DNA of 64,000 nucleotides from Bacteroidales bacterium (GTDB lineage: Bacteria > Bacteroidota > Bacteroidia > Bacteroidales > Tenuifilaceae): assembly GCA_016931855.1 (NCBI GenBank), contig JAFGDZ010000034.1, forward strand, positions 1 through 64,000, written 5' to 3'. Position 1 is the first letter of the stretch; each line of letters opens with the position of its first letter. A program made the translations under genes and the position numbers. A model generated the notes under the pieces. The model was not told the DNA's origin, did not search any database, and was given only the letters and a program-made list of their open reading frames with translations. This document shows, piece after piece, positions 1 through 64,000 of the stretch.

Positions 1-31
1 CAAAGGTAGGCAACTTTTTGTCCCGTGCAAG
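1..31 (-). promoter_or_regulatory. Leftward promoter P-proximal
   Basis: Read on the minus strand there is a perfect Bacteroidota -7 box TACCTTTG (plus 1-8, CAAAGGTA) and a -33 CTTG (plus 28-31) with a 19-nt spacer. It drives a gene beyond the left edge. It is the second of two identically spaced leftward promoters. Confidence 0.55.
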
Positions 32-131
32 CGTTTGCCAAAAAAAAATCTTTCTTTTTTTTAACCCGCTCCCCGCGGTACGCCTGTGTTTCACGATTTA
101 AAGAGCTGCGCTTCCTCTGTGAAAGCGGTTG

Positions 132-161
132 CAAAAGTAGGGCTTTTTTGGTTTCGCACAA
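132..161 (-). promoter_or_regulatory. Leftward promoter P-distal
   Basis: On the minus strand the -7 box is TACTTTTG (plus 132-139, CAAAAGTA) and the -33 TTG is at plus 159-161, again with a 19-nt spacer. Two strong promoters about 131 bp apart and pointing the same way are typical of stable-RNA operons, but the transcribed gene lies outside the window. Confidence 0.55.
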
Positions 162-352
162 TACCTTGCTGAAAATATTTTTCTAATTTCAGGAAGAGAT
201 AACTCTAATTGCCTTAATATCAATTAAAACAAAACGCATTTTTTTTCATCTTTTTTTGAGAACGTAAGTTGCCAATTTATGCAGTATATTCGCTTCTACT
301 ATTTATATAGAGGTAGCATGACCGTCTGTGTAACATAAACAACTGAACATCA

Positions 353-1093
353 ATGGATATAAGCAGAAAGGTAGTAATAATACCAACTTACAACGAAAAG
401 GAGAACGTAGAGAAGATTATCAGAAAGGTAATGTCTTTAGATGGTGGGTTCCATGTGTTAATTGTTGACGACGGATCCCCTGATGGAACGGGAACCATAG
501 TTAAAAAGCTTATAACGGATTACCCTGAGCTGTTACATATAATAGAGAGACAAGGGAAGTTGGGACTAGGGACGGCTTACATTACGGGGTTTAAGTGGGC
601 TCTTAATAAGGGGTACTCTCATATTTTTGAAATGGATGCCGATTTTTCTCATAATCCAGATGATTTGCTTAACTTGTATGCTGCATGTGTGGATGGCGCA
701 GATTTAAGCATTGGCTCAAGGTATATATCTGGTGTAAACGTGGTAAACTGGCCCATGGGACGGGTTCTAATGTCGTACTTTGCTTCTGCGTACGTACGGT
801 TTATTACGGGGATGAAAATAATGGACACTACAGCTGGCTTTAAGTGCTACACGGCAAAAGTTCTTAGCGCAATTGATTTGGACAACATACGGCTTAAAGG
901 GTATGGTTTTCAGATTGAGATGAAATTTACTGCATATAAGCTGGGTTTCAGCATTGTTGAGGTTCCCATTATTTTTACTGATCGCAAGGTAGGCTCGTCA
1001 AAAATGAGCGGGGGGATATTTAACGAAGCACTATGGGGTGTTATACGAATGAAGCTCAGGAGCTTTATAAAACCTTACAAGCCTTTAAATTAG
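353..1093 (+). CDS. Polyprenol-phosphate mannosyltransferase (GT2)
   Basis: Family 2 glycosyltransferase of the dolichyl/polyprenyl-phosphate beta-D-mannosyl (or glucosyl) transferase type. It moves a sugar from a nucleotide donor to a lipid phosphate on the inner face of the membrane. The 246-residue protein shows the GT-A fold signatures in order: IIPTYNEKENV at about 10-20, DDGSPDGT at about 40-47, the metal-binding DADFSHNP near 95-102, and GSRYISG near 121-127. There is no C-terminal membrane domain, so it is the soluble short form. It is followed at 111 bp by dihydroorotase on the same strand. The donor sugar cannot be told from sequence. Confidence 0.88.
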   Translation: MDISRKVVIIPTYNEKENVEKIIRKVMSLDGGFHVLIVDDGSPDGTGTIVKKLITDYPELLHIIERQGKLGLGTAYITGFKWALNKGYSHIFEMDADFSHNPDDLLNLYAACVDGADLSIGSRYISGVNVVNWPMGRVLMSYFASAYVRFITGMKIMDTTAGFKCYTAKVLSAIDLDNIRLKGYGFQIEMKFTAYKLGFSIVEVPIIFTDRKVGSSKMSGGIFNEALWGVIRMKLRSFIKPYKPLN

Positions 1094-1204
1094 TAGCGTC
1101 ATGCTGATTTATTCATATTAGCCTGTTAAAACAGACTTGAATTACGCAAGATACAGCATTCCCTTTATAAACGGCTTTAACATCAATTTTAAAATTAGGT
1201 AACC

Positions 1205-2554
1205 ATGGCAAGAATAGGTTTATACAATTGCACAATTGTAAACGAAGGGATACAGGAAAAAGTAAGCATCCTTATAGAGGATAGTACTATTGCTAAGATT
1301 TACCGAGATAACCTTAGAGATGTAATTGCCAGTTCGCCCGATCAGCTAATTGATTGCACTGGGAAATTAGTTTTTCCGGGTGTAATTGATGATCAGGTAC
1401 ACTTTAGAGAGCCTGGGCTTACGCACAAAGCGGATATATATACCGAGTCGAAAGCAGCGGTAGCAGGGGGAACAACCTCCTTTATGGAGATGCCAAACAC
1501 ATCTCCACAAACAGTTACCCTTACCGATTTGGACGCCAAATTCGCTATAGCAAGGGAAAAATCATTGGCCAACTACTCTTTCTACTTTGGTGCAACCAAC
1601 AGCAATGCTGAGCTACTCCCTAAGCTAGATAAGACCAAGGTTTGCGGAGTAAAGGTTTTTATGGGATCGTCAACAGGAAACATGCTTGTTGACCAAGCGG
1701 AAGCACTAGAGGCCATATTCAAGCAATCGCCCACTCTTATAGCTACCCATTGTGAGGACGAGGGCACCATTGCTGCAAACCTGAAGGAGTACAAAGAAAG
1801 GTATGGCGAAGGAATGGCTTTTGGATACCATCCCGCCATTAGGAGCGCAGAGGCGTGCTATATCTCCTCGTCGCTTGCAGTAAAGCTAGCAAAGCAATTT
1901 AATAGCAGGCTGCACATACTACACCTCTCTACGGGAAAAGAGCTGTCGCTTTTTGACGGCAGTACGCCCCTAGAGAAAAAAAGAATTACCGCAGAGGTTT
2001 GCGTACACCACCTTTGGTTTAACAACTCTAACTACGAAACGCTTGGATGGAGAATTAAGTGGAATCCGGCAGTAAAAGCCGAAAGCGATAGGCTAGCTCT
2101 TATTGATGGGTTGAAAAACAACCTTATTGATGTGGTGGCTACCGACCATGCACCGCACCTTGAGAGTGAAAAGAACCAGGGTTACTTTAGCTCTCCCTCT
2201 GGTGGGCCAATGGTGCAGCACTCGTTACTAACGATGATAGAGCTCTCCAAGAAAGGCCATTTCCCCATTGAGCTCGTTGCCGACAAGATGTGCCATGCCC
2301 CTGCAAAACTTTTCCAGATTGAGAAAAGGGGCTTTATTAGGGAAGGGTACTTTGCGGATCTTGTTGTTGTTGATCCTGCGGCAAGGCTGGAAGTAACAAA
2401 GGAAAGCTTATTGTACAAGTGCAAGTGGTCGCCGCTAGAGGGAGCCACATTGTCGGCTAGGGTAAACCAAACCTTTGTTAACGGGAACCTTGTATATAAT
2501 AAGGGCATATTTGACGAGTCGGTAAAGGGAAAGGAGCTGGCGTTTAACCGCTAA
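1205..2554 (+). CDS. pyrC: Dihydroorotase
   Basis: Amidohydrolase that interconverts carbamoyl-aspartate and dihydroorotate, the third step of de novo pyrimidine synthesis. The 449-residue protein has the metal-binding DDQVHFREPG motif near residue 61, in which the usual DxHxH reads D-Q-V-H-F. The following segment AVAGGTTSFMEMPNT is typical of class I dihydroorotases. KVFMGSSTGNM contains the probable carbamylated lysine, His ligands occur in ATHCEDEG and LHILHLST, and the catalytic Asp is in ATDHAPH. Start ATG at 1205 follows a short AT-rich leader. The altered first motif (Gln where His is usual) is worth noting, but the remaining ligand set looks complete. Confidence 0.9.
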   Translation: MARIGLYNCTIVNEGIQEKVSILIEDSTIAKIYRDNLRDVIASSPDQLIDCTGKLVFPGVIDDQVHFREPGLTHKADIYTESKAAVAGGTTSFMEMPNTSPQTVTLTDLDAKFAIAREKSLANYSFYFGATNSNAELLPKLDKTKVCGVKVFMGSSTGNMLVDQAEALEAIFKQSPTLIATHCEDEGTIAANLKEYKERYGEGMAFGYHPAIRSAEACYISSSLAVKLAKQFNSRLHILHLSTGKELSLFDGSTPLEKKRITAEVCVHHLWFNNSNYETLGWRIKWNPAVKAESDRLALIDGLKNNLIDVVATDHAPHLESEKNQGYFSSPSGGPMVQHSLLTMIELSKKGHFPIELVADKMCHAPAKLFQIEKRGFIREGYFADLVVVDPAARLEVTKESLLYKCKWSPLEGATLSARVNQTFVNGNLVYNKGIFDESVKGKELAFNR

Positions 2555-2601
2555 GCCGATTATACATATTTCCATAAAGAGGGGTTGTAACACCTGTAAC
2601 A

Positions 2602-3108
2602 ATGAGCAGACTATACCTTATATCAACATCCATACTGCTACTTGTTTGCATTGGATGCAAGCGTACGCCCAGTGATGCTGAGCGTTGCACTACAAACAGC
2701 TCCAGCGTTACTGGCGGAGCTGTTATTGCAGACAGTCTTATTTATGATGTTATTATACGAGCGCTAGATCCTGATAATGAGTGGGAAAACATTAGGGTAA
2801 AAGGGATTGACAGGAAAGCCTTTGTGCAAGGTGTTTTTGATGCGATATACACAGGGAAATATTACGCTTACGATTTTTTTACACAAGAGCCTATTAGCAT
2901 TGATAGCGTTAGAGCGATTGAGAATAAACCCAATTTTACCATTGACCAAGTTAGCAAGGTGCAATTCACCGAGCATTGGGAACTTCTTGAAACGGGGGAG
3001 CTTATAAAAAGGGTTGACGCAATGACCCTTGGCATTGAGCACTACAGCAATCAGGGCACATTTATTGGGCACAAGGCGCTTTTTACGGTTAAACTAAAGC
3101 GCAAGTAA
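2602..3108 (+). CDS. Small lipoprotein, GldN-like C-terminus
   Basis: A 168-residue protein with a lipoprotein signal peptide: hydrophobic residues 4-18 and a lipobox ending at Cys19 (CIGC). The mature part contains a segment of the form VFDAIYTGKYYAYD near 75-88 and later VQFTEHWELLETGELIKRV near 118-136. This order and wording resemble the GldN/PorN family, in which an 'x-AI..G..kAYD' helix is followed by a 'KEDWyFD...' strand, but the protein is shorter and lipidated whereas GldN is not. It starts 47 bp after dihydroorotase and is probably co-transcribed. The function is unknown and the GldN resemblance is an inference from motif order only. Confidence 0.6.
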   Translation: MSRLYLISTSILLLVCIGCKRTPSDAERCTTNSSSVTGGAVIADSLIYDVIIRALDPDNEWENIRVKGIDRKAFVQGVFDAIYTGKYYAYDFFTQEPISIDSVRAIENKPNFTIDQVSKVQFTEHWELLETGELIKRVDAMTLGIEHYSNQGTFIGHKALFTVKLKRK

Positions 3109-3121
3109 CCATATCCTAAAA

Positions 3122-4402
3122 CTACCTTTCCTTAACGTCCATCACAAAGCGGCCTGTGCTACGCGTGCGCTGCTGTAGGTAAACCGTTCTATTTCCAATA
3201 TGCTCGTTTAGCACCTCTGTAGTATAGTGCCTAACGGTAAGTAGCTCAAGATTACTGTTGTACCTTACCACAAAGTCGCGCTTTAAATCCTCAATTGCTG
3301 CAGGTAGGTATTGTGGCTCATCATCAACACAAACGGTAAAGCTAATTGCAGAGCTCTGAACAATATTTACCTTAACCCGATGCTTGTAGAGCAAGGCGAA
3401 GATCTTACTTAAGCTATCCTCAATAATAAAACTAAAGTCGCGAGGCGACATGGACAAAAGAACCTGCTTTTGCTTTAGAACCAAAATGGGGGGAAGCTTT
3501 ATTGCAATGTCGGAGTGCAGAATTTTGGTTCCCGAGGCCGATGGGTTTAGAAACGATTTTACGTATAGCGGTATTAGCTTATTCTGTAATGGCTTAATTG
3601 TTTTAGGGTGTATAATCTGCGCACCGCAGTAGGCAAGTTCTATTGCTTCCTGAAACGACACAAAATCCAGCTTCTGCGTATTAGGGAAAATCCGAGGATC
3701 GGCATTTAGCACCCCATCAACATCCTTCCAAATGGTAACGTCTTGTGCATCGAGCAGGTTGGCCAGGATGGCCGCAGTGTAGTCCGATCCCTCACGGCCA
3801 AGCGTAGTGGTTGTGCCAACTGGCGTTCCAGCAATAAATCCCTGCGTAAGGTATATTTGCTGCGGGTTAAAGGTGAAGCTCTTTTTACAATGGTATCCAG
3901 AGGTAACAAAATCAACCATCGCCTCACGGTACGTAGTATCGGACTGAATGCAGGTTCTAACATCAATCCACTGGTTGTCCACCCCAACACGAGATAGGTA
4001 AGCGCTAACAATTGCAGTGGAAAGCAACTCGCCGTAGCACACCAGCTGATCGTAGCAGTAATCGTACCCATTAGCAGGAGGAGAACTAAGCAAAGCGTGC
4101 ATTTGCCCAAAAAGATACTCCAGCCTCTCGTTAAGAAGCGTATCGGAAGAGCACATAAGCGCCTTTGCTATATCAAGGTGAAAAGAGCGCAGATTGGCAA
4201 AAAGCTGCCACCTCTCCTCGCTCCCACCCATGTATGCGCTTAGCAAAATCTCCAGCGCATTGGTAGTTTTACCCATTGCCGATACTACCACCACAAGGTT
4301 ATCGGTAGATTCCCTAACAATAGCCGCAATGTTTTTTACCCCCTCGGCTGATTTAACCGAGGCTCCCCCAAACTTATAGATACGCGTACTCCTTGAGCTC
4401 AT
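3122..4402 (-). CDS. lysC: Aspartate kinase
   Basis: Phosphorylates aspartate, the first step to lysine (diaminopimelate), threonine and methionine. The 426-residue protein opens with YKFGGASVKSAEGV (nucleotide-binding KFGG), then VVVVSAMGKTTNAL. A central TTLGREGSDYTAAIL (substrate-binding) and WKDVDGVLNADPR follow, then the QEAIELAYCGAQIIHPKTI signature. The C-terminal 130 residues form an ACT-like regulatory region. It is monofunctional: no homoserine dehydrogenase domain follows. It converges with the GldN-like lipoprotein gene (14 bp) and is divergent from fbp. Its promoter is annotated separately and gives a short leader, so lysine/threonine attenuation is unlikely. Confidence 0.9.
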   Translation of the reverse strand: MSSRSTRIYKFGGASVKSAEGVKNIAAIVRESTDNLVVVVSAMGKTTNALEILLSAYMGGSEERWQLFANLRSFHLDIAKALMCSSDTLLNERLEYLFGQMHALLSSPPANGYDYCYDQLVCYGELLSTAIVSAYLSRVGVDNQWIDVRTCIQSDTTYREAMVDFVTSGYHCKKSFTFNPQQIYLTQGFIAGTPVGTTTTLGREGSDYTAAILANLLDAQDVTIWKDVDGVLNADPRIFPNTQKLDFVSFQEAIELAYCGAQIIHPKTIKPLQNKLIPLYVKSFLNPSASGTKILHSDIAIKLPPILVLKQKQVLLSMSPRDFSFIIEDSLSKIFALLYKHRVKVNIVQSSAISFTVCVDDEPQYLPAAIEDLKRDFVVRYNSNLELLTVRHYTTEVLNEHIGNRTVYLQQRTRSTGRFVMDVKER

Positions 4403-4432
4403 ATAACCATATTTTGTGCACTAAACAATGAA

Positions 4433-4462
4433 CAAACTTACACTATGCAAAGAAAATAGCAA
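4433..4462 (-). promoter_or_regulatory. Aspartokinase promoter
   Basis: On the minus strand the -7 box is TAAGTTTG (plus 4433-4440) and the -33 TTG is at plus 4460-4462, with a 19-nt spacer. This matches the Bacteroidota consensus and places transcription start about 25 nt before the aspartokinase start codon. Confidence 0.6.
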
Positions 4463-4586
4463 TTGAAAAAATGCATTTTATTTCCACATTTATAGATAAC
4501 TAGCATTAATTAAGAGCAGTTGCAGCGCAAACGTTTTAATTCTGATAATTTTGCAATTCTCAGCCATTGGTTTGTAGTAAAATAAC

Positions 4587-4594
4587 TACCTTTG
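4587..4594 (+). promoter_or_regulatory. fbp -7 promoter element
   Basis: TACCTTTG is a perfect match to the Bacteroidota -7 consensus. The best upstream partner is TTG at 4567-4569 with a slightly short 17-nt spacer. It implies transcription starting near 4600 and a short leader to the ATG at 4626. Confidence 0.5.
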
Positions 4595-4625
4595 ACAAGC
4601 CAAATCTGGATGAAAATTGATTGAC

Positions 4626-5642
4626 ATGAAAGGTTATAAAATAAAGACCTTAACACAATTTATAATAGAAAGACAGGCCGACTTTCCTTTTGCAACAGGT
4701 GAGTTCTCACGACTGCTATATCAGGTAGGAGTGGCTGCAAAGGTGATAAACAAAAAAGTTAACAAGGCAGGACTTGTTGACATTCTTGGCGAGGCTGGCG
4801 AGGTAAATGTGCAGGGAGAGGAACAGAAAAAACTCGATGTTTTTGCCAACTACCAGCTTATACAAGCGCTTAAGTCAAGTGGAGAGTGCTGTGGTGTAGC
4901 ATCGGAGGAGGATCAGGAGATTATTACCTTTGACAACGACCTGGAAAGGGATGGGAACTACATCTTTTGCATGGATCCGCTTGATGGATCATCGAATATT
5001 GATGTAAACGTTTCCATAGGAACCATCTTTAGTATCTACCGCCGCATTAGCCCGCGTGGCGAAAAGGCTGTACTTGAGGACTTTTTGCAAGAAGGCACAA
5101 AACAAATAGCTGCAGGTTACATCATCTACGGATCGTCAACCATGCTTGTTTACACCACTGGTCGTGGTGTTTTTGGCTTTACGCTAGACTCATCAATTGG
5201 CGAGTTCTGCCTATCGCACATGGGCATACAAACTCCCGAAAATGGAGCTATATACTCCATTAATGAAGGAAATATTGGCAAGTTCCCCGATGGCGTTAAG
5301 AAGTACATTGGCTACTGCCAGGAAACCGATAAGGAGACCAACCGCCCATACTCTGGCCGATACATTGGCTCCTTGGTTGCCGATTTCCACCGAAACCTGT
5401 TAAAGGGAGGTATTTTTATTTACCCACAAACCGCATCGGCACCTAACGGAAAGCTTAGGCTTATATACGAGTGTAACCCCATTGCTTTCCTTGCAGAGCA
5501 AGCTGGAGGAAAGGCAACAAACGGCACCGAGCGAATACTAGAAATTAAACCTCACTCCCTACATCAGCGGGTTCCATTTATTGTTGGATCAAAAAACATG
5601 GTTGATAAAGTTGAGTCGTTCCTTAATAACGGTGAGGAGTAG
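4626..5642 (+). CDS. fbp: Fructose-1,6-bisphosphatase class I
   Basis: Hydrolyses fructose 1,6-bisphosphate to fructose 6-phosphate in gluconeogenesis. The 338-residue protein carries ASEEDQEI (metal-binding Glu) near 95-102, the class I signature [10 protein letters not shown] near 117-126, and the substrate-binding region [24 protein letters not shown]. Near the C-terminus is [19 protein letters not shown], a well conserved element. The ATG at 4626 is preferred over a TTG three codons earlier because family members begin shortly before the KTLTQFI segment and the promoter lies about 30 nt upstream. A strong hairpin terminator follows the stop codon. Confidence 0.92.
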
Positions 5643-5660
5643 TAGCTGAGCCGTCAAAAA

Positions 5661-5702
5661 ACAAGCACGGTTGCATAGCTAATATGCAACCGTGCTTGTT
5701 TT
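5661..5702. terminator. Bidirectional terminator after fbp
   Basis: A perfect 17-bp stem (5661-5677 with 5683-5699) has a 5-nt loop, with T residues on the right and an A run on the left. It can stop fbp from the left and the leftward hypothetical gene at 5735 from the right. Confidence 0.85.
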
Positions 5703-5734
5703 ACTGCCATTCTGAACTAACTGTAAACCAAGGG

Positions 5735-6082
5735 CTAATCTGTAGCGAACCAAATGCTGTACCAATCGGTTTCGGAACGAGCGAACGCGTTAAGAACGGG
5801 TTGCTTAAAGCTGATAGCAAGTCCTGTGTAAGCTAATGAGAGCACATCGTTGGTTACACTTACAATTTCCCATGCCCCCGACACGGTAAAATCCGTTGGA
5901 GGCTTCTCCTTTGCCTCGTAAACCACTATCCCTTCCTGATTCTCGCGAGCAAACAGGTTCTCAACATGCCTAAGCTTTAGCTTAAGCCCCCAACAATCCT
6001 CAATGTGCTCTATAACCAAAATACGGAACAGCTCCCCGTTCTCGCGGTAAAGCCCCTCCCTGTTCAAAAAGTCAAACCTCAT
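5735..6082 (-). CDS. Hypothetical protein, 115 residues
   Basis: I do not recognise this family. The protein has no signal peptide or membrane segment and looks like a small globular cytoplasmic alpha/beta protein. It has mixed charged and aromatic residues and a strand-rich start (FRILVIEHIED near 19-29). Codon use is like the neighbours and the frame is flanked by the terminator at 5661-5702, so it is probably real. It is divergent from the DUF2809 gene. No function can be offered. Confidence 0.6.
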   Translation of the reverse strand: MRFDFLNREGLYRENGELFRILVIEHIEDCWGLKLKLRHVENLFARENQEGIVVYEAKEKPPTDFTVSGAWEIVSVTNDVLSLAYTGLAISFKQPVLNAFARSETDWYSIWFATD

Positions 6083-6184
6083 GCAGTAATTTTTTGTTGA
6101 TATATTGCTTGTGATAAAGTTAATCCCTTATTTCAACCGCTCCTTTGCGCACCAATTTTAGACAAAAATCTTAATTACCCAAAT

Positions 6185-6601
6185 ATGATAAGCGCACGAA
6201 ATAGATTTTACTACACACTGATTCTGGTCGTTGCGATTCTACTAGGGTTGATGTCCAGAAAGTTATCGGCATACTTCCCTGATGCAATTAACCTTATGCT
6301 AGGAGATGCTATTTGGGTCGCAATGGTTTTTGTGCTGGTTGCCATTGCGCTAAAAAAATCGTTAACAGGTAAAATTGCCTTTACTAGCCTACTGTTTTGC
6401 TATGCCATTGAAATTACGCAACTTTACCATGCACCTTGGATTAACTCTATACGAGCAACCACGTTGGGCGGGCTTGCACTTGGGTATGGATTCCTTTGGA
6501 GCGACCTAGCCGCTTATACCATTGGAGTCTCAGTAGCAGCCCTAATGGAAAAACTTAGCATTACACTTTGCACAAAACCAACATCAAATAACCCATGCTA
6601 A
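6185..6601 (+). CDS. DUF2809 family membrane protein
   Basis: A 138-residue integral membrane protein with about four hydrophobic helices. Its motifs are those I associate with DUF2809: GLMSRKLSAYFPD near residue 20, GDAIWVAMVF near 40, IEITQLYHAPWI near 79, and LGYGFLWSDLAAYTIGV near 97. The role of the family is not known. The last codons overlap the start of the PhzF-family gene by 7 nt, so the two are translationally linked. Confidence 0.75.
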   Translation: MISARNRFYYTLILVVAILLGLMSRKLSAYFPDAINLMLGDAIWVAMVFVLVAIALKKSLTGKIAFTSLLFCYAIEITQLYHAPWINSIRATTLGGLALGYGFLWSDLAAYTIGVSVAALMEKLSITLCTKPTSNNPC

Positions 6602-7401
6602 CTCTACCTATATATCAAGTTGATGCATTTACCAGTAAGGTTTTTAAGGGCAACTCTGCCTGCGTAGTTATGCTAGAGGAATGGCTGCCCAACAGCACCA
6701 TGCTAAACATTGCTAAGGAGAATGGCGTTGCCGAAACAGCATTCTTTACCCGCAACAAAGACCACTTCCATTTACGGTGGTTTACACCCGATATTGAAAT
6801 GGATCTTTGCGGACACGCAACACTGGCTACTGCTCATGTAGTATTTAACCACTTAGGGTATAAAGGGCAACACATTCTCTTTAAATCGGTCTCGGGCGAT
6901 TTAGCAGTGGGCCGCAACGGCGAATTACTTGTGCTAGATTTTCCACATAGAAAACCTGTGCCAGCAGAGCTTCCCGTGGAAATTGCCGAAAGCCTAAACA
7001 TACAACCCAAGGAGGTTCTGCTTGCCCGCGACTACGTACTGGTTTACGAAACACAGGAAGAGGTTGAAGCCATTGCGCCAAATAGGAGGCTTATTGATAG
7101 AATAAACTTAGACCCAGGAGGAGTTATAGTTACGAGTCCGGGCAAGGAGGCCGATTTTGTATCGCGATTCTTTACCCCCCAAGCCACTATATTTGAAGAT
7201 CCTGTTACCGGATCGGCACATTGCAGCCTTGTTCCGTTATGGGCAGAGAGGCTAGGGAAAAAGGACCTTCACGCCCAACAGCTCTCCCAAAGAAGCGGCG
7301 AACTTTACTGCACCGATCTTGGCAACAGGGTGCTTATTAAAGGTAACGCAGTAACCTTTTTGGAAGGAACAATAAGGGTAGCTAAAAACGAACAGGCATA
7401 A
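6595..7401 (+). CDS. PhzF-family isomerase-like protein
   Basis: A member of the PhzF/DapF-like fold. True PhzF isomerises dihydrohydroxyanthranilate in phenazine synthesis, but most bacterial homologues, including those outside phenazine clusters, have unknown substrates. The 268-residue protein has the catalytic Glu in NGVAETAFF near 43-51, the DLCGHATLATAHV loop near 68-80, and the EDPVTGSAHCSL motif near 200-211. Length fits the family. It overlaps the DUF2809 gene and no phenazine genes are nearby, so a housekeeping or detoxification role is more likely. Confidence 0.85.
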   Translation: MLTLPIYQVDAFTSKVFKGNSACVVMLEEWLPNSTMLNIAKENGVAETAFFTRNKDHFHLRWFTPDIEMDLCGHATLATAHVVFNHLGYKGQHILFKSVSGDLAVGRNGELLVLDFPHRKPVPAELPVEIAESLNIQPKEVLLARDYVLVYETQEEVEAIAPNRRLIDRINLDPGGVIVTSPGKEADFVSRFFTPQATIFEDPVTGSAHCSLVPLWAERLGKKDLHAQQLSQRSGELYCTDLGNRVLIKGNAVTFLEGTIRVAKNEQA

Positions 7402-7416
7402 TGCAACCTGCTCGTT
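7387..7416. terminator. Shared hairpin between convergent genes
   Basis: The end of the PhzF-like gene and the following bases form an imperfect hairpin: AACGA-x-AGG pairs with CCTG-x-TCGTT around a loop near 7397-7405. It lies between convergent stop codons. There is no strong T run, so this is a weak terminator candidate. Confidence 0.35.
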
Positions 7417-7424
7417 CTAAGATC

Positions 7425-8591
7425 TTAGTTCCTTGCGCTGCTTAGCTCCATAAGAATATCGTACTCAACCATACGAACGTTGCGCTCAATTTCGGCAATA
7501 TCAATAAGCGAAATTAGAACAGGAGTGTGCACCAGCCTAGGGAGTCCGGTTAAATAGCTCTCTATAATCATGCTTGTGCGCTGGGTTTGCGCATAGGCCT
7601 TAAGCACCTCATTGTAACGGCTAACCGCATCAGTAATTTGATTGCCAAAACCTTGCGATAGCATAACCCTATTGGTTGCCCTGTCGCTTTCTAAACGGCG
7701 GGAATCTATGGTTAGCGAGTCGCCAATCTCATGAAGCAGCTTCATTCTTGCCAGCTCCAAAAGCGCAATAAGCTCATTAGATTGACTCTTGATCTCACCA
7801 ATAGCCGATACGGCTGCTGTATCGGTAATGGTCTCTGTATCCTGAGCAATGAGCTTGCTAACCACAAGAGCCGTTTTGTACCTGTTAATGTAGTTCTCCT
7901 TAACATCGTAGGAGTAGCTAATGCTAGAGCGCATTAATAGCACCGATGCTGCAATTACAATAAGGAGTATAACCATGGGGACTTTTTGCCTGTTGGGGGC
8001 ATTTCGGAAAATGGAGAGCACATAAGCGGGGAAGAACCCCACAACAAGCGCAACCTGACCAAATATCAGCATGATTTTAGCACCGGGCCAGTGCATAATT
8101 TTAAATAACAAGCCCAGTAGCATTGCCGCGGCAACGGTAAACCCAATTGCCGATAGCGCCATGCTAAGCTTAGACGGATCCTCCTTGTAGCTGGTATAGA
8201 AAAGCGTAGGCAAAAACGCGAAAACAATTAGCACCGATGCTAAAAGTATTGCCACCCCTGCACCTGGCAGATGATAGGTTTTAAACAATGCCCCTGTTAC
8301 CATTAGTATGGCGCTAAGCGCACCCAGAATGTAAGTTGATTTTTTCATTGCCTGAAATTTTAGGTTTTCCGATAGTAGAATTTTATGTTGCAAGTTGCCT
8401 AGCCTATCCAGCTTAAAGGTATCAACAACCATATTGTAAGCACCTTTAAAGTTGGTATCTAGCAAAGGGTTTTCCTCAACAAGGCATCCAATATGGTCGG
8501 CCAGTTCCAATCGAATGTGCTGCTCGGTTACACCCTTAAGCTCTAAGTCGGTAAGAATATACTCGAATTCAAACTCGCTTAGCTGTCTCAT
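7425..8591 (-). CDS. PadR-linked membrane protein with GldL-like hairpins
   Basis: A 388-residue membrane protein translated from an ATGA overlap with the upstream PadR gene. Residues 1-80 are a helical cytoplasmic domain (ELADHIGCLVEEN near 29-41) that looks like the HAAS/DUF1700-type sensing domains commonly paired with PadR regulators. Residues 86-221 hold five membrane segments with an internal repeat: GALFKTYHLPGA (100-111) and GLLFKIMHWPGA (160-171), a motif seen in GldL-type Bacteroidota proteins. Residues about 230-388 are a long helical, probably periplasmic, region reminiscent of the GldM N-terminal helical domain. The function is unknown; membrane stress sensing with PadR is an inference. 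Confidence 0.7.
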   Translation of the reverse strand: MRQLSEFEFEYILTDLELKGVTEQHIRLELADHIGCLVEENPLLDTNFKGAYNMVVDTFKLDRLGNLQHKILLSENLKFQAMKKSTYILGALSAILMVTGALFKTYHLPGAGVAILLASVLIVFAFLPTLFYTSYKEDPSKLSMALSAIGFTVAAAMLLGLLFKIMHWPGAKIMLIFGQVALVVGFFPAYVLSIFRNAPNRQKVPMVILLIVIAASVLLMRSSISYSYDVKENYINRYKTALVVSKLIAQDTETITDTAAVSAIGEIKSQSNELIALLELARMKLLHEIGDSLTIDSRRLESDRATNRVMLSQGFGNQITDAVSRYNEVLKAYAQTQRTSMIIESYLTGLPRLVHTPVLISLIDIAEIERNVRMVEYDILMELSSARN

Positions 8592-8923
8592 TTTACAGGG
8601 TATGGTTGGAGAATAAGCTGCATTGTATTCACAAAATCCTCAAACTCATCTACCAGAGCCTGCGCCCAGCTAACCCCTTCGGGAGTTAGCGAGTAGTAAA
8701 TTCTTACCCGCTTACCAATATGCACCTTTTCCGTTACCAAATAGCCCTCGGCCTCCAGCTTATGGAGAACAGGGTATAGCGCACCAAAGGTTAGCTTAAC
8801 CTTTCCGCCAGAAAGATCCTCCACCTTCTGCGTAATCTCGTATCCATAAAGCCTCTTATTCTCCTTAAGTAGCTTAAGCACTATGGTACGAAGGGTTCCT
8901 TTTAACAAATCGTTCGATATCAT
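8588..8923 (-). CDS. PadR-family transcriptional regulator
   Basis: A 111-residue winged-helix regulator. The order is typical of the family: a helix ending GTLRTIVLKLLKENKRLYGYEI near 10-31, a recognition region KLTFGALYPVLHKLEAEGYLV near 47-67, and the wing segment GKRVRIYYSLTPEG near 74-87, followed by a C-terminal helix for dimerisation. PadR proteins repress their own promoter together with a co-transcribed membrane protein. The 4-nt overlap with the following membrane protein and the palindrome over the promoter (8929-8955) fit that model. Confidence 0.88.
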   Translation of the reverse strand: MISNDLLKGTLRTIVLKLLKENKRLYGYEITQKVEDLSGGKVKLTFGALYPVLHKLEAEGYLVTEKVHIGKRVRIYYSLTPEGVSWAQALVDEFEDFVNTMQLILQPYPVK

Positions 8924-8928
8924 GGCAT

Positions 8929-8974
8929 CTTATATATATGCAGCTAATATATAAGTTTATTTTATATTAATCAA
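8929..8974 (-). promoter_or_regulatory. PadR promoter with overlapping palindrome
   Basis: Plus 8929-8937 CTTATATAT and 8947-8955 ATATATAAG are perfect 9-bp inverted arms around a 9-nt centre. On the minus strand the arm nearer the gene overlaps the expected start site. The other arm covers a -7 box TATATTAG (plus 8944-8951), with a -33 TTG at plus 8972-8974 (20-nt spacer). This is the expected position for an autoregulatory PadR operator. Confidence 0.55.
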
Positions 8975-8981
8975 TAGAGCC

Positions 8982-9008
8982 AAAAAAAACGCACCAATTT
9001 ATGGTGCG
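8982..9008 (-). terminator. Terminator of the envelope operon
   Basis: A 7-bp stem (plus 8990-8996 with 9002-9008, loop 5 nt) is followed on the minus strand by eight T residues. It lies 22 nt after the OmpA-type gene's stop codon. Confidence 0.75.
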
Positions 9009-9030
9009 CTTCCTTAGTAAAGCAAATGCT

Positions 9031-11397
9031 CTATATTCCAGTTATAGTAAACTCAACCCTACGGTTTTGAGCCCTACCGGCAGCCGTTTTGTTTGTTGCC
9101 TTAGGCTTGCCCATTCCGTAGCCTTTAGCTGTAATACGCGATGCATCTACACCCATCATAATGGCATAGTTTGCAACCTCTTTAGCCCGCTGCTCAGAAA
9201 TGCGCTGGTTGATATCGGTTCCCCCAACATTATCGGTATGACCGCCAATCTCGACCTTAACGTTAGGATACTCCTTCAAAAACTCAACAAGAGCGTTTAG
9301 GGATTTGAACGATTCAACCTTAAGCGTACTCTTGCCTGTTTCGAAGTAGATATTCTCAATGTTAACAGATTGTCCAACCTCAATTGGAGTAACATAGAAA
9401 TTTTTTGGAATTACAGTACGTGCAGCGACCTTAGTTAAATCCACAGGTTCGTACTTGTTATAAAAGTTCTTAACCGATGGGGTTAAGTCGTACGACAAGC
9501 CTATTGGCAACTTAAGCTTATAGGTTGACGAGGTAGTGTCGAAGCGGAACGCATCGGACTCAACTCCATTAATTTTAAGCCTAACCTTAATGCCAGCTTC
9601 AAGCGGTTTTCCTGTTTTTGTGTTGATAACAGAACCCTCAAGTGTGGCTATGTTCGCGTCCTTACGCTCAGCAAAAACATTTGTTGGTATTGTGGTAAAC
9701 TCGGTATAAGTGCTTAAATCGATGTTGTTATCAACAGTATTATAGCTTGGCGATGCTATGCCCAGCTTGTACTGAGCGCCAAAGGGAAGGTTAACGCTAA
9801 AGGCTCCCGTTAAAGAGTCTATTTGGATAGAGTCGGCCACAACGCCATCAATAACCAGTTTTGGAGAACTTTCGCCAAGTATTGGGGTAAATGTTGCATT
9901 GTCCATGGCAACGCCATTAATGCGTACCCAAGGTACAGAGGTAACATTAAGCACAACCTCCTTCTCAACATAAGAGCGCTCTGCGGTAACATCAACCGTA
10001 TCAACAGTAGTTGTAAAGTTGGGTACATTAGCACTAAAGGTGTACTTCTGACCTAACGGAAGCAGCGCTTGGAATGCAGAAGAGTACAAATCGAACTTAA
10101 CAGAGTCTGACTCCTCGCCGTTAATAAGAATCCTTGGATTCCTTTCCATTGGCAGCTGCTGATTTGTTCTGGTGTTCACAATTTTACCCTTAACCAGCAC
10201 AAACGGAATTGAGGTAAAGTAAAGGTTTACGCTTGTCTCGGTGTACTCCTTAAGGTTTGTAGCATCAATATCGGTTGAGATACCGTTCCAGCTGTCCATT
10301 TCGGGCTTAAGGGTGTATGCAGCTCCCAAGGGAAGGGTAACCTCATAGGTTGCGGCCACTTTATCAATCGTAATTTTATCCCACTCCTTGCCGTTAACCA
10401 GTACTCTATAAGCTGTATCGGCAAGCATAAGGGTTTGATCGGCCTGATTAAGGATTAACCCGCGAACCTTAATGAATGGATTTTCCTCAAAAATTTTAAC
10501 GCTAAAAATATCGGCTTTGCCTGTTGAGTTGGTAACTGAGCTAAAGTAGGCCCAGCTGCCCTTCTCGTTTTGCTTGTAGTATGAATCCCAGTTTGCAGTG
10601 TTAATTGGCTCGCCAACAGGAACGGGTTTGGACCACTTGCGGTACTCGCCATCGCTAACCTGATTGCAGTAGTAGAAGTCCATGTTCTTTCCATCATCTA
10701 CATTAGAGGCAAAGAACAGCACTTTCTTATCGGGGGTAACGTAAGGCGCCTCATTTGTGCGTCCATCATTAACGTTCCCGTTAAGCATTTTAGGCTTGCT
10801 GTACTTCCATTCGCCAATACGTTTAGATACGTAAATGGAGTGCTTGCGGCTATTGGGGCTAGGGGTAATGGCAAAGAAAAGCAGCTCGCCATCGGCAGTC
10901 ATATAAGCGTAGCTTCCGCGGCCCCTATCCTTCCGGTGAATTCGGCGTACTTTTATTGGTTTTGGGTTAGACCATGTGTTCTCGTCAATGCGCTCAACAA
11001 CCGATATTCCCCGGCCAACCCATTCGGTTCCCCTGGCATTAAAAGAGCCGCTAACAACAAAGGTGTTTCCATCGTTAAGGGCGGAAAGAATGGCGTTGTA
11101 CCTTGCCATATTTACGTTGCCAGGGAGGCGCTTGGCCTGCGACCATGTACCATCGGAGTTTTTGGTGCTGCACCAAATATCCTGGCTATTATCGGTACCA
11201 AAGGTGTTCTCGGGGTGGTTAACCCTGCTAAAATATAGCGTATTACCATCGGTTGATATTACTGGGTTCACCTCGGCATATTCGCTATTAACCGCAGGGC
11301 CAAGGTTTACTGGCTTAAACGATGTTTGGGCAAACAGGCAACCAGCGAGTAGCACCAGAAACAGTATTGGTAAAAAGGTTATGGATATCTTCTTCAT
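9031..11397 (-). CDS. PD40 / four-repeat / OmpA envelope protein
   Basis: A 788-residue exported protein with a signal peptide ending near residue 23 (LFAQ). Residues about 30-305 hold PD40 (WD40-like) beta-propeller units: VISTDGNTLYFSR, YMTADGELLFFA, YVTPDKKVLFFA. Residues about 309-671 contain four tandem units of roughly 90 residues, each with a LxxNGxEx(D)... strand followed by LPLG/LPFG/LPIG and an aromatic. Residues about 680-788 are an OmpA-type peptidoglycan-binding domain (FETGKSTL, GHTDNVGG, RISEQRAKEV, NRRVEF). It is the last gene of a three-gene operon and probably anchors an outer-membrane assembly to the wall. The layout resembles the T9SS protein PorE, but the four repeats differ. 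Confidence 0.82.
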   Translation of the reverse strand: MKKISITFLPILFLVLLAGCLFAQTSFKPVNLGPAVNSEYAEVNPVISTDGNTLYFSRVNHPENTFGTDNSQDIWCSTKNSDGTWSQAKRLPGNVNMARYNAILSALNDGNTFVVSGSFNARGTEWVGRGISVVERIDENTWSNPKPIKVRRIHRKDRGRGSYAYMTADGELLFFAITPSPNSRKHSIYVSKRIGEWKYSKPKMLNGNVNDGRTNEAPYVTPDKKVLFFASNVDDGKNMDFYYCNQVSDGEYRKWSKPVPVGEPINTANWDSYYKQNEKGSWAYFSSVTNSTGKADIFSVKIFEENPFIKVRGLILNQADQTLMLADTAYRVLVNGKEWDKITIDKVAATYEVTLPLGAAYTLKPEMDSWNGISTDIDATNLKEYTETSVNLYFTSIPFVLVKGKIVNTRTNQQLPMERNPRILINGEESDSVKFDLYSSAFQALLPLGQKYTFSANVPNFTTTVDTVDVTAERSYVEKEVVLNVTSVPWVRINGVAMDNATFTPILGESSPKLVIDGVVADSIQIDSLTGAFSVNLPFGAQYKLGIASPSYNTVDNNIDLSTYTEFTTIPTNVFAERKDANIATLEGSVINTKTGKPLEAGIKVRLKINGVESDAFRFDTTSSTYKLKLPIGLSYDLTPSVKNFYNKYEPVDLTKVAARTVIPKNFYVTPIEVGQSVNIENIYFETGKSTLKVESFKSLNALVEFLKEYPNVKVEIGGHTDNVGGTDINQRISEQRAKEVANYAIMMGVDASRITAKGYGMGKPKATNKTAAGRAQNRRVEFTITGI
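9385..10473 (-). repeat. Four tandem protein repeats in the OmpA-type gene
   Basis: The stretch encodes residues 309-398, 399-488, 490-579 and 582-671. The units share a strand pattern with a short conserved NG-x-(E/V)-x-D element, an F/I-D element and an LPxG-x-x-Y motif. The DNA itself is diverged, so this is an old duplication visible only in the protein. Confidence 0.65.
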
Positions 11398-11433
11398 AAT
11401 TTTCTTTTCATTTTTTAGTTACAGCAACCTAAA

Positions 11434-12792
11434 CTACCTATAAGGAAGCCCTGCTGGTGGAACTACCCTTCCAAACACTAGGTTCATACCAATGCGAATG
11501 TTTCCATTGGTAAACTTAAACGGATCGATGAGTGGGTAAAGATTATCGGCCACAACATAGATTTGGAATGGGCCAGGCTTAACAACCAGTCCTAGCCCCA
11601 AGTTGGTAAGGGTTCTCTGGTTTGCCGATACGCTGGCGAGTAAGTTTAGGAAGCGCCCTGCCCCTTGGGTTAGCGAAATGGTAAATGCTGGGTAGAACTT
11701 ATGGTTGTAAACAGCATAGAATGATGCTCCAAAATGGGTTCGACGGGCTATTTGATAGTTGGCGGCAAGGTAAAACTTAGGAGCAAGCCATGTTCTGTAG
11801 CTCTTAGCTGTTTTCTCGTCGTCAAAGTTATCCATAAAATCCTCTAGCAAGGAATCGGGATCAGTTTCTCTATTGTATAGCCAATCGCTTAGCGCATCTA
11901 ATCCGTGAAAGGTATCGCTACCCTTAACGCGATAGTTCATTACGCTATCCTTCCAGTTAATAAACCCAAGGTCGGAAATGGCTACCGTAAAGGTTGTTCG
12001 GCTATCGTAGCTGTAGGAAGCGCCCATGCTAAGAGCGTATCCACGGTTTTTTAAGCGCGAGAAGTTATCGAGAGCCCAATCGCCATCAGCATGGTCAAAG
12101 TCGGGTTCGTTGTACTTATTCCGGGGTATGCCAGCAGTGTTCATTACCGCATTGGCACTAAAGGTGTGTGCATAGGTTGAGTCCTGAATCTTTATGCTTA
12201 GGTCATCGGGGTTAAACTGTACGTTAGCTAACCCGTAAAGCATGCTAAACCTTCCTCCAAAAACCCATTTCTTGTATGATTTAGATGCCCCAATGGTGGT
12301 TTCTAAGTACTGCGAAAGGTTGATTGTTGTGTTGGACAGATCTACCGTTTTTCCAATGTAGGCTCCATTGCCCTGTACGGCCAATCCAACAAGATCCTTT
12401 GCATAAGTAAGCTGATTATCGGAATGAATTCTTGCGCCAAACCAGTAAAACCAGTTATCGGACTTAAACCTAAGGTGGAACAAATCAACATTAAAGTTGG
12501 CCTGAAAAAGGTTCTTATCCTTTGATTCCTTAAAAAACTGTTCGGGAAGCAGCGCTACCTCGTTATCCCTCTCCTCAAACACATCGGCAGGAACTACTCC
12601 ATTAAATATGAACTGCCCATATATGCCCGATACGCCAGGGAGCCCAATACTTGTGGTAAACTCGGGGCGAACAACGGGATTTATGTAGCTGGACTGAAAA
12701 ACATCTTTAAACATTGGTAAAGAGAGTTCCGATTGAGCAAAGGAACTAAATCCAGCAAAGGCTATGATTAGTGTGTAAAATATCTTTTTCAC
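11434..12792 (-). CDS. DUF5723 family outer-membrane protein
   Basis: A 452-residue protein with a cleavable signal peptide (FSSFAQ, residues 14-19). The N-terminus SSYINPVVRPEFTTSIGLPG matches what I know of DUF5723 proteins. The rest is rich in alternating hydrophobic strands with aromatic ends and finishes in a membrane-barrel-like strand, as expected for an outer-membrane beta-barrel. It sits between the lipoprotein gene (5 nt away) and the PD40/OmpA gene (36 nt). The family function is unknown. Confidence 0.72.
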   Translation of the reverse strand: MKKIFYTLIIAFAGFSSFAQSELSLPMFKDVFQSSYINPVVRPEFTTSIGLPGVSGIYGQFIFNGVVPADVFEERDNEVALLPEQFFKESKDKNLFQANFNVDLFHLRFKSDNWFYWFGARIHSDNQLTYAKDLVGLAVQGNGAYIGKTVDLSNTTINLSQYLETTIGASKSYKKWVFGGRFSMLYGLANVQFNPDDLSIKIQDSTYAHTFSANAVMNTAGIPRNKYNEPDFDHADGDWALDNFSRLKNRGYALSMGASYSYDSRTTFTVAISDLGFINWKDSVMNYRVKGSDTFHGLDALSDWLYNRETDPDSLLEDFMDNFDDEKTAKSYRTWLAPKFYLAANYQIARRTHFGASFYAVYNHKFYPAFTISLTQGAGRFLNLLASVSANQRTLTNLGLGLVVKPGPFQIYVVADNLYPLIDPFKFTNGNIRIGMNLVFGRVVPPAGLPYR

Positions 12793-12797
12793 GGCAA

Positions 12798-14453
12798 CTA
12801 CTTGTTAGGTTTAATGGTTCCTTTCATTCTCACGGTAAGAAGGAGGTCAATCTCGTTAGTGGATAGGATTTTAACGTTCTGTTGCTCCTCTCCACCTGTA
12901 TTAACCGTGTAAACGGCAATCATCTGGGATGCATCAGCCATTAAATCGTACTTGGCTTTTTTTACATGAACGGTTGTTACGTTTGGTGTTTTGCCAGATG
13001 CTTCTCCATTTGCTCCTATAGGGGCACTTTCCAAGAACGGCGTTAACTCCGTTCCTTCAAAAAGAGCAGTAAGGGTGTTACCATTATCATCGGCAAAGAG
13101 TATCTGCAAGTTCATGTCAAGGGGCAGCCCATTATTGAAGATGAAGCGGAGCTCCACATCAAGGGACTGCTCGTCAACCTCACCTAAATCATCAATCTCA
13201 GGCCACTCTATATTCTCCGTGGTATCCCTTAATACTAGTGTTGTGGCCCAACCCTCAAGCGGAACCTCAATGTTTGATATAAAGTTGATTTTGCTATCGT
13301 GCCTAACAAACTGATCGTGGTTGGCCATCCCCTCGCCCAGGGTAAAACTTGCTCCATAGTTTAGCTGGTTTGGAGCAATATCAAAAACAGTCTCAATATT
13401 TGAGTTACTCGCATCTAAAACGTAGCTGGAGACTCCGTACAAAGAGGATTCTGTTGCTGGAGCCATATCGTTAGGTAAGCTAACCTTTAAGTCATTACTC
13501 TCTAGCGCTCCTTCATTTTGTATTACCACTAAACTGTCATTGTTCCTGTTTGCAAATTCAAACTTGAACAGCGACATAGAGGCAGGAACTCCAAACCCAT
13601 TCTCTATAGTAAGCTCGAGTTTGGGATTTGCAAGACTCATCTCGGCAATGTAAGCCGAGCTAAAAAGGTCAATGGGAGTGTACAGGTAGTCGGTATCAAA
13701 GGTGTAGTTAAACGCACCCCTAATCTCGCTAAAAACCAAGTTTGAGAGCGATACATCAACAGAAATCCCTTGCCCAGTAATAATTCCTGCGGTACTGCTG
13801 GTTGTTATGGTAGCAGAAACAGTGTATGCAAAGCTATTGTATGTAGAATTTGAGGTGTTGTGCAAGTCCAGTACACGATTCGCCAAGGATATTGGAATGC
13901 TAGCAAAGCCATTCGCTTCAATAGTAAAGGGTACTACAACCGAAGTCCCTCCTATATCTTTTAGTGATACAAACACTAAGTTACCAGATACTGGATGGCT
14001 AAAAGTATTGGTCATGTTAATTTGTAACGAGCCAGAAGAAAGGCTAATGGACTTAAGTTCAGCTCCATCAATTGCAGAGAATGACTCCTCAAACGACTCC
14101 TCGTAGCTATACTCAACACCTGCCTCTGTGAGAGGAATACTAGGATAAGGCCATTCAACGCCTTCCGAGAAAGACTGGGATGGAATAGCAAACCGATCAC
14201 TAGCCAAGCCAAATTCAGTAGTATCTCTAAACGTAAGGTAAAACTGGTTAGTTCCTTCGTAAATACCAACAATGGTATTCTCATCGCCACGCTCAACAAG
14301 CTCCTTAAATGTAATTGATGAGTTAATTACAGGGAATGCCATGTCGGTATTAATTGGATCAATGGTAATGTTATCAAACTTGGAAAAGTCGTAACAACTA
14401 GTCACCAATCCAAATAAAGCCAACCCTACAAGTGTAATAGGTATTCGTTTCAT
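12798..14453 (-). CDS. Large lipoprotein of the envelope operon
   Basis: A 551-residue protein with a lipoprotein signal peptide whose lipobox is LVTSC, followed by YDFSKFDN. An ATG nine codons upstream also exists, but the signal peptide begins at the start given here. The mature protein is rich in Ser, Thr, Asn and beta-strand patterns and shows no catalytic motif. The near N-terminal segment IDPINTDMAFPVINSSITFKEL is a pattern I have seen in uncharacterised Bacteroidota lipoproteins. It is the first gene of an operon with DUF5723 and the OmpA-type protein, which suggests a surface-exposed partner of that pair. Confidence 0.7.
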   Translation of the reverse strand: MKRIPITLVGLALFGLVTSCYDFSKFDNITIDPINTDMAFPVINSSITFKELVERGDENTIVGIYEGTNQFYLTFRDTTEFGLASDRFAIPSQSFSEGVEWPYPSIPLTEAGVEYSYEESFEESFSAIDGAELKSISLSSGSLQINMTNTFSHPVSGNLVFVSLKDIGGTSVVVPFTIEANGFASIPISLANRVLDLHNTSNSTYNSFAYTVSATITTSSTAGIITGQGISVDVSLSNLVFSEIRGAFNYTFDTDYLYTPIDLFSSAYIAEMSLANPKLELTIENGFGVPASMSLFKFEFANRNNDSLVVIQNEGALESNDLKVSLPNDMAPATESSLYGVSSYVLDASNSNIETVFDIAPNQLNYGASFTLGEGMANHDQFVRHDSKINFISNIEVPLEGWATTLVLRDTTENIEWPEIDDLGEVDEQSLDVELRFIFNNGLPLDMNLQILFADDNGNTLTALFEGTELTPFLESAPIGANGEASGKTPNVTTVHVKKAKYDLMADASQMIAVYTVNTGGEEQQNVKILSTNEIDLLLTVRMKGTIKPNK

Positions 14454-14759
14454 GCTATTTGGGTTATTTGCAAATTTCAATGTAAAGATAGTCCATTAAA
14501 TGTAAAATATAATTAGAAGAAGATCAATAAGTGAATGGAATAAAATACCCAACGTAGCCAATCATTACGCTAATTTTGAACCATAACCAAAGTCTCCTCT
14601 ATCAGCCAGTTCCCAACTCCCATTATTTTTGTAATATTGTACCCATTCTTATGTACTTGTACACAAAATATTGTAACCCTTTTTTAGTTATAGTAAATAC
14701 GCTATTGCAACAGCGTTACCAAACAGCATAAACAACAGACCCAGGATAAACTTTTTTAG
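14454..14759. other. Divergent promoter region of the envelope operon and porW
   Basis: No gene is present. The region is AT-rich. It contains the palindrome TGTACTTGTACA at 14652-14663, flanked by two direct copies of AATATTGTA at 14633-14641 and 14667-14675. These could be regulator sites for porW. No clear TAnnTTTG -7 box is visible on either strand. Confidence 0.5.
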
Positions 14760-17450
14760 ATGAAGAATTTTCTCGCATTTAGATGTAATGCATTACCATA
14801 CATAGTAGCCATGGCCCTTGCTGGGGTAATAATTACATCCTGCTCAACAAAAAAGAATACCGTGGTAAGCCGTAACTTCCACAAGCTTACCGCTCACTAT
14901 AACTACTACTTTAACGCTAGAGAGAGCTATCAACGTGGAGAAAAACGGGCAAAGGAGAGCATAAAGTACAACTACACCCAAACCCTCCCCATACTCCTAT
15001 CGGGCGACAAGCAAACCGTTGGTATTGTTAGCGGCGATATGGACAGAGCCATAACCAAGTGCACCAACCTTATTACCCGCCACTCCATTACTGCAAAGCC
15101 CGAGCGCAAAAGGGGCGCGCAAACGGCAAAGGATAAGGAGTTCTACGCCCTTAACGAGTACAACAAGTGGGCTGTTGATGCGTGGTTACTAATTGGGAAA
15201 TCGCAGGTATGGAAAGGTGCGCTACCTGAGGCTACCCGAACACTTGAGCACATATTGCTACAGTTCCCAAATACGCACAACTGGTTCGAGGCTCAAGTTT
15301 GGCTGGCAAGGGTTTCATTACTATCCAACGACCTTATTGCTGCAAACGATAAGCTAAGCACCATTGAGAGTAACCGAAAAAGACCTAAAGACGAGGCCTT
15401 CACCCACCTACTTCAGGCAACAAGAGCCGATTTTTTCCTAAAGAATGGGCAAGTAAACGATGCCATATCGTCACTTGAGAAATGCCTGGCCGTTGCAAAA
15501 AAGAAGGACGATAAGCTGCGCTACACCTTTATACTGGCACAGCTTCACCACCAACAGGGCAACAAGGGACAGGCATCAGAGCTATACGCTAGGGTTGTAC
15601 GCATGAACCCCCCATACGAAATGAGCTTTAACGCAAAAATTAACCTTGCCCAGAACTTTAGAGCCGCTGGCGATGCCGAAAAAATGCGTAAAGACTTGGT
15701 AAAGATGTCGAAAGACGATAAAAACCGCGACTACCTAGACCAAATATACTATGCCCTTGGTAACATTGAGCGCTCGCAAAACAACATGAGCAAGGCCATT
15801 GAGTACTACGAGCTATCGGCAAAATCGAGCGTAGAAAACGAGAGCCAAAAGGGCGTATCGTACCTTACCCTAGCCGATTACTACTTTACCAAACCCGCCT
15901 ACGAAAAGGCACAAGCATACTACGATAGCGCCTTTAACGCGCTAGACGAAACGCACCCAGAGTACATTAAACTCGATGCAAAAACCCGCTACCTAACCCG
16001 TTTGGTTGAGAGCCTAAACACCATTGCTAGAGAGGATAGCTTGCAACGCGTAGCAAAAATGAGTAGTTCCGATAGGGATGCCCTTATTGCCAACCTTATT
16101 AAACAGGTGCAAGCCGATGAGGAAAAGCAACGCCTTGCTGAGCAGGAAGATCGCGACCGAGCCATCCAGTACCAACAAAATCAGCGGTACCAGAACAACC
16201 CTGCCAACGAAGGGGGCAAATGGTACTTCTACAATCAGGCAACGCTAAGCTATGGTCAGTCGGAATTCCAAATGAAGTGGGGCCGCAGAAAGCTGGAGGA
16301 TAACTGGCGCCGTAAGAATAAACGCGTTGTACTTACCGAAACCAACGCAACGGCACAGGTAACCGATTCGGTTGCTAATCCAGAGAAACTGCTATCGAAC
16401 AAAACCAAGGAGTTCTACCTTGTAAACTTACCCACAAACGACTCGTTGGTAAAAATATCAAACAGCAGAATTGTTGAGGCCATGCTAAAGGTAGGCGAGG
16501 TTTACCAGAACGACCTAAAGGATTACCCAGCATCCATTAAAGCGTATCAGAACCTAGCTAATAGGTTTACCAATACCGATTACGCCCTACAGGCATACTA
16601 CAACCTCTACCAAATAGCGCTATTCGCCAATAACACTACCGATGCGGCAAAGTATAAGGGCATTATAGTATCATCGTACCCTAACAGCCAGTACGCACAA
16701 ATGCTATCTAACCCCAACTACCTAAAGGAACTGCAGCAAAAGCAAAAGGAGTCGGACAGGCTATACCAGGAAGCATACGGATACTACAGCAAAAACCAGT
16801 TTGCCATGGCGCAGAGCAAAGCCGAAGAGGGACTTCGCCTATATAAAGGCACAGCCATTGAGTCCAAATTTGCGCTTATAAAAGCGCTTTGCCAAGGCAA
16901 AACTGCCGACACACGAACCTTTAGAGAGGCGCTACAGGGTATAGGGCGACAGTATCCAAACTCCGAAGAGAAGCTTGTTGCCGATAATGTTCTTGCCTAC
17001 CTACAGCAGCAGGAGCTCAAAATTGCCATGGGACAGGTAGAAACCGATACTCCAAAGGAAACTGAAACGGATACCCCAAAAGCGGCAATAGAATACGCTC
17101 TTCCTAAGGGCGAGCACCTCTTTATTGCCCTTGTACCCAAGGAGCAGAACATTAATCAGCTAAAGTTCAACTTAATTACTTTTAATGTTGATTTCTTTAT
17201 TGATGCCGACCTCACAGTTAACAACGAGCCCTTCAACGATTTCTTTATTATGATTTCCGTTACCTCATTCAAAAGCGACAAAGAGGCCATGGAGTACTAC
17301 AGACTAGCATCGGGGTCGGAAGGGCTTATGGGTACAATGAAACCCAGCGACTACGTGCTACTAGTAATTAGCAAGGAGAACCTTGAACTGTTCAAATCCG
17401 ACAAGTCCATTGCCGATTACCTCAATTTTTTTCAAAACAACTATAGATAA
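14760..17450 (+). CDS. porW: T9SS lipoprotein PorW/SprE
   Basis: A large TPR lipoprotein required for type IX secretion and, in gliding species, motility (SprE). In Porphyromonas PorW links the outer-membrane and periplasmic parts of the machine. The 896-residue protein has a lipobox ending at Cys28 (ITSC). The family opening STKKNTVVSRNFHKL follows, then an ARESYQRG segment. TPR-like helices cover most of residues 130-430 and 570-740. A charged low-complexity linker near 730-770 contains two copies of an ETDTPK element. The C-terminal 120 residues form a separate small domain. The stop codon is 11 bp before porX, a gene order conserved with T9SS regulation. Confidence 0.88.
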   Translation: MKNFLAFRCNALPYIVAMALAGVIITSCSTKKNTVVSRNFHKLTAHYNYYFNARESYQRGEKRAKESIKYNYTQTLPILLSGDKQTVGIVSGDMDRAITKCTNLITRHSITAKPERKRGAQTAKDKEFYALNEYNKWAVDAWLLIGKSQVWKGALPEATRTLEHILLQFPNTHNWFEAQVWLARVSLLSNDLIAANDKLSTIESNRKRPKDEAFTHLLQATRADFFLKNGQVNDAISSLEKCLAVAKKKDDKLRYTFILAQLHHQQGNKGQASELYARVVRMNPPYEMSFNAKINLAQNFRAAGDAEKMRKDLVKMSKDDKNRDYLDQIYYALGNIERSQNNMSKAIEYYELSAKSSVENESQKGVSYLTLADYYFTKPAYEKAQAYYDSAFNALDETHPEYIKLDAKTRYLTRLVESLNTIAREDSLQRVAKMSSSDRDALIANLIKQVQADEEKQRLAEQEDRDRAIQYQQNQRYQNNPANEGGKWYFYNQATLSYGQSEFQMKWGRRKLEDNWRRKNKRVVLTETNATAQVTDSVANPEKLLSNKTKEFYLVNLPTNDSLVKISNSRIVEAMLKVGEVYQNDLKDYPASIKAYQNLANRFTNTDYALQAYYNLYQIALFANNTTDAAKYKGIIVSSYPNSQYAQMLSNPNYLKELQQKQKESDRLYQEAYGYYSKNQFAMAQSKAEEGLRLYKGTAIESKFALIKALCQGKTADTRTFREALQGIGRQYPNSEEKLVADNVLAYLQQQELKIAMGQVETDTPKETETDTPKAAIEYALPKGEHLFIALVPKEQNINQLKFNLITFNVDFFIDADLTVNNEPFNDFFIMISVTSFKSDKEAMEYYRLASGSEGLMGTMKPSDYVLLVISKENLELFKSDKSIADYLNFFQNNYR

Positions 17451-17461
17451 AGCCATTTAAA

Positions 17462-19021
17462 ATGAGCATACAAATACTTTGGGTTGACGATGAGATTGAC
17501 CTTTTAAGGCCACACATTATTTTCCTTGAGGAAAAGGGCTATGCCCTTACTACAGCCAATAGCGGTAACGACGCCATTGATATAATTAGAACCCAAACCT
17601 TTGATTTGGTTTTCTTGGATGAGAATATGCCCGGACTAACGGGACTTCAAACCCTTGCCGTTATTAAGGAGATAAAACCCACCCTGCCCGTTGTTATGGT
17701 AACCAAGAGCGAGGAGGAGAACATAATGGATTTGGCAATAGGCTCCAAAATTGCCGATTACCTAATTAAGCCCGTTAGCCCCAAACAGGTTCTTCTATCC
17801 ATAAAAAAGAACGTACATAGCAAGCAGCTGGTTACCGAAAAAACTACAACCGATTACCGAGCGGAATTTGGCGTAATAGGGCAGCTAATTGCCTCCGCAA
17901 ATACCTTTGACAGCTGGGTTGAGATATACAAGAAACTGGTAACGTGGAGCATTCAAATAGCCGAATCATCGGATCCTAGCATTGGGCAAGTACTAGAGAT
18001 GCAGTGGAGCGAAGCAAACAACGAGTACGGCAAGTTCATTAAACGCAACTACACCACCTGGTTCGATAAAAAGGAAGACGAAAAGCCGCTTCTATCGCCC
18101 AGCCTGCTCCGCAGCAAGGTATTCCCAAAAATTGATGCGGGGAAAAAAGTGCTACTGCTCCTTATAGATAATCTACGTTACGACCAGTGGAAATCCATAG
18201 AGCCAATCCTAACACCCTACTGGCGAGTAGAAAAGGAAGAGCTCTTTTGCAGCATTCTCCCCACAGCAACGCAATACGCTCGCAATGCCATTTTCAGTGG
18301 ATTAATGCCCCTCGAGATACAGAAACTCTACCCTAACATGTGGATTTTTGACGAGGAAGAATCTGGGAAAAACCTTTACGAAGAGGAGCTTCTTAAGAAG
18401 CAAATTCAGCGCTATGGCAAGCAGTACAAGCTGTACTACGAAAAAACCAACACCATTAAGGCTGGTCAGAAAATTATGGATAACCTTAAAAATATCCTTA
18501 CCAACGACCTCACCGTACTGGTTTACAACTTTATTGATATTATATCGCATGCCCGAACCGATGTTGAGTTCATGCGCGACCTTGCCAGCGACGAAGCTGC
18601 TTACCTCTCGCTAACCAAATCGTGGTTTCTGCACTCAGATCTGTTAGCCCTGCTAAAAGCGGCTGCGGAACAAGATGTTACCCTTATAATTACCACCGAC
18701 CACGGCACCACAAAGGTTAGCAACGCCGTTAAGGTTGTTGGCGACCGTGCCACATCTACAAACCTAAGGTACAAGCTAGGTAAAAACCTAAACTACGAAG
18801 CTAAACAGGTTTTTGAGATACGAAAACCAGAAGAAATTCACCTGCCCAAACCAAATGTGAGCTCATCGTTTATATTTGCACTCGGAAACGATTTCTTTGC
18901 GTACCCAAACAACTACAACCACTACGCTAAGTACTACAAGAACACGTTCCAGCACGGAGGCGTTTCCCTTGAGGAAATGATTGTTCCCTTTATTGAACTA
19001 AAACCTAACGAGCAGCGATGA
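17462..19021 (+). CDS. porX: T9SS response regulator PorX
   Basis: Response regulator fused to a PglZ/alkaline-phosphatase-like domain. It controls T9SS gene expression with the kinase PorY and sigma factor SigP and also acts on oligonucleotides or cyclic nucleotides. The receiver domain spans residues 1-120, with acidic DDE at 9-11, phospho-acceptor Asp53 in FLDENMPG and the conserved Lys in YLIKPVSP. The PglZ domain (about 200-519) contains DNLRYDQW, a candidate nucleophile Thr in PTATQYARN, TDHGTTK, and a final His in FQHGGVSLEEM. Its stop codon overlaps the start of tsaE (ATGA). PorY is not in this window. Confidence 0.93.
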   Translation: MSIQILWVDDEIDLLRPHIIFLEEKGYALTTANSGNDAIDIIRTQTFDLVFLDENMPGLTGLQTLAVIKEIKPTLPVVMVTKSEEENIMDLAIGSKIADYLIKPVSPKQVLLSIKKNVHSKQLVTEKTTTDYRAEFGVIGQLIASANTFDSWVEIYKKLVTWSIQIAESSDPSIGQVLEMQWSEANNEYGKFIKRNYTTWFDKKEDEKPLLSPSLLRSKVFPKIDAGKKVLLLLIDNLRYDQWKSIEPILTPYWRVEKEELFCSILPTATQYARNAIFSGLMPLEIQKLYPNMWIFDEEESGKNLYEEELLKKQIQRYGKQYKLYYEKTNTIKAGQKIMDNLKNILTNDLTVLVYNFIDIISHARTDVEFMRDLASDEAAYLSLTKSWFLHSDLLALLKAAAEQDVTLIITTDHGTTKVSNAVKVVGDRATSTNLRYKLGKNLNYEAKQVFEIRKPEEIHLPKPNVSSSFIFALGNDFFAYPNNYNHYAKYYKNTFQHGGVSLEEMIVPFIELKPNEQR

Positions 19022-19440
19022 TTATTACGCAAATAACCAGTTTAAACAGCATTAGCACCGCAGCCAACGATGTTATAAAGGCCATAGGAACAAAAAACGT
19101 AGTTTGTTTCTATGGGGGCATGGGCGCAGGAAAAACCACGCTAATTAAGGCTATTTGTAAAAATATGGGCGTTACCGATAACGTGGCAAGCCCAACCTTT
19201 GCTCTGGTTAACGAGTATCGCGATGCCAGCAGTAGAATCATTTTCCACTTTGATTTTTACCGCATTAACAAGCTAGAGGAGGTTTACGACTTTGGCTACG
19301 AGGAGTACTTTTACAGCGACAACGCGTTGTGCCTTATAGAGTGGCCCGAACTAGTTGAGGATATCCTTCCCGAAGACAGTATTATTAAGCTCCACATATC
19401 CGTTAATCCCGATGGAACCAGAACGGTTACTGGTAGCTAG
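19018..19440 (+). CDS. tsaE: tRNA threonylcarbamoyladenosine protein TsaE
   Basis: A small P-loop ATPase of the complex that makes t6A at position 37 of ANN-decoding tRNAs. The 140-residue protein has Walker A GGMGAGKT at 33-40, the switch segment VASPTFALVNEY near 57-68, and HFDFYRI followed by IEWPEL near 107-112, all typical of TsaE. Length fits the family. Translation is coupled to porX through a 4-nt overlap. The essential tRNA gene thus shares an mRNA with the T9SS regulator. Confidence 0.93.
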   Translation: MIITQITSLNSISTAANDVIKAIGTKNVVCFYGGMGAGKTTLIKAICKNMGVTDNVASPTFALVNEYRDASSRIIFHFDFYRINKLEEVYDFGYEEYFYSDNALCLIEWPELVEDILPEDSIIKLHISVNPDGTRTVTGS

Positions 19441-19713
19441 TGGCTAGTATCTAGTTTTTAGTGTTTGGTGGCTAGTCTATTCATGTTCAATATTTAAGGA
19501 TAAAGGGTAAAGATTTAAGAAACTAGACGTTAGATGTCAGATGTCGAAATTCAAGCTTAAGAGAACTAAACACCAACGCCCAGCATTCAAAATTCCGGCA
19601 CATCGCAAATCCTTTAACGTTTAACTCGTCTCACGTTTTACATCCCAGAAGCCACTTGTTTCTATTCCATATTTGCGGTATATTTAACCGATTGAACATA
19701 AGCTGGTGACGTA
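19441..19713. other. Intergenic region with degenerate short repeats
   Basis: No gene is present. Just after tsaE there is a run of imperfect copies of a TAGTGGCTAGT-like unit (19436-19476). Near 19523-19545 there is a GTTAGATGTCAGATGTC run. Such drifted CTAG and AGATGTC tracts are not hairpins and have no coding potential. A promoter for alanine dehydrogenase should lie near 19660-19700, where CATATTTG (19668-19675) is close to a -7 box. Confidence 0.45.
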
Positions 19714-20973
19714 TTGCTAGCCTCCATGCCAATAAATATTAGCCTTAATACCATGGGTAGAATAGTTACACCAACGGCGCAGTTCCCTTTTACAAAAGGA
19801 CTAATGCCCCAAGAGGAGATGCTTGAGCTGGGAAAAAAGAGCCGCAAGCTAGTTATTGGAATTCCAAAGGAGTGTAATCCATCCGAAAGTCGAATACCCC
19901 TTACCCCCGAAGCGGTAGAGATGCTTGTGGCACAAGGCCACGAGATTATTATTGAGAAGGATGCGGGAAAAAAAACTCACTACTCAGATCAAGATTATAG
20001 CGAGCGTGGTGGCTTTATTGTTCAAACACCACAGGAGGTGTATAAAAGCGAGGTAATACTTAAGGTATCGCCCCTACTCCTGTCGGAAATAGAGCTGCTT
20101 AGCGAGAACCAAACCGTTATATCATCGTTACACCTAAACAACACAGCCGGACAATACCTGCGTAACCTTATGCAGAAAAGGGTTACGGCCATTGCCTTTG
20201 AGAGCATCCGCGACGACGACGGCGCACTTCCCATTGTGCGCGCCATGAGCTCCATTGCTGGTAACACATCTGTATTAGTGGCAGCCGAGCACCTAAGCAA
20301 CGTTAATGGCGGCAAGGGGGTTATGCTTGGTGGCATTAGCGGCATTACCCCAACTGAGGTGGTAATTCTGGGAGCAGGCACCGCTGGAGAGTTTGCAGCC
20401 AGAGCAGCACTGGGTCTTGGCGCCAGCGTTAAGGTTTTTGACGACTCCGTTAAACGGCTAATGGATCTGCAAAACATACTTGGTCAGCGCCTTTACACCT
20501 CCATTTTTCATCCCCAAGTGCTAGAGAAAGTGCTTCGTACTGCCGATGTGGTTATTGGCAATATCACCCAAGAAGAAACTAATGGCACCTACGTTGTATC
20601 TGAGGAGCTGGTTAAAATAATGAAAAAGGGCTCTGTTATAATCGACCTAAGCATAGATAAGGGCGGATGCTTCGAAACATCGGAGATAAGGGAGCACGCC
20701 TCGCCATCGTTTGTTAAACATGGGGTAATACACTACTGCGTACCCAATATCACCTCGCGTGTAGCACGAACAGCATCCATAGCCATGAGCAACGTTTTTG
20801 CCCCGCTCCTAGCCGAGGTTGGTCAACGTGGCGGCCTTAAGCAACAGGTGAAGGACGATCCCGGGTTTAGGCAGGGCATATACATCTTTAACGGGATACT
20901 CACCAATAGCTATCTAGGCGATTTATATGGCATCCCCTCGCGGGACATTAACCTACTTATGGCCGCATTCTAA
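19714..20973 (+). CDS. ald: Alanine dehydrogenase
   Basis: NAD-dependent enzyme converting alanine to pyruvate and ammonia. The 419-residue protein has an N-terminal extension of about 45 residues before the family start KLVIGIPKECNPSESRIPLTP. Conserved elements are GHEIIIEKDAG, the region with catalytic His in ISSLHLNN, the Rossmann motif VVILGAGTAGEFAARAALGLG near 210-230, and the nearby VFDDS that reads the NAD ribose. The extension contains MPQEEMLE, a feature seen in Bacteroidota homologues. An internal ATG at 19753 is an alternative start. It follows porX-tsaE at 273 bp and is probably separately transcribed. Confidence 0.88.
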   Translation: MLASMPINISLNTMGRIVTPTAQFPFTKGLMPQEEMLELGKKSRKLVIGIPKECNPSESRIPLTPEAVEMLVAQGHEIIIEKDAGKKTHYSDQDYSERGGFIVQTPQEVYKSEVILKVSPLLLSEIELLSENQTVISSLHLNNTAGQYLRNLMQKRVTAIAFESIRDDDGALPIVRAMSSIAGNTSVLVAAEHLSNVNGGKGVMLGGISGITPTEVVILGAGTAGEFAARAALGLGASVKVFDDSVKRLMDLQNILGQRLYTSIFHPQVLEKVLRTADVVIGNITQEETNGTYVVSEELVKIMKKGSVIIDLSIDKGGCFETSEIREHASPSFVKHGVIHYCVPNITSRVARTASIAMSNVFAPLLAEVGQRGGLKQQVKDDPGFRQGIYIFNGILTNSYLGDLYGIPSRDINLLMAAF

Positions 20974-21121
20974 GGCGCCTAACTCACCACCAATGTTAAC
21001 CAACAAAAAAAGGCAACGTTAGGTTGATGTTACACCTACCCATAACAACATAACCTCACCGCATTCCCATTGCCTTGAAATTTGAGGAAAAAGAGCTATT
21101 TTCCCCAGCAAAATCTAGAAC

Positions 21122-22255
21122 ATGCGCATTGCCATAAACACCCGTTTTCTAATTAAGAACAAACTTGAAGGAATAGGCTGGTTTACAAAAGAAACCGTGC
21201 AGCGCATTGTTCAGCAGCACCCAGAGCATGAGTTTTTTCTTTTGTTTGATAGACCATGGGATAGCGATTTTGTTTTTGCCCCAAACGTAACCCCCGTTAA
21301 GCTGTTCCCCCCTGCTAGGCACCCCTTTCTATGGGTTCTGTGGTTTGAAGTTGCGGTTGCCCGCTTTTTAAGAAGGCAACGCATAGATTTGTTTGTCTCA
21401 ACCGATGGGCAAATACCCCTAACATCAAAGGTTCCAGCAGTTACCGTAATACACGACATAAACTTTGAGCATTTCCCTCAGAACATACCTTTTACCGCCC
21501 GTTGCTATTACCGCTTCTTTTTTAAGCGATTCGCAAAAAAGGCACACAGAATTGCCACGGTAAGCGAGTACTCAAAAAGCGATATATGTAAAACTTACAA
21601 CATCCCAGAGAGTAAGATTGATGTGGTTTATAATGGGGCAAACAGCGCATACACCCCGTTGGAGCCCAATCAGGTTGCTGCTGTAAGAGAAAGAATTACA
21701 AATGGCGCCCCCTACTTTATCTTTGTAGGCGCCCTAAATCCACGCAAAAACGTGGCGCGCTTACTCCAAGCCTTTAACCTGTTTAAGCAGCAAACAAACA
21801 GCCCCATAAAACTGGTTATTGTTGGCGAGAAAATGTTTAAGACCACGGAGATATCGGAGGCCTACAATCAGCTTAGCTACAAGGATGACATTGTTTTTAG
21901 CGGACGGCTAAATGTTGACCAGCTAAGCCAAGTAACTGGCGCAGCCCTAGCCATGGTGTACGTTCCCTACTTTGAAGGGTTTGGCATACCAATACTTGAG
22001 GCAATGAGCTGCGATATACCTCTGGTTGCATCAACAAAAACAGCTATTCCAGAAGTTGCGGGGAAAGCAGCCTACTACGTGGACCCCTTTTCCGTTGAAT
22101 CCATAGCGCAGGGAATGAAACTTATTGCTACCGACCCACAGCTTAGGGATGCACTTATTGCCAAAGGGCGCACACAGCGCCAAAAATTTAGCTGGGATAA
22201 AACTGCCAGCGCACTTTACCAATGCATTAACACAACCATTAAGCAAATATGCTAA
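21122..22255 (+). CDS. Family 4 glycosyltransferase
   Basis: A 377-residue GT-B glycosyltransferase of the GT4 family that transfers a nucleotide-activated sugar in surface polysaccharide or lipid synthesis. The N-terminal half contains the acceptor-side [10 protein letters not shown] segment near 17-26. The C-terminal half has [21 protein letters not shown] near 198-218, FSGRLN, and the donor-binding [16 protein letters not shown] variant [15 protein letters not shown] near 281-295 with the E-x7-E pair. The acceptor and donor are not predictable. It overlaps rnhB by 7 nt, so the two are co-translated. Confidence 0.87.
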
Positions 22256-22848
22256 ACCCGTTCTACCAGGAATTGCTTGTTGAGGCTGGTTGCGACGAGG
22301 CTGGCCGCGGCTGCCTTGCTGGCCCTGTATTTGCTGCAGCAGTGATTCTGCCTAAAGATTTTTACCATCCGCTGCTAAACGACTCCAAGCAGCTCTCCCT
22401 AAAGCAGCGCATGCTGCTACGCCCAGTAATTGAGCAAAACGCCATAGACTATGCCGTTAGCACGGTATCGAGCCAGGAAATTGATAAGCTAAATATTCTA
22501 CGAGCCTCAATTACAGCCATGCACAGAGCAGTTGATTCACTTACCAAAGCAAAACCCGAACTGCTACTTATTGATGGCAATAGGTTCTACCCATATCAGG
22601 GCATAAACCATGTGTGCATAGTAAAAGGCGACTCCAAGTTTGCCTCAATTGCCGCGGCATCGGTTCTTGCAAAAACCTACCGCGACGACTACATGCTTGA
22701 GCAATCGCATATTTACAAGGAGTACGGATGGGAACGTAACATGGGCTACCCTACAAAGGAGCACAGGCAAGCCATTGAGCGCCTTGGCATAACGCCTTTG
22801 CACCGCATCACATTTAGGCTAACAAAGAGTAATACTAAACTTTTGTGA
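22249..22848 (+). CDS. rnhB: Ribonuclease HII
   Basis: Removes RNA from RNA-DNA hybrids, including single misincorporated ribonucleotides. The 199-residue protein carries the family signature [15 protein letters not shown] near 13-27 with the Asp-Glu catalytic pair. [11 protein letters not shown] near 103-113 supplies the third acidic residue, and [22 protein letters not shown] near 126-147 supplies the Asp and the substrate loop. Length is normal. It overlaps the preceding glycosyltransferase gene. Confidence 0.95.
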
Positions 22849-22992
22849 GAAGGAATTGTTGGTACAGGCACCCCTTTGGGTTAAACCATTTACCAACCGT
22901 TCAATCAAAAAGCTACAGAAATAGAACCTTTACCAGAAGGATTTTTTATAACTGCCTTTATTTACAACACAATAACCTAAAAAGTTTATACT

Positions 22993-25146
22993 ATGATTAA
23001 ACGTTTGAGCCTTATTGCCGCTGCTGTGCTGGTTTTGTTTACCGGTGCTGCAAAAGCCGACGAGGGAATGTGGCTTCTACCCCTGCTAAAGCAGTTTAAC
23101 GAAGCCAAAATGCAAGAGCTGGGCCTTGAGCTAAACGCAGAGGATATCTACAGCATTAACAACACCAGCCTAAAAGACGCTATCGTAATTTTTGGCCGTG
23201 GCTGTACTGGTGAAGTAATATCGGACCAAGGCTTAGTTTTAACAAACCACCACTGCGGTTACGGAGCAATTCAGCAGCACAGTAAGCCCGGTGCCAACTA
23301 CCTTCAAGATGGATTCTGGGCAGAAACCCTACAGGACGAAATTCCAACCCCAGGGCTTACCATTACTTTCCTTGTTCGTATTGATGATGTTACCAGCCGC
23401 GTTGAAGCAGCGCTAAAGGCTGACATGAACGAGACCGACAGGAATAAAGCGGCTTGGGCCGAGGCCGACAAAATTGCCAGCGAAGCAACCGAGGGAACCC
23501 ACTACAATGCTAGGGTACAAAGCTTTTACGGTGGCAACAAGTACTACCTAATGGTTTACGAAACCTTTAAGGATATTAGAATGGTTGGTGCGCCTCCTTC
23601 ATCTATTGGTAAGTTTGGTGCCGATACCGACAACTGGATGTGGCCACGCCACACTGGTGACTTTAGCATGTTCCGTATTTACGCAAGTAAGGATAACAAG
23701 CCTGCCGATTACTCTGCCGACAACGTTCCCTACAAGCCTAAGCACCACCTTCCTATCTCTCTAAAAGGCGTTGAGCAAGGCGATTTCTCAATGATTATGG
23801 GTTACCCCGGTAGCACCCAAAGGTATATGACCTCATGGGAAGTTGATGAGCTAATCAAAATATCAAACGCAAACCGTATCTACATTCGCGGTATCCGTCA
23901 GGATATTCTTCTTGAGGATATGCTTTCCGATGAGGCCATTCGCATTAAATACGCCTCGAAATACGCTGGTTCTAGCAACTACTGGAAAAACTCCATTGGC
24001 ATGAACAAAGCGCTTAAAAGGCTCAAAATTTACGATAAGAAACAAGTAGAGGAAGCAGAGTACTCCAACTGGGTTAACGCAAACCCAAGCCGCAAGGCAA
24101 AGTATGGCGAAGCGCTTACCCTTATTCAGCAATCGGTTGAGAAACGCGCAGCGCTTCAGCATGTAACCCAATACATGATTGAAACGATGCTTAGAGGCAC
24201 CGAGGTTATTGGTTTTGCAGCCAATGCATCGCAGCTTGAAAAAGCCCTTAACGAGAAAAACAACGAGGAGATAGCCAAGCAGGTTGAGACACTAAAAAAA
24301 CGTGCAGCCGCATTCTACAAGGACTACAACGCGCCAACCGACCGCAAGGTAGGTAAAGCAATGTTCAGAATTTTTGCTCAGAACGTTGATAAAGCATACT
24401 ACCCAGAGGTATTTGCTACCATTGAGTCTAAGTACAAGAACGACTACGCTAAGTATATCGACGATATGTTTAACAAGTCAATCTTTACCGACGAGCAAAA
24501 GCTTAACAAGTTCCTAGAGAAGCCAAGCGCAAAACTTCTTGCAAAAGACCCAGCATTTATTGCAGGCACATCAATATTCAAGAAGTACAGCGAGCTTTAC
24601 AGCCAAATTGCCCCACTTAACGCAGATTTTGATAAGGGACACAGACTGTTTATTGCCGGAATTACAGAGAAAAACGAAGGCAAAGCAATGTACCCCGATG
24701 CAAACTTTACCATGCGTTTAACCTACGGGCAAATTAAGGATTACTACCCTATGGACGCAGTTCACTACGACTACATAACCACCCTTGACGGCGTTATGGA
24801 AAAAGAAGATGCCGACAACTGGGAGTTTGTTGTACCCGCTAAGCTAAAGGAACTTTACAAGAACAAGGACTTTGGCCAGTACGCTCTACCAAACGGCAAA
24901 ATGCCTGTAGCCTTTATCTCTACCAACGATATCACCGGCGGTAACTCAGGTAGCCCCGTTATCAATGGTAAAGGTGAGCTTATTGGAACCGCATTCGATG
25001 GTAACTGGGAAGCAATGAGCGGCGATATTGTATTTGAACCAGAGCTTCAGAGAACCATTAGCGTTGATATCCGTTACACCCTATTCATTGTTGAAAAATA
25101 TGCTGGGGCAAAGCGTTTAATTGACGAGATGACCATTGTTAAGTAG
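22993..25146 (+). CDS. S46 dipeptidyl-peptidase, DPP7-like
   Basis: Exported serine dipeptidyl-peptidase used by Bacteroidota to feed on peptides. The 717-residue protein has a signal peptide (cleavage near GAAKA-DEG), then EGMW, the mature N-terminus typical of S46. The catalytic His lies in LVLTNHHCGYG near 77-87, the Asp is in the MWPRHTGDFSMFRIYASKDNKPA neighbourhood, and the nucleophile Ser is in GGNSGSPV near 651. The residue 18 after that Ser is Gly (FDGNW). In Porphyromonas enzymes Gly here marks DPP7 (hydrophobic P1) and Arg marks DPP11 (acidic P1), so DPP7-like specificity is inferred. Confidence 0.9.
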   Translation: MIKRLSLIAAAVLVLFTGAAKADEGMWLLPLLKQFNEAKMQELGLELNAEDIYSINNTSLKDAIVIFGRGCTGEVISDQGLVLTNHHCGYGAIQQHSKPGANYLQDGFWAETLQDEIPTPGLTITFLVRIDDVTSRVEAALKADMNETDRNKAAWAEADKIASEATEGTHYNARVQSFYGGNKYYLMVYETFKDIRMVGAPPSSIGKFGADTDNWMWPRHTGDFSMFRIYASKDNKPADYSADNVPYKPKHHLPISLKGVEQGDFSMIMGYPGSTQRYMTSWEVDELIKISNANRIYIRGIRQDILLEDMLSDEAIRIKYASKYAGSSNYWKNSIGMNKALKRLKIYDKKQVEEAEYSNWVNANPSRKAKYGEALTLIQQSVEKRAALQHVTQYMIETMLRGTEVIGFAANASQLEKALNEKNNEEIAKQVETLKKRAAAFYKDYNAPTDRKVGKAMFRIFAQNVDKAYYPEVFATIESKYKNDYAKYIDDMFNKSIFTDEQKLNKFLEKPSAKLLAKDPAFIAGTSIFKKYSELYSQIAPLNADFDKGHRLFIAGITEKNEGKAMYPDANFTMRLTYGQIKDYYPMDAVHYDYITTLDGVMEKEDADNWEFVVPAKLKELYKNKDFGQYALPNGKMPVAFISTNDITGGNSGSPVINGKGELIGTAFDGNWEAMSGDIVFEPELQRTISVDIRYTLFIVEKYAGAKRLIDEMTIVK

Positions 25147-25165
25147 TTATTTGTTAAAAACCATA

Positions 25166-25200
25166 AAAAAAGGGCTTCGGTTTACGAAGCCCTTTTTTTT
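25166..25200 (+). terminator. Terminator after the S46 peptidase
   Basis: Stem 25166-25179 with 25185-25198, loop of 5 nt (25180-25184), then T residues. The left A run means it also works on the other strand. Confidence 0.85.
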
Positions 25201-25294
25201 ATTAGCGCATTTATACCATTCAATAACAAACACTTATGCCACATCCTGAAAATAACCAGTAACTAATCGCGTGTTTTTTTAAATAAAAAAGATG

Positions 25295-25302
25295 TATCTT
25301 CG
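25295..25302 (+). promoter_or_regulatory. siaB -7 element
   Basis: TATCTTCG is close to the TAnnTTTG consensus. The upstream T-rich stretch at 25273-25280 would supply a poor -33. It lies about 45 nt before the siaB start. Confidence 0.4.
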
Positions 25303-25344
25303 ATTAAGAATATTAATTTGGTTTTCTCAATTCCCTAATAGAAA

Positions 25345-25860
25345 GTGGATAACGGAGAAATAATACTGAACCACAAAGGTCCTTTAAGCTATGAAGAAAT
25401 TGGATTTCTTCTTAATAGGATGACTATGCTTTTAGATAAGCTGGGCATGAATGTTACTACCAAGAAAAAAGCATACTCTGCAATGGTAGAAAGCCTAGAG
25501 AATATATATAAGCATCAGGATATTATTGCAGACGATTTTGAGCACGTTCCCCTTTTTACAATGGAGCGGTGCGATGAGAGTTTCTGCATATCAGCATCGA
25601 ACTCAATTTTAAACCATAAGATTCCCGCATTAAAGGAGAAGCTAGACAGAGTAAACTCCCTTGACAAAAACGGACTAAAGGATCTTTACAAATCTACCAT
25701 TTTAAGCGGAAATGTTTCGCCAAAGGGTGGTGCAGGATTGGGCATAATTAACATTGCAAAAGTGTCGGAGAATAAAATTGTTTACTCTTTTAAACAGATG
25801 AACGATACCCATTCCTACTTCAACATTAAAGTTACCATAAGCCATAAAAACACCAAATAA
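25345..25860 (+). CDS. SiaB-family protein kinase (DUF6272)
   Basis: A 171-residue protein of the SiaB family, kinases with an anti-sigma/GHKL-like fold that phosphorylate the partner SiaC. Recognisable parts are the N-terminal GPLSYEEIGFLLNRM segment, the NIYKHQ region near 50-55 with the expected Asn of an N-box-like helix, and GGAGLGIINIAK near 132-143, which corresponds to the ATP-lid glycine motif. The start is GTG, chosen because the conserved domain begins within a few residues. Two SiaC genes follow at 7 bp and 54 bp spacing, and the three are probably one operon. Confidence 0.82.
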   Translation: MDNGEIILNHKGPLSYEEIGFLLNRMTMLLDKLGMNVTTKKKAYSAMVESLENIYKHQDIIADDFEHVPLFTMERCDESFCISASNSILNHKIPALKEKLDRVNSLDKNGLKDLYKSTILSGNVSPKGGAGLGIINIAKVSENKIVYSFKQMNDTHSYFNIKVTISHKNTK

Positions 25861-25867
25861 TGTAGCT

Positions 25868-26272
25868 ATGGAACCCTTAATTATAGAACCCACGGAGTTT
25901 ACCCCCAACGTTTTATTTGACCCGAACAATAGCGTTTTTGAAATTTCTGGTTTTTCACGTCCCGAGAATGTGATTGGTTTTTACAGGCCGATACTTAAGT
26001 GGCTTGAGGAGTTTAATGATAATTTACTTAGCATTAATACCGATTATAAGAAAAGCCAGCTCACCATAAACCTAAAGATGACCTACTTCAACTCTGCATC
26101 CAGCAAGTTTCTTTTAGACATACTGCTAGAATTTATGAAGTTCCATTCAAAGGGAAACAAGGTTGATATTAACTGGTTTTACGAAGAGGGCGACGACGAA
26201 ATACAGGAATCGGGAGAGGAGATGTCGGACATGATAGGCTACCCGTTCAACTTTATATCGTACAAAAACTAG
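25868..26272 (+). CDS. SiaC-family phosphoprotein (DUF1987), copy 1
   Basis: A 134-residue SiaC protein. In Pseudomonas, SiaC is phosphorylated by SiaB at Thr68 and in its dephosphorylated form activates the diguanylate cyclase SiaD. Conserved elements are FEISGFSRPENV near 26-37, YFNSASSK near 69-76, and the acidic strand INWFYEEGDDEIQESGEEMSDM near 95-116. The residue matching Thr68 is Ser in NSAS. It is next to the SiaB-like kinase and therefore its likely substrate. Confidence 0.83.
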   Translation: MEPLIIEPTEFTPNVLFDPNNSVFEISGFSRPENVIGFYRPILKWLEEFNDNLLSINTDYKKSQLTINLKMTYFNSASSKFLLDILLEFMKFHSKGNKVDINWFYEEGDDEIQESGEEMSDMIGYPFNFISYKN

Positions 26273-26326
26273 CTAGGCGATACTTGCTGTAACAGTTCTT
26301 TTATAAAAAGAAACAACTGTGTTCTA

Positions 26327-26737
26327 ATGGAAGACCTAATAATAGAAGGAACTAACATATCTCCAAAGGTTTGCTTTGAACCTAAAAGGAATCTGCTTGA
26401 GATTGGGGGCTACTCTCGTCCGGAAAACGTACGTGATTTTTTCTACCCAATAATTAGCTGGTTAGAGAAATACCGCGGTAGCCTTGCTGCCGAGTCCAAC
26501 CAAGGTACAAGCAGAGAGCCAATCACCTTTAAGTTTAAGTTCATCTACTTTAACTCTTCCTCAGCAAAGTTTATTTACGACATAGTTATTGAGCTTAGCG
26601 AGCTTCAGCGCATTGGCGTTCCTCTTAAAATATACTGGTACTTTGATGAGGACGATGAGGAACTTCACGAAGCTGGCGAGGAGCTATCAGATATGGCTCA
26701 TGTTCCTTTCTCATTCGTGGAAATTAAGCAGCAATAA
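26327..26737 (+). CDS. SiaC-family phosphoprotein (DUF1987), copy 2
   Basis: A 136-residue SiaC paralog, third gene after siaB. It shows LEIGGYSRPENVRDF, YFNSSSAK, and IYWYFDEDDEELHEAGEELSDM. The residue at the Thr68 position is Ser (NSSS). It has diverged from copy 1 but keeps every signature, so both are probably functional. Its stop codon is 2 nt from the stop of the convergent gene, with no terminator visible between them. Confidence 0.83.
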   Translation: MEDLIIEGTNISPKVCFEPKRNLLEIGGYSRPENVRDFFYPIISWLEKYRGSLAAESNQGTSREPITFKFKFIYFNSSSAKFIYDIVIELSELQRIGVPLKIYWYFDEDDEELHEAGEELSDMAHVPFSFVEIKQQ

Positions 26738-26739
26738 CG

Positions 26740-27444
26740 CTACTCAAGCAACCTGTCGCGAACAACGGCATCAATAAAGTACTGCTTATCTGGCAAACCC
26801 GATTTCTTTAGCTGATCAAACCAGAATGCGGCCGATTGACTATCCTTCTTATCGGCATAAATGTGTATTAGGTTGTAGTACGAGTAGCCATACACATGAA
26901 TTGGGTTTGAGGGAATTACCTCAACTATTCTTGAGAAACAGTCTATAGCCGCATCAATCCTATCATCAGCATACAGCTTAACCCCCTCCTCATATAGCTT
27001 AATGTCGGCATTTAGCTTCGTGTCAAGAATAATACCCTTGAAGTAGAAGCAGGCCTTATCGCAGCTCTCAACCAGATTTAGTGTCCTTGTAGATGGGCTA
27101 ACTGCGTTAAACACCAAGGAGAACCGTAACACTTCCCCAATCTTCTTAAAACCGTGAGATGTAGGGCAGGTTGGCGCTCCCTTTTGCTTACGCACCTTAT
27201 ACCTAGCCATTTTCTTGGGAACCTCAAGGTAGGTGTTCTGGTCAATACAAAACCATCCTCCTACTGCTAGCTTGTTCTCTATGCTTACAATAAAAACGGT
27301 TGAGTCGGGGTAGAACGTAATGGATTCTATTAGCATATCCTTATGGCTCTGCTCAACAACAGCTGGTTTGTCTATTGTTTGTTGGGCCTTAGTTTTACCA
27401 ATAAAAGCTCCAAGCAAGAGCGAGAGTAGTAAAATACGTTTCAT
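26740..27444 (-). CDS. Secreted TPR-like hypothetical protein
   Basis: A 234-residue protein with a signal peptide (KTKAQ cleavage, about residue 20). The N-terminal part is a beta-rich domain with four Cys. Residues about 148-230 contain two TPR-like helix pairs (ADIKLYEEGVKLYADDRIDAAIDCFSRIVEVIPSNP, then a YGYSYYNLIHIYADKKDSQSAAFWF helix pair), which suggests protein-protein contact in the periplasm. I do not recognise the family. It is convergent with the siaC gene. Confidence 0.68.
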   Translation of the reverse strand: MKRILLLSLLLGAFIGKTKAQQTIDKPAVVEQSHKDMLIESITFYPDSTVFIVSIENKLAVGGWFCIDQNTYLEVPKKMARYKVRKQKGAPTCPTSHGFKKIGEVLRFSLVFNAVSPSTRTLNLVESCDKACFYFKGIILDTKLNADIKLYEEGVKLYADDRIDAAIDCFSRIVEVIPSNPIHVYGYSYYNLIHIYADKKDSQSAAFWFDQLKKSGLPDKQYFIDAVVRDRLLE

Positions 27445-27502
27445 TAAGCAAACTGGTTATGGTGCTACTTTTTAAATGAGAATAGCGCTGTGAACAAAAC
27501 TA

Positions 27503-27533
27503 CAGGGCAGCAGAGTTACTCCCCGCTGCCCTG
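27503..27533 (-). terminator. Hairpin after the FadL-like gene
   Basis: Plus 27503-27511 pairs with 27525-27533 (9 bp, CAGGGCAGC/GCTGCCCTG) around a 13-nt loop. On the minus strand it is followed by TAGTTTTG, a short T run. It lies 23 nt downstream of the gene's stop codon. Confidence 0.6.
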
Positions 27534-27555
27534 CAATATATAAAATTAGCTGGAT

Positions 27556-28974
27556 TTAGAAACTATAATCAAAACCAATAGCAAATACTATGTTTGTTCT
27601 GTTGTAGGTTTCCTTGTACGTTACGGTAGATCCTCCAAGGGTGTAGTCAATATCCTTGCTGCCTGAGGTGTACTGGCTATAAAGCATGCCTAGGTTAAGC
27701 ATAGATTTCTCCGTTAAACGTATTCCCCCACCAAAGCCAACGGATGTTGAGGTTAGGGAGTGGCTTAGGTCTGTTTGGTAACCCTGCCCCACGCCTGTTT
27801 GGGAGCGAAGTACGCCTGCGCTAATAAGTAGTGTTTGGTTAATATCGTACTCTAAACCAAGCGCTAGCTCGTAAAGGTTATTGGATATAAACTCTTCCTT
27901 CCCCTCCCAGTTGGCATTCTTATCAAAGTAATGGTGCCAACCTAACGATGCCCTTAGCTCTGGTAGTATGCTATAGTTAATACCTACCGATAGAATTGCA
28001 GGGATGTCATTGTTAAACTTAGCCCCATCGGGGAACATGCCTGTATTGTCGGTTTTGGTGTTATTCTCCATCTCGAGCTTGGTTTTAAACTCGTAGCGTA
28101 GGCCAACATTAAGCTTCTCGCCAAAGGTTAGGTTTGCGCCAATAATTGGAGTCCAACCCATACCGGTTTGCTTAGCATCAACAAGCATATTCTGAGTACT
28201 TGCAGCTAATGTGTCGCCTGCATTTGCAGTTGTAGTACCATATGCTGTTCTAATTGCGTTCCCCAAATCTACTCCAAACTGAGACGCAGGAACTATTTCG
28301 CCTTTATACGAGTTCATTAATGGGAATAACGGATGACCTGTCATATTTGGGTTAATCATGATGCTTTTAATGTGCCCATTGTAGTTATTCACCGCATAGA
28401 TCATACGCACACCTGCAGCAACAGAAATCATGTCGTTAATGGCATAGGATGCGTTTAGCTGGGTTCCCCAGAATACTGAGCTACCATCAAAAGCGATATC
28501 GGCAGAATAGGTTGTTGTATTAATGCCCTGACTGCTTAGCATAGTGGGAATAGTGGCAATTTGGGTTTCGAAGGAAGGCAAACCAGTATCGTACTGAGCC
28601 GAGCCTCCACCACCATTTGGATGAAAGCTAAATCCTAGCGCCCATTTATCCTTCTTGTAAACAGCATGAATACTGGGGAAAAGAGGCGCAGCAACATCGC
28701 CCACATACTTTGCTTCATTTAAAAAGGGGTACTTATTCTCAATGGTTTTCTTTTGAAATATGGACTGATTTGTAATTGAAATATGAAAGCCGTTATTAAG
28801 CTGGGTAACGCCAGCGGGGTTAAAGTAAACGGCATCGATACTAGTTGAAGCATCGCGAGCCAGCATTCTAATATACGCGGCACTTTGGTTAGCATTGGTT
28901 ACTATACCTCCAGCAAAAGCTACCGAAGGGCTAACTAAAGCCACAAGTACTAGCGTTCTTAAAAATCTATTCAT
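27556..28974 (-). CDS. OmpP1/FadL-family outer-membrane transporter
   Basis: A 472-residue outer-membrane beta-barrel. The signal peptide ends near SVAFA-GGI. The mature N-terminus has ASTSIDAVYFNPAGVTQL, the FadL/TodX NPAG motif that shapes the hatch. The remaining length is amphipathic strand-rich, and the end NIVFAIGFDYSF has the terminal Phe expected for BAM targeting. The family takes up hydrophobic compounds such as fatty acids, but the substrate is not known. It is followed by a hairpin terminator and preceded by a 591-bp gap. Confidence 0.82.
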   Translation of the reverse strand: MNRFLRTLVLVALVSPSVAFAGGIVTNANQSAAYIRMLARDASTSIDAVYFNPAGVTQLNNGFHISITNQSIFQKKTIENKYPFLNEAKYVGDVAAPLFPSIHAVYKKDKWALGFSFHPNGGGGSAQYDTGLPSFETQIATIPTMLSSQGINTTTYSADIAFDGSSVFWGTQLNASYAINDMISVAAGVRMIYAVNNYNGHIKSIMINPNMTGHPLFPLMNSYKGEIVPASQFGVDLGNAIRTAYGTTTANAGDTLAASTQNMLVDAKQTGMGWTPIIGANLTFGEKLNVGLRYEFKTKLEMENNTKTDNTGMFPDGAKFNNDIPAILSVGINYSILPELRASLGWHHYFDKNANWEGKEEFISNNLYELALGLEYDINQTLLISAGVLRSQTGVGQGYQTDLSHSLTSTSVGFGGGIRLTEKSMLNLGMLYSQYTSGSKDIDYTLGGSTVTYKETYNRTNIVFAIGFDYSF

Positions 28975-29565
28975 ACGTATTGGTTTTGGTTTAAAACTCT
29001 AGGTTCACAAACAAACATTTAAAACAAACGTTCAATTCGACAGTGAAAAAAGAAGGGGAAACAATAAAACGAAAGGCAGAGAAGACTAGATCAAATGCGA
29101 AGGTTTTGTACCAACGATCCGTTTTGTAGCCCTAAACTGGTAACGGGAGTATTGGTACGCACTGCTACAAAAATTAGGAAGCTGCTTTTTCTAAAAAGAG
29201 ATGACAGAAGTAGTGTAATGTGCCTAAACTTATGACGAATAACAGTAATAACACGATGCAGAGGTTTACTTAAAAACCTCTTTACAAAAAAAACATAGGC
29301 CAAGATGGCTAAATATAGTTTTGCTCTTAGCATGGGAATACTCCACAAATAGAAGACTAAATTACTGCAAAATAAGAAACTATAGCAAATAAATTTAAAT
29401 AAACGTTAGTTTGATATCTGTAACAACATGAATACTAGCGCATGATTGGCGTTGAATTAAACTCACAGCAAAGAACGTTAAGCTATTTGTACAGTGAAGT
29501 ATCAAACATTTTAAATGTTATTTTTACTTTTACCACTCAAGTTCATGCACCTTAATCATCAACCC
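28975..29565. other. 591-bp intergenic region
   Basis: No convincing gene is present. The stretch lies between divergent transcripts (FadL-like leftward, C1B peptidase rightward). It contains one perfect small hairpin, AGAGGTTT (29260-29267) with AAACCTCT (29274-29281). An open frame at 29091-29348 on the minus strand has no recognisable features and is rejected. The promoters for both neighbours must lie here, but no clear consensus boxes are visible. A small regulatory RNA is possible but not supported. Confidence 0.45.
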
Positions 29566-30753
29566 ATGAAAAAGATATTAGCAACACTTTCCCTTTCCCT
29601 TTGCATAGGAATGGCTCTTGCACAAGACGCACCAGAGGGGTTTAAGTTTACCTCTGTTAAGGATATCAACGTAAGCCCAGTTAAGGATCAGCAGCGTACT
29701 GGTACGTGCTGGAGCTATGCAACTACCTCTTTTATTGAGGCAGAGCTGCTACGAATGGGAAAACCTGAGATTGACCTATCGGAAATGTACTTTGCAAGGC
29801 ACGCATACGCTAACAAAGCAAAGCGCTACGTTCGTTTCCAAGGAACGAATAACTTTGGACAGGGCGGACAAGCGCACGATGTGCTTAACGTGATTGATGA
29901 GTTTGGAATGGTAACCGAGGAAGCGTTTACTGGGAAAAACTACGGAAGCGACCAGCATGTTCACAGCGAGCTTGAGGCTGTTCTAAAATCGACCGTTGAG
30001 GCTGTGGTTAAAAACCCCAATCGCAAGCTTAGCACCGCATGGTACCCTGCCATTAATGGTATTTTGGACTCGTATTTTGGAGCTGCTCCTGAGAAAGTTA
30101 ACGCCCTAGGAGCATCTGTAAGCCCAAAGGAATTTGTTCAAAAAACGGGCTTTAGCACAGGCGATTACGTTGAGATAACCTCGTACAACCACCATCCGTA
30201 TTACAGCCAGTTTGTACTTGAAATTCCCGATAACTGGAGCCATGCACTTTACTATAACCTGCCGCTTAATGAGCTAATGCAAGTTATGGAACACGCTATT
30301 ACCAGTGGTTATACCGTATGCTGGGATGGCGATGTTAGCGAGAAGGGCTTTAAGCACAACAAGGGAGTTGCCATAATTCCTGCATCGAAAGTTGAGGAGA
30401 TGGCCGACTCTGAGAAATCGAAATGGACAGAGCTAACGGCAGAGGAAAGAGCAAAGCAGATGTACAGCTTTACCAACCCTGTTCCAGAGGTTGCTGTAAC
30501 ACAGGAGCTGCGTCAGGAGGCTTTTGACAACTACCTATCAACCGACGACCACCTAATGCACCTAACGGGTATTGCTAAGGATCAGAACGGAACTAAGTAC
30601 TTTAAAACCAAGAATAGCTGGGGTACTCAGGATCATATTTATGGTGGATACCTCTACATGTCGGACAGCTACGTTAGGCTAAAAACCGTTGCCATTCTTA
30701 TTCATAAGGATGCTCTACCTAAAGATTTAGCTAAGAAGCTAGGGATTAAATAG
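29566..30753 (+). CDS. C1B cysteine peptidase (bleomycin-hydrolase type)
   Basis: A papain-fold C1B enzyme, related to bleomycin hydrolase/aminopeptidase C but exported. The start is placed at the ATG opening a signal peptide that ends near MALAQ, 17 codons inside a longer frame. The catalytic Cys lies in QQRTGTCWSYATTSF and the catalytic His in HLMHLTGIAKDQ. The following Asn is in KTKNSWGTQ, the order expected for C1. The mature form lacks the classical C-terminal extension. It probably trims peptides in the periplasm together with the exported S46 and M16 enzymes of this region. Confidence 0.88.
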   Translation: MKKILATLSLSLCIGMALAQDAPEGFKFTSVKDINVSPVKDQQRTGTCWSYATTSFIEAELLRMGKPEIDLSEMYFARHAYANKAKRYVRFQGTNNFGQGGQAHDVLNVIDEFGMVTEEAFTGKNYGSDQHVHSELEAVLKSTVEAVVKNPNRKLSTAWYPAINGILDSYFGAAPEKVNALGASVSPKEFVQKTGFSTGDYVEITSYNHHPYYSQFVLEIPDNWSHALYYNLPLNELMQVMEHAITSGYTVCWDGDVSEKGFKHNKGVAIIPASKVEEMADSEKSKWTELTAEERAKQMYSFTNPVPEVAVTQELRQEAFDNYLSTDDHLMHLTGIAKDQNGTKYFKTKNSWGTQDHIYGGYLYMSDSYVRLKTVAILIHKDALPKDLAKKLGIK

Positions 30754-30771
30754 TTGAACCTGTAAAATCCC

Positions 30772-30806
30772 AAAACCTCGGACAGAATGCTGTTCGAGGT
30801 TTTTTT
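30772..30806 (+). terminator. Terminator after the C1B peptidase
   Basis: A 14-bp stem with one G-T pair (30772-30785 with 30790-30803), loop 4 nt, then a run of T. It separates this gene from the convergent LuxE-like gene. Confidence 0.85.
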
Positions 30807-30836
30807 ATGGAGAAAAGAGTACGCACTTATCGACAA

Positions 30837-31817
30837 CTAAACCAAAAGGTTACAACCCCTAATTTGCGAGTTATCCATGCGGCCAAGAACCTCAAAAGTG
30901 CCATCGGGGTATAGGCGCCCCAAATCATCGGTTTGAATAAATGAGCAGGAATTAACGTTGGCCAAGTCTATTACGTTAATGGCTCCCGAACCCTGAGCGT
31001 ACCTGGTTAAAGGGTCGTACGGATCGCGAAGCAGAATCTTCATCCACGGGGGGCAGCTAAATATCCCCTCGCCAGAGGAGTAGGCTTGCGATAGCAACTC
31101 GGTCATTCCATACTCGGAATGAATGGCCTTTACGCCCAAACCGCTGCACAGGATCTGGTGCAGTTCCTGACGAATTAGCTCCTTGCGGCGCCCTTTCATT
31201 CCGCCTGTTTCCATTACAATGGTGTTGCTTAAGTCCAGCTTAAACTCCTGAGCCAAGCTAAGTAGAGCAAAGGTTACTCCCAGAAGAATGGTTTTTTGCC
31301 CCTTGCCGTTCTGCTCGGTAAGCACGCTAACCAGATCATTTAGGTTGTTAAGGTAAAATCCGCTTTGTGGATGTGCGCTCTGCCCTATTAAGTCGTTGGC
31401 CATGAATACCAACGATGAGCCTGTTCGCTCAAGGTAGGCAGGCAGAAGCGCCAAAAAACAGTAATCCCTAATATCGCCATAAAAAAGGGCAAAGGCGCGT
31501 CTAAAGCTCTGGGTATAGATATCAACATTGGAAACCAAGTGACTGCTTGTTTCGGAACCTGTAGTTCCGCTACTTGTAAATGCTATAGCTGGAGCTTGGT
31601 CTTTTGCAATTACCTTATGCGTTTTAAAAAAGGAGATGGGCAAAAAGGGTATCTTATCCACACTATCAACATGGAGCGGATTAATGCCTAGCATCTGTAT
31701 AAAGTTGGCGTAAACATCAACCCAACGCGCCTGATACTGGAATACCTCCAGCGCAACACGCTCAAATTCAGCGGCACTCCTTATGCCAAATATCTTTTTC
31801 TGCATAGCTGTACTCAT
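30837..31817 (-). CDS. LuxE/PaaK-type acyl-protein synthetase-like protein
   Basis: A 326-residue member of the adenylate-forming fold related to LuxE. It has IPFLPISFFKTHKVIA near 55-70, the ATP-binding AFTSSGTTGSETSSH near 78-92, and MKGRRKE near 215-221. Near 239 there is an HSEYGMTELLSQAYS motif, followed by QTDDLGRLYPDG and EVLGRMDNSQIRGCNLLV at the C-terminus. LuxE activates fatty acids in bioluminescence, but luxAB are absent, so it probably acts in another acyl-transfer reaction. A perfect -7 box TACTTTTG (minus; plus 31822-31829) sits only 5 nt before this start. That suggests a nearly leaderless mRNA or initiation at the ATG four codons in. Confidence 0.75.
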   Translation of the reverse strand: MSTAMQKKIFGIRSAAEFERVALEVFQYQARWVDVYANFIQMLGINPLHVDSVDKIPFLPISFFKTHKVIAKDQAPAIAFTSSGTTGSETSSHLVSNVDIYTQSFRRAFALFYGDIRDYCFLALLPAYLERTGSSLVFMANDLIGQSAHPQSGFYLNNLNDLVSVLTEQNGKGQKTILLGVTFALLSLAQEFKLDLSNTIVMETGGMKGRRKELIRQELHQILCSGLGVKAIHSEYGMTELLSQAYSSGEGIFSCPPWMKILLRDPYDPLTRYAQGSGAINVIDLANVNSCSFIQTDDLGRLYPDGTFEVLGRMDNSQIRGCNLLV

Positions 31818-31821
31818 GCTA

Positions 31822-31829
31822 CAAAAGTA
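31822..31829 (-). promoter_or_regulatory. LuxE-like gene -7 element
   Basis: TACTTTTG on the minus strand matches TAnnTTTG exactly and is embedded in the small inverted repeat GCTAC-AAAA-GTAGC. No good -33 is visible. The predicted transcription start almost coincides with the start codon. Confidence 0.35.
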
Positions 31830-31964
31830 GCAAATACATTGTGGGTTGATTGGGGCGTAGTGAAATTCAGTAGAGGTGAATCGTTAATCCGCTTGTATCG
31901 CCCTAGGCGAGACGAGAGGCACAAAATGCCCTTCCGGCTGCAAACCACGTCTCTCCCTATAGCT

Positions 31965-34547
31965 CTAGAGTTCCTTTTCCATAGCAGACTTTACCGCTGG
32001 CCATGCCTCTGCCAGCTCAGCAAACGCCTTTTTAACGGAGCTAACGTTAGGCTTAGCTCCGTTATGGGTGCTCTCCTCTATAAGGAGGAGTAGCTCTGCA
32101 CAGCGATCTATTCCAAACTGCTTAAAAGTAGGTTTCATTCTATGAGCAATGGCCGATGCCGAGGTGAAGTTACTGCTAGAAATGGAAGAGGAAAGCTGCA
32201 AAAGGTTATCCTGGGTGTTCTTAATAAAAGTTGATACAATGAGCTTTGTTGCATCGGAATCGGATCCGGAGAAACGAACAATCTCCGATAAATCGTATAA
32301 TTTTTTACTGCCACTAGGCTTTAGCTCCTTGCTCTTAACCAAAACCGTTCTCTTTTTGTCCCGTTGAGTATCGCCATATAAGCACTCCCTAAGAACGCGG
32401 CTAAGCTTAACCTCATCAAACGGTTTAATTAAAAGGCCATTAAACCCAAGATCCTTTGCGCTAACCAAAACGTTAGCCGTAATAGCAATAACAGGCACAT
32501 TCTGATTTGGTCCAGGCTGCTTACGTAGGCGCGAAACAAGTTCGCTACCGCTCATGCCGGGCATTTGCAAATCGGAAAGGACAATATCGCACTGATACTG
32601 GAACAGATGCTCCAGCGTTGAGAAGGGATCGGGAAAGGCCAGCGGATTAATTCCAAGGGCTTTAACCGTTTCGGTAACCAGTATCCTATTCATCTCATCG
32701 TCATCAACAATAACAATTTTAAGTGCGGAGGGAACGCCTAAGGGGAGATCCGTTTGTGCTGGAGCTACCTTATGCTCCCCAAGCGATGTAAGGAAAGGGA
32801 TTGAAACGTTGAACGAGGTTCCAGCATTAAGCTTGCTCTCAACTTCAATGCGCCCATTCTGCATATCAACCAAGCGCTTAACAATAGCCAACCCAAGGCC
32901 TGTGCCTCCAAAGCGCCTAGCAATACCAGAGTCGGCTTGCGTAAAATCGTCAAAAATAGCATCAAGCTCGCTTTCCGAGATACCAATACCAGTATCGTTA
33001 ACCTGAACTATAAGCTCAACCTTTTCGCTATCCATGGAGGATTGAATGGCAAGAGCAGCGTAAACCTGCACGTACCCATTATCGGTAAACTTAATGGCGT
33101 TGCCAATAAGGTTAAGCAAGATTTGTTTTAACCTAAAGGGGTCGCCAATAAGGGTGGTACACACCTCTTGCGAGGCGTTAAGCTCCAAGCCAATTTTCTT
33201 CTCTAGTGCTTTAATACGAAGCGTACTAACCGACTCCTGAAGCACCTCGAAAGCGTTAAAGGGGATGCTCTCCAGGGTAAGCTTGCCGGCTTCCATCTTG
33301 GAAAAATCAAGGATGTCATTAACTATGTGTAGCAGGTGCTCTGATGAGCTCTCAACGGGTTTTAGCAGCTCCTGCTGCTTATCGCTTAGCCCGGATCGCC
33401 CCAGCTGACGGGCAAAGCCTATTATTGCGCTAAGTGGGGTTCTAATTTCGTGGCTCATGGTTGCCAGGAACTGCTCCTTAATGGAGAGCAACCTCTCGGC
33501 ATAGTTTTTTGCAGCAATAAGCTGATTGCGGTAGTAGTTACTTTTAGATAGATCTCTAAAGATCATCAGAACAAACATAAGGATCATGAACAGCGCAAAT
33601 CCGCCAAGAATAAGTAGCTTGGTTAAGGACTCACGAAGCGTTTCTTCTGCTTCCACCCGTCGCTGCTCGGTAAGCATTAGCTCCTCGTGCTCAAGTAGCG
33701 ATACAATGGAACGAATCTCGTCCATTATTACCTTATCGCTTCTAAGCAGCTCCAGCTCCTTTAAGCTAACCTCCATTTTATAGGCAACCTGCTCCGTTTT
33801 TATCTTTTCTAGCATGGAAAGAATACCCTTTAGCGTAGTGTCGGCAAGCGCCGTTGGAGCAACAAGAGTATCAACAAGGGTAACCTCCTGAATGTTAACG
33901 CGAGTTACCGTTGTATCGGCCATTTGCGAACCCGACAACCAATGCTTAATCCTTGTAAAGAAACCGCCACTAGTAGAGCCATTTAAGCCAACTAAGGTAT
34001 CTCGTTGCGAAGTTGTAGTTACCCTTTTCTGGGTAACCACTAGCGCTGGGGCAAGTGAATCAATGTTTGCTTTAGATATCTCATGAAGGGCTTTATCGAA
34101 AAACTCCGATTCCTTGTCCGATTTTTTTAAATCGATTAGCCCATCGAGAATGGTTCCCTTTTTATTAAGCAGCGCCTTGGTTTGGGTAACCTTTTCGTAC
34201 TGACTTTTATTTGGGCTTGATAGAACAATAAGGGTATCAACCTTTTCGCTAATACTAACCAGAAAGGAGAAGTACTGATTTAGGTAATCCTCGTCATTGG
34301 TAAGGGTGTAGGCTCTTGCGTTACTCTCTGCCTCGTAAATATCTGTTAAAGTAGAGTTTAAGAGCACCAGCTTTTGGTTGGGCTGAGAAAGGCTTGCCCT
34401 TGTTCTGGAAATATCAAGAAATGAAGTGAATGTGATGTAAACAGCAACGGCAGCCAAGGATAGTATTAGAATAAAACCACCAAGAACCTTTGGTTTTATT
34501 CTGGTACGAAAGGACGATATCTCGCGAATTCTATCTCTCATGACCAT
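31965..34547 (-). CDS. Hybrid sensor histidine kinase with receiver and HPt
   Basis: An 860-residue hybrid kinase. Membrane segments at about 21-43 and 309-331 enclose a helical periplasmic CHASE3-like domain. HisKA has its His at 366 (MSHEIRTP), then HATPase with NAIKFTD near 483 and GGTGLGLAI near 547. The receiver (610-725) has phospho-acceptor Asp659 in VLSDLQMPG and Lys708. The C-terminus is an HPt domain with His802 (AHRMKPT). The protein thus holds a full His-Asp-His relay, with an unknown output partner. It precedes the LuxE-like gene on the same strand. Start Met1 or Met3 cannot be decided. Confidence 0.9.
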   Translation of the reverse strand: MVMRDRIREISSFRTRIKPKVLGGFILILSLAAVAVYITFTSFLDISRTRASLSQPNQKLVLLNSTLTDIYEAESNARAYTLTNDEDYLNQYFSFLVSISEKVDTLIVLSSPNKSQYEKVTQTKALLNKKGTILDGLIDLKKSDKESEFFDKALHEISKANIDSLAPALVVTQKRVTTTSQRDTLVGLNGSTSGGFFTRIKHWLSGSQMADTTVTRVNIQEVTLVDTLVAPTALADTTLKGILSMLEKIKTEQVAYKMEVSLKELELLRSDKVIMDEIRSIVSLLEHEELMLTEQRRVEAEETLRESLTKLLILGGFALFMILMFVLMIFRDLSKSNYYRNQLIAAKNYAERLLSIKEQFLATMSHEIRTPLSAIIGFARQLGRSGLSDKQQELLKPVESSSEHLLHIVNDILDFSKMEAGKLTLESIPFNAFEVLQESVSTLRIKALEKKIGLELNASQEVCTTLIGDPFRLKQILLNLIGNAIKFTDNGYVQVYAALAIQSSMDSEKVELIVQVNDTGIGISESELDAIFDDFTQADSGIARRFGGTGLGLAIVKRLVDMQNGRIEVESKLNAGTSFNVSIPFLTSLGEHKVAPAQTDLPLGVPSALKIVIVDDDEMNRILVTETVKALGINPLAFPDPFSTLEHLFQYQCDIVLSDLQMPGMSGSELVSRLRKQPGPNQNVPVIAITANVLVSAKDLGFNGLLIKPFDEVKLSRVLRECLYGDTQRDKKRTVLVKSKELKPSGSKKLYDLSEIVRFSGSDSDATKLIVSTFIKNTQDNLLQLSSSISSSNFTSASAIAHRMKPTFKQFGIDRCAELLLLIEESTHNGAKPNVSSVKKAFAELAEAWPAVKSAMEKEL

Positions 34548-34663
34548 TTAATTATCGTGTGACGCAAGTTAGCACAACCAAACCGTAAATTAAGGCTTAT
34601 ACGTAGTCATAATATCGCATACGGCACCATACAATACAAAAAAGCCTTAATTGAGAGGAAAAA

Positions 34664-34688
34664 AAAGGGCACTGTGTGCCCTCTTTTG
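34664..34688 (-). terminator. Terminator of the coiled-coil lipoprotein gene
   Basis: On the minus strand the stem is GAGGGCAC/GTGCCCT-type, with a 3-nt loop (plus 34671-34677 region), followed by eight T residues (plus 34660-34667). It is placed 20 nt after the gene's stop. Confidence 0.7.
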
Positions 34689-34705
34689 GAATGTAGAGCA
34701 AGTGG

Positions 34706-35578
34706 TTACTCTACCGTTATTACAAGGTACTTGGATGTGTGCCAAAACTCGGTAACGTCAAGTATCTCGAGTTTCTCAAAAACACCTTCGGCATTTTGAA
34801 CCAGCTTGTATGAGCTGCTAGGATGCGAGGTAATAAGAGCAGCCTTCTTGGCAAAAAGAGGAACCTCAAAGGTTTTGGTAATATTAACCGTGGTAAAGTA
34901 CGACTTATCGAAATCGGACTTTAACCTATACGACTTGCCAAACCCGAGGAAACCGCCCGCCTTCTCGATTACGCCATTCTCAACAAGCTCTTTCTTAGTT
35001 CCAAAAGCGAACCACGCGGTATTAATGGTGCTAGTTTGTGAACTAATGGTTTCCTCTAGGGCCGCCTTTTCCGCTCTAAGGGTATCAACCGTTGCGTTAA
35101 GAATTTCAACCGAGAAATTAAGGTTTGTTAAATGATCCTTTAGTATGCTAATTTCCGCATCGCGCTCCTCAATGCTACGCATGGTGCGCTCAATGGTCTC
35201 GTTTAGCTCCGTAATTTGAAGGTTTGACGATTTTAGCTTTTTGTTAAGGAGGTTAATAGCGCGCTTATTCTTGGCCATTAGATCATTAATCATTTTAATA
35301 TCCTGATTAATGCGCTCGCGGGTATCATCCTTTAGCTCATTATCGGCAAGGGCATCTTTAGAGATCATAGTCTCGGTGGTTTTTACCAGCGAAAGGTTGT
35401 GTTCAATCTCATTTATAATTTTAAAGTACTCATTAATAGAGGAGTCTTTAACCAGAGACTCTGCTTTAAGCATCTCGTTTTCGCGGGTTAAATCCTCAAT
35501 CATCTTCTTCTCCTTCTCTTTACAAGAGAAAAGAACTAGCGGCAAAAGGGCTATTAGTAAAATTACAATTCTTCTCAT
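34706..35578 (-). CDS. Coiled-coil lipoprotein
   Basis: A 290-residue lipoprotein with lipobox LFSC at Cys19. Residues about 25-185 are almost continuous heptad-like coiled coil (long helices rich in Lys, Glu, Leu, Asn and Ile). The C-terminal 100 residues form a beta-rich domain opening with a FGTKKELVENGVIEK segment, then GFGKSYRLKSDFD. This architecture occurs in several uncharacterised Bacteroidota lipoproteins, some annotated as collagen-binding-like adhesins. It lies between the two hybrid kinases on the same strand and may be a periplasmic sensor or structural partner; that link is inferred from position only. Confidence 0.7.
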   Translation of the reverse strand: MRRIVILLIALLPLVLFSCKEKEKKMIEDLTRENEMLKAESLVKDSSINEYFKIINEIEHNLSLVKTTETMISKDALADNELKDDTRERINQDIKMINDLMAKNKRAINLLNKKLKSSNLQITELNETIERTMRSIEERDAEISILKDHLTNLNFSVEILNATVDTLRAEKAALEETISSQTSTINTAWFAFGTKKELVENGVIEKAGGFLGFGKSYRLKSDFDKSYFTTVNITKTFEVPLFAKKAALITSHPSSSYKLVQNAEGVFEKLEILDVTEFWHTSKYLVITVE

Positions 35579-35598
35579 GGCTTTAAAGTTTAGCGTTG

Positions 35599-35625
35599 GT
35601 GGTACGAAAGGCGTACCACTTTTTA
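35599..35625. repeat. Hairpin in the leader of the coiled-coil lipoprotein gene
   Basis: GTGGTACG (35599-35606) pairs perfectly with CGTACCAC (35612-35619), loop AAAGG, followed on the plus strand by a T run to 35625. On the coding (minus) strand it lies about 20-45 nt before the start codon and may influence translation. As a plus-strand terminator it has no obvious gene to stop. Confidence 0.5.
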
Positions 35626-35832
35626 ATAAAATACAGATATGTGAGTAAATACAAGGTAAACAGATGGGTTATATGTTTTTTAAAGAAAGGAATACGATAA
35701 CCAGATGGGGTTCTTCTTCAACAAGATGTGGGAATAAACTACATAAGGTTACCCAATGCAAGGTATAGCCTAAACCATAACATATAGCTAATTAACTGCA
35801 ACCAGCATATACCCAATGGAAGCGAACTGCCA

Positions 35833-38304
35833 CTACCCCTTTGCTTCCATAAACGATGCAACGGCAACAAGCAGCTCATCGGGATCAATAGGCTTACCAA
35901 TGTAATCGCAGCAACCCGATTTTAAGCACAAATCCTTATCGTTTGCCATTACGTTAGCCGTGAGGGCAATAATAGGCAACTCTGGACGTAGCTTTTTTAT
36001 GCGCGATGTGGCCTCGTACCCATTCATGAACGGAAGCTGAATATCCATTAAAACAAGGTTAAACGAGTCGTTAAGGTTACACGCCTCAACGGCATCCTCC
36101 CCATTTTTTACATGAACTAGCCTAACTCCAGTTTTACGTAGCAAAGCCTCTATGTACTGAAAACTAATAAGGTCATCCTCAACTACCAGTATTGCCTTTG
36201 TACCCCAATTAAAATCGCGGCGCTGGATATTGGCCTTGGAGAGCTGATTGTCGCCAACGGCATCTGAGGGCCGGTAGGGAATAGTAAAGTAGAAGGTTGA
36301 GCCCACACCCACTTCGGAATCTACCCATATTTCGCCACCAAGTAGCTTAACCAGCCCTTTGGATATGGCTAGTCCTAACCCCGTTCCCTTAAGCTCATTA
36401 TCCTGTTTGCGCGGGATTTGATGAAAGCGTAGAAATATATTGTCCTGCTCCCAGAGAGGGATGCCTATACCCGTATCCTTTATAAAAAATCGGAGGGTAC
36501 TTTTTTGCTCAACGGTGTATCCAAACTCAATAACACCAGAATCGGTAAACTTAATGGCATTATCGAGCAAGCTAAAGATTATTTGCTCTAGCCGCAAAGG
36601 ATCGGTAACAATTCGAGACTGTGCATCGGAAAGCGCCTTAACCATCCTAATTTCAAGGTTGGGCTTGTGCTTGGAGCGCAACCTGTTATTAAAGGCGGTT
36701 AGCTGCTCCGTTAGCAGGGTGTTAATGTTACAGAACGACTGCTTTATCTCCATCTGCTCGGTTTCGAGCTTTGCGATGTTTACAATGTCGTTAATTTGGT
36801 TAAGTAGCGACTGGCTTCTATGGTTAATAATCTCAATGTACTGGCGCCTGATATGGGGAGGGAGCTCCTCATCGTCGAGCAGCTTTGCAAAGCCCAGAAT
36901 GCCATTCATTGGGGTTCTTATCTCGTGGCTCATGTTAGCTAGGAAGGCGGTTTTAAGATTATCGGCATCCTCAGCGCGGCGTAAAGCCTCTGTAAGCTCT
37001 TCGGTGCGTTGCGCAACCTTTTCCTCTAGCTCCTTATTTAGGGCAACAAGCTGCCTATTAATTTTATTAATCTCATTCCCCTTTTGCCTAAGCTTAAGCA
37101 TGGCTAAAAAGGAGATTACCAGCACAACCAACACAAATGCAATGAGCAGGAATATGCGCATTTGGGTATCCTTAGCCCTTTGCAACCGGAGCTTCTCCAG
37201 CTGCAAATTGCTTTGTAATAGCTGGTTATCCTGATCCTTTTGCTGAGACTCAAACTGCACGGTTAGGTTTGCGACCTTCTGGGAAATCTCGTTCTTAAAA
37301 AGCTGCTCAATAAGGGCAGCCTTTTGCGCCATCATATCGCGCGACTCCAGCAGGCTACCCGTTGCAAGGTAGTACTCGGAAAGAATATCGAAATTATCAA
37401 CAACAATTGTTGTTAGAAGAAGTTTCTCTGCGTACTGATTACTGGTTGTTGCGTACTTCTTAGCCTGCGATAAAAAGCCCTGTCCCATAGCCACCTTTGC
37501 TAGGATATTGTAGCATGTGGCCAGTCCCGACTCTGAATGAACCACTTGGTATAGCTCAAGGGCTTTAAGGGCGTTGTCGCGAGCCTGCTTATAGTTCTTT
37601 ATTTTTACCTGTATAGTAGCAACATTTACACGGGTAGAGGCTATTCTGATTGTATCTTTTAGCCTAAGCTTAATTTCTAGTGATTCCGAATACTTCTCTA
37701 GCGCATCAAAGTACTTCTCTTGCAAATTGTAAACCTGCCCTAGGTTATTGAGTATAGCCGAGATACGAGCATCGTCCTTTGCCCGCTGGAAAACAACTAA
37801 GCACTGCTCAAAGGTTTGTAAGGCCTTTTCGTACTGCCCCGTTTCCTTGTAAACCAGCCCAAGGTTGTTCATGCTTGATGCAACGCCAACCTCATCGCCG
37901 TTACGCCGGCGTATGGCTATAGCCTGCTGAAGGCTTTTTATGGCCAAGTCGTACTGATAGAGGCTCATGTAATCGACCCCCAAGTAGTTGTATGTTTTAC
38001 CAAGCTCAACGGAATCGCCCAGTTCAGCGTATCGCTTTGCGGCCTCGTTAAAAATTACAATTGCATCGGGATACTGATCCCTGTGGTGAGCCGCCTCTCC
38101 AGCAAGGAAATAGAGCCGTGCTGCCTGACTTGGCTCTGCTGTCTTTTTTGCGCGCTGGAGAAGAATTTTAACCTCATCGGCCTTGTTCCTTGGCAAAAGA
38201 GTATCGGCAGAGGGTGCTACAAAAAATCCTGCGAGAACAGGAGATGTGAGTAATATGAGATTTATGGCAAGCGTAAAAAAAGCTACAGGGAGCACCCTTT
38301 TCAT
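35833..38304 (-). CDS. TPR hybrid sensor histidine kinase
   Basis: A hybrid kinase of 823 residues from the preferred ATG at 38304, which opens the signal-like segment RVLPVAFFTLAINLILL. A periplasmic TPR region of about six repeats (residues about 65-305) follows, then a single membrane helix near 384-402 and a coiled coil. Next come HisKA with His460 (MSHEIRTP), the HATPase (KFTDSGV, GTGLGLAISKG) and a receiver with Asp754 in VLMDIQLPF and a Lys in IGKPIDPD. It has no DNA-binding domain or HPt, so it probably passes phosphate to a separate HPt. It is one of two hybrid kinases here. Confidence 0.9.
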   Translation of the reverse strand: MKRVLPVAFFTLAINLILLTSPVLAGFFVAPSADTLLPRNKADEVKILLQRAKKTAEPSQAARLYFLAGEAAHHRDQYPDAIVIFNEAAKRYAELGDSVELGKTYNYLGVDYMSLYQYDLAIKSLQQAIAIRRRNGDEVGVASSMNNLGLVYKETGQYEKALQTFEQCLVVFQRAKDDARISAILNNLGQVYNLQEKYFDALEKYSESLEIKLRLKDTIRIASTRVNVATIQVKIKNYKQARDNALKALELYQVVHSESGLATCYNILAKVAMGQGFLSQAKKYATTSNQYAEKLLLTTIVVDNFDILSEYYLATGSLLESRDMMAQKAALIEQLFKNEISQKVANLTVQFESQQKDQDNQLLQSNLQLEKLRLQRAKDTQMRIFLLIAFVLVVLVISFLAMLKLRQKGNEINKINRQLVALNKELEEKVAQRTEELTEALRRAEDADNLKTAFLANMSHEIRTPMNGILGFAKLLDDEELPPHIRRQYIEIINHRSQSLLNQINDIVNIAKLETEQMEIKQSFCNINTLLTEQLTAFNNRLRSKHKPNLEIRMVKALSDAQSRIVTDPLRLEQIIFSLLDNAIKFTDSGVIEFGYTVEQKSTLRFFIKDTGIGIPLWEQDNIFLRFHQIPRKQDNELKGTGLGLAISKGLVKLLGGEIWVDSEVGVGSTFYFTIPYRPSDAVGDNQLSKANIQRRDFNWGTKAILVVEDDLISFQYIEALLRKTGVRLVHVKNGEDAVEACNLNDSFNLVLMDIQLPFMNGYEATSRIKKLRPELPIIALTANVMANDKDLCLKSGCCDYIGKPIDPDELLVAVASFMEAKG

Positions 38305-38431
38305 ATGGGTATAGTTTATGTAATGCAATGTCGGTTTATAATGTAACACGGGCTAAAATAAGCGCTTTTTAGAGCAAAAGCAACTACTTGGCGAATATAA
38401 AGATGAACTGTTAATTTATATTGGTTTTCGT

Positions 38432-38439
38432 TATCTTTA
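38432..38439 (+). promoter_or_regulatory. tonB-like gene -7 element
   Basis: TATCTTTA lies about 75 nt before the start of the TonB-like protein gene. It differs from the -7 consensus only in the last base, and no clear -33 is seen at normal spacing. Confidence 0.35.
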
Positions 38440-38512
38440 CCGCTCCTAATGCGCATTTTAGAACGATAGACAGATTTTTTACAGGATCAAATTAAGCATA
38501 AGAACAAACCAA

Positions 38513-39304
38513 ATGAACGACCCTGTTGTGAAAATAGGCGAGCGCTTAGAGCTTGTGGCAACCAAAATATTTAACCTATGGCAAAGTCACAAGGTGGGTA
38601 TTTTAGGCACCATTGTTATACAACTTTTAATGGCCATACTATTCCTTTCTCTTGAGATTAAAAGTAGGCCTTACCTAATTGAAACCCAAGTTCAGCTAGA
38701 TTTTCAACGGGAATACGATATTACCCCGCCCCAAGTTGAGCCCGAAAAAAAGGAGCTGCTACTCCCTGCCGATGCGCTTAACCCCAACCTAGAAACCGAG
38801 AACATTAGAAACTTTGCGGTTGATGCAACCAAAGAGGATCTAAACCCTGGCTTAAGCGACGACAAGGGCATTGATGCCGATGAGCTTTACCAGGAAGCAG
38901 AAAGGCTTAAGTCGCAAATGGGCTCAAATAAGGAAAAGTACAATGAGTCGCGGAACCTTGACGAAGCGGCAATACCCAATACTCCCGAAAAGAACACCGC
39001 ATCGGCCAGCAAAACGCAGTTTAAAGGGCCATCGGTAATATCGTACTTCTTAGATGGGCGCCGGGCGCTTGAGCTCCCCGTGCCATCATACCTGTGCGAA
39101 AAAGGCGGACAAGTGGTGGTTGACATAGAGGTTAACCGCAACGGCAGGGTTACATCGGCGCAAGTTGATAAAGCAAACTCCGTTAACGACGACTGTATAA
39201 CTAGCGCCGCCATTTCGGCAGCCCTTACAAGTAGGTTTACCGCAAAGGCTGATGCCCCCTCGAAGCAAAAGGGAAGTATAACCTATTTGTTTGTACCACA
39301 GTAG
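38513..39304 (+). CDS. TonB-like energy-transducer protein
   Basis: A 263-residue single-span protein. A membrane helix at about 30-47 is preceded by a short cytoplasmic segment. A periplasmic acidic/proline-containing linker (50-160) is then followed by a TonB C-terminal-like domain. In this domain GGQVVVDIEVNRNGRVTSAQV near 195-215 is the typical beta-strand start, continuing to the final FVPQ. TonB-like proteins connect inner-membrane motors to outer-membrane receptors. ExbB/ExbD genes are not adjacent. The linker has no Pro-Lys repeats and is acidic, which is unusual for a classical TonB. Confidence 0.7.
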   Translation: MNDPVVKIGERLELVATKIFNLWQSHKVGILGTIVIQLLMAILFLSLEIKSRPYLIETQVQLDFQREYDITPPQVEPEKKELLLPADALNPNLETENIRNFAVDATKEDLNPGLSDDKGIDADELYQEAERLKSQMGSNKEKYNESRNLDEAAIPNTPEKNTASASKTQFKGPSVISYFLDGRRALELPVPSYLCEKGGQVVVDIEVNRNGRVTSAQVDKANSVNDDCITSAAISAALTSRFTAKADAPSKQKGSITYLFVPQ

Positions 39305-39456
39305 AACGAGCTGCTGATAGGCAGAGGTAAGCCAAATGCTCCTTGCAGCCGCATGTACGTTACACTAGAGCCAGTATTGGGTAACGCTACGCGTGGCCAT
39401 ACCAATCTTTAACCAAAAATACTTACTTTTCGGAAGTTAAAGCAATCCCAAAAACG

Positions 39457-40902
39457 GTGAAACGCAAGTTCGCATCCAACCTTATACTTCTGCTTACGCT
39501 TAACTTCTTGGTTAAGCCGTTCTGGATCTTTGGGATTGATAGAACCATCCAAAATATTGTTGGAGCAAACGAGTACGGACTTTACTTTGCGCTATTCAAC
39601 CTATCGCTGCTGCTAAATATCGCCCTCGATTTTGGGCTTACCAACTTTAATAATAGGGAAATAAGCCAGCACAACCAGCTGCTGCCCCGCTTCTTACCAA
39701 ATCTTATTGCCATAAAGTTTATACTAGCGCTACTCTACGTTACCGTGAGCTTAGGGCTAGCCGTTTGGCTTGGGTATAGCGGTAGAGCCATTTGGCTTCT
39801 GATGGTTCTGGCTATAAACCAGTTCCTTGCATCGTTTATACTTTACCTCCGATCCAACATTAGCGGGTTGCAACTATTTAAAACCGACAGCATTTTATCG
39901 GTAATTGACCGAGTGCTAATGATTGCCATTTGCGGGATCCTGCTGTGGTCCAACATCACCCACGGTACGTTTAAAGTAGAGTGGCTTGCCTACTCCCAAA
40001 CACTAGCCTACTTAGTAACTGCGCTTATTGCCGCAAGCATTATTATGCTAAGGATTAAATCGGTAAAAATACACCTAGATATAACCTTTGCCCGCGCCAT
40101 AGTAAGGCAAAGCTACCCATATGCGTTGCTGGTTCTGCTTATGTCTGTGTACTACCGCGCAGACTCCATAATGTTGGAGCGACTACTGCCCAACGGAGCC
40201 GTTGAGGCAGGGATTTACGCGCAGGCATTCCGCGTACTAGATGCGTTTACCATGGTTCCCTTCCTTTTTGCAGGGCTATTGCTACCCATGTTCTCTGGTA
40301 TGATAAAGCGCAGCGAGGAACTAGTTCCCTTAATCTCCTTCGCATCAAAAACGCTACTAGTACCCATTGTTGCCATTGCCGTGTCGTGCTTTGTTTACCG
40401 AGCCGAGGTTATGAATGCGCTGTACCATGTACACGCCGATAAGTCGGCTCAAATTTTAGGCATTATGATGCTTACGCTAATCTTCTCATCGGTAAACTAT
40501 GTTTACGGCACACTGCTAACGGCCAATGGGAACATAGGCCTGCTCAACAAAATATCGGCAATTGGAGTGGTAATAAATCTGGGCTTAAACCTTTTGCTAA
40601 TTCCACGCCTTAACGCATTGGGAGCAGCCATATCGGCAGCAATAACGCAGTCCGTTGTAGCCCTGTTACAGGTTGCAGCCTCGGTTAACGCATTTAACCT
40701 TACGGCAGGCAAAAGAACCATTCTGCGCATAGCGCTCTTTGCTATAGGCAGCATGGCGCTGGCAATGGCAACCCACCAAGCAGAAGTGCGCTGGCAGGTT
40801 AAACTTGCCGTAAGCTTGAGCACAATTATCGGATTAGGGTTAGCGCTCCGCCTAATCCGTATAAAAGAGTTTTGGATACTCCTAACAAAACCCATTGAGT
40901 AG
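39457..40902 (+). CDS. Polysaccharide flippase (Wzx/MATE-like)
   Basis: A 481-residue membrane protein with about 13 hydrophobic segments. It opens with NFLVKPFWIFGIDRTIQNIVGANEYGLYFALFNLS, the start typical of RfbX/MurJ-type oligosaccharide flippases, and moves a lipid-linked glycan across the inner membrane. The start codon is GTG, chosen because it is the only in-frame start near the conserved N-terminus. It is downstream of the TonB-like gene by 152 bp and has no glycosyltransferase neighbours, so the exported glycan is not known. Confidence 0.85.
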   Translation: MKRKFASNLILLLTLNFLVKPFWIFGIDRTIQNIVGANEYGLYFALFNLSLLLNIALDFGLTNFNNREISQHNQLLPRFLPNLIAIKFILALLYVTVSLGLAVWLGYSGRAIWLLMVLAINQFLASFILYLRSNISGLQLFKTDSILSVIDRVLMIAICGILLWSNITHGTFKVEWLAYSQTLAYLVTALIAASIIMLRIKSVKIHLDITFARAIVRQSYPYALLVLLMSVYYRADSIMLERLLPNGAVEAGIYAQAFRVLDAFTMVPFLFAGLLLPMFSGMIKRSEELVPLISFASKTLLVPIVAIAVSCFVYRAEVMNALYHVHADKSAQILGIMMLTLIFSSVNYVYGTLLTANGNIGLLNKISAIGVVINLGLNLLLIPRLNALGAAISAAITQSVVALLQVAASVNAFNLTAGKRTILRIALFAIGSMALAMATHQAEVRWQVKLAVSLSTIIGLGLALRLIRIKEFWILLTKPIE

Positions 40903-40982
40903 CACAAAAAGAATCCACACATTCCCCAAAAAAGGAGACTTAACACGCAAATGGCTACGTTCGGCAAAAAAAAAATCGCTCT

Positions 40983-41014
40983 CTTGAAAATATAATATCA
41001 AAAGATTACCTTTA
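40983..41014 (+). promoter_or_regulatory. siaC (copies 3 and 4) promoter
   Basis: A -33 CTTG (40983-40986) and a -7 TACCTTTA (41007-41014) are separated by a 20-nt spacer. Transcription would start about 30 nt before the first siaC gene of this pair. Confidence 0.5.
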
Positions 41015-41050
41015 AACCCGACAAATTAAAGCCTTGCAAAATAAGTCACC

Positions 41051-41557
41051 ATGGGAATCCTAATTGATAAAACGATAGATAGTCCCTATATCAACTTTTC
41101 TAAGGAAGGCATAATTGAGATTGAAGGTCGCTCAATAACCGAGGATGTATTCTCATTCTGGCAACCCTTACTTGAGTGGGTATCCGATTACTGCAAGAAG
41201 CCAGCAGAGAACACCAAAATATCGTTTCAGTTTGAGTACACCAACTCAAGTTCAAATAAGTACATAAACGAGATACTAAAGCGGCTTGATAATTGCTACT
41301 CCAGCGGACATAAGATGCAGGTTGAGTGGATTTACGAAGAGGACGATGAATCTATATACCAGTTGGGGTTAGACCTACAGTCCATTTGCTCCATTCCCTT
41401 TAGCTTTACACAGATTGAGGCCTCCAAGGAATTGGCAAGAAAAATTAGAATACAGAACAAAAAGTCTGGGAACGAAGCGGTTATAACGCACAAGTACTGG
41501 GACGCCATTGTTAGAAATGGCCATGGCGAGGATTACATTGTACTAGAAGAGCTTTAG
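41051..41557 (+). CDS. SiaC-family phosphoprotein with C-terminal extension, copy 3
   Basis: A 168-residue SiaC paralog. The SiaC domain has IEIEGRSITEDVFSFW near 21-36, YTNSSSNK near 68-75, and VEWIYEEDDESIYQLG near 98-113. Position Thr68 is Ser (NSSS). It has a C-terminal extension of about 40 residues, from about 128, that other copies lack, rich in charged residues and ending EDYIVLEEL. It lies 28 bp before copy 4 and 14.3 kb from the SiaB kinase. The extension may be a docking segment; that is inference. Confidence 0.78.
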   Translation: MGILIDKTIDSPYINFSKEGIIEIEGRSITEDVFSFWQPLLEWVSDYCKKPAENTKISFQFEYTNSSSNKYINEILKRLDNCYSSGHKMQVEWIYEEDDESIYQLGLDLQSICSIPFSFTQIEASKELARKIRIQNKKSGNEAVITHKYWDAIVRNGHGEDYIVLEEL

Positions 41558-41585
41558 TTTCTATTACGCTTAACACCATAATAAA

Positions 41586-41966
41586 ATGGTTAAGTTTGAA
41601 CTTAAAGAGACACCAACAACCCCTTATATTTGTTTCGATAGCGAAACGGGAGTAATGCGAATAGATGGTCGCTCAATTCCCGAAAACGTTATCGACTTTT
41701 ACCATCCAATTATTAAGTGGATTGATGAGTACAGCCAAAATCCCTGCAACGAAACCGTTATCCACCTTAAGTTTGAGTACTTTAACACCAGCTCATCAAA
41801 GCGCATTTTCGATATCATGAAAAAGCTGGAGCGCATCTCCATAGAGAGCGGTAAAAAGGTTACCATAAACTGGTACTACGAGGGCGACGATGAGGACATA
41901 TACTTTGCAGGCAACGACTACAAAGCGTTGATTAGCAAGGTTGACTTTAATTTACATGAGCTTTAG
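41586..41966 (+). CDS. SiaC-family phosphoprotein, copy 4
   Basis: A 126-residue SiaC paralog with MRIDGRSIPENVIDF, YFNTSSSK, and INWYYEGDDEDIYFAGND. It is the only one of the four with Thr at the known phosphosite (NTSS), so it is the closest to the Pseudomonas protein in that respect. It is the second gene of the pair and is followed by the cysteine leader region. No diguanylate cyclase (GGDEF) gene is next to any of the four copies. Confidence 0.82.
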   Translation: MVKFELKETPTTPYICFDSETGVMRIDGRSIPENVIDFYHPIIKWIDEYSQNPCNETVIHLKFEYFNTSSSKRIFDIMKKLERISIESGKKVTINWYYEGDDEDIYFAGNDYKALISKVDFNLHEL

Positions 41967-42020
41967 TGAACCTTTTTTACCTCACTACGTTTACCTAAAA
42001 ATTTAACACAAATCCCCCTT

Positions 42021-42107
42021 ATGAGCATCATGCTGCAAAATACCACCTGTTGCTGCTGTTGGTTACCAAACCAAACGGAAGGGGTATGCTTGCACCAATT
42101 GAAATAG
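42021..42107 (+). CDS. Cysteine-rich leader peptide
   Basis: A 28-codon frame with four consecutive Cys codons at positions 10-13 (TGT TGC TGC TGT), then Trp, and one more Cys at position 23, ending in TAG. It is too short to be a functional protein. A run of four Cys codons is very rare by chance, and its position before a terminator and the cysteine biosynthesis genes is the expected design of a transcription-attenuation leader. The ATG at 42030 is an in-frame alternative start and leaves the Cys run intact. Confidence 0.72.
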   Translation: MSIMLQNTTCCCCWLPNQTEGVCLHQLK

Positions 42108-42136
42108 TACAAAACCAGTACGCAATAATTTCACTG

Positions 42137-42164
42137 AGCCCTTCCACAACGGAAGGGCTTTTTT
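42137..42164 (+). terminator. Attenuator terminator before cysE
   Basis: A perfect 9-bp stem (42137-42145 with 42151-42159), a 5-nt loop ACAAC, then six T residues. It ends 21 nt before the cysE start codon and after the leader-peptide stop, so it controls entry into the operon. It also closes the preceding siaC transcript. Confidence 0.85.
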
Positions 42165-42185
42165 ATTTTAACAAATAGCAGAACA

Positions 42186-43004
42186 ATGGTTGCCACAATA
42201 CAACAAATAACTAAGCGGTTTACCCGAAAAAATTTTCCCGCAAAAAACGAGATCCATAGGTTCATACAACAAATGGCTTCGTTCATGTTTCCAATAATTG
42301 AGGGCGGAGGAAGCCAGCTTGCGCCACAATGGCTTTTACAGAAACGTCTTGCTAAGCTGCTAAAACCACTAAGTGTTAGCACAACGGCAAGCCCAAAGCT
42401 ACTTGCAGCCAACTTCTTTACGAGTATCCAGAGCATCAAAAAATCGCTTGAAGAGGATGCTCAATTCATAGCTCAGAATGACCCTGCTGCCCAAAATGCC
42501 GATGAGGTTGTGCTTGCCTACCCCGGTTTTTTTGCCATACTGGTTTACAGAATGGCACATCAGCTCCATGTGCAAGGGGTGCTGCTGATACCCCGAATAA
42601 TGACCGAATATGCCCACTCCATTACGGGTATCGATATTCACCCAGGAGCAACAATTGGCTCAAACTTTTGCATAGATCACGGTACTGGTGTTGTAATTGG
42701 CGAAACAGCTGTTATAGGCAATCGCGTTAAGCTATACCAAGGTGTAACCATTGGTGCCCTTAGCGTAAGCAAGGAGATTGCCAGAACTAAACGCCACCCA
42801 ACCATTGAGAACGATGTTATTGTTTACGCAGGCAGCACAATACTTGGTGGAAATACCACCATTGGAGCCAGTAGCACCATTGGTGGTAACGTATGGCTAA
42901 CCCATAGCGTTCCACCGCACACCCTTGTTTACCACGAAAGCAAGGTTGTTGTGAAAGAGGGACGATTGGAAAATAACCGTGAGCGTGAGACGATTAAACA
43001 CTAG
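42186..43004 (+). CDS. cysE: Serine O-acetyltransferase
   Basis: Makes O-acetylserine from serine and acetyl-CoA, the first step of cysteine synthesis. The 272-residue protein has an N-terminal helical domain ([15 protein letters not shown] near 115) and a left-handed beta-helix of hexapeptide repeats. The catalytic His/Asp region is in [22 protein letters not shown] near 158-179, then [15 protein letters not shown]. The C-terminus is a short tail that in other bacteria docks into cysteine synthase. It is the first structural gene after the cysteine attenuator and is followed by cysK at 34 bp. Confidence 0.93.
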
Positions 43005-43038
43005 AAATCTAAACACAATACAACTAACAACAATTACA

Positions 43039-43947
43039 ATGAGAGCAAACAACATTTTAGAAACTGTAGGAAATACCCCACACATAAGGCTTAACCGATT
43101 ATTTCCTAATAATGAAGTGTGGATAAAGCTGGAGCGAACAAACCCAGGTGGGAGCATTAAGGATCGGATAGCCATAGCTATGATTGAGGATGCCGAACAC
43201 CAAGGCCTACTCAAGCCCAATGGTATAATTGTTGAACCTACATCGGGAAATACAGGCATTGGTCTTGCCATTGCGGGAGCCGTAAAGGGTTACAAGGTAA
43301 TACTAGTAATGCCCGAATCGATGAGCATTGAGCGCCGAAAGCTACTCCAAGCCTATGGCGCCGAACTTGTGCTAACCCCAAGAGCAGAGGGGATGAAGGG
43401 TGCCATACAAAAGGCTCAACAAATTGTATCTGAACACGATAATGCATGGATGCCCATGCAGTTCGACAACCGCAGCAACCCCTTGGCACATTACCACAAT
43501 ACTGCAAATGAGATTATTACCGACTTCCCTAATGGTTTTGATTACCTTGTGACAGGAGTGGGTACTGGTGGGCACATTAGCGGCATTGGAGAGCGACTAA
43601 AGCAGGCATTCCCATTCATAAAAGTGGTGGCAGTTGAACCAGCGAATTCCCCTGTTATAAGCGGTGGCAATGCTGGGCCACACCCTATTCAGGGCATTGG
43701 CGCAGGGTTTATACCGAAGAACCTGAACACACAACTACTTGATAGCGTAATTACCATTGAGGGATCAGAGGCCTTTACAATGGTAAAACGTATTGGCCAA
43801 GAAGAGGGAATTCTTGTTGGCATATCAACGGGTGCATCACTTGCTGCAATCGAGAAGCTATTGGAAAACACAACCACATCAACAAAAATAATAACCTTTG
43901 GATACGATACGGGCGAAAGGTACCTGAGCGTGGAGGGGTTGTTTTAA
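43039..43947 (+). CDS. cysK: Cysteine synthase A
   Basis: PLP enzyme that combines O-acetylserine with sulfide to give cysteine. The start at 43039 gives [22 protein letters not shown], the family N-terminus; a longer frame would add 20 unrelated residues. The PLP lysine is in GGSIKDRIA near 39-47. The substrate loop is [12 protein letters not shown] near 66-77, and [13 protein letters not shown]-type phosphate-binding glycines are near 175-185. It is co-transcribed with cysE (34-bp gap) and so under the cysteine attenuator. Length is 302 residues. Confidence 0.95.
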
Positions 43948-43962
43948 ACGTCCCCCCAAATA

Positions 43963-43997
43963 AAAGGGCTACCAACATTGTGCTGGTAGCCCTTTCA
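43963..43997. terminator. Bidirectional terminator between cysK and M16 peptidase
   Basis: Perfect 12-bp stem (43963-43974 with 43984-43995), 9-nt loop, with T and A runs on the two sides. It ends both convergent transcripts. Confidence 0.85.
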
Positions 43998-44015
43998 ATT
44001 ATATACTTAGCAGAA

Positions 44016-46904
44016 CTACTTTGTAAATAGAGCGTTTTCTTTAACCTCTACTATTTTGCCATACTTGGCAAGTTCTTTCATATCTATACTCTTTTTATCG
44101 CCAACAATCATGTAAACAACTGGTTTATACTGCATCTCGGCTGTATAAAAATTCTTAATGGTTTCCCATGTGATGTTTTTATACTGTGGCAGCTTGTATA
44201 GTACAGGATCCTTATCGTATCCCTGAAGCTTCCAGCGCTCTACATTTGCAGCTACCGCCCTAAAGCTTGGTCTATCGGTTTGAGCCGATAGCTGTAGGTA
44301 GCTACGAATCATATCGGTACGCTCGGCCTTTTCGGGCATGTTCCGAATTAACCCATTAAAGGTTTCCATGGCAGTAAGCGTTTTATCGGCTTGGGTGCCT
44401 ACATAGCCAATGAAATTATAGGGCTTCCCTGTCTGGCGTGGCATGCGGAACGATCCTCCTGCAGAATAGGCCAATGAGCGGTACTCCCTTATCTCCTGAA
44501 GGATTAACCCGTTAAAGCCTCCTCCAAAATAGTTGTTAAACGCCTCAATGGCAACGGCCTTTTCTTTTGTAAACGGCTGCCCATTCACAAAAACGAACAC
44601 CTTACTCTGGCGCGCTTTAGGTTTATTAACAAAAAGGATGGTATTCTCGGCATACTGCTGTGCTGGTTGGTCTAGCAAAGTAGCATCGGTAACAGGATTC
44701 TCAGCAAATGGAATGTACTGTTTAACCATATCGGATACTGATGCCAGCGAGGTTTTTCCACTAAAGCGTATTTGCCCAGTATATGTTGTGGCCTGCTTAA
44801 ATGCAGCAACCAAATCGGCAGCTTGTAACTTCTTTACCTGCTTAAGCGGCATGCGGTTAAGGTAACTTGATTCGTTACTGTACAATCCGTACTCTAACAA
44901 AGCTTGTGCAACATTATCGGGCTCTGAGCGCTCCATTTTTCGGTTAGTCTTTTCTCCATCAATAATGGTTTTAATTTTAGACTGATCGAGCGTAGGGTTG
45001 CTTACAATTAGCCCAACAAGTTCCAGTGTACGTGGCAAATTAGCTTCTAATCCTTGTATGTCAATATAAGTGCTATTTCTTGTTGACCAGATGCTGTAAG
45101 AGGTGCCAATTTTTGCAAATTCCTCCTTAAGCTGGTTAACGCTATAGTCTCCAGCACCGCCCATTGCCATTCCTTGCGATGCATACTCAAGCATAGGGAT
45201 TGCCGCATCGCCAACCTTGTACTCAATGGTTAGCGAGAAAACATCGTTTAAAGGATTTTCTACACGCAGCAGCTCAAGGCCATTGGCAATGGTAGTCCTC
45301 TCCACATCGGCAGCAAAGTCTATGGTCTTAAAATTAGGATTAACCGATGGGATGTTATCAAAATGCTTTGCATACTCACTCCTAGCATTATTGTTTGCTT
45401 GTAGCGGTTTGTAATCGGGCTTTTCAATCTTTTCCTTTTTGGGGAATCCCATTTTAGAGTAAAACGCCATAAAATCTTTTCCAAAGATTTTGTTAGCCAT
45501 AGCTACCACATCGGCTTTTGTAATGGCCATTACCTGGTTTGGATAGTCAAGAGCCTCTGCAATGGATTGCCCCTTAACAAAGGCATCGCTAAACAGAAGT
45601 GCTCTATCCTCAATATCCTCCATGCCCGTGATGTGATTACGATACATCTCCTTCTTAATGGATTCAAGCGTTTGCTCGTCAAACTCGCCGCGTTTAAGTT
45701 TCTCCAGCTCTGCTAGGATTAAAGCCTCAGCGCTCTCAAGTTTCTGCCCAATAATTTTAGGAACAAAGAACATGATAATGGCACCATGATCCTGATAAGG
45801 CATTTGGATAGCCTGCGCTGCGAGTATCTTTCCCTCAATAGAAAGGGCATCTAGCAAGCCTGTTGAGTAGCTGTTGTTAAGCAGACGCGATACAACCTCT
45901 GCTTTTAGGTAGTCCTTATCGGTAGATGATGGCGTACGAAAGCCCAATAGCCCAAGCTTAATAGGTGTTAGCTTTTCCTGGTGAAACTCACGGCCATTAA
46001 AAGGAGCCTCGTCCCATTTTTGGGTAGGAGGAACATCGCCACGCTCCCACTTGCCAAACTTCTCCTCTATAACAGGAATAATATCGTCGGCATTAAAATC
46101 GCCCGATATAACAAGCGCCATGTTGTTAGGTACATAGTAGGTTTTAAAGAACTCGTACATCTTGGTTAGCGACGGATTCTTTAGGTCTTCTATAGTACCA
46201 ATAATGGTTTGCTGTCCGTAAGGATGTTTTTTGAAGAACTGCTTTTGGAAAGCCTCTAGTAAACGGGTTTGGAACTGATCATTGTACAGGTTCTTCTCCT
46301 CGTAAACCACCTCCAGCTCTGCTTGGAAGCTACGGAACACGGGCTCTGAGAACCGGTGAGCGTACAAATCGAGCCAGCGGTTAATTTGGTTCGAGGGGAA
46401 CTTGTTGTAGTAAACGGTATAATCGGGACCAGTACCTGCATTAACCCTAGTGCCGCCCATTTCATTTATTAGGTTGCTGAGCTCATTGGGTATTGCGTAC
46501 TCGGCAGCTTTTAGCGACTCCTCGTTAATCTGCTTCTGAATCTCGGTACGCTTAGCTTCATCGGTAGTCTTGCCCAGCTCATCGTAAAGCGCAAATATCC
46601 TATCGATATGTGGCTTCTCCTGTTCCCAGCTAACTGTACCAAGGGTTGTTGTGCCCTTAAATAGCATGTGCTCCTGATAGTGAGCCATTCCAGTTGCATC
46701 GGCAGGATCGTTTTTTCCTCCAGCCTTAACTATAACTAAACCAAATACCTCTGGTTGCGAATGGTTCTCGTCAAGAATAACGGTAAGCCCATTGCTAAGG
46801 GTAAACTCTCTAATGCCTTTGGTGTTCTTCTCGTTCCCAGTAGAAAATCCAGCTAAAGGGATAAGAAGAGCCAAGGCAACAAGAAAACTAGTAAGTCGTT
46901 TCAT
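44016..46904 (-). CDS. M16 zinc metallopeptidase
   Basis: A 962-residue exported insulinase-family peptidase with a signal peptide (LIPLAGFSTG, about residue 22). The inverted zinc motif HYQEH is at residues 75-79, with a further Glu ligand near 160 in LEVVYEEKNLY. The sequence is long enough for the usual two halves: an active N-terminal and an inactive C-terminal M16 domain (YFGGGFNGLILQEIREYRSLAYS region near 795). It degrades peptides in the periplasm or at the cell surface. The upstream bases hold a weak -7 (TAAGTTTTG on the minus strand). Confidence 0.88.
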   Translation of the reverse strand: MKRLTSFLVALALLIPLAGFSTGNEKNTKGIREFTLSNGLTVILDENHSQPEVFGLVIVKAGGKNDPADATGMAHYQEHMLFKGTTTLGTVSWEQEKPHIDRIFALYDELGKTTDEAKRTEIQKQINEESLKAAEYAIPNELSNLINEMGGTRVNAGTGPDYTVYYNKFPSNQINRWLDLYAHRFSEPVFRSFQAELEVVYEEKNLYNDQFQTRLLEAFQKQFFKKHPYGQQTIIGTIEDLKNPSLTKMYEFFKTYYVPNNMALVISGDFNADDIIPVIEEKFGKWERGDVPPTQKWDEAPFNGREFHQEKLTPIKLGLLGFRTPSSTDKDYLKAEVVSRLLNNSYSTGLLDALSIEGKILAAQAIQMPYQDHGAIIMFFVPKIIGQKLESAEALILAELEKLKRGEFDEQTLESIKKEMYRNHITGMEDIEDRALLFSDAFVKGQSIAEALDYPNQVMAITKADVVAMANKIFGKDFMAFYSKMGFPKKEKIEKPDYKPLQANNNARSEYAKHFDNIPSVNPNFKTIDFAADVERTTIANGLELLRVENPLNDVFSLTIEYKVGDAAIPMLEYASQGMAMGGAGDYSVNQLKEEFAKIGTSYSIWSTRNSTYIDIQGLEANLPRTLELVGLIVSNPTLDQSKIKTIIDGEKTNRKMERSEPDNVAQALLEYGLYSNESSYLNRMPLKQVKKLQAADLVAAFKQATTYTGQIRFSGKTSLASVSDMVKQYIPFAENPVTDATLLDQPAQQYAENTILFVNKPKARQSKVFVFVNGQPFTKEKAVAIEAFNNYFGGGFNGLILQEIREYRSLAYSAGGSFRMPRQTGKPYNFIGYVGTQADKTLTAMETFNGLIRNMPEKAERTDMIRSYLQLSAQTDRPSFRAVAANVERWKLQGYDKDPVLYKLPQYKNITWETIKNFYTAEMQYKPVVYMIVGDKKSIDMKELAKYGKIVEVKENALFTK

Positions 46905-46966
46905 TACAAATTGCTTTTTTTAGGGTGATTATAAATGGAAAATTAGAGCTTTTTTGTGCTAATTGC

Positions 46967-46974
46967 TATGTTTG
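46967..46974 (+). promoter_or_regulatory. YbaK-like gene -7 element
   Basis: TATGTTTG is a perfect -7 match about 75 nt before the start of the deacylase gene. No -33 at the usual distance is clear. Confidence 0.35.
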
Positions 46975-47050
46975 TCGCTCAGTAGGTGACAAAACTTACA
47001 GCAATTAACCTTTTTTAAAGATTTTTTTCCAACGATCATACGCATACCCC

Positions 47051-47548
47051 ATGGATTACAACGGCGATTCTAAGGTTTACAGCACCCTTAACCAGCTTAA
47101 CATTCCCTTTGAGTACCTAGCTCACCCCCCAGCCCCAACGGTTGAAATAGCAGCCCAGTACTGGAAGAATTTGGATGCAGCACACTGCAAAAACCTATTT
47201 TTTAGGAATCATAAGGGGAATAAGCACTACCTAGTGGTATTTGATTACCGCCAATCGCTTAACATTAGAGATCTTGAGCAGAGGCTAAAGCAGGGGAAGC
47301 TCTCCTTTGCCTCGCCCGAGCGGATGATGCGCTACTTGGGACTTACCCCAGGCTCGGTATCGCCATTTGGGCTGGTTAACGATACGGAGAATCACGTGCA
47401 CCTTTTTATTGACAAAACGCTTAAGGATGCTGAGCGCATTAGCTTCCACCCCAACCTAAACACTGCCTCGCTGGTAATTAGCACTGCCAATTTTTTGCGT
47501 TACCTTGAGTGGACAGGGAATACGTTTGAGTTTTTGGAACTATACTAG
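47051..47548 (+). CDS. YbaK/ProX-type aminoacyl-tRNA deacylase
   Basis: A 165-residue single-domain protein of the YbaK/ProXp family, which hydrolyses mischarged tRNA, for example Ala-tRNA-Pro. Family marks are IPFEYLAHPPAPTVEIAAQ near 18-36, the catalytic Lys in HCKNLFFRNHKGNKHYLVV near 47-65, and LGLTPGSVSPFGLVND near 97-112. It is a free-standing protein rather than an insertion in prolyl-tRNA synthetase. It is divergent from the M16 gene. The exact tRNA is not predictable. Confidence 0.85.
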   Translation: MDYNGDSKVYSTLNQLNIPFEYLAHPPAPTVEIAAQYWKNLDAAHCKNLFFRNHKGNKHYLVVFDYRQSLNIRDLEQRLKQGKLSFASPERMMRYLGLTPGSVSPFGLVNDTENHVHLFIDKTLKDAERISFHPNLNTASLVISTANFLRYLEWTGNTFEFLELY

Positions 47549-47565
47549 GGGGTTAGCTCCTCCTT

Positions 47566-49629
47566 TTAATGTACCTTTTGTTTAGTGGGAGTAATCTGCT
47601 TAATAATTTCACACCCCATAGTAGCAACATAAGCATTTGCCCTCTGCCGTAGCTCCAACAACTCTTGACTTGGTTGGCTAACAGGACTCAGCCTATTCTT
47701 GTTAATTGAGTCCCATACAAAATATAAAGGGGGCTCTTTTGCAACAACAACACCACTAGAACTATAGAACGTGTTGTAGTTATAAACTCCAAAGTTTGAT
47801 TTAACACCTTTAGGGTTTATCAAACTCTCTCCCGTATTAAAGTATTGAGTATTGGATAGTGCCAGATTAAATATTGTTGGGAACACATTACGATGAGAAC
47901 CTATAATTTGGCTATCAACATCATGCATAGGTCTGTATCTCGTGGGAGCAAGGACAATAAACGGGACAGAATGTTTTATTAACAAGTCATTAGCATCAAA
48001 GTTAACAAACTGTAAAGTATTGTGATCGCCCGTAATTGCCACAATTGTATTTGCCGCTAAAGGCGATTTCTGAAGATCCTTTAGAAAGTTTACTAGGCAA
48101 TAATTTGCATACTGAAATGCTTTGAGCCCCTTGCATGCAAGCGCTTCATCGGTTCTAAGTCTTTGCTTTAACTCATTAGGCAGCACAAGTGCCGGAGCCT
48201 CATAATCAACAGGGATATCAAAAGGAGTATGGTGCGATATGGTTAATGCAAAAATAAACTGGGGCGTCCCCTTACTTTCATTGAGCTTTTGCATTACCCT
48301 CTCGTAAATGCTCTCATCATGAATCCCCCATTCACAACTCTTTGCATCGTTGCAGTATCGCTTTAGAGCTGCATCGCCCTCAGCGCTATCGAAGTATTGG
48401 TTAACCAGAAACTTGTCTAAATTTCTCCACCCCAGTTTTCCGCCCGTAACAAAACTTGTTGTGTACCCATTATCCTTAAATGGCTTTGTTACCGCCGTTG
48501 AAAAAGGATTATTATAGTACTCCGACTGCGATATAGGAGATATTGGTGTACCTATGAGTAAATTTTCTAACGAGTAGATTGTTGTAGCACAACTACTCAC
48601 TATTCTATTAAACACATAAGCTTGGCTCTGCTCTAACATGGTATCTAAACCACAAAGCACATTGAATTTTGCCGAGTTTAGGTTGTAGTAATACTGGCTA
48701 AACCCTTCCATTAAAATAAATACAACATTGGGCTTAGCGTTTAGTAAACTATTGCTCGTATCCGTTATGCTAAAGCAATCAAGCCCTTCAACTGGACATG
48801 ATGGGTCTACACCCAAATAACTGGATAGAGCTTGATTTGAATCCTTAAACCCTAAATCTAATAGGAACTGTGCGCTGTTCGGGTTAATTTTTGATGCCTT
48901 TTTATCGGAAAAGGCGGTTTTTAACGCAAAAACACCATTGCTAGCTAATGAGTTTACAAACTCATTTGTAGATATCGTTGTACTGCGAGCATCAAGGGGC
49001 GAAGTTTCAAAAGATCCCCTAGCCATAAAAGCCCAGAATAACACCACTGTAAGCACTCCCGAAAAGCGCAACCAGTAGCTTAGATAAAATTTCCTTGGGC
49101 CGCATCTGTACACACAAATCTTTAGTGCTTGCCAAATACATAGGCCTACTACAGAAATAATTGTTAGGATAAGAAGAATTGGATAATCGGTCCATACCGA
49201 TTTTAGTATTGCAGATGTATCGTCTTCGAGAATCCCAAATACAAGAACATTTATGTTAACCTGAAAAAATTTGTAAAAATAAAAGTTAATATAGCCTATA
49301 AGAAAAATGGCAAGAAATAAGGCAAAACTATAGGAGAACGCAATTTTTAGAAACACACGAGTATATCTAGCAGAACTAAAAGGGATGCTTATAATTGCAA
49401 ATACTAGAAGTGGGAGCAGTCCTATAGCCAGAACTTTGGCATCAAATCGCAAGCCCACACCATAGGCTCGAACTATATCACTAAAATAATTAGCAAAAAC
49501 CTCTTTATTACCAAAGGAAAGCAGCGTTACGGTTCTAAGAATAAACAGAGAAATTAATCCTAAAACAAAAATCCTGAAAAGAACAAAAAGGTAATTAACA
49601 TTACCTGGTTTTTCAATACACATTTCCAT
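47566..49629 (-). CDS. LTA-synthase-like membrane sulfatase
   Basis: A 687-residue member of the alkaline-phosphatase superfamily with five or six N-terminal membrane segments (about residues 10-190) and an outside sulfatase fold. VVFILMEGFSQYYY near 297-310 carries the metal-binding Glu, ATTIYSLENLLIG near 343-355 the likely Thr nucleophile, and a later TGDHNT supplies metal ligands. Gram-negative homologues transfer phosphoglycerol or phosphoethanolamine to glycans or lipids; the acceptor here is unknown. The gene is notably AT-rich with long homopolymer runs compared with nrdJ next door. Confidence 0.8.
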   Translation of the reverse strand: MEMCIEKPGNVNYLFVLFRIFVLGLISLFILRTVTLLSFGNKEVFANYFSDIVRAYGVGLRFDAKVLAIGLLPLLVFAIISIPFSSARYTRVFLKIAFSYSFALFLAIFLIGYINFYFYKFFQVNINVLVFGILEDDTSAILKSVWTDYPILLILTIISVVGLCIWQALKICVYRCGPRKFYLSYWLRFSGVLTVVLFWAFMARGSFETSPLDARSTTISTNEFVNSLASNGVFALKTAFSDKKASKINPNSAQFLLDLGFKDSNQALSSYLGVDPSCPVEGLDCFSITDTSNSLLNAKPNVVFILMEGFSQYYYNLNSAKFNVLCGLDTMLEQSQAYVFNRIVSSCATTIYSLENLLIGTPISPISQSEYYNNPFSTAVTKPFKDNGYTTSFVTGGKLGWRNLDKFLVNQYFDSAEGDAALKRYCNDAKSCEWGIHDESIYERVMQKLNESKGTPQFIFALTISHHTPFDIPVDYEAPALVLPNELKQRLRTDEALACKGLKAFQYANYCLVNFLKDLQKSPLAANTIVAITGDHNTLQFVNFDANDLLIKHSVPFIVLAPTRYRPMHDVDSQIIGSHRNVFPTIFNLALSNTQYFNTGESLINPKGVKSNFGVYNYNTFYSSSGVVVAKEPPLYFVWDSINKNRLSPVSQPSQELLELRQRANAYVATMGCEIIKQITPTKQKVH

Positions 49630-49700
49630 ATCCGATACACTAATTATGTGTTGTCTTTCAATAGTATAGCAATTATTCTAATCATGCGTAAAATTGAATG

Positions 49701-49708
49701 CAAAGCTA
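49701..49708 (-). promoter_or_regulatory. Sulfatase gene -7 element
   Basis: TAGCTTTG on the minus strand is a perfect -7 match, 72 nt before the sulfatase start. No well-placed -33 is visible. Confidence 0.4.
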
Positions 49709-49762
49709 TTTGTATATGGGCTGATTTTACTATGAATACAAATGCTTTACAGCACAACGGAG

Positions 49763-49806
49763 TAAAAAGAGAAACCCCCAAGCAACATTTTGCAAAGGGG
49801 TTTCTC
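49763..49806 (-). terminator. nrdJ terminator
   Basis: A 10-bp stem (plus 49769-49778 with 49797-49806) encloses a loop with its own 4-bp inner stem. On the minus strand it is followed by TCTTTTTAC. It ends the ribonucleotide reductase transcript. Confidence 0.75.
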
Positions 49807-49835
49807 GAATCGGGGGGTATTGAAAAAGCCTTAAA

Positions 49836-52406
49836 CTATCCGCATTTAGAATGGCCGCAGCTGGTGCAAATTAGGCAGCCCTCCTGGTAAATTAGGGCGT
49901 CGGAGCCACACTCGGTGCACTTTTTACCATCCTTAGCCTTGGTGCCATTGGGAATATACTTGCGCAAAGCGCGCTCAACACCCGCTTTCCATGTGTTAAT
50001 GGTTTCGCTGTCGAGGCGAAGGGACGACACTAGGTTAACCACATCGGGAATTGGCATTCCGTTACGTAGCACACCTGAGATTAGCTTGGCGTAGTTCCAG
50101 AACTCCTTGTTAAACATGTGCGATAATCCACCAATGGTGTTGGTGTACCCGTACTTATCAACGTACTGGAAATCGTAGCGGCTACCCCTTTCATCCTTTA
50201 TTTTAAGGATTTTACCCTGAGTAACAAGCTTTGGAATGGGCAGCACATCATCTTCAGATATACCGGTAAAAATCTCGTAAGGACGGCCGTTAAATACCCC
50301 AACAAAGGCTATCCAGCTCTCGTGGTTGTTCTTGAAGCGGATAACATCGCACTCAAGCACCTCCGGACGGGTTGATGGAACAAGCTCCTCATCTATCTTT
50401 GCCTCTTCCTTTTTGGTTGAAACAAGAACGCCATCGCGCGAGCCATCGCGGTAAACGGTGCAGCCCTTGCATCCGCTTTCCCATGCGGTTTGGTAAACCT
50501 TTGCCACAACATCTTCGGTTACATCCGAGGGGAGGTTAACGGTAACGCTAATGGAGTGGTCAACCCATTTCTGAATCATCCCCTGCATCTTAACCTTGCT
50601 AACCCAGTCAACATCGTTAGAGGAGGCCTTGTAGTAAGGCGATTTTTCAACCAGTTCCTGTATTTTCTCCTCGCTAAAGGATTGCACCTCCTTTGGGTTG
50701 TATCCGTTAGCCGCTAACCATACAAGGAACTTGTGATGGAACACGTTAAACTCTTCCCACGAGTCGCCTACACCATCGGTATAGGTAATGTTTACGTTTT
50801 TATCGTTAGGGTTAACCTTGCGGCGCCTCTTATAGTAGGGAAGGAAAACAGGCTCAATACCCGATGTGGTTTGGGTCATTAAGCTGGTTGTTCCGGTTGG
50901 GGCAATGGTAAGCAGCGCAATATTACGACGGCCATACTTAACCATATCGTTGTAAAGCTGCTCGTCCTCGTTCTTAATACGGTTAATGAACGGGTTGTTC
51001 TTCTCGCGATGCGGATCGTAAATAGGGAATGGGCCACGCTCCTTTGCCATGTTAACCGATGACCGGTACGCCTCAACGGCAAGGCATTTTTGAACCTCAA
51101 CGGCAAAATCGATAGCAATATCGGAACCGTAGCGTAGGTTAAGCGCGGCAAGCATGTCGCCCTCGGCGGTAATGCCAACACCTGTACGCCGACCCTCAAC
51201 TGCTTTTTGGCGAATTTTGCGCCATAGGTTCATCTCAACCTGCTTAATCTCCTCCTCCTCTGGATCCTTCTCTATTTTGGACTGAATGGCCTCTATTTTC
51301 TCCAGCTCAAGATCAATAATATCGTCCATTATACGCTGAGCTGCTGCCACATGCTTAGTGAAAAGCTCAAAGTTGAACTTAGCTTGTGGAGTAAATGGAT
51401 TCTCAACGTAGCTGTACAGGTTTAGCGCAAGTAAGCGGCAGCTATCGTATGGGCAAAGGGGTATCTCTCCACAGGGGTTTGTTGATACGGTGCGGTAGCC
51501 AAGGTCGGCATAGCAATCGGGTATCGATTCGCGGATAATGGTATCCCAGAAAAGTACCCCTGGCTCGGCCGATCGCCATGCGTTGTGGATTATCTTATTC
51601 CAGATACCCTGAGCATCTACTTCCTGACGGTACTTTGGATCCTTGTCATCAACAGGATAGCTTTGTACGTATGGCCTTCCCTCAATGGCAGAGCGCATAA
51701 ACTCATCGTCGAGCTTAACCGATACGTTAGCGCCGGTAATTTTGCCTGCCTCCATTTTGGCATCAATAAACTTCTCTGAGTCGGGATGCTTAATGGAGAT
51801 GCTAAGCATTAGGGCGCCTCTACGGCCATCCTGAGCCACCTCGCGGGTTGAGTTTGAGTACCGTTCCATAAAGGGCACCACGCCAGTTGAGGTAAGTGCG
51901 CTATTTAGTACAGGGCTGCCCTTGGGCCTAATGTGCGATAAATCGTGCCCAACGCCACCCCTGCGCTTCATAAGCTGTACCTGCTCCTCATCAATTTTCA
52001 TAATTCCACCGTAGGAATCGGCGTTACCCTTGCTGCCAATAACAAAGCAGTTTGATAGCGATGCTATTTGGTACTTGTTGCCAATACCCGTCATTGGGCC
52101 GCCCTGCGGAACAATGTACTTAAAATCCTTTAGAAGATGGAACACCTCATCCTCGGTCATGGGATTTGGGTACTTTTTCTCAATTCTAGCTATTTCCTTG
52201 GCCAGTCTGCGGTGCATATGGTCGGGCGAGAGCTCAAATATTTTCCCAAAGGAATCCTTAAGAGCGTACTTGCTAACCCAAACCTTGGCAGCCATTTCAT
52301 CCCCATCAAAGTACTTAACGGATGCTGCAACGGCATCTTCGAATAAATACGTTTTCTCTTTCTCTTTTAGTTCGTTCATTACGGTTATGCTTTCCTCCGT
52401 GTTCAT
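49836..52406 (-). CDS. nrdJ: B12-dependent ribonucleotide reductase (class II)
   Basis: Adenosylcobalamin-dependent ribonucleoside reductase, 856 residues, independent of oxygen. Conserved elements are SLSNCFVIGS near 127 with the first active-site Cys, the CxGEIPLC motif (NPCGEIPLCPYDSCRLL near 322) and GTTSLMTQTTSGIEPV near 516-531 (substrate and radical loop). The C-terminal zinc-ribbon CTECG...CLICTSCGHSKCG is typical of this group. No class I subunits are nearby. The start ATG at 52406 follows a 326-bp region with repeated half-sites. Use of B12 here fits an anaerobic or facultative lifestyle. Confidence 0.93.
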   Translation of the reverse strand: MNTEESITVMNELKEKEKTYLFEDAVAASVKYFDGDEMAAKVWVSKYALKDSFGKIFELSPDHMHRRLAKEIARIEKKYPNPMTEDEVFHLLKDFKYIVPQGGPMTGIGNKYQIASLSNCFVIGSKGNADSYGGIMKIDEEQVQLMKRRGGVGHDLSHIRPKGSPVLNSALTSTGVVPFMERYSNSTREVAQDGRRGALMLSISIKHPDSEKFIDAKMEAGKITGANVSVKLDDEFMRSAIEGRPYVQSYPVDDKDPKYRQEVDAQGIWNKIIHNAWRSAEPGVLFWDTIIRESIPDCYADLGYRTVSTNPCGEIPLCPYDSCRLLALNLYSYVENPFTPQAKFNFELFTKHVAAAQRIMDDIIDLELEKIEAIQSKIEKDPEEEEIKQVEMNLWRKIRQKAVEGRRTGVGITAEGDMLAALNLRYGSDIAIDFAVEVQKCLAVEAYRSSVNMAKERGPFPIYDPHREKNNPFINRIKNEDEQLYNDMVKYGRRNIALLTIAPTGTTSLMTQTTSGIEPVFLPYYKRRRKVNPNDKNVNITYTDGVGDSWEEFNVFHHKFLVWLAANGYNPKEVQSFSEEKIQELVEKSPYYKASSNDVDWVSKVKMQGMIQKWVDHSISVTVNLPSDVTEDVVAKVYQTAWESGCKGCTVYRDGSRDGVLVSTKKEEAKIDEELVPSTRPEVLECDVIRFKNNHESWIAFVGVFNGRPYEIFTGISEDDVLPIPKLVTQGKILKIKDERGSRYDFQYVDKYGYTNTIGGLSHMFNKEFWNYAKLISGVLRNGMPIPDVVNLVSSLRLDSETINTWKAGVERALRKYIPNGTKAKDGKKCTECGSDALIYQEGCLICTSCGHSKCG

Positions 52407-52450
52407 ATTATGTGTGGGTGCTTTATGGTTTTTACTTTAAGCTTCTGGTT

Positions 52451-52472
52451 AAAAAAGGAATGGAAAATTCCT
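52451..52472 (-). terminator. Weak leader hairpin before nrdJ
   Basis: On the coding strand AGGAAT pairs with ATTCCT around TTTCC, then six T residues. The stem is only 6 bp. It lies about 45-65 nt before the start codon and could reduce transcription, but it is too weak to call an attenuator. Confidence 0.35.
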
Positions 52473-52685
52473 ACTGGCAAAAAAATTTCTATGCAAGTTA
52501 GGAAACCAAACCCTGTGTAGCCAAGCTAAAGCGTGGCGAGTAATTAACATTCGAACTAAGTTATTAACAAGCTTGATTCCCAGCGTAATGGCTGCGTCAC
52601 CCTAGTTTTACAAACGTTGCAAAACCCTTTTACTAATTGATTTAGCCACGACAAAAAGCGTTGTAAAACCCATGTCCCCCCATAA

Positions 52686-52714
52686 AAAAGGGAAGCCTTT
52701 TGGGCTTCCCTTTT
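52686..52714 (-). terminator. Terminator of the TonB-receptor operon
   Basis: Perfect 12-bp stem (52686-52697 with 52703-52714), 5-nt loop, then T residues on the minus strand. It ends the lipoprotein gene 19 nt after its stop. Confidence 0.85.
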
Positions 52715-52732
52715 GGGTGAAAAGAAAGAGGG

Positions 52733-53965
52733 TTATGGCTTTTCAAAGACATAAACATTGTTTACTTCCCATGTGCCTGCAAAGTTATCGGCAGCACTGC
52801 TTATGTATTTAAATGCAATTCTAACGTTACTTTTTCCAGTATAATCGGAAAGTTTAAGATTCCCCGTGCTTATTAAATCCCAATTAGTTCCTGAAGGATA
52901 TGAATTGTCTGGCATTTCTAGTTGAGTCCAATTATCAGGATTAATAGTGGTTCCATCGCTTGTTGTAGAAACCCAAACGCTAATAGCCCGCTTCATGTTT
53001 GTAATGCTTCCTGCATCATCGCCAAAATACCTACCTACATGGTCGAATGATAAGAAAACTGAATCGCCCCTAGCCGACAAGTCCATTGCTGGAGAGATCA
53101 ACCAGTCTTCATTGTCAAAATAGGTTGACGAAGCATAACCCGTCATTTTCATATAGCCATAGCTGTCCCAAGCCCATGCCTGATCTCCAATAAGGCTAAT
53201 TACAGTAAAATCGCCAAGGTTAGAGCCAATCTTCGTGTTTGAGTTCAATCCAATAAGTATGTCAGTATCGATAAAATACCATAGACCATCACGCTTCTCA
53301 AACTTTACCTTATCTGTAGTTACCCCTGAGTAAACCTCCCAATTGCCATTTACCAAAGTAAACAGTTCAGTTTTTTGAGCAATGCTGCCACTGTAAAACA
53401 GGTAACGAATTAACTTAACTGTGCCTTCTTTTGCATATGGATAGGTTTGTTTTAACCAAATTGGTAGGTAAAAGTACGGGTCGATTGATGCGCTAAAGTT
53501 GTCATAACGCCCTGGCTGACCTGACGCTGTACCCATTGCATCATAATCAGCTGCAGCTAATGTGTATTTGTTTGAACTTGACATTGCTGTAGTATCGTAC
53601 TCCTCAAAGAAATTGTGAATAATAAAGACAGAAGAAGTATTATCAACATATTTATATTGCTTGCCAAGAAGAGCTGCAATATAGCTTGCATAATCGCCCA
53701 ACAAGATTTCATCGGAGAAATAATTCTTCTCAATGATTTTGGTCGCTTTTGTAGAGTCCTCTTTAGTTTCCGCATCAGCTAAAGCAGCATTACCAATTGT
53801 AGCGTAATCTGCAGCAACAAGTTGGTAATCGTAGGTCACAACATTTGTTGGGTTATTTGAGTCCTCAATACCCTCAAACTGCTCGTTAACATCTTCACAC
53901 CCTCCAAAAAGGAAAGCCGAGGTTAACCCTATTAATATGTATGCATGAATTCTTTTCATAACCAT
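52733..53965 (-). CDS. Choice-of-anchor-J lipoprotein
   Basis: A 410-residue surface or outer-membrane lipoprotein with lipobox FGGC, then EDVNEQFEG. The first half has no known domain and contains two similar segments, YDYQLVAADYATIG and KYTLAAADYDAMG. The second half has a cleaved-adhesin/choice-of-anchor-J-like module (residues about 250-408): NEDWLISPAMDLSARGDSVFLSFDH, a long strand region, then AGTWEVNNVYVF. It is 9 nt after the TonB receptor gene, so it is the partner lipoprotein of that receptor. Neither gene has a recognised substrate. Confidence 0.78.
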   Translation of the reverse strand: MVMKRIHAYILIGLTSAFLFGGCEDVNEQFEGIEDSNNPTNVVTYDYQLVAADYATIGNAALADAETKEDSTKATKIIEKNYFSDEILLGDYASYIAALLGKQYKYVDNTSSVFIIHNFFEEYDTTAMSSSNKYTLAAADYDAMGTASGQPGRYDNFSASIDPYFYLPIWLKQTYPYAKEGTVKLIRYLFYSGSIAQKTELFTLVNGNWEVYSGVTTDKVKFEKRDGLWYFIDTDILIGLNSNTKIGSNLGDFTVISLIGDQAWAWDSYGYMKMTGYASSTYFDNEDWLISPAMDLSARGDSVFLSFDHVGRYFGDDAGSITNMKRAISVWVSTTSDGTTINPDNWTQLEMPDNSYPSGTNWDLISTGNLKLSDYTGKSNVRIAFKYISSAADNFAGTWEVNNVYVFEKP

Positions 53966-53974
53966 CGGGATTCT

Positions 53975-56629
53975 TTAGAATTTAACTTTAAGTGTAGCTG
54001 AGAAGGTTCTTCCGAAACCATAAAAAACAGGAGAAGTTTTCCAATCATGGGCAGAACCATCAGTAGCATCTGTAATGTATTCAGTATCGAATATATTCTG
54101 AATGTTACCAATTAAAGAGGTGTCAAAAGTTCCTATTTTGAAACGGTAACTAGCATTAAAATCAAAAACAGTTGCATCAGGAATTTGCCAAGGTTGAGCA
54201 AAATCCACATCGTTTAGACTTGAACTAACTGAAGAGATATTGAAGTAAGCATAGTTACGACCAAAATAATTTGCTTCTAAGCCAAGTCTAAATCCTTTAA
54301 GAATCTCATAACGAGCGCCTAATGCAGCTGTTGTTTGAGCAGAGTTACCAACATGAATCCCCCCAATATTAACATTCATCTTATAATGATCTGGCCCCTG
54401 CATATCCACAACAATGCCATCTTTATTTACAGGCTGTCCTTCTCTATTATAGAGATAACCAGACACATCATTCTGCCAATTCCAGTCGCCAATAGAGATC
54501 ATACCATTAATCTCAAGGCCTCTTAATGGCTTAGCAACAAAATCTAGTTCAATACCTTGGTGTAAAGCGTTTACACCTTCCATATTTGCAACAAGACTCT
54601 CTGGGCTAGTTGCATTTACTGCGCGTACAAGGGTTTTATCCCTCCAAAGGGTACGATACAAGTTAAGATTCGCAGAAAACATGCTACTGCTAAAACCATA
54701 ACCAAATTCCATTGAAAAGGCTTTCTCATTTACGGCATCAGGATTGGTAATATTACTAGTAGTAGACTGAAGGAACGCTCCTCCTGAGAAGAATGGGGCA
54801 CGTGATATAACTCCAATATTGGCAAATACGTTGTGATACTCATTAATATTGTAGTTAGCGCCTCCTTTTGCGCTATAACCTAAGAAGTTAATCTTTTCTG
54901 ACTCGGCGGCTTTCGTTTCGTAGTAGAATCTGTCATAACGCCAGTAGGTGGTATTAGATCCTGATAAAGAAACAAATGCACTTAACTTATCCTGGTTATA
55001 TTCGGTTTGCATAAACAAACCTTCGCTCATTACAAAACCATCATAATCGCGATACACCACGTCACCAACAGCTAGTTTTCTAGTTTCGTAAGATTTGTCG
55101 GTTAAAAGTGGGCGTTTGGTTGGATCGATAAAGAAGGCTCCACCATATAAATCGGTAATCTCATTAGTGTGAATTCCTTTATAGTAACGAAAATCAACGC
55201 CACCATAAAAATCGATATTGTCGGTTATTTTAGTACTATATGTAGAAAGAATCCCGTACCACAAGTGCTGGTTAACACTCTTAGACATAACCATTTGAGA
55301 GCTATTAAGACTTGCTTGGTTTAACTCATAAATGGCTCCATAATTAAATGTACCATCAGGATTACGATACTTAGTGTTTGGTTTTCCATTCGATGCACCA
55401 TACCAATCGTTGCGGTTGTCGCCCTGACCGCTATAACCAAAACCATCACCTATAGAAACATACGCCGACGTTGACAGTGTTGATTTTGAATTGATTGTCC
55501 AGAAATGGTTAAGAGAAATCTGAGGCTTATGGTATTTATTGTAAGAAGATGTTTTACGCTGACCATTCATGTCAAAACCATAAGTAGGATTATACTTATA
55601 CTTCATTGGTTGTTTTTGCCACTCTTCTATTAACAACTTATCGTTGTTGTTACGCTGGTTGTGCCATTGCGGAGCACCAAAGGCGGTAAATGAAAGGTGG
55701 TGAGCATCATTTATCCTTTTAGATATGTTAACAAAGTAAGAGTAAGACTCAAACTCGGTACCTTGCACATAACCATCGCCAACAGTTTTTGCTCCTAATA
55801 CAGTTATGGCCCAGTTGTTCTCTGTTAAACCTGTAGAAACGCTGAAACCAATTTTGCTATAACCATCGCTACCAATGCCATAGGAAACATTACCCCCTTT
55901 GATGGCATCAGTTGAACGTGTTACAATGTTAATAGAACCTCCCAATGAAGGCGCTGCAACTTTGGACGCACCAAGACCACGTTGCACCTGCATAGAGCGG
56001 GTAACATCACTTAAACCAGCCCAGTTAGACCAGTAAACGCCACCCCATTCCATATCATTCATAGGAACACCATTAATCATTACTGCAATATTTGCAGATT
56101 CAAATCCACGAAGGTTAATACGTGAATCACCAAAACCACCACCCTGCTTTGTAGCATAAACACCAGGGGTTGATTTCAATATCTCAGGAAACTCTTGTGT
56201 TCCTAACTTTTCCTCAATTTGAATTGGATCTAATTTTGAAAGAGCAACTGGAGTTTTGCGCGATTCAGCAATTGATGCAAAAACTGCAACCTCAGCAATA
56301 CCTATTTGCTCTGCTTCCATAAGAATAGTACCAATATCGGTTGTTTGTCCATCCTTTACGGTAACATCAACATCCTTTTTCACAAATCCAACAAACTGGA
56401 TTGAGATTGTTTTTTTTCCTGCTGGAACTTCTAAACTAAAGTTTCCAGACACATCGGAACTTACGCCTTTTGTTGTTCCTTTTAGAACTACAGCGGCACC
56501 AACAAGTTTTTCATTGCTGCTCGCGTCGACCACAACCCCTTTCACAACTCCCTGTGAAAAAGAGAAGCTGGCAATACCTGCAAAAACAAGGGTTAACAGG
56601 CTCTTTTTAAGGTTTCTTACCATAGCCAA
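53975..56629 (-). CDS. TonB-dependent receptor
   Basis: An 884-residue outer-membrane receptor with a signal peptide (ASFSFSQ, about residue 25). A CarboxypepD-regulatory-like domain follows (VVKGVVVDASSNEKLVGAAVVLKG near 28-50), then a plug with LKSTPGVYATKQGGGFGDSRINLRGFE near 147-173. The rest is a 22-strand-type barrel ending with GRTFSATLKVKF, a terminal Phe. It is co-transcribed with the anchor-J lipoprotein that follows at 9 nt, the arrangement typical of a nutrient-uptake pair. The pair lacks the SusD domain, so it is not a classical glycan utilisation locus. Confidence 0.88.
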   Translation of the reverse strand: MAMVRNLKKSLLTLVFAGIASFSFSQGVVKGVVVDASSNEKLVGAAVVLKGTTKGVSSDVSGNFSLEVPAGKKTISIQFVGFVKKDVDVTVKDGQTTDIGTILMEAEQIGIAEVAVFASIAESRKTPVALSKLDPIQIEEKLGTQEFPEILKSTPGVYATKQGGGFGDSRINLRGFESANIAVMINGVPMNDMEWGGVYWSNWAGLSDVTRSMQVQRGLGASKVAAPSLGGSINIVTRSTDAIKGGNVSYGIGSDGYSKIGFSVSTGLTENNWAITVLGAKTVGDGYVQGTEFESYSYFVNISKRINDAHHLSFTAFGAPQWHNQRNNNDKLLIEEWQKQPMKYKYNPTYGFDMNGQRKTSSYNKYHKPQISLNHFWTINSKSTLSTSAYVSIGDGFGYSGQGDNRNDWYGASNGKPNTKYRNPDGTFNYGAIYELNQASLNSSQMVMSKSVNQHLWYGILSTYSTKITDNIDFYGGVDFRYYKGIHTNEITDLYGGAFFIDPTKRPLLTDKSYETRKLAVGDVVYRDYDGFVMSEGLFMQTEYNQDKLSAFVSLSGSNTTYWRYDRFYYETKAAESEKINFLGYSAKGGANYNINEYHNVFANIGVISRAPFFSGGAFLQSTTSNITNPDAVNEKAFSMEFGYGFSSSMFSANLNLYRTLWRDKTLVRAVNATSPESLVANMEGVNALHQGIELDFVAKPLRGLEINGMISIGDWNWQNDVSGYLYNREGQPVNKDGIVVDMQGPDHYKMNVNIGGIHVGNSAQTTAALGARYEILKGFRLGLEANYFGRNYAYFNISSVSSSLNDVDFAQPWQIPDATVFDFNASYRFKIGTFDTSLIGNIQNIFDTEYITDATDGSAHDWKTSPVFYGFGRTFSATLKVKF

Positions 56630-56720
56630 TTTTAGGTTTAGGATTAAAAACTCAAGTCAAAATCGCAGACACTAATATCAGGGGATTATAGTGTTCAGGA
56701 TTTATATACTTATTTGTGTG

Positions 56721-56728
56721 CAAAAATA
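56721..56728 (-). promoter_or_regulatory. TonB receptor -7 element
   Basis: TATTTTTG on the minus strand is a perfect TAnnTTTG match, 92 nt before the start of the receptor gene. No clear -33 is seen. Confidence 0.35.
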
Positions 56729-56799
56729 GAGATGCCAATGTAAACTAACCGTATTACTTGTGTTAGCAAATTGTTAAAGCCCCGCTAACTGGGGCTAAA

Positions 56800-58038
56800 C
56801 TAGGGTAGCTTTAGCACAATCTTATTTAAGATTATGCTTGTGGCTCCTAAGCTGCTATAAATATAGCTATAAGCGGCTTTACCTGCATTTTCGAGTTTTT
56901 GCGCAGAGGTTAGAAGCGCATTTAGCGAAAGGTTTAATTCCTCTTGGGAACTTATTGCAATTCCTCCTCCGCAGCTCTTTAATCCTAAAGCCTCGCGGAA
57001 TTTTTGGTGGTTGGGGCCAAATAGTACTGGAATCCCAAAAACGGCTGCCTCCAAAGTATTGTGAATACCTGCCCCAAAGCCTCCTCCTATGTAGGCCACG
57101 TTGCCATAGCTGTAAACGGAGGACAGAATACCAATTGTATCTATTACCAGTACCTGCGCCTTGCTTAGATCCTGATTTGTATATTGCGTGTAACGAACGG
57201 CGGGCTTTCCAATTTTAGCTATTAGCGCATCTATTTGGTCGCTGTGAATTTCGTGCGGGGCAATAACTAGCTTTAGATTTGGCGATTGCGATGTGAAGTA
57301 CTCCGCAATTAGCTCCTCGTCCTTTGGCCAGGTGCTTCCGGCTACAAGTACGGTTGCTCCCTTTGCAAACGCCTCAACTAGGGGAACTACCTTAGCTGCC
57401 TTAGCGTTATCGGCCACCCTATCGAAACGGGTATCGCCAGCAACGGTAACATTGGTAACGCCAATGCTGTTAAGTAGCGCCTCTGAGTCGCTATTCTGAA
57501 CAAATATGTGCTCAAAAAAGGTGAGGATACGCCTATACAACCCGCCATACCACTTAAAGAAAAGCTGATCGGGGCGAAAAATGGCAGATACTATGTAAAT
57601 GGGAATGTTTGCCCTGTGAATGGCCTTGAGAATGTGGTACCAGAACTCGTACTTTACAAAGACTACCACCTTGGGGTTTATGGCTTTTATTAGTCGGCGT
57701 GCGTTACGGCGGGTATCCAGAGGGAGGTAAAAAACGTAATCGGCTCCCTGATAGCTCTTTCTAATCTCGTAACCCGATGGGGAAAAAAAGGTTAGCAGTA
57801 TTTTATACTCTGGTTTTTGCTGCTTAAGCGCCTCCATTAGTGGACGCCCCTGCTCAAACTCACCTAACGATGCGCAGTGGAACCAGGCTATGGGCGCATC
57901 TTTATCAACCGCCGCAACTAACTTTGAGTGCCACTTTTGTCGTCCCGTTATCCAAAGTTTTGCCTTTTTGTTAAACGGTGAAACAAGGGCTATAATCAGG
58001 TAGTACAGGCGAATGCCAAGGTCGTACAAAAGAATCAT
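56800..58038 (-). CDS. waaA: Kdo transferase (lipid A)
   Basis: Transfers 3-deoxy-D-manno-octulosonic acid from CMP-Kdo to lipid IVA on the inner membrane. The GT-B, GT30-type protein is 412 residues from the preferred ATG at 58038, which begins MILLYDLGIRLYYL, the family membrane-anchor helix. Later it shows IAWFHCASLGEFEQGRPL near 48-65, the KFEWY-like VVFVKYEFWYH near 122, VAGSTWPKDEELI near 230, and GGFGAGIHNTLEAAVFGIPVLFGPNHQKF near 319-347 with the donor-binding residues. A further 17 codons upstream are open but not conserved. A -7 box TAAGTTTG (minus, plus 58120-58127) lies upstream. Confidence 0.9.
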   Translation of the reverse strand: MILLYDLGIRLYYLIIALVSPFNKKAKLWITGRQKWHSKLVAAVDKDAPIAWFHCASLGEFEQGRPLMEALKQQKPEYKILLTFFSPSGYEIRKSYQGADYVFYLPLDTRRNARRLIKAINPKVVVFVKYEFWYHILKAIHRANIPIYIVSAIFRPDQLFFKWYGGLYRRILTFFEHIFVQNSDSEALLNSIGVTNVTVAGDTRFDRVADNAKAAKVVPLVEAFAKGATVLVAGSTWPKDEELIAEYFTSQSPNLKLVIAPHEIHSDQIDALIAKIGKPAVRYTQYTNQDLSKAQVLVIDTIGILSSVYSYGNVAYIGGGFGAGIHNTLEAAVFGIPVLFGPNHQKFREALGLKSCGGGIAISSQEELNLSLNALLTSAQKLENAGKAAYSYIYSSLGATSIILNKIVLKLP

Positions 58039-58237
58039 CCTCGAGTAATTAGGGGGCGTAAATTTAGCTGGTAGCCTTGATATTAACAATAATTAAAAGT
58101 CCATTGCGTTGTCATTTATCAAACTTAATTAGATACACAACCCTATGTGCCCTATAGAATAAGGCTTTACGGAATAGAAGAATTTTATTAACAATCTTTT
58201 TTTTTGATTTTCTCCCCGTTACAAACCGTGGGAACAA

Positions 58238-58245
58238 TACCTTTA
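58238..58245 (+). promoter_or_regulatory. -7 element of the giant outer-membrane protein gene
   Basis: TACCTTTA lies about 25 nt before the TTG start and is one base off the -7 consensus. It supports the unusual start codon because no ATG exists before the conserved region within the likely transcript. Confidence 0.4.
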
Positions 58246-58271
58246 CAAACCGTCTCAAAACAACAACCAAA

Positions 58272-61200
58272 TTGGGCAAAACTAGGCTAGCTATAGTGCT
58301 ACTGTATTTATCCTGCATGGCTACTGCTGTGGGACAGGTAAATCCGTACCTGCGCTCAATAGCAATAGCTCCGCCAATAGATTCCGTTGCTATAGATTCC
58401 CTAAGCATTATTCCGGGCTCCCTAACGCTAACCACCAAAAGCACTGCTACCATTTACTCTAGCGAGCTCTATACCGTTAACTTTGCAAAGGGAATCATCT
58501 ACTTTAAACCGCCGCTAACCGATACGCTAATTGCCCACTACCAAGCATTCCCTATAAGCTTTGCGCAAACCTACCGCCATAAACACTACCAGCAGAGCCT
58601 GTCGCCCGATAGCCTACTGCTGCAACCAAACCAATGGAACAGCGAAACAGCTGAGCCATCGCCTTGGCCCAGCGGACTGGAGGTAACGGGTAGCGTTATG
58701 CGAGGTGTGGGCGTGGGGAATAATCAGGATGCAACGGTAAGCTCATCGTTAAACCTGCAAATAAACGGCAACATCACCAACGAGATTAGGGTTGAGGGCG
58801 CCATTGCCGACCGCACCGTACCCTTTCAGCCCGAGGGGAACACCCGAAGGCTACAGGAGTTTGAAAAGGTTTACCTTAAGGTTTATACCGATAAATTTGC
58901 CATTAGGGGTGGCGATATAGACATTACCCCAGTAAAACAGGGGCTACTCACCTTTAAACGGAACGTAAAGGGGATTGCCTACTCGTATTCCCCTTCCGAC
59001 TCCATAAGGGTATCAACCGCATTTGCCGTTGCCCGGGGCAAGTTTGCCCGTAACCAATTTGCCGGAGCAGAGGGCAACCAAGGGCCATACCGCCTAATGG
59101 GCACACAGGGAGAATCGTACATTGTTGTGCTTGCTGGCTCGGAAAGGGTTTATGTTGATGGGGTACTACTCCAGCGCGGAGCCGATGCGCAGTACACTAT
59201 CGACTATAACCTAGCCGAAGTTGTTTTTACGCCCCTTTTCCCTATTACATCCAATAGCAGGATAGCCGTAGAATTTGAATACTCCGAGATGAGCTTTGCC
59301 CGTTTTACCTCTTATGTTGGTGCCGAAAAGCGGTTTAAGCGGATATCGGTGTGGGCTTCGGCCTTTTCGGAAAGCGATAGCAAGAACCAACCACTAGACC
59401 AAGACCTATCGCCAACAGAGGTAAACCTGCTTAAAGGGGTTGGCGATAACCTGAATCAGGCTTGGGTTAATACTGCGCAAAGCACCAGCTTTGACCCAGA
59501 AAAACTACTATACCAGCAAGTTGACACAACCATAAATGGAGCTACTTACACCATTTTTAGGCAAACATCAAACCCTAACGCGCAGGTTTACCAAGTTACC
59601 TTTTCCTACGTTGGTGAAGGCAAAGGGAGCTACACCCCCAATTTTGGCGGGGTAAACGGCAGGGTTTACAAATGGGTTGCCCCAACAAACGGCTTACTAC
59701 AAGGTAGCTATGAGCCCAAGCGCTTACTGGTTACTCCCAAACAAAAGCAACTTTTTGCTTTAGGTTCTGCAATAAACATTGCCAAAAAGGGAGCGCTATT
59801 GGTTGAAGGGGCGGTTAGCCGTAACAACCTAAACCGCTTCTCCACACTTGATTCTGGTGATGATGTTGGTGCCGCATTTACCTTCCAACTTGATAACCAG
59901 ATTGGAACCGATTCGCTTAAAATGATACGATTTGGCATTAGCGGCGAGCATTACCACAAAAACTTTAGTGAGGTTGACCGCATACAAAGCGTTGAGCACT
60001 CCCGCGATTGGAACCTACCCAGCACCAGCACCCCTGCAGGGCAATCGGCGCTATCGGCATTTGTAAGCGCAAGGCGTGGACAGCAAGGCATAGCCATTAC
60101 CTCCCAGTATTTACATGCACCACAAACCCTCTACACTGGCTTTAGAAATGGGCTAACCCTTGAGCTAAAACGGGAAAGCGTGAGTATAACAGCATTGGCT
60201 AATCACCTTGAGTCGGCAGACAGCTCCATAAAAAGTACCTTTACCCGTATAAACACGGGCATTAATAGCACAAACAAGTGGTGGCAAACGGGAGTTGCCC
60301 TTAGCGGCGAAAACAATCATCAAAAGCTTATTGATACTGATATTACCGCACCAACCAGTATCCGCTGGCATCAAGCCGAAGCCTACCTTGGCACAAACGA
60401 TACGCTAAAAAACAGAGCGAAGCTATTTGCCCGCATAAGAACCGATTGGAATGCACCCGACAGCACGCTTAGAAAATCGGCCAGAGCGGTTGACCTTGGC
60501 ATAACATCATCGTTTACCAAAAATCCGCACAGTACCTTTAGGTTCTCACTTGTACACAGAACATTTACTCCCTACGATACCCTAAGAACCAAGCAAAAAC
60601 CTGAGGAAACCATTCTGGCTAAAGGGGAGTACGCGTTTAGGGCTTTGCGTAACAGCGTAACAGGAACCGTTAGCGTAGAGAACGGCTCGGGGCTTGAGGC
60701 AGAACAGCAGTACTACTTTTTTGAGGTGCCAGCAGGACAGGGCGTTTACACTTGGAAGGATTATAACAACAACGGTGTTAGGGAAACCAACGAGTTTGAG
60801 ATTTCCCAGTTTAAGGACGAGGCTACGTTTATTAGGATTAACACCCCAACAAATAAGTACATCAGGGTGCGTAATGGCAACTTAGCCTTTTCTATTGAGA
60901 TATGGCCAGAGCGCGCAATACGAGATACTAGCCTTATTAGCAAGGTTATAAAACGGTTCTCCAACCAGTTTCACTACCAATCGGCGCAAAAGCGCAACCA
61001 GCGCGGACTAATTGTTCTAGCATCGCCATTTGGCATAACCCTTAATAACCCACAGCTAATTAGCTATAACGAATCGTACCGCAACTCACTAGCTATAAAC
61101 AGGTTTAATCGCCAGCTGGGTTTCGATTTTATAATGAGCGGAGGGCAAAGCAAGCAGGTACTAACCAACGGATTTGAGGTTAGGCAGCAAAGCACCGTTG

Positions 61201-61706
61201 AGCTATGGGGCTGGGTTGGACTTGGTAGCCTATGGCAGCTGCGCACAGCTTGGATATGGCTTGATAAGGAGCAACAGTCGGAGCTATTTACAAACCGCGA
61301 CTACTCCATTAGCGGCACAAAACCCGAGGTGGCATTCCGATTTAACAGCGAGAGAGGGTACGAACTGGAGCTGGGTGCGGAGTATAAGGATTTGGCAGAG
61401 TCCATATCAGCACTAAACCTAAAAGCGCATACAGCAAAAGCATCGGCGGTTGTAACGGCATCGGATAAGCTTAGCATGAGTGGCCGTTTCTCCATATCTA
61501 AAATTAGCTTTAATGGCAACCCTGCAACCCCTGTTGGGTACGAAATGCTTCAGGGGCTAACCAAGGGCACCAATGCGGTTTGGGAGGCCACCATACAGCG
61601 CAGGCTATCGGCACTATTCCAACTGGAACTTATGTATAACGGGAGGCGGTTGGGCAGCGGCAATGTGGTACACGCAGGAGCTGTGCAGGTTAGGGCCATC
61701 TTTTAG
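58272..61706 (+). CDS. Giant outer-membrane barrel-like protein
   Basis: A 1,144-residue protein starting at TTG with a signal peptide (LAIVLLYLSCMATAVGQ). An ATG 15 codons later would destroy the signal peptide. The protein has a large ordered beta-strand-rich body. Motifs include EGNTRRLQEFEKVYLKVYTDKFAIRGGDIDI near 188-218, EGNQGPYRLMG near 265, and FIVILAG-like YIVVLAGSERVYVDGVLLQRGADAQYTIDYNLAEVVFTPLFPITSNSRIAVEFEYSE near 284-341. This last stretch closely resembles segments I associate with SprA-type secretion channels, but the protein is under half the length of SprA. It ends in a strand with terminal Phe (VRAIF). The role is unknown. Confidence 0.72.
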   Translation: MGKTRLAIVLLYLSCMATAVGQVNPYLRSIAIAPPIDSVAIDSLSIIPGSLTLTTKSTATIYSSELYTVNFAKGIIYFKPPLTDTLIAHYQAFPISFAQTYRHKHYQQSLSPDSLLLQPNQWNSETAEPSPWPSGLEVTGSVMRGVGVGNNQDATVSSSLNLQINGNITNEIRVEGAIADRTVPFQPEGNTRRLQEFEKVYLKVYTDKFAIRGGDIDITPVKQGLLTFKRNVKGIAYSYSPSDSIRVSTAFAVARGKFARNQFAGAEGNQGPYRLMGTQGESYIVVLAGSERVYVDGVLLQRGADAQYTIDYNLAEVVFTPLFPITSNSRIAVEFEYSEMSFARFTSYVGAEKRFKRISVWASAFSESDSKNQPLDQDLSPTEVNLLKGVGDNLNQAWVNTAQSTSFDPEKLLYQQVDTTINGATYTIFRQTSNPNAQVYQVTFSYVGEGKGSYTPNFGGVNGRVYKWVAPTNGLLQGSYEPKRLLVTPKQKQLFALGSAINIAKKGALLVEGAVSRNNLNRFSTLDSGDDVGAAFTFQLDNQIGTDSLKMIRFGISGEHYHKNFSEVDRIQSVEHSRDWNLPSTSTPAGQSALSAFVSARRGQQGIAITSQYLHAPQTLYTGFRNGLTLELKRESVSITALANHLESADSSIKSTFTRINTGINSTNKWWQTGVALSGENNHQKLIDTDITAPTSIRWHQAEAYLGTNDTLKNRAKLFARIRTDWNAPDSTLRKSARAVDLGITSSFTKNPHSTFRFSLVHRTFTPYDTLRTKQKPEETILAKGEYAFRALRNSVTGTVSVENGSGLEAEQQYYFFEVPAGQGVYTWKDYNNNGVRETNEFEISQFKDEATFIRINTPTNKYIRVRNGNLAFSIEIWPERAIRDTSLISKVIKRFSNQFHYQSAQKRNQRGLIVLASPFGITLNNPQLISYNESYRNSLAINRFNRQLGFDFIMSGGQSKQVLTNGFEVRQQSTVELWGWVGLGSLWQLRTAWIWLDKEQQSELFTNRDYSISGTKPEVAFRFNSERGYELELGAEYKDLAESISALNLKAHTAKASAVVTASDKLSMSGRFSISKISFNGNPATPVGYEMLQGLTKGTNAVWEATIQRRLSALFQLELMYNGRRLGSGNVVHAGAVQVRAIF

Positions 61707-61779
61707 GGTTGGTTTAACACAAGACTATTAGTGCGGCATATTCGCTGGATTGTTGTTGGCTTTTCTATAATTCCAATAT

Positions 61780-61801
61780 GCGCCACAGCATGCTGTGGCG
61801 C
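61780..61801. repeat. Perfect 22-bp palindrome
   Basis: GCGCCACAG-CATG-CTGTGGCGC is exactly self-complementary over 22 bases, about 75 nt after the giant gene's stop and 135 nt before pstS. It has no T tract, so it is not a standard terminator. It may be a regulator site or an RNA-stabilising hairpin. Confidence 0.6.
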
Positions 61802-61877
61802 TACAATATTCCTCAACCTACCTCATATTCCTCAATCTACCTCCACTTCCATTTACTCCTCCTCTCCCAAATATTTA

Positions 61878-61885
61878 TATCTTTA
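61878..61885 (+). promoter_or_regulatory. pstS -7 element
   Basis: TATCTTTA fits the -7 consensus except the last base and implies a start near 61892. This supports the downstream ATG (61936) as the pstS start, because an earlier frame start at 61795 would lie before the promoter. Confidence 0.4.
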
Positions 61886-61935
61886 CGCATCAAAAACCCA
61901 AAGCAACTATTTTTTGCCAACCTAAAAGCTTAACT

Positions 61936-62910
61936 ATGAAACAAACGTTAACTAGCATAGCCTCACTTTTCCTAGTGGGGTTAACCATAAGCTTTTTAGT
62001 AATAAGCTGTGGTTCAAATAAGAAACCAGCTGCCGATGGCGAGCTAGAGGGAACAATATCAATATCGGGCGCATTTGCGCTTTACCCACTAACGGTTAGG
62101 TGGGCAGAGGAGTTCCGCAAGGAGCATCCGCACGTTAGAATAGACATATCGGCTGGTGGAGCAGGAAAGGGAATGACAGATGTGCTATCGGGAATGGTTG
62201 ACCTAGCCATGTTCTCGCGCGAGATTACCGAGGTTGAGATAGGAAACGGCGCTTTTGAAATTGCTGTTGCCAAAGATGCTGTGCTACCTACCATATCTGC
62301 AAATAACCCCTACCTAAACATGGTTCTTGAGAGGGGCTTTACCCAAGAGGCATTTACCAATATCTTTGTAACAGAAAAGGATAAGTTCTGGGGAGAAGTA
62401 CTTGGCAATAAATCGCTTGAGAAGGTTAATGCCTACACGCGCTCCGACGCTTGTGGCGCTGCAGAGATATGGGCAAAGTACCTAGGCGTTAGGCAAGAAG
62501 ACCTTAACGGCGTTGGCGTTTTTGGCGACCCAGGCATTGCCGATGCCATTAAGGCCGACCAGTACGGCATTGGCTACAACAACCTAATTTTTGCCTACGA
62601 TATGAGAACGGGCAAAACTTACGATGGTATTAGGATTATTCCACTAGACCTTAACGCCAACGGCAAGGTTGACCCCGAAGAGCAGTTCTACGATAACATG
62701 GAAAGCGTTATGCAGGCCATTAAGGATGGCGTTTACCCATCGCCTCCTGCACGTCCGCTTTACCTTATATCAAAAGGGAAACCAACAAATCCCGTTGTAA
62801 TTGAGTTCCTAAAGTACATTCTAACCAAAGGGAACGAGATAGTTCACGAAGCGGGGTACATTCAGCTGCCCGCAGAGTTTGAACAAGCTGAACTAGAGCG
62901 ACTAAACTAG
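61936..62910 (+). CDS. pstS: Phosphate-binding lipoprotein PstS
   Basis: Periplasmic phosphate-binding component of the high-affinity phosphate ABC transporter. From the ATG at 61936 the protein is 324 residues with a signal peptide and lipobox VISC (Cys at about 26). The PBP-like domain begins TISISGAFALYPLTVRWAEEF. Phosphate-binding loops SISGAFALYP, GGAGKGMTDV and MVDLAMFSREI follow in the usual order. It is followed by pstC at 66 bp and pstA beyond. A promoter -7 box is nearby. It may respond to phosphate limitation, but no Pho box was recognised. Confidence 0.9.
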   Translation: MKQTLTSIASLFLVGLTISFLVISCGSNKKPAADGELEGTISISGAFALYPLTVRWAEEFRKEHPHVRIDISAGGAGKGMTDVLSGMVDLAMFSREITEVEIGNGAFEIAVAKDAVLPTISANNPYLNMVLERGFTQEAFTNIFVTEKDKFWGEVLGNKSLEKVNAYTRSDACGAAEIWAKYLGVRQEDLNGVGVFGDPGIADAIKADQYGIGYNNLIFAYDMRTGKTYDGIRIIPLDLNANGKVDPEEQFYDNMESVMQAIKDGVYPSPPARPLYLISKGKPTNPVVIEFLKYILTKGNEIVHEAGYIQLPAEFEQAELERLN

Positions 62911-62976
62911 CTCTTTAAGGATTAAGGCTTCCGCTAGAAACCAATTCTCCCTTAGTGCTTTACAGATTGATTTAAA

Positions 62977-63879
62977 ATGAAGCGTTTTTTTAAGATTAAC
63001 CGCAAAATCCGCAACACCTTTCATAAACGATGGATGCTGCTTAGCCTTATCGTTGTTATTGCTATGCCAATAGTGCTTGGTGTTGGACTGTACCTTAAAT
63101 CGGCAATGCTGCTTGAGCAAACATCGCTTATAAAGCTACTCTTCTCCAAGGAGTGGAAACCAATGCAGGGACTGTTTGGCCTTTGGCCTTTTATTGTTAG
63201 CTCGCTGTGGGTAACCATTCTAGCGCTGCTAATTGCTGGGCCAATTTGCCTACTTGCAGCAATCTACATGACACAGTACACCAAAAAGTACTTCCTGCGG
63301 ATGATGCACCCTGTAATTGATATTCTGGCAGGGATACCATCGGTAGTGTACGGTGTATGGGGCGTAATATTTGTTGTTCCGTTGGTATCAAACCACCTGG
63401 CACCATTCTTTAACACGCAATCGTCGGGCTACAGCATTCTTACGGGAGCCATTGTGCTGGCGGTAATGATTATCCCGTTTATCCTCAACATCCTTATTGA
63501 GGTTTTTAGAAACATTCCCGACCAGCTAACCGAAGCAAGCCTTTCCCTTGGAGCAACCCACTGGGAAACGGTAAAGCACGTGTTGGTTCGTAAAGCCTTT
63601 CCTGGAATAGTATCGGCATTTGGACTAGGTATCTCCCGCGCCTTTGGCGAAACCATTGCCGTGCTAATGGTTGTGGGTAACGTAACGCAAATCCCCAAGG
63701 GGATATTCCAACCGGGCTACCCATTACCCGCGCTAATTGCCAATAACTATGGCGAGATGCTCTCTATTCCGCTATACGACTCGGCGCTAATGCTATCAGC
63801 ACTTGTGCTCTTTGTTGTGGTGCTACTATTTAACTTTGCCTCGCGAATGGCTATTATCAAACTTGAACGGCATACCTAA
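62977..63879 (+). CDS. pstC: Phosphate ABC permease PstC
   Basis: A 300-residue integral membrane protein, one of two permeases of the Pst transporter. It has about six membrane segments and the ABC-permease EAA loop LTEASLSLGATHWETVKHVLVRKAFPGIVSAFGLGISRAFGE near 185-225. PSVVYGVWGV near 120-129 is the PstC/PstA signature. The ATG start at 62977 is followed by charged residues and the first membrane helix. It overlaps nothing and is followed by pstA at 2 nt. Confidence 0.93.
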   Translation: MKRFFKINRKIRNTFHKRWMLLSLIVVIAMPIVLGVGLYLKSAMLLEQTSLIKLLFSKEWKPMQGLFGLWPFIVSSLWVTILALLIAGPICLLAAIYMTQYTKKYFLRMMHPVIDILAGIPSVVYGVWGVIFVVPLVSNHLAPFFNTQSSGYSILTGAIVLAVMIIPFILNILIEVFRNIPDQLTEASLSLGATHWETVKHVLVRKAFPGIVSAFGLGISRAFGETIAVLMVVGNVTQIPKGIFQPGYPLPALIANNYGEMLSIPLYDSALMLSALVLFVVVLLFNFASRMAIIKLERHT

Positions 63880-63881
63880 CC

Positions 63882-64000
63882 ATGAGAAAATTCTTTAAAC
63901 TACTTGAGGAGAGGATATTTCAGGGGCTAATGATTTTGGCCACCTACGGTATTGCTGTGGTGCTTTTTGTTATCATCATCAGCATTCTAATAAAAGGACT
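63882..64000 (+). CDS. pstA: Phosphate ABC permease PstA, 5' fragment
   Basis: Starts ATG at 63882, 2 nt after the pstC stop codon. The 39 visible codons give MRKFFKLLEERIFQG and then a long hydrophobic segment, matching the first membrane helix of PstA. The gene runs off the right edge of the window. Its identity rests on position after pstC and the PstA-like start. Confidence 0.75.
   Translation, partial: MRKFFKLLEERIFQGLMILATYGIAVVLFVIIISILIKG

Follow-up and report, generated by a model that had tools for sequence, protein, structure and literature searches.

A proposed autoregulated PadR/membrane-sensor module related to the GldL/GldM motor in Bacteroidota

A gene for a PadR-family regulator and, coupled to it, a gene for a 388-aa membrane protein with parts homologous to GldL and GldM lie side by side in the window, by which we mean the whole 64,000-nucleotide stretch of contig JAFGDZ010000034.1 (Bacteroidales; Tenuifilaceae) that was analysed. 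The reading that we favour, with a probability of roughly 0.6, is that the two genes make up an autoregulated module of PadR and a membrane sensor, with a relationship to the GldL/GldM motor. In the sensing mechanism that appears most likely from the sequences, PadR would bind a conserved 21-bp operator at the promoter and so repress the operon to which it belongs, and the co-expressed membrane protein would place a PadR-partner domain in the cytoplasm, span the membrane with two GldL-like hairpins and a GldM-like helix, and expose a domain like the first domain of GldM in the periplasm. A periplasmic or membrane change, the putative signal, would shift the helix bundle, and the cytoplasmic domain would then bind or release PadR, depending on the sign of the response, with induction of the operon as the outcome. 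Since the membrane part is related to a motor and lacks the proton-carrying glutamate, it is proposed to act as a conformational sensor and not as a motor.

Central to this reading is the coupling of the two genes on the minus strand. The regulator gene, padR (8588-8923), encodes a winged-helix protein of 111 aa that scores 64.3 bits against PF03551 (cut-off 27; E 1e-17), and a search of its own genome with this PadR returned no second match at E 0.001. The gene for the 388-aa protein (7425-8591) has its ATG on the stop codon of padR, in a 4-bp ATGA overlap, which agrees with the translational coupling claimed by the first-pass annotation; its product comprises a helical N-terminal domain, two GldL-type hairpins, and a GldM-type transmembrane helix with a periplasmic domain. 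In the gap that separates padR from the OmpA-type gene upstream of it, an inverted repeat provides a stem-loop followed by a T run (8987-9011, minus strand), resembling an intrinsic terminator, and the pair therefore probably has its own promoter; this stem-loop was not among the output of a pattern scan.

It is evident that the arrangement extends well beyond this genome. A scan of GTDB species genomes gave at least 524 stretches encoding a relative of the query, and the best 80 of these were kept, all 80 having titles that name Bacteroidota taxa. Together with L001, L005, L008 and L020 they make up the 84 loci analysed; L002-L031 were used in part, many of them repeating the same places. In 79 of the 84 the module gene is immediately preceded by a PadR frame on its own strand, so the conservation of the gene pair that had been suggested as a check is indeed found. 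With start codons of our choosing, the two frames overlap in 48 of the 79 and either overlap or leave a gap of at most 5 bp in 69. Of the loci that lack an adjacent PadR, three start close to the end of a contig (L034, L047 and L062). Two others (L084 and L091) have enough flank and yet no adjacent PadR, and a variant, L120, has neither the N-terminal domain nor an adjacent PadR; these three count against the sensor-module reading. By size, the primary proteins comprise 52 of 350-440 aa, including that of the window (the two-gene form), 26 of more than 440 aa (the three-gene form) and six under 350 aa that were left out (L035, L072-L075 and L096). A second protein was found in 24 of the 26 three-gene loci, and 23 of these proteins are complete. 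Neighbour clustering, in which the module's own cluster had absorbed phosphatases through their hairpins, showed that every other family recurs in at most 12 of the 84 loci; as the other neighbours vary, the recurring unit is padR with one or two module genes. Many Bacteroidota carry such a unit of padR and a motor-related membrane protein, which probably regulates itself.

Several further observations concern the surroundings of the module. The carriers are spread over Bacteroidota and are mostly metagenome-assembled genomes. The order 560-aa ORF, DUF5723, OmpA, padR, module is common to the window and to G022 (L153), and is absent from L032, a closer relative than G022. The window's PorX-like protein has no match at E 1e-8 in the loci compared, including the module surroundings in G022 and G071. 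Counted separately from the clustering, SpoIIE-like phosphatases occur near the module in 11 of the 84 loci; in four loci (L067, L087, L088 and L101) a SpoIIE-type phosphatase gene (E 1.4e-16 to 2.1e-21) is divergent from padR, and each of these four phosphatases carries two matches to the hairpin HMM described below, with Pfam GldL_N found in two of them; these phosphatase neighbours speak in favour of the sensor module.

The relationship to GldL rests on the hairpins. The window protein matches GldL_N (PF22827) over two stretches with 36.6 bits against a cut-off of 24 (E 5.1e-9), hairpin 2 alone reaching 32.1 bits and hairpin 1 alone staying below the cut-off with 14.1. Hairpin 1 (residues about 84-137; 8181-8342, minus strand), delineated by GldL_N, the hairpin HMM and the model helices, carries the loop FKTYHLPGA at residues 103-111, and hairpin 2 (residues about 141-197; 8001-8171, minus strand), delineated by GldL_N, carries FKIMHWPGA at 163-171, so that the two GldL-type motifs noticed at first pass are confirmed. 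GldL_N is found at E 0.01 in all 101 proteins examined (52 two-gene, 26 three-gene first and 23 second proteins), and the profile of the 52 two-gene proteins retrieves the solved GldL among PDB sequences at E 4.4e-6. A hairpin HMM, built from the same proteins that it was then used to count, gives two hairpins in 51 of the 52, three in 26 of 26 first proteins of the three-gene form and two in 23 of 23 second proteins; the one exception, L064, has three and is followed by a second module gene. It is firmly supported by these profiles that the module hairpins are real homologues of GldL.

The C-terminal half tells a similar story for GldM. Residues 201-388 (7428-7991, minus strand) were assigned as transmembrane helix and first periplasmic domain from profile and structure, for the window protein alone scores 18.5 bits against GldM_1st, below the 25-bit cut-off. 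At E<=0.01 this domain is found in 27 of the 52 two-gene proteins, in 18 of the 26 three-gene first proteins and in 10 of the 23 second proteins. The C-terminal half of the two-gene profile matches GldM, including, in a search of 247 genomes, the GldM of this very genome, encoded beside GldL (E 5.2e-18), and its best match among PDB sequences is GldM/PorM (E 1.7e-13, profile positions 211-404). An AlphaFold2 model of the window protein from 52 sequences (pLDDT 90.8, pTM 0.73) resembles GldM in Foldseek (best E 8.5e-4) and aligns in VIA-align with 7sau_A over 185 residues at 2.9 A (Z 19.9); the top nine matches of that ranking are all GldM/PorM (Z 14.6-19.9), and the first unrelated one follows at Z 11.5. 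Moreover, the consensus helix of the second proteins, LALNVSK, is near LALNVS and LALNMSKEVL of the GldM proteins collected. The GldM-like helical region proposed earlier is thus borne out, and that the helix and periplasmic domain are a real homologue of GldM domain 1 is firmly supported. An identification of the module protein as GldM itself is ruled out, as GldM_2nd, GldM_3rd and GldM_4th have no match at E 0.01 in the 52, 26 and 23 proteins; the genome's own GldM carries all GldM domains. According to the part of PMC8986121 cited here, TMH1 of GldL runs from inside to outside, TMH2 back from outside to inside, and the GldM helix from inside to outside. By analogy with this order, the N-terminal domain and the linkers 133-141 and 196-206 would lie inside, the former sharing the cytoplasm with PadR, and the periplasm would contain the GldM-like domain together with the FKxxHWPGA loops.

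In the three-gene form the same parts are distributed over two proteins, the first with three hairpins and a GldM unit, the second with two hairpins and a GldM unit but no N-terminal domain. A heterodimer of the two would hold five hairpins to two GldM units, which is the GldL5:GldM2 ratio of the motor given in the cited parts of PMC8986121 and PMC9389320. For the two-gene form found in the window, a homodimer would come to 4:2, and across the whole family the 5:2 match may therefore be a coincidence.

What sets the module apart from GldL is the absence of the residue on which proton transport depends. In GldL, E49 is the proton-carrying glutamate and is essential, as stated in the cited part of PMC8986121. 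Its position was taken as 19 residues after the loop phenylalanine, where E stands in 13 of 13 distinct GldL loci from the same bacterial family as the window; none of 229 module hairpins has an acid there (105 from two-gene proteins, 78 from first and 46 from second proteins of the three-gene form), and a motif-based count that covers a part of the 183 hairpins of the two classes of primary proteins gave none in 159. In hairpin 2 of the window protein the place is held by leucine. Given that all 229 hairpins lack E49 and that the full-length GldL equivalog TIGR03513 gives the window protein 25.8 bits against a cut-off of 68.3, the module protein is ruled out as GldL. Could it nevertheless be an ion-driven machine that uses other residues than E49? 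Homology to a proton motor, the 5:2 stoichiometry that the three-gene form would give, and an acid elsewhere after the loop in 8 of the 159 motif hairpins (in L063, one residue before the E49 place) speak for such a machine; with E49 required in GldL, as that same part of PMC8986121 has it, and no acid at its position in any of the 229, we find the idea hardly credible, and the conformational sensor remains our preferred reading.

The relationship between the module and the secretion motor was also approached through a tree of 114 C-terminal regions, made up of the 97 of 101 module C-termini that passed a length filter and 17 GldM N-termini from 32 loci searched. A single branch (100/100) separates all 17 GldM rows from the module C-termini, which are more diverse than the GldM sampled. 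The tree is unrooted, so GldM and the module cannot be told apart as ancestor and derivative; the earlier statement that the module is built from motor parts holds for the homology to GldL and GldM, and the direction of descent that it implies goes beyond what this tree can show. A tentative and rather improbable reading is that the heterodimer of the three-gene form is a pseudo-GldL5M2 ring-and-shaft that cannot use protons and acts as a membrane sensor gating PadR; on this view, the greater diversity of the module proteins and the single group formed by GldM would suggest that a single-chain sensor of this kind gave rise to the secretion motor.

Another possibility is that the protein serves the type IX secretion system directly, as an accessory or inhibitory motor subunit: a non-conducting copy would be inserted into GldL/GldM assemblies, in a dose set by PadR. 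Hairpins and a GldM unit homologous to motor parts would suit this role, as would the lysine and histidine of the first hairpin loop, which are invariant in the 52 two-gene proteins, and the presence of the GldM C-terminal domain (GldM_4th, E 0.001) in 70 of 78 carrier genomes (33/38 and 37/40) whose completeness is unstated. However, that rate is no more than the 57 of 61 found in genomes classed as own, same order or same class, and the co-occurrence is therefore uninformative; a type IX link on this ground was rejected. Further, near full-length matches to the two-gene profile occur in at least 2 of 247 sampled near-complete genomes, with at most seven candidates scored per genome, whereas GldM_4th occurs in 58 of the same 247, from which the secretion system does not seem to need the module. 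In this genome the true GldL and GldM genes adjoin on another contig (C2, L117) and the module is not with them. A subunit role is on balance quite improbable, and we return to the PadR-linked sensor, whose remaining elements are the N-terminal domain and the operator.

The N-terminal domain (residues 1-82; 8346-8591, minus strand), a putative PadR-partner with a conserved DH...C...E motif that is predicted to be cytoplasmic, had been annotated as a probable HAAS-like sensing domain; of the profile relationships suggested at that time, those to GldL and GldM stood and this one did not. The HAAS profile (PF22564) matched none of the 52 two-gene proteins at E 0.01 and gave no Pfam match in the window protein, and it is not among the 25 of 39 families listed at E 5 for 42 N-domains, a hand-picked set. 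An hhalign comparison with eight local HAAS sequences yielded a probability of 0.8%, and the N-domain profile found nothing convincing among PDB sequences (best E 0.31). Its model has helices at 6-18, 24-40, 48-58 and 61-81 with a mean pLDDT of 72.9, mostly below 50 after residue 62, and it has no structural match above Z 4.7. Nor does the GxP of the kinked third HAAS helix occur in the window's domain. Membership of HAAS was rejected as having no support from Pfam, hhalign or structure, and this counts against the sensor reading; the absence of DUF1048/2O3L, a HAAS reference named in the portion of PMC11237479 cited here, from the structural matches listed excludes nothing.

On the other hand, permease prefix domain 1 (NF038403), which in our reading equals HAAS, matches 14 of a hand-picked 37 module N-domains at E<=0.5 (best 4.9e-8; the window's is not matched), and 16 of the 42 when permeases and short forms are included. 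The two-gene profile also finds the same N-domain in front of MacB/FtsX permeases (G212, E 8.6e-20; G172, E 2.9e-19) that stand directly behind a PadR gene, the PadR frames being read by eye. A PadR gene followed by a permease with a prefix domain is a layout described for HAAS-PadR dyads in the cited portion of PMC11237479. With no HAAS match on one side, and prefix-domain matches and PadR-linked permeases on the other, the domain was therefore termed a PadR-partner domain; it may act as HAAS does without being a member of HAAS. In the same genome, a HAAS-PadR locus on contig C28 (L121) likewise has PadR beside proteins with a helical domain and a membrane part; there the HAAS profile does match (E 4.1e-7), and the membrane part, which we take from its sequence to be PspC-like, is not of the GldL/GldM kind.

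Upstream of padR, a comparison of 78 regions, from 78 of the 79 loci with PadR, revealed a shared 21-bp element, ATAYNTAA-N5-TTANRTAT. In the window it takes the form of an imperfect inverted repeat, ATATAAAA-TAAAC-TTATATAT (8947-8967, minus strand; score 22 of 24), the proposed PadR operator. The top score of 24 is reached in 28 of the 78 regions and a score of at least 22 in 52 (0.3 expected from dinucleotide shuffles); with a spacing of 5, 73 loci score at least 20 (shuffles 4.6), the next best spacings giving 31 each. As the pattern was derived from the regions scored, this enrichment is descriptive, the shuffles having been scored with the same pattern; a perfect-repeat test that uses no pattern gave p<=0.05 in 22 of the 78. 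For comparison, 300 control stretches preceding other long ORFs of these loci were scored; six reach at least 22, and each of these six hits falls within the region before a padR, approached from the divergent gene. In L087 and L101 the repeat stands within 120 bp upstream of both padR and the divergent phosphatase gene. One locus, L080, has no recognisable repeat (score 15), which counts against the autoregulated-module reading, as does the imperfect form of the repeat in the window. Taken together, conservation of the 21-bp repeat before padR is well supported by the aligned regions, and PadR would be expected to bind it.

The first-pass annotation had placed autoregulation at a palindrome, CTTATATAT-N9-ATATATAAG (8929-8955, with 9-bp arms at 8929-8937 and 8947-8955). 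This palindrome does exist, and a perfect repeat of at least 9 bp appeared in 0 of 50 sequences made by dinucleotide shuffling of the 120 bp before padR. It shares the half-site 8947-8954 with the 21-bp repeat, and to that extent the proposal survives; the conserved element, however, is the repeat at 8947-8967 and not the 27-bp palindrome, whose arm 8929-8937 amounts to a third half-site. Three similar half-sites occur in L032, the closest relative among the matches listed. The proposed operator overlaps a candidate promoter read from the sequence, TTG-N20-TATATTAG (8944-8974, minus strand), which we take to fit the -33/-7 consensus of Bacteroidota; a sigma-70-type scan gave TTGATT-17-TATATT at 8974-8946, one of 5 sites in the region against 3.4 expected. 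A covariation between PadR and operator was considered and rejected. Residue 46, in the recognition helix of PadR, is F, Y or W with T-type half-sites in 25 of 25 loci and E with C-type ones in 21 of 22, with five mixed TA/TT loci excluded; in the exception, L058, the PadR frame deviates after residue 33. One branch of the PadR tree (51 rows, without L058) divides the two labels, and the pattern therefore counts as one event and lends no independent support.

Elsewhere in the genome the window's palindrome recurs at two sites with up to 3 mismatches, both with 3, and the lack of a close copy suggests that PadR has few targets. This would suit a different view of the operon, in which PadR itself detects a compound and derepresses a membrane protein that is an envelope-protective effector, as has been proposed for PadR operons of Listeria, where PadR repressors control operons of transmembrane proteins and presumably respond to compounds that act on the envelope (PMC6624303, in the part cited here). 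Mean pairwise identity is 0.40 in the N-terminal domain, 0.39 in the hairpins and 0.16 in the periplasmic part. Conserved cytoplasmic and membrane parts with a variable periplasmic part form a pattern seen in many sensors, by analogy; the variable domain could equally belong to a fast-evolving effector. Against the effector stands the N-terminal domain, as conserved as the membrane part and common to PadR-linked permeases, which points to a contact with PadR, and we regard this alternative as unlikely.

Given these relationships, the autoregulated sensor module may be set beside the systems already known. With the GldLM/PorLM motor it shares hairpins homologous to GldL_N and a helix and periplasmic domain corresponding to nearly the full first domain of GldM; it differs in being fused into one chain, coupled to PadR, devoid of E49 and unmatched by GldM domains 2-4, in having no GldL-type cytoplasmic tail after the hairpins, and in lying away from the contig that carries gldLM in this genome. 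A published precedent comes from HAAS-PadR dyads with fused multi-TM domains (mSystems 2024; PMC11237479, in the portion cited here), in which, similarly, PadR stands directly before a multi-TM protein whose N-domain is small and helical; that of the module, in contrast, misses the HAAS profile, and a motor relative is not among the fusions named in that portion. In Listeria, two PadR repressors act chiefly on the operons that encode them, which also encode TM proteins; one of the latter, Lmo0421 of the LstR-Lmo0421 pair, is related to FtsW/RodA but shows no detectable FtsW/RodA function (PMC6624303, in the part cited above). The likeness lies in a PadR operon that is autoregulated, there shown and here proposed, together with a non-canonical copy of an envelope machine; phylum and machine are different, and the two are likened by description and not by sequence. 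By that analogy LstR-Lmo0421 is the nearest functional parallel found. Among the openly licensed PMC papers listed, no title or abstract opening describes such an arrangement of PadR with a GldL/GldM-like protein, and the combination is undescribed as far as searched.

If the proposed reading is true, the design of the GldLM rotary motor exists outside secretion as well, in a regulatory, single-chain form without the proton-carrying glutamate. The module would be a natural 'dead motor' for comparison with GldLM and would open a route to the question of the origin of that motor. It would also provide the first functional hypothesis for a protein family found across Bacteroidota. A motor without its key proton residue suggests, finally, that the design of a molecular motor may have been put to use as a sensor.

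The helical N-terminal domain of the module protein also occurs on other kinds of proteins encoded behind PadR-like frames. In the compared loci L112 (1950-4998) and L113 (1875-4911), such a frame is followed by a MacB/FtsX permease whose N-terminal domain is that of the module. Short forms, proteins of 202 or 142 aa, likewise stand behind a PadR-like frame at L114 (2081-2689, + strand) and L115 (2580-3008, - strand); these possess the N-domain and poorly conserved hairpins, and the GldM part is unmatched in both. The source genome of the window itself carries a HAAS and PadR-like locus on contig C28 (L121, 500-3009; HAAS match PF22564, 4.1e-7), the proteins of which appear to resemble PspC.

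Upstream of padR, window 9031-14480 (- strand) comprises genes for a 788-aa OmpA/PD40 protein and a 452-aa DUF5723 protein along with an ORF of 560 aa, a gene order kept in genome G022 (locus L153) and not seen in L032, the closest relative. About 8.5 kb from padR, at 17462-19021 (+ strand), lies a gene for a response regulator with a PglZ domain (PF00072, 5.3e-22; PF08665, 3.4e-23), the domain architecture of PorX, the T9SS regulator.

SpoIIE-like neighbours of the module occur at 11 of the 84 loci in total. In four loci, SpoIIE-type phosphatases that themselves bear GldL-type hairpins are encoded divergently from padR (L067, 2144-3517; L087, 2164-3546; L088, 1998-3374; L101, 2171-3586; all - strand). 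Hairpins of this type are also found, together with a weak GldM-like part, in the L120 protein (1499-2794, - strand), which matches GldL_N at E 7.3e-5, slightly below the family cut-off, and GldM_1st weakly (E 0.049). This protein has neither the module N-domain nor an adjacent PadR, and its genome (G067) yielded no match to GldM_4th; L120 is possibly an independent branch.
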